DNA from: Pseudomonadota bacterium
GTDB taxonomy: Bacteria; Pseudomonadota; Alphaproteobacteria; Rhizobiales; Kaistiaceae
NCBI GenBank assembly: GCA_023433185.1
Contig: JAEZEN010000204.1
Location: 1-6,183 of the forward strand
Length of the DNA stretch: 6,183 bases
Direction: 5' to 3'
Part shown: in pieces, positions 1-6,183 of the stretch
Position numbering within the stretch: position 1 is the stretch's first letter
Layout of the letters: each line of letters begins with the position of its first letter
Position numbers and translations under genes: made by a program
The notes under the pieces: generated by a model
Databases searched by the model: none
Told to the model about the DNA's origin: nothing
What the model saw: the letters and a program-made list of their open reading frames with translations, nothing else

Positions 1-1
1 A

Positions 2-1174
2 TCAGGGCGTGTAGGCCGTGGGGTCGGCCGGGTTGACGAAGAAGTTGTCGAGGAACGCGGGATCGCTGCCCCAGTTCTCGACGCCGACTTCGTACCAGGC
101 GTCGTTGTCCATGCTGCAGTCGGCCGGCAGCGCCTGCTCGACGGTGGCGTAGTCGATCTTGATCGGATCGACGAGGATCGACTGCACCTTCGGGCCCTGG
201 CCCTGCAGCGTCCGCATCATGATGTTCCAGATCAGCTCGAACTCGTCGCCCGGCGGCCAGAGCTGCCAGGCGGCGCTGATGTAGTCGGGGTTCTGGCGCC
301 AGTAGCAGAGCGCGCCGAGTTCGCCGCCGATCGCCACCGGGATCATGTCGCGGCCGGACTGGAGGAGGGCGCGGAGAACGCCGAGTTCCGCCGCGGACTG
401 GACGACGATGCCGTCGAGCTGCCCGGGGTTGGTGGCGAGCCAGCGCTGGACCTCGCCTTGGGCGACCTGGTCGGTCCACATGCCGGCCACGTCGCCGACG
501 ATGTTGATGCCGGGATACTCTGCCAGCGCCGCCTTGATCCCGCGGTCCTGCGAGTCCGAGCCGGAGGTGCCGGGGATGCCCTGCACGACCATCACGTTGC
601 CCTCGCCGCCGATCTCCTCGGCGAGCCACTTGCCGAGTTCGTAGCCGCCGAGCTGATAGTTGGTCGAGGCGTTCACCGAGTAGGGCGAGGTCAGGTAGCC
701 GGTGAGCGAGAAAACCGGCACGCCACGGTCATAGGCATACTTGACCGACTGGTTCAGCGCCGTCGGGTTCGAGCAGCAGACGATGATGGCGTCCACGCCC
801 TGGTCGACAAGCTGGCGGAGCTGCTGGATCTGCACCGAGTCGTTCAGGTTCGACTGGGTGACGATCACCTCCTTGAGCAGACCGAGATCCTGCCACTTGG
901 GAATGATCTCGTTCTCAAGCCGGTTCATCACCGCCGCGCGCCACGTGTTGCCGGCGTAGGAACTGGCATAGCCGATGGTCCACGGCGGCGGGTTCTTGGC
1001 CTTCCAGTCTACATACGCGCTCGGGCCGATGGGCTGGTCCGGGTCGATCATCTCGGGATTGTAGAGCCGGTCCCGGATATCCTGCGGGATATCGTCGAGC
1101 CCGGCGGCGGCGGCGCTGCTGGCGATGCCGAGCGCGAGGCCGAGCGCGAGCGATAGCTTGCCTAGTGCCTTCAA
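2..1174 (-). CDS. Sugar-type ABC transporter substrate-binding protein (periplasmic)
   Basis: Secreted solute-binding protein of the ribose/rhizopine type (periplasmic-binding-protein-like fold, Peripla_BP_4 group). It would deliver a ligand to an inner-membrane ABC importer. I chose the TTG start at 1174 because GGGAGG lies 5 bases upstream and because it begins a clean signal peptide: K2 and K6, a Leu/Ala/Gly hydrophobic core, and SSAAAA near residues 19-24 as the likely cleavage region. An in-frame ATG at 1246 would add 24 charged residues before the signal and has no good ribosome site. The mature protein (about 366 of 390 residues) shows the family's first strand (WTIGYASSYAGNTW, 65-78), a variant of the usual ISSPTALN loop (IVCCSNPTALN, 131-141) and the hinge-region SDSQDRG (206-212). 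Its promoter carries the same paired operator as the divergent operon. The stop is at the window edge; ATPase and permease genes are not seen and may lie further left. The ligand cannot be told from sequence. Confidence 0.9.
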   Translation of the reverse strand: MKALGKLSLALGLALGIASSAAAAGLDDIPQDIRDRLYNPEMIDPDQPIGPSAYVDWKAKNPPPWTIGYASSYAGNTWRAAVMNRLENEIIPKWQDLGLLKEVIVTQSNLNDSVQIQQLRQLVDQGVDAIIVCCSNPTALNQSVKYAYDRGVPVFSLTGYLTSPYSVNASTNYQLGGYELGKWLAEEIGGEGNVMVVQGIPGTSGSDSQDRGIKAALAEYPGINIVGDVAGMWTDQVAQGEVQRWLATNPGQLDGIVVQSAAELGVLRALLQSGRDMIPVAIGGELGALCYWRQNPDYISAAWQLWPPGDEFELIWNIMMRTLQGQGPKVQSILVDPIKIDYATVEQALPADCSMDNDAWYEVGVENWGSDPAFLDNFFVNPADPTAYTP

Positions 1175-1179
1175 GGTTT

Positions 1180-1185
1180 CCTCCC
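1180..1185 (-). promoter_or_regulatory. Ribosome binding site fixing the TTG start of the binding protein
   Basis: On the minus strand GGGAGG is followed by AAACC and then TTG at 1174. This strong Shine-Dalgarno match at 5-base spacing decides the start in favour of the rare TTG codon over the upstream in-frame ATG at 1246. Confidence 0.75.
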
Positions 1186-1240
1186 ATAAAACGGCTGCCG
1201 GCGGTTCTTCCCCACGCGCCGGTCCCTCCTCCCGACAATC

Positions 1241-1275
1241 GTTCAATTAGATGAACGAGGGTCAGCAAATTGAAC
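1241..1275 (-). promoter_or_regulatory. Paired IclR-type operator upstream of the binding-protein gene
   Basis: Two 16-base sites in tandem, read on the minus strand. The first, GTTCAATTTGCTGACC, covers 1275 down to 1260. The second, GTTCATCTAATTGAAC, covers 1256 down to 1241 and is a near-perfect palindrome with GTTCA/TGAAC arms. Their starts are 19 bases apart. The first overlaps the last two bases of the predicted -10, so a bound protein would cover the transcription start, consistent with repression. The other strand of the second site (GTTCAATTAGATGAAC) matches the site at 2330-2345 at 12 of 16 positions. Paired inverted repeats are the known binding mode of BlcR-like IclR tetramers; that the regulator encoded next door binds here is inference. 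Confidence 0.7.
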
Positions 1276-1302
1276 TATGAATTGTGGTCGAGACTCCGTC
1301 AA
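1274..1302 (-). promoter_or_regulatory. Predicted sigma-70 promoter of the binding-protein gene
   Basis: On the minus strand TTGACG (1302-1297) is followed, after 17 bases, by CATAGT (1279-1274). These match five and four of six consensus bases at ideal spacing. Transcription would start near 1268, inside the paired operator, giving a leader of roughly 95 bases. The promoter lies between the regulator's stop and the binding-protein start, so the binding-protein gene need not depend on read-through from the regulator gene. Confidence 0.65.
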
Positions 1303-1345
1303 GGGCATTGAGGCGGCAGCCGGAGGCGTCGTTACGTCCCCTGTA

Positions 1346-1373
1346 CCGGCGGGGCACGGGATCGGCCCGCCGG
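1346..1373 (-). terminator. Possible hairpin terminator after the regulator gene
   Basis: A perfect 8-base inverted repeat (CCGGCGGG at 1346-1353, CCCGCCGG at 1366-1373) with a 12-base loop begins 7 bases past the regulator's stop codon. An outer 7-base pair, GGCAGCC (1315-1321) and GGCTGCC (1374-1380), flanks it less tightly. No U-rich run follows on the minus strand, so it is not a classical intrinsic terminator. It may act as a weak terminator or protect the mRNA end, or be chance in GC-rich DNA. Confidence 0.35.
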
Positions 1374-1380
1374 GGCTGCC

Positions 1381-2169
1381 TCAAGACTGATGCGGGTCGG
1401 CGCCCAGCCGGACCGAGAGCAGGTCGGCGACCTTGCGGATGTTTCGGGCGATGACGTGCAGCGTCGGCTGGTCGACATCGTGCGAGAGGAACGAGACCGC
1501 GACGCCGGCCACCACCTTGCCGGCAGCGTTGCGGACCGGAGCGCCGAGGCAGGTCATGCCGTCGCGCACCTGCCCGTTGTCGATCGAGAAGCCGCGGTCG
1601 CGGGTCTCCTCGAGTTCCACGAAGAGTGCGTCGAGGTCGGGCACGCTGTTGGCGGTGAGCGGCTGCGGCCAGCGATTGGCCATCATCGCGCGGACGCCGT
1701 CCGTCGGCATCGTGCTCATGATCGCCTTGCCGGTGGCGGTGAAGGGCGCCGGCAGGCGCATCCCGATGCGGAAGGTTATCCCCAGCGGACTGGTGGAATT
1801 GCGGCACGCAATGTACATCACCTCCGCGCCCTCGATTACCGACAGCGTGATCGTTTCCTGCGTCAGCACGTCGGTCTCGTCGAAGACCGAGGTGAACTCG
1901 GTGACGAGGTCGGACGTCGCGGTGAAGGCGTTCGACCAGCGGATGACGTGCGGGCCCATACGGAACGAGTTATCCGGTCGTCGCGCCAGCATGCCGAGGT
2001 CGACCATGGTGGCGCAGAGGCCGTGGACCGTGCTTTTCGGAAGGCCCAGCTGCCGCGCCATGTCCGAAACGGTCAACGCGTTCTCGGCCCTGGTGACCAG
2101 GTCGAGAATGGCGTGAGATCTGACCAGTGCGGGCACGTTGCCGGCGCGCCCGCCGCTCTCCCTCGCCAT
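1381..2169 (-). CDS. IclR-family transcriptional regulator (BlcR-like context)
   Basis: DNA-binding regulator of 262 residues, the usual IclR-family length. An N-terminal winged helix-turn-helix occupies about residues 12-72 (VRSHAILDLV, then LTVSDMARQLGLPKSTVHGL, with the recognition helix near 44-52). A C-terminal effector domain occupies about 85-255 and shows family signatures: TATGKAIMSTM (144-154), RDRGFSIDNGQ (190-200) and MTCLGAPVRNAAG (205-217). I chose ATG at 2169: GAGGAGG sits 4 bases upstream, whereas the adjacent GTG at 2172 would leave only 1 base. It diverges from the lactonase operon and lies upstream of the binding-protein gene; both carry matching paired operators, so it probably represses both and is released by a small ligand. 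In Agrobacterium, BlcR (AttJ), also IclR family, represses the operon holding the lactonase BlcC and responds to succinate semialdehyde. The effector here is unknown. Confidence 0.93.
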   Translation of the reverse strand: MARESGGRAGNVPALVRSHAILDLVTRAENALTVSDMARQLGLPKSTVHGLCATMVDLGMLARRPDNSFRMGPHVIRWSNAFTATSDLVTEFTSVFDETDVLTQETITLSVIEGAEVMYIACRNSTSPLGITFRIGMRLPAPFTATGKAIMSTMPTDGVRAMMANRWPQPLTANSVPDLDALFVELEETRDRGFSIDNGQVRDGMTCLGAPVRNAAGKVVAGVAVSFLSHDVDQPTLHVIARNIRKVADLLSVRLGADPHQS

Positions 2170-2173
2170 CACG

Positions 2174-2180
2174 CCTCCTC
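2174..2180 (-). promoter_or_regulatory. Ribosome binding site of the regulator gene
   Basis: GAGGAGG on the minus strand, 4 bases before ATG at 2169. It favours that ATG over the GTG codon immediately before it. Confidence 0.65.
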
Positions 2181-2283
2181 GGATCGGCCGGACGCAACCG
2201 TGGTCCCCGGTGTGTCCGTGCCGGCTTTCCGCCAGCGAGAACCACTGTGCCGCATGCCCGCGGCCGGCTCCGGGGGGGCGCCC

Positions 2284-2312
2284 TTGACGCTCCGGTCACA
2301 ACGATGCACTAT
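2284..2312 (+). promoter_or_regulatory. Predicted promoter of the hydrolase-lactonase operon
   Basis: TTGACG (2284-2289), 17 bases, then CACTAT (2307-2312). The -35 is identical to that of the binding-protein promoter at the same spacing; the -10 is weaker (three of six consensus bases). It lies in the 375-base gene-free stretch between the divergent regulator and operon. Transcription would start near 2318, inside the paired operator, leaving a leader of about 225 bases before the first well-supported gene. Confidence 0.55.
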
Positions 2313-2335
2313 TCAGCCTGCTGATAACCGTTCAA
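2308..2335 (-). promoter_or_regulatory. Possible divergent promoter for the regulator gene
   Basis: On the minus strand TTGAAC (2335-2330) and AATAGT (2313-2308) are 16 bases apart. If real, this promoter would lie face to face with the operon promoter and be covered by the same operator, so the regulator would repress its own gene. The hexamers partly coincide with the operator repeats, so the match may be incidental. Confidence 0.3.
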
Positions 2336-2345
2336 TATGCTGAAG
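2311..2345 (+). promoter_or_regulatory. Paired IclR-type operator of the hydrolase-lactonase operon
   Basis: Two 16-base sites, ATTCAGCCTGCTGATA (2311-2326) and GTTCAATATGCTGAAG (2330-2345), with starts 19 bases apart. The first overlaps the final two bases of the -10. Position for position this mirrors the operator before the binding-protein gene: TTCA-N4-GCTGA-N5-GTTCA-N6-TGAA is common to both. The second site matches the first site of the other module (GTTCAATTTGCTGACC) at 13 of 16 positions. The overlap with the transcription start suggests repression. Binding by the adjacent IclR protein is inferred. Confidence 0.7.
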
Positions 2346-2434
2346 TGTAATACGCTTTCGCGAGCGTTTCAATCACGCGGCGGCGAACGGACGGCCGGCA
2401 CGGCGGCGCGGGAGGGCGCCGGCAGGGAGGGAAC

Positions 2435-2548
2435 ATGCGGGCGAGACGGCTTCTCGACGGTGCCGGCACGGCAAGCGCCTGCGACGGCCGGCCGTGCTGC
2501 GGTCCCGGGCGTCGCGTTCATGCCCGCGGGCAGGGGACACCGCGATGA
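2435..2548 (+). CDS. Candidate 37-residue leader peptide, translationally coupled
   Basis: A short open frame beginning MRARRLLDGAG and ending QGTPR. It has a good ribosome site (GGGAGGG, ending 3 bases before ATG) and a stop that overlaps the next gene's start as ATGA (2545-2548), the usual sign of translational coupling. The peptide is Arg- and Gly-rich with Cys at 16, 21 and 22 and matches no family I recognise. Its third-position GC (about 72 percent) is lower than in the clear genes, so selection as a protein is doubtful. It could be a leader that primes translation of the operon, or a chance frame in GC-rich DNA. The rest of the leader (2346-2434) shows nothing I can name. Confidence 0.3.
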   Translation: MRARRLLDGAGTASACDGRPCCGPGRRVHARGQGTPR

Positions 2549-2934
2549 CGACGGACCTGAAGCACTGGGCCAACAGGTTCAGGACGCTCACCGACGCCGA
2601 CCCGACCATCGCCGCGATGGGCAAGTACTATACCTGCAGCTTCATGTACGACATGGGGTCCGCCAAGGTCATCGTCGAGATGCACGATGGCAAGGTCAAG
2701 CACATCAACACCGATCCGCAGGCGCTCGATGCCTACGACTTCGCGCTCCGCGCCAGTCCGGCCTCGTGGCGGGAGTTCGCCAAGCCGATGCCGCGCCCGC
2801 ATTTCCACGGCATCTGGGCGGCCAGCTTCCGCGAGGACCTGAAGATCGAGGGCAACATCCTGGTCCTGATGCAGAATCTCCGGAACTTCACGGTCCAGTT
2901 CGAGCTGCTCCGCAAAGCCGGCGTGCCGGTCTAG
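2545..2934 (+). CDS. Small SCP2-like (sterol-carrier fold) protein
   Basis: A 129-residue protein with no signal peptide, so probably cytoplasmic. The pattern resembles the SCP2 lipid-binding fold: a strand and turn with VIVEMHDGKVKHI (42-54), then AYDFALRASPASWREF (63-78) where SCP2 domains have a D-x-x-hydrophobic segment followed by a Trp/Phe helix start. A final segment, GNILVLMQNLRNFTVQFELLRKAG (103-126), resembles the usual closing strand and helix. Family length is about 100-130 residues. This is recognition by pattern, not a search result. ATG at 2545 is chosen because AGGGGA lies 7 bases upstream; a GTG at 2494 in the same frame is possible but adds residues of no recognisable character. 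It heads the operon and is followed 25 bases later by the alpha/beta hydrolase. A role in binding a hydrophobic substrate or product for the hydrolases is inference. Confidence 0.75.
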   Translation: MTTDLKHWANRFRTLTDADPTIAAMGKYYTCSFMYDMGSAKVIVEMHDGKVKHINTDPQALDAYDFALRASPASWREFAKPMPRPHFHGIWAASFREDLKIEGNILVLMQNLRNFTVQFELLRKAGVPV

Positions 2935-2959
2935 CGCGCGAAGGGAAACGGAAAGAGAC

Positions 2960-3814
2960 ATGGCGCGTCACTCCCCGGTTACCGGTCGCTACGTCACCAT
3001 CGATGTCGATGGCCTCGAGTACAAGGTCTTCTACCTCCACAACGGCAAGGGCCAGCCGATCATCTGCCAGCACACCGCCGGCTGCCACAATCACCAGTGG
3101 CGCGGCCTGCTCGAGGACGAGGAGATCACCAAGGACTACCTGGTCATCGCCTACGACCTCGCGCGCCACGGCAAGTCGGATCCGCCGCTCAATGTCGAGT
3201 GGTGGAAGTCGGAGTACAAGCTCACCGCCGACCACTACGTGAACTTCATCGTCGCGCTCTGCGACGCGCTCGAGCTCGAGGACCCGATCTTCATGGGCTC
3301 GTCCTTTGGCGGCAACGTCGCGCTGCAGCTGGCGCTGCGCCGCCCGGACCGCTTCAAGGCCGTCATCCCGGTCGAGGCGGCCCACCATTCGCCGGGCTTC
3401 TTCCTCGACTGGTGGCGCCACCCCCATGCCAATGCGGCCCAGGTGTGCGCGAGCGGCGTGTGGGACCTCATGGCGCCGCAATCGCCGGAGATGGACCGCT
3501 GGCTCACCTGGCATTACTACACGCAAGGTTCCGAGGCATTCAAAGGCGACCTCTACTTCTACTCGGTCGACCACGATCTCCGCGACGAGCTCGACCGGAT
3601 CGACGCCCGCCGCTGCCCGGTGGTGATGATGACCGGCACCTATGACTATCTCACGCCGCCCGAAGCGACCGAGGACACCGCCCGCCAGATCCGGGGCGGG
3701 GTCTATATCGAGATGAACGACATCGGGCATTTCCCGATGAGCGAGAACTACCCGCTGTTCCGGGTGTATCTCAAGGAAGCGCTGCGCATCATCCGCGAGC
3801 GCACGGGCGGGTGA
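2960..3814 (+). CDS. Alpha/beta hydrolase
   Basis: A 284-residue single-domain alpha/beta hydrolase, probably cytoplasmic. The nucleophile elbow is GSSFGG (113-118) with Ser115. The acid is probably Asp229 in TGTYDYLTPP (225-234), in the place where family members read GxxDxxTP. The catalytic histidine is His257 in DIGHFPMSENYP (254-265). The usual His-Gly oxyanion loop is replaced by QHTAGCHNHQWR (37-48), and YDLARHGKSDPP (65-76) matches the family's DxxGxGxSxxP strand and loop. The Trp-rich stretch 151-190 would form the lid over the substrate. Serine esterases, lactonases and C-C hydrolases share these features, so the reaction cannot be fixed; ester or lactone cleavage fits the neighbouring lactonase. 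ATG at 2960 is preceded by the modest ribosome site GGAAAGAGA. It lies 25 bases after the SCP2-like gene and 37 before the lactonase gene, consistent with one transcript. Confidence 0.9.
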   Translation: MARHSPVTGRYVTIDVDGLEYKVFYLHNGKGQPIICQHTAGCHNHQWRGLLEDEEITKDYLVIAYDLARHGKSDPPLNVEWWKSEYKLTADHYVNFIVALCDALELEDPIFMGSSFGGNVALQLALRRPDRFKAVIPVEAAHHSPGFFLDWWRHPHANAAQVCASGVWDLMAPQSPEMDRWLTWHYYTQGSEAFKGDLYFYSVDHDLRDELDRIDARRCPVVMMTGTYDYLTPPEATEDTARQIRGGVYIEMNDIGHFPMSENYPLFRVYLKEALRIIRERTGG

Positions 3815-3851
3815 ACCGCCCCGCCGCGCACCGCCAACCGGGACCGCCAGG

Positions 3852-4772
3852 ATGAAGATCGTTGAATTCGGTGACGACGGAAAGCCGATCGAGCGGGACC
3901 GGATCAGGATCGTCGAGTTCGGGCTCGGCACAGAGCCGCGCGAGCCCGCTCCGGCACCGCGGCCCGAGCGCGAGCGCAAGCCCTCCGACATCCAGCTCTA
4001 CATGTTCCAGACCGGGATCCTGCGGACCAGGGTCAAGTTCATCAAGATGAACCAGGGCGACGAGAGCTACGACATCCCGGTGCCGTGGTTCCTCATCAAG
4101 CACCCCAGAGGCAACATCGTCATCGACGGCGGCAACGCGATCGAGGTGGCGCTCGACAAGCGGGCGCACTGGGGCGCGGTCGTCGATGCCTATGATCCGC
4201 TGATGCTGCCCTCGGAGAACTGCGTCGACCAGGCGCGAAGCGTCGGCGTCGCCCCGGAGGACGTGTGCTACGTCCTCCAGTCCCACCTGCACCTCGACCA
4301 TACCGGGGCGATCGGCCACTTCCCGCGCGCGACCCATATCGTCCAGCGCGCCGAGTACGAATATGCCTACCAGCCGGACTGGTTCGCGAAGGGCGCCTAT
4401 ATCCGCGCCGACTTCGACCGGCCGGGGATCGACTGGAAGTTCCTCGGCGGTGACTACACCGACAACTACGACCTCTTTGGCGACGGCACCATCCGGATGA
4501 TCTTCACGCCCGGCCATTCACCAGGGCACCAGTCGTTCCTGGTGACGCTCCCCAATACCGGCCCGGTCCTGCTCACCATCGACGCGGCCTACACGATAGA
4601 CCATTGGAACGACCGGGCGCTGCCCGGGCTGGTCTGCTCCTCGGTCGATGCGGCGCGCTCCGTGGCCAAGCTCCGCAAGATCGCCGCCGACACCGGCGCC
4701 ATGGTGGTGACCGGCCACGACCCCGAGAGCTGGAAGGCCTTCGACAAGGCACCCCTGGCCTTCTACGACTGA
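3852..4772 (+). CDS. Metallo-beta-lactamase-fold lactonase, AttM/BlcC-like (N-acyl homoserine lactonase family)
   Basis: Di-zinc hydrolase that opens lactone rings; relatives act on N-acyl homoserine lactones (AiiA, AttM) and gamma-butyrolactone (BlcC). The metal-binding set is complete: HLHLDH (145-150) gives His145, His147, Asp149 and His150; TPGHSPGH (219-226) gives His222; LTIDAAYT (241-248) gives Asp244 and the substrate-contacting Tyr247; TGHD (287-290) gives His289. As I recall Agrobacterium AttM, long stretches agree: IKMNQG, IDGGNAIEVA, THIVQRAEYEYA, PDWFAKGAYIR, DHWNDRALPG. The core starts near residue 46, so this 306-residue protein carries about 45 extra N-terminal residues, including a repeated IVEFG (3-7, 20-24) and a Pro/Arg/Glu linker. 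No alternative start codon lies at the core boundary except Met51, which would cut into the fold, so ATG 3852 (GGGA 8 bases upstream) is kept. Last gene of the operon. Whether it quenches quorum signals or feeds lactone catabolism is unresolved. Confidence 0.93.
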   Translation: MKIVEFGDDGKPIERDRIRIVEFGLGTEPREPAPAPRPERERKPSDIQLYMFQTGILRTRVKFIKMNQGDESYDIPVPWFLIKHPRGNIVIDGGNAIEVALDKRAHWGAVVDAYDPLMLPSENCVDQARSVGVAPEDVCYVLQSHLHLDHTGAIGHFPRATHIVQRAEYEYAYQPDWFAKGAYIRADFDRPGIDWKFLGGDYTDNYDLFGDGTIRMIFTPGHSPGHQSFLVTLPNTGPVLLTIDAAYTIDHWNDRALPGLVCSSVDAARSVAKLRKIAADTGAMVVTGHDPESWKAFDKAPLAFYD

Positions 4773-4887
4773 CGGTCCGCCGAACGCTCCGGTCCCGGCG
4801 AAGGCCCGCCCCGGGCGGTGGCGTCGCTGCGTCGGTTCGCCGCTCCGCGCTTTACCCCCGCCGGCCACTCCGCTACTTCCGACGAGG

Positions 4888-5799
4888 ATGTTCAAGCTTG
4901 CCCACATCTCCGACCCGCATCTCGGGCCGCTGCCGACGGTGCGCTGGCGCGACCTCGCCTCGAAGCGGGCCTTCGGCTACGTGAACTGGAAGCGCGGCCG
5001 CTCGTCGGCGCTCGGCCCGGAGAGCCTGCAGCGGCTGGTCGCCGACCTCCATGCCGCCCATCCGAGCCACATCGCGGTCACTGGCGACCTCATCAACATC
5101 GGCCTGCCGGCCGAGATCGATGCGGCGCATGTGTGGCTCGCCACGCTCGGCGACCCGCACCGGGTGAGCGTCGTCCCGGGAAACCACGACGCCTACCTGC
5201 CCGGCGCGATGCGCCACTACAGCGACATCTGGGCGCCCTACATGGCCGGCGACGACGGCCATGGCGGCTTCCCCTACGTCCGCCGGCGCGGCCTGGTGGC
5301 GATCGTCGGCACGTCGAGCGCCATCACCTCGGCGCCGCTGATGGCGACCGGGCGGGTCGGCACCGCCCAGTCCGAGGCGATCCGCGAGCAGCTCGAGGCG
5401 CTCGGCCGGGAGGGGCTGTTCCGGGTGGTGCTGATCCACCACCCGCCGGTCTCCGGATCGACGGCCTGGCACAAGCGGCTGACCGATTCGCAGCGCTTCC
5501 GTTCCGTGATCGAGCGGGCCGGGGCGGAACTCGTGCTTCACGGCCACAATCACCTGACGAGCGTCGCCACCATCCCCGGTCCCGCGGGGCCCGTGCCGGT
5601 CGTCGGCGCGACCTCGGCCTCCCTCCACGCCACGCCGGCGCGCCATGGCGGCAGCTATATCCTCTACCGGATCCGGAAGGAGGAGGGCGGCTTCGTCTGC
5701 GACATGGAGGAGCGCGGGCCGCCGCAGGCCGGTGCCGCCATCGGCACGCTGTCGACCCGCCGCCTCGTCGGTGGAGGCGCGTTCAGCCTGGCAGGTTGA
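4888..5799 (+). CDS. Calcineurin-like metallophosphoesterase
   Basis: A 303-residue phosphoesterase with the full two-metal signature in order: SDPHLG (8-13; Asp9, His11), TGDLIN (65-70; Asp67), GNHDAY (98-103; Asn99, His100), LIHHPP (182-187; His185) and LHGHNHL (217-223; His220, His222). It lies in the cyclic-nucleotide phosphodiesterase-like (CpdA-type) part of the family by motif style, but the substrate could equally be another phosphomonoester or diester. The start is fixed by the metal motif at residue 8, although the only purine-rich match, GAGG, abuts the ATG at 4888 and would be a poor ribosome site. A 115-base gap from the lactonase, with no clear terminator or promoter seen in it, leaves open whether it is co-transcribed; I think it is a separate unit. 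Its 3' end overlaps the minus-strand gene by 17 bases. Confidence 0.92.
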   Translation: MFKLAHISDPHLGPLPTVRWRDLASKRAFGYVNWKRGRSSALGPESLQRLVADLHAAHPSHIAVTGDLINIGLPAEIDAAHVWLATLGDPHRVSVVPGNHDAYLPGAMRHYSDIWAPYMAGDDGHGGFPYVRRRGLVAIVGTSSAITSAPLMATGRVGTAQSEAIREQLEALGREGLFRVVLIHHPPVSGSTAWHKRLTDSQRFRSVIERAGAELVLHGHNHLTSVATIPGPAGPVPVVGATSASLHATPARHGGSYILYRIRKEEGGFVCDMEERGPPQAGAAIGTLSTRRLVGGGAFSLAG

Positions 5800-6163
5800 G
5801 GAGGACGTAGCCGAAGAGGGCGATCATCCCGAGAAGCAGGCCGCCGAGGAACGCGGCGACCACCCAGCCGGTGACGCGACCGTCGGAGGGAGCCACCGCC
5901 GCGGGACGGTCGAGGAGGGCGCGACCCAGCGGCTTCGGCTCGCGGCGCCGGCCCCGGGCATCGGTCGTCTCGGTCCTGCGGATCAGCCAGTCGCCCTCCA
6001 TCGCCCGCTCGCGCTCGATGATCCGCTCGGCGACGTAGTTGGTGATCATGTCGGCGACATCGTCGAGGCTCGGCGTCTCGATGATGACCGTGCGGCCGAG
6101 CCGCGTGTCCTTCAGGAAGCGGTAGGTCCGGCGGTCGCGGTCCATGACCACGAAGGAGGTCAT
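5783..6163 (-). CDS. Small C-terminally membrane-anchored protein, unknown function
   Basis: At least 126 residues. The first 60 are soluble-looking (FVVMDRDRRTYRFLKD, then VIIETPSLDDVADMITNYVAERIIERE). A charged linker, Arg-, Thr- and Pro-rich, spans about 63-96. One strong hydrophobic helix, WVVAAFLGGLLLGMIALFGYVLLNL, spans about 100-124 at the extreme C-terminus, so it is probably tail-anchored or a single-pass protein with its N-terminal part in the cytoplasm. I recognise no family. The start is uncertain: the ATG at 6163 has a weak ribosome site, and the frame stays open upstream to the window edge, reading PRLWID just before this Met. That looks protein-like, so the gene may be partial here. 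It converges on the metallophosphoesterase with a 17-base overlap. Confidence 0.65.
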   Translation of the reverse strand: MTSFVVMDRDRRTYRFLKDTRLGRTVIIETPSLDDVADMITNYVAERIIERERAMEGDWLIRRTETTDARGRRREPKPLGRALLDRPAAVAPSDGRVTGWVVAAFLGGLLLGMIALFGYVLLNLPG

Positions 6164-6183
6164 GTCGATCCACAGCCGCGGCG

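Follow-up and report, generated by a model that had tools for sequence, protein, structure and literature searches.

The regulator gene and its flanking promoter-operator modules

The window, a stretch of 6,183 bp of DNA analysed as a whole, holds the gene of an IclR-family regulator with one promoter-operator module on either side (Table 1). One module precedes the unit of an ABC importer and the other an enzyme operon. In both modules, 17 bp separate TTGACG from a −10-like hexamer, and two TTCA-N6-TGAA palindromes follow, with the second starting 19 bp after the first and the first overlapping the −10. Every element of this geometry had been described in an earlier note on this DNA, and its description proved correct to the base. 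The two modules are identical at 34 of 62 bases, including a common start, CCCTTGACG.

Table 1. Positions of the genes and promoter-operator elements in the window
Feature	Position	Strand	Details
Periplasmic binding protein gene	2..1174	-	Peripla_BP_4; first gene of the ABC importer unit
Transporter-side promoter-operator	1241..1302	-	TTGACG −35, CATAGT −10, tandem sites
Transporter-side site 2	1256-1241	-	GTTCATCTAATTGAAC
Transporter-side tandem core	1274-1242	-
Transporter-side site 1	1275-1260	-	GTTCAATTTGCTGACC
Transporter-side −10	1279-1274	-	CATAGT
Transporter-side −35	1302-1297	-	TTGACG
BlcR-like IclR-family regulator gene	1381..2172	-	Pfam IclR_C, HTH_IclR
Enzyme-side promoter-operator	2284..2345	+	TTGACG −35, CACTAT −10, tandem sites
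Enzyme-side −35	2284-2289	+	TTGACG
Enzyme-side −10	2307-2312	+	CACTAT
Enzyme-side site 1	2311-2326	+	ATTCAGCCTGCTGATA
Enzyme-side tandem core	2312-2344	+
Enzyme-side site 2	2330-2345	+	GTTCAATATGCTGAAG
Leader, operator to first enzyme gene	2346..2544	+	~200 bp
Small SCP2-like protein gene	2545..2934	+	First gene of the enzyme operon
Alpha/beta hydrolase gene	2960..3814	+	Pfam Abhydrolase_1
AttM/BlcC-family lactonase gene	3852..4772	+	NCBIfam AHLLactAttM

The binding-protein gene ends at the left end of the window (stop codon at 4-2), and its start codon was inferred from the homologue in L001. The leader of the enzyme operon is similar in length to those of two relatives, L099 and L100, and a search for RNA elements gave no Rfam match there or anywhere else in the window. 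The SCP2 label of the first enzyme-operon protein comes from a weak Pfam SCP2 match that falls under the cut-off (E 0.068), and its AlphaFold model, built from four sequences, is poor (pLDDT 52.9). The lactonase passes the AHLLactAttM cut-off (435.9 bits vs 390), is 64% identical to Agrobacterium tumefaciens BlcC over 258 aa and carries about 45 extra N-terminal residues. No BlcA or BlcB gene lies inside the window. Three things had escaped the earlier note: the SCP2-like gene, the membership of the lactonase in the AttM/BlcC family, and a larger rhodopsin-flotillin cluster, which lies outside the window.

Kinship of the regulator and its operators with BlcR

We scored the sites against the pattern TTCA-N6-TGAA-N5-TTCA-N6-TGAA, which has 16 core positions. 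Each window module scores 15/16, while the rest of the window nowhere reaches 13. Markov-1 simulations (4000 window-length sequences, two compositions) yielded no site of at least 15, and sites of at least 14 arose at most 0.00025 times per sequence. Across 30 loci around BlcR-like regulators, the window included, the 19-bp spacing gave 25 matches of at least 14/16 and 34 of at least 13, a few of them overlapping registers of one site, compared with 0 matches of at least 14 and 0–4 of at least 13 at the other spacings from 14 to 26. The same preference appears in 18 intergenic regions, some closely related, from clusters of the flotillin-associated rhodopsin (FAR) type, where the mean best score is 13.17 at 19 bp vs 9.94–10.61 at spacings 15–18 and 20–24. 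In 33 of 46 module rows, TTGAC stands 21–23 bp upstream of the first site, and at 36 of 44 loci a site of at least 13/16 lies where one would be expected next to the regulator. The other eight (L005, L054, L079, L080, L081, L088, L096 and L098) have no such site there; six of these are FAR-type loci with only 11–12/16, including L054, whose score does not stand out clearly from shuffles (p 0.06).

By its sequence, the window regulator is a relative of BlcR. Its best PDB match is BlcR itself (3mq0, 232.9 bits; the runner-up reaches 73.8). A Bauldia regulator is 78% identical to the window regulator. In a 46-row tree, whose rooting was not used as the outgroup row is very long and one row is a truncated paralogue, the regulators of the window and of three relatives (L099, L100 and L101) fall outside the clade of 14 single-operon FAR regulators, and three blc-type rows (L005, L006 and L097) fall apart from a 13-row blcABC clade.

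The operators resemble those of the known system. In the blcR-blcA intergenic region of the A. tumefaciens BlcR (AttJ)/blcABC system, the same tandem TTCA-N6-TGAA sites lie 19 bp apart over a CATAGT −10, with a core of 15/16 in two plasmids and 14/16 in a third. As in blcABC, an operon with an AttM/BlcC lactonase lies downstream of an operator that is predicted to control it. Unlike in blcABC, an operator and a unit lie on each side of the regulator gene in the window, and a sugar-type ABC importer, an SCP2-like protein and an alpha/beta hydrolase are added. The blcABC loci of Rhizobium/Sinorhizobium (L007 and L051) likewise place a BlcR-like gene between two tandem operators, which serve the enzymes on one side and an importer on the other, but there a branched-chain (Liv-type) importer and the blcABC enzymes take the place of the sugar-type importer and the hydrolase set. 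The window modules also share their palindrome type and two-site spacing with IclR group 1 operators, published as tandem GTTC...GAAC palindromes with centres 18–22 nt apart and read as tetramer binding (PMC8222616); the main text of that paper does not contain BlcR or words beginning with lactone. The earlier note's suggestion of a possibly undescribed operator sequence is therefore not supported, since the A. tumefaciens blc site is the same and tandem IclR sites 18–22 nt apart are published (PMC8222616). The operator type is already known, and the new part is the genes regulated.

These likenesses make it highly probable that the modules are BlcR-type repressor operators of a lactone/ester import-hydrolysis system, which would be the form that the FAR cluster takes in Hyphomicrobiales. 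In sequence, each module is a sigma-70-like promoter, and the upstream palindrome of its pair overlaps the −10. BlcR binds as a tetramer (PMC6402643), and it is plausible by analogy that the window regulator does so too, in which case two dimers would occupy the four half-sites next to each other and, as with BlcR, block RNA polymerase at both promoters. A lactone-derived ligand would release the regulator, the ligand of BlcR being GBL, GHB or succinate semialdehyde. The first unit would then make the sugar-type importer, together with a flotillin and a rhodopsin homologue without the retinal lysine if three relatives of the same layout are a guide, while the second would make the SCP2-like protein, the hydrolase and the lactonase. 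After hydrolysis, the imported lactone or ester would feed a hydroxy acid into metabolism, in relatives through BlcB-/BlcA-like dehydrogenases. Overall, this is probably a system for scavenging lactones or hydroxy acids under BlcR-type control.

A different explanation is that these are generic IclR tandem operators, that the regulator senses a non-lactone such as an aromatic or sugar acid, and that the blc likeness reflects family ancestry only. Tandem IclR palindromes 18–22 nt apart are indeed widespread, in 94 orthologous groups (PMC8222616); moreover, the regulator is only ~47% identical to A. tumefaciens BlcR, it lies outside the 13-row blcABC clade together with those of L099–L101, and eight relatives in the family of G003 (a Devosia record) have other gene neighbours. 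We nevertheless consider this explanation unlikely, because BlcR is the closest solved relative by 159 bits, the recognition helices are nearly the same (PKSTVHGL vs PKSSAHGL in A. tumefaciens BlcR), and the target operon includes an AttM/BlcC lactonase, accompanied in relatives by BlcB/BlcA-like enzymes.

Alternatively, the sites could activate transcription, with the regulator recruiting RNA polymerase as PcaU-/PobR-type IclR proteins do. Some members of the IclR family are activators, and the PcaR/PcaU/PobR subfamily is the regulator's second-best NCBIfam model, under the cut-off. However, the first site covers the −10 in both modules, which is a repressor's position, and BlcR is described as a repressor (PMC6402643, PMC3907764). 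Activation is accordingly the less credible of these two alternatives, and we regard it as improbable.

Conservation of the modules and genome scans

The comparison of orthologous regions bears on what the earlier note had predicted, namely that the modules are operators of the intervening IclR protein and serve a binding-protein unit and a hydrolase-lactonase unit. The three relatives with the same split layout (L099, L100 and L101) all retain both modules, with cores of 13–15/16, which supports this prediction at the level of sequence. The transporter-side modules of the four genomes agree at every column of the −35 (6/6) and the −10 (6/6) and at 13 of the 16 core columns, as against none of the 17 spacer columns.

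A recent duplication of the modules with no shared regulatory meaning can be set aside as next to impossible: despite their 34 common bases and common start, their spacers differ, with no invariant spacer column in the transporter module across the four genomes, each module resembles its own orthologue (GTTCATCTAATTGAAC recurs in the transporter module of three of the four genomes) and the pair is kept in every split relative. The earlier note, too, had excluded a simple recent duplication.

The two-unit regulon proposed in that note is supported in two of the three relatives' genomes. Scans of G001 and G002 at up to two mismatches matched only the two flanking sites. In G003 the flanking sites matched at one and three mismatches, along with one unrelated site at three. 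An off-register control pattern, with the spacing one base longer, matched neither flanking site in G001–G003. When 11 genomes with a single-operon layout were scanned at up to two mismatches, the own cluster was matched in G207 and G175 only, seven genomes had matches elsewhere only and two (G258 and G681) had none. With seven of 11 matching elsewhere only, the pattern is not specific in these genomes, and we claim no wider regulon.

The rhodopsin-flotillin cluster in relatives

In all three split relatives, the importer operon continues with the genes of a Bac_rhodopsin homologue and a flotillin, and in L100 a BlcA-like gene (60%) follows the lactonase. By analogy with these relatives, the ATPase, two permeases, a lysine-less opsin and the flotillin of the source organism probably follow past the left end of the window. 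All 12 single-operon relatives that could be read far enough have one operon for all cluster genes, consisting of the SCP2-like protein, hydrolase, AttM lactonase, importer, rhodopsin, flotillin and a BlcB-like dehydrogenase, with a BlcA-like dehydrogenase in 8 of the 12. The SCP2-like protein is 80–85% identical in the three split relatives. Hydrolases at 83–98% identity occur in at least six of 385 genomes, and in all six a rhodopsin gene lies no more than ~8 kb away on the same contig.

FAR clusters have been described from the marine Pelagibacterales, HIMB59 and Pseudothioglobus, where the rhodopsin adjoins a flotillin and is accompanied by a sterol-carrier protein, an inner-membrane translocator, a sodium symporter, alpha/beta hydrolases and iron alcohol dehydrogenases (PMC10308929). 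The relatives' cluster shares with them the rhodopsin-flotillin pair, the SCP2-like/sterol-carrier protein and the hydrolase (PMC10308929). It differs in its BlcR-type regulator, AttM lactonase and BlcB/BlcA-like enzymes; the main text of PMC10308929 does not contain the terms lactonase, IclR or ABC transporter. A further difference is the opsin, which in BlcR-linked clusters has neither the retinal lysine nor the helix-C aspartate. A FAR cluster would be expected to coexist with a proton-pumping proteorhodopsin elsewhere in the genome, whereas the 12 single-operon genomes, which may be incomplete, each have exactly one Bac_rhodopsin, the operon's own, and no second rhodopsin. Together, the missing residues and the lack of a second rhodopsin argue that the opsin here does not aid a light-driven pump. 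Among other genomes, G1056 and G1133 have two Bac_rhodopsin genes and G1153, G983 and G1076 one each.

We put forward, at even odds in our own estimate, a broader proposal: FAR clusters may serve the uptake and catabolism of a lactone or hydroxy-acid ester, and in Hyphomicrobiales BlcR-type repressors would switch them through tandem operators, with a regulator-flanking pair of these in the window's lineage. The opsin there would have given up all use of light and would act in the membrane as a non-photic part of the assembly of importer and flotillin. A search of the open-access literature found no paper that brings rhodopsin, flotillin and lactonase together. The cluster gives a functional lead for flotillin-associated rhodopsins. 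With a BlcR-type regulator, an AttM lactonase and BlcB/BlcA-like enzymes encoded together in one operon, FAR function becomes testable in the cultured bacteria Martelella, Hoeflea and Pararhizobium; Martelella sp. AD-3 and Hoeflea sp. IMCC20628 carry the operon (L188 and L190).

Outside this group, five FAR-type loci (L162–L166) have lysine-bearing, non-DTE opsins beside a flotillin, a hydrolase 82–89% identical to that of the window and an SCP2-like protein at 74–78% identity. The 20 kb read at these loci contain no BlcR-like gene, operator site, or BlcB- or BlcA-like gene, and three of the five have only a distant AttM-like protein (31–34%); these absences count against both our main explanation and the broader proposal. 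Two small AT-rich genomes have an orthologous hydrolase (82%), and a DNI-motif opsin lies beside their flotillin.

Conservation of the operator pair

A sequence check confirmed every element that the earlier note had described in the two promoter-operator modules flanking the IclR-family regulator gene, with exact coordinates (table). Both modules contain TTGACG, 17 bp, a -10-like hexamer (CATAGT in the minus-strand module and CACTAT in the plus-strand module) and a pair of 16-bp near-palindromes, the second beginning 19 bp after the start of the first. We scored sites by their matches to the 16 core positions of TTCA-N6-TGAA-N5-TTCA-N6-TGAA; each module scores 15/16 and the rest of the window remains below 13. 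No site scoring at least 15 was found in 4000 window-length Markov-1 simulations under either of two models (whole window or intergenic DNA). The modules are identical to each other at 34 of 62 positions. The leader between the operator and the first enzyme gene is about 200 bp, and those of the relatives L099 and L100 are similar in length.

A genome scan identified three close relatives in which the regulator gene also lies between importer and enzyme units: a Bauldia MAG (regulator identity 78%), Lichenifustis flavocetrariae (67%) and a Devosia MAG (63%). The earlier note had proposed comparing related genomes; in all three, the genes stand in the same order and both modules are present, scoring 13–15 in the core. 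Across the four genomes, the invariant columns of the transporter-side module are 6/6 at the -35, 0/17 in the spacer, 6/6 at the -10 and 13/16 in the palindrome core. The enzyme-side module keeps 13/16 core columns, and its -35 and -10 align if a 1-bp spacer difference is allowed. As judged by sequence, the window's operator pair is a true, well-conserved pair of known type.

Scans of the relatives G001 and G002 at up to two mismatches returned only the two flanking sites. In the Devosia record (G003), one flanking site had one mismatch, the other had three, and one unrelated site also had three. Thus, the scans support the two-unit regulon in relatives, in two of the three genomes, and it is a prediction for the source genome.

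Features of the window and of compared loci
Feature	Locus	Position	Strand	Remark
Transporter-side module	window	1241-1302	minus	
IclR-family regulator gene, between modules	window	1381-2172	minus	domain match
Enzyme-side module	window	2284-2345	plus	
Leader	window	2346-2544		
AttM (BlcC)-type lactonase, third enzyme gene	window	3852-4772		AttM model 435.9, curated cut-off 390
Lactonase N-terminal extension	window	3852-3990		
Calcineurin-like phosphoesterase	window	4888-5799		
Second BlcR-type operator	L007	7190-7222		
Second BlcR-type operator	L051	7237-7269		
Triple palindrome	L006	5806-5857		
Opsin without retinal lysine and helix-C aspartate	L099	10136-10861		
Same	L100	13773-14492		
Same	L101	16234-16941		
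Same	L179-L190			

Kinship with BlcR and its operator

Compared to solved structures, the regulator's best match was BlcR (3mq0, 232.9 bits; next 73.8 bits), which represses the blcABC operon of A. tumefaciens. Over 258 residues, the lactonase shares 64% identity with BlcC from the same species. Regulator and lactonase are therefore paired as BlcR and BlcC are. At its N terminus, the lactonase has about 45 extra residues in which an IVEFG motif is repeated; they reflect either a misassigned start codon or an added segment. The phosphoesterase gene downstream of the operon, which matches an anti-phage phosphoesterase model weakly (47.3 bits, cut-off 420), is probably unrelated.

On two A. tumefaciens plasmids (L004 and L052), the DNA between blcR and blcA contains the same tandem site, with a 15/16 core and 19-bp spacing, directly over a CATAGT -10 and with TTGACA 22 or 23 bp ahead; that of a third (L055) scores 14/16. 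In 30 loci around BlcR-like genes, we found 25 matches of at least 14/16 at the 19-bp spacing, a few being overlapping registers of one site, and none at the other spacings from 14 to 26. With alternate registers included, 33 of 46 module rows have TTGAC 21–23 bp ahead of the first site. A 2021 survey (PMC8222616) reports tandem IclR sites, spaced 18–22 nt from centre to centre, in 94 orthologous groups and interprets them as bound by tetramers. According to PMC6402643, BlcR binds as a tetramer in front of blcABC, and GBL or GHB releases it. Consequently, the suggestion that the operator sequence had not been described does not hold. The less usual feature is the presence of two modules around one regulator. 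Rhizobium and Sinorhizobium (L007 and L051) also have this layout, but with a different importer; there, the second BlcR-type operator precedes genes for an ABC importer of branched-chain type, which lie downstream of the regulator gene.

The promoter-operator geometry, the kinship of regulator and lactonase and the conservation of both modules are established at the sequence level. By analogy with BlcR, a repressor tetramer would occupy four half-sites, with site 1 covering the -10, and a lactone-derived ligand would release it. An SCP2-like carrier (a weak label: Pfam E 0.068, poor structure model) and the hydrolase suggest a substrate bulkier than GBL itself.

Opsin and flotillin genes in BlcR-linked clusters

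At its left end, the window closes with the binding-protein gene's stop codon. The importer operon of each of the three split relatives runs on further and encodes a binding protein, an ATPase, two permeases, a Bac_rhodopsin homologue and a flotillin; the window's operon would likewise run on into opsin and flotillin genes. In another 14 loci, the same importer and enzyme genes form one group that is divergent from a BlcR-like gene and has a single operator region in front. Downstream DNA was read for 12 of these, and all 12 contain genes for a rhodopsin, a flotillin, a small membrane protein, a weakly SSF-like protein and an iron alcohol dehydrogenase, with a succinate-semialdehyde-type dehydrogenase in 8 within the stretch read. 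In Martelella sp. AD-3, the first of these dehydrogenases shares 53% identity with BlcB and the second 58% with BlcA; the second also scores above the SSADH subfamily cut-off. A BlcR-type regulator is thus accompanied by a gene row in which homologues of BlcC, BlcB and BlcA occur together with rhodopsin and flotillin.

Of the BlcR-linked clusters, 15 were read as far as the opsin (3 split and 12 single-operon). In every one, another residue takes the place of the retinal lysine (Arg in 13, Leu in 2), the helix-C aspartate is Gly in all 15, and flotillin adjoins the opsin in every one, in gene rows with BlcR-type regulators. The cluster opsin is the only Bac_rhodopsin found in 12 of 12 possibly incomplete genomes, with three plasmid-borne clusters left out; G1153, G983 and G1076 have one Bac_rhodopsin each. 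Of two more genomes with unread operons, G285 has none and G175 has its copy on another contig. PMC10308929 puts forward the idea that flotillin-associated rhodopsins (FARs) help a proton pump present in the same genome; within the limits of their possible incompleteness, these 12 genomes do not fit that idea.

The same paper describes FARs in marine bacteria and leaves the cluster's function open; as further members of the cluster it lists a sterol-carrier protein, an inner-membrane translocator, a sodium symporter, alpha/beta hydrolases and iron alcohol dehydrogenases. When 385 alphaproteobacterial genomes were queried with the hydrolase of the window, six matched at 83–98% identity, including G001, and in each of the six the same contig carries a rhodopsin gene within about 8 kb; the next-best match (65%, G993) lies on an 8.8-kb contig without a rhodopsin. 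In the clusters of the remaining five genomes (L162-L166), the order is permease, rhodopsin, flotillin, SCP2-like, hydrolase. Their opsins keep the retinal lysine, and their aligned helix-C motifs (DTT in L162, DTV in L163, DTI in L164, DNI in L165 and L166) differ from the DTE of ordinary proton-pump rhodopsins; marine FAR motifs are DTT, DTL and DNI (PMC10308929). L165 and L166 come from 1.4-Mb genomes (G1056 and G1133; GC content 35% over the DNA read) that also hold a second rhodopsin of the ordinary type, and have an AttM homologue (65–66%) about 5.7 kb further on; the other three have only a distant AttM-like protein (31–34%). The 20 kb read at L162-L166 contain no BlcR-like gene, no tandem operator of at least 13 and no BlcB- or BlcA-like gene, which counts against a general link. 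Therefore, it is the Hyphomicrobiales clusters that support BlcR control and the lactone reading, and we infer that both may extend to marine FAR clusters. In the open-access literature, we found no paper linking FAR clusters to BlcR-type regulation or lactone enzymes, and the regulatory and metabolic context of the operator pair appears to be new. With this context, the function of FAR clusters, so far an open question, can be put to the test.

Operator variants across loci

A site of at least 13/16 occurs at the expected place in 36 of 44 loci. Six of the eight loci lacking one are FAR-type and score 11–12/16 in the same register. The FAR-type loci L079, L096 and L098 keep the 19-bp register in their regulator-SCP2 intergenic regions, tending toward TCCA/TGGA in place of TTCA/TGAA; the recognition helices of their regulators differ too (AKSS/ARST...HSL). 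L005 scores 12/16, the L054 site is not clearly above its own shuffles (p 0.06), and L088 has no site near the regulator gene.

Three palindromes, rather than two, lie in 19-bp register in L006 and, upstream of the regulator, in L077 and L083, which suggests a putative extended operator in some members. In L085-L092 (the family of G003), BlcR-like regulators have a tandem site downstream of the regulator gene in 7 of 8 loci. In L089, the next gene presumably encodes a protein resembling fumarylacetoacetate hydrolase; such regulators may have another target class here. In L049, a small Pseudochrobactrum plasmid with recombinase and Tn3-family transposase genes, a BlcR-like regulator adjoins acyl-CoA dehydrogenase and hydrolase genes.
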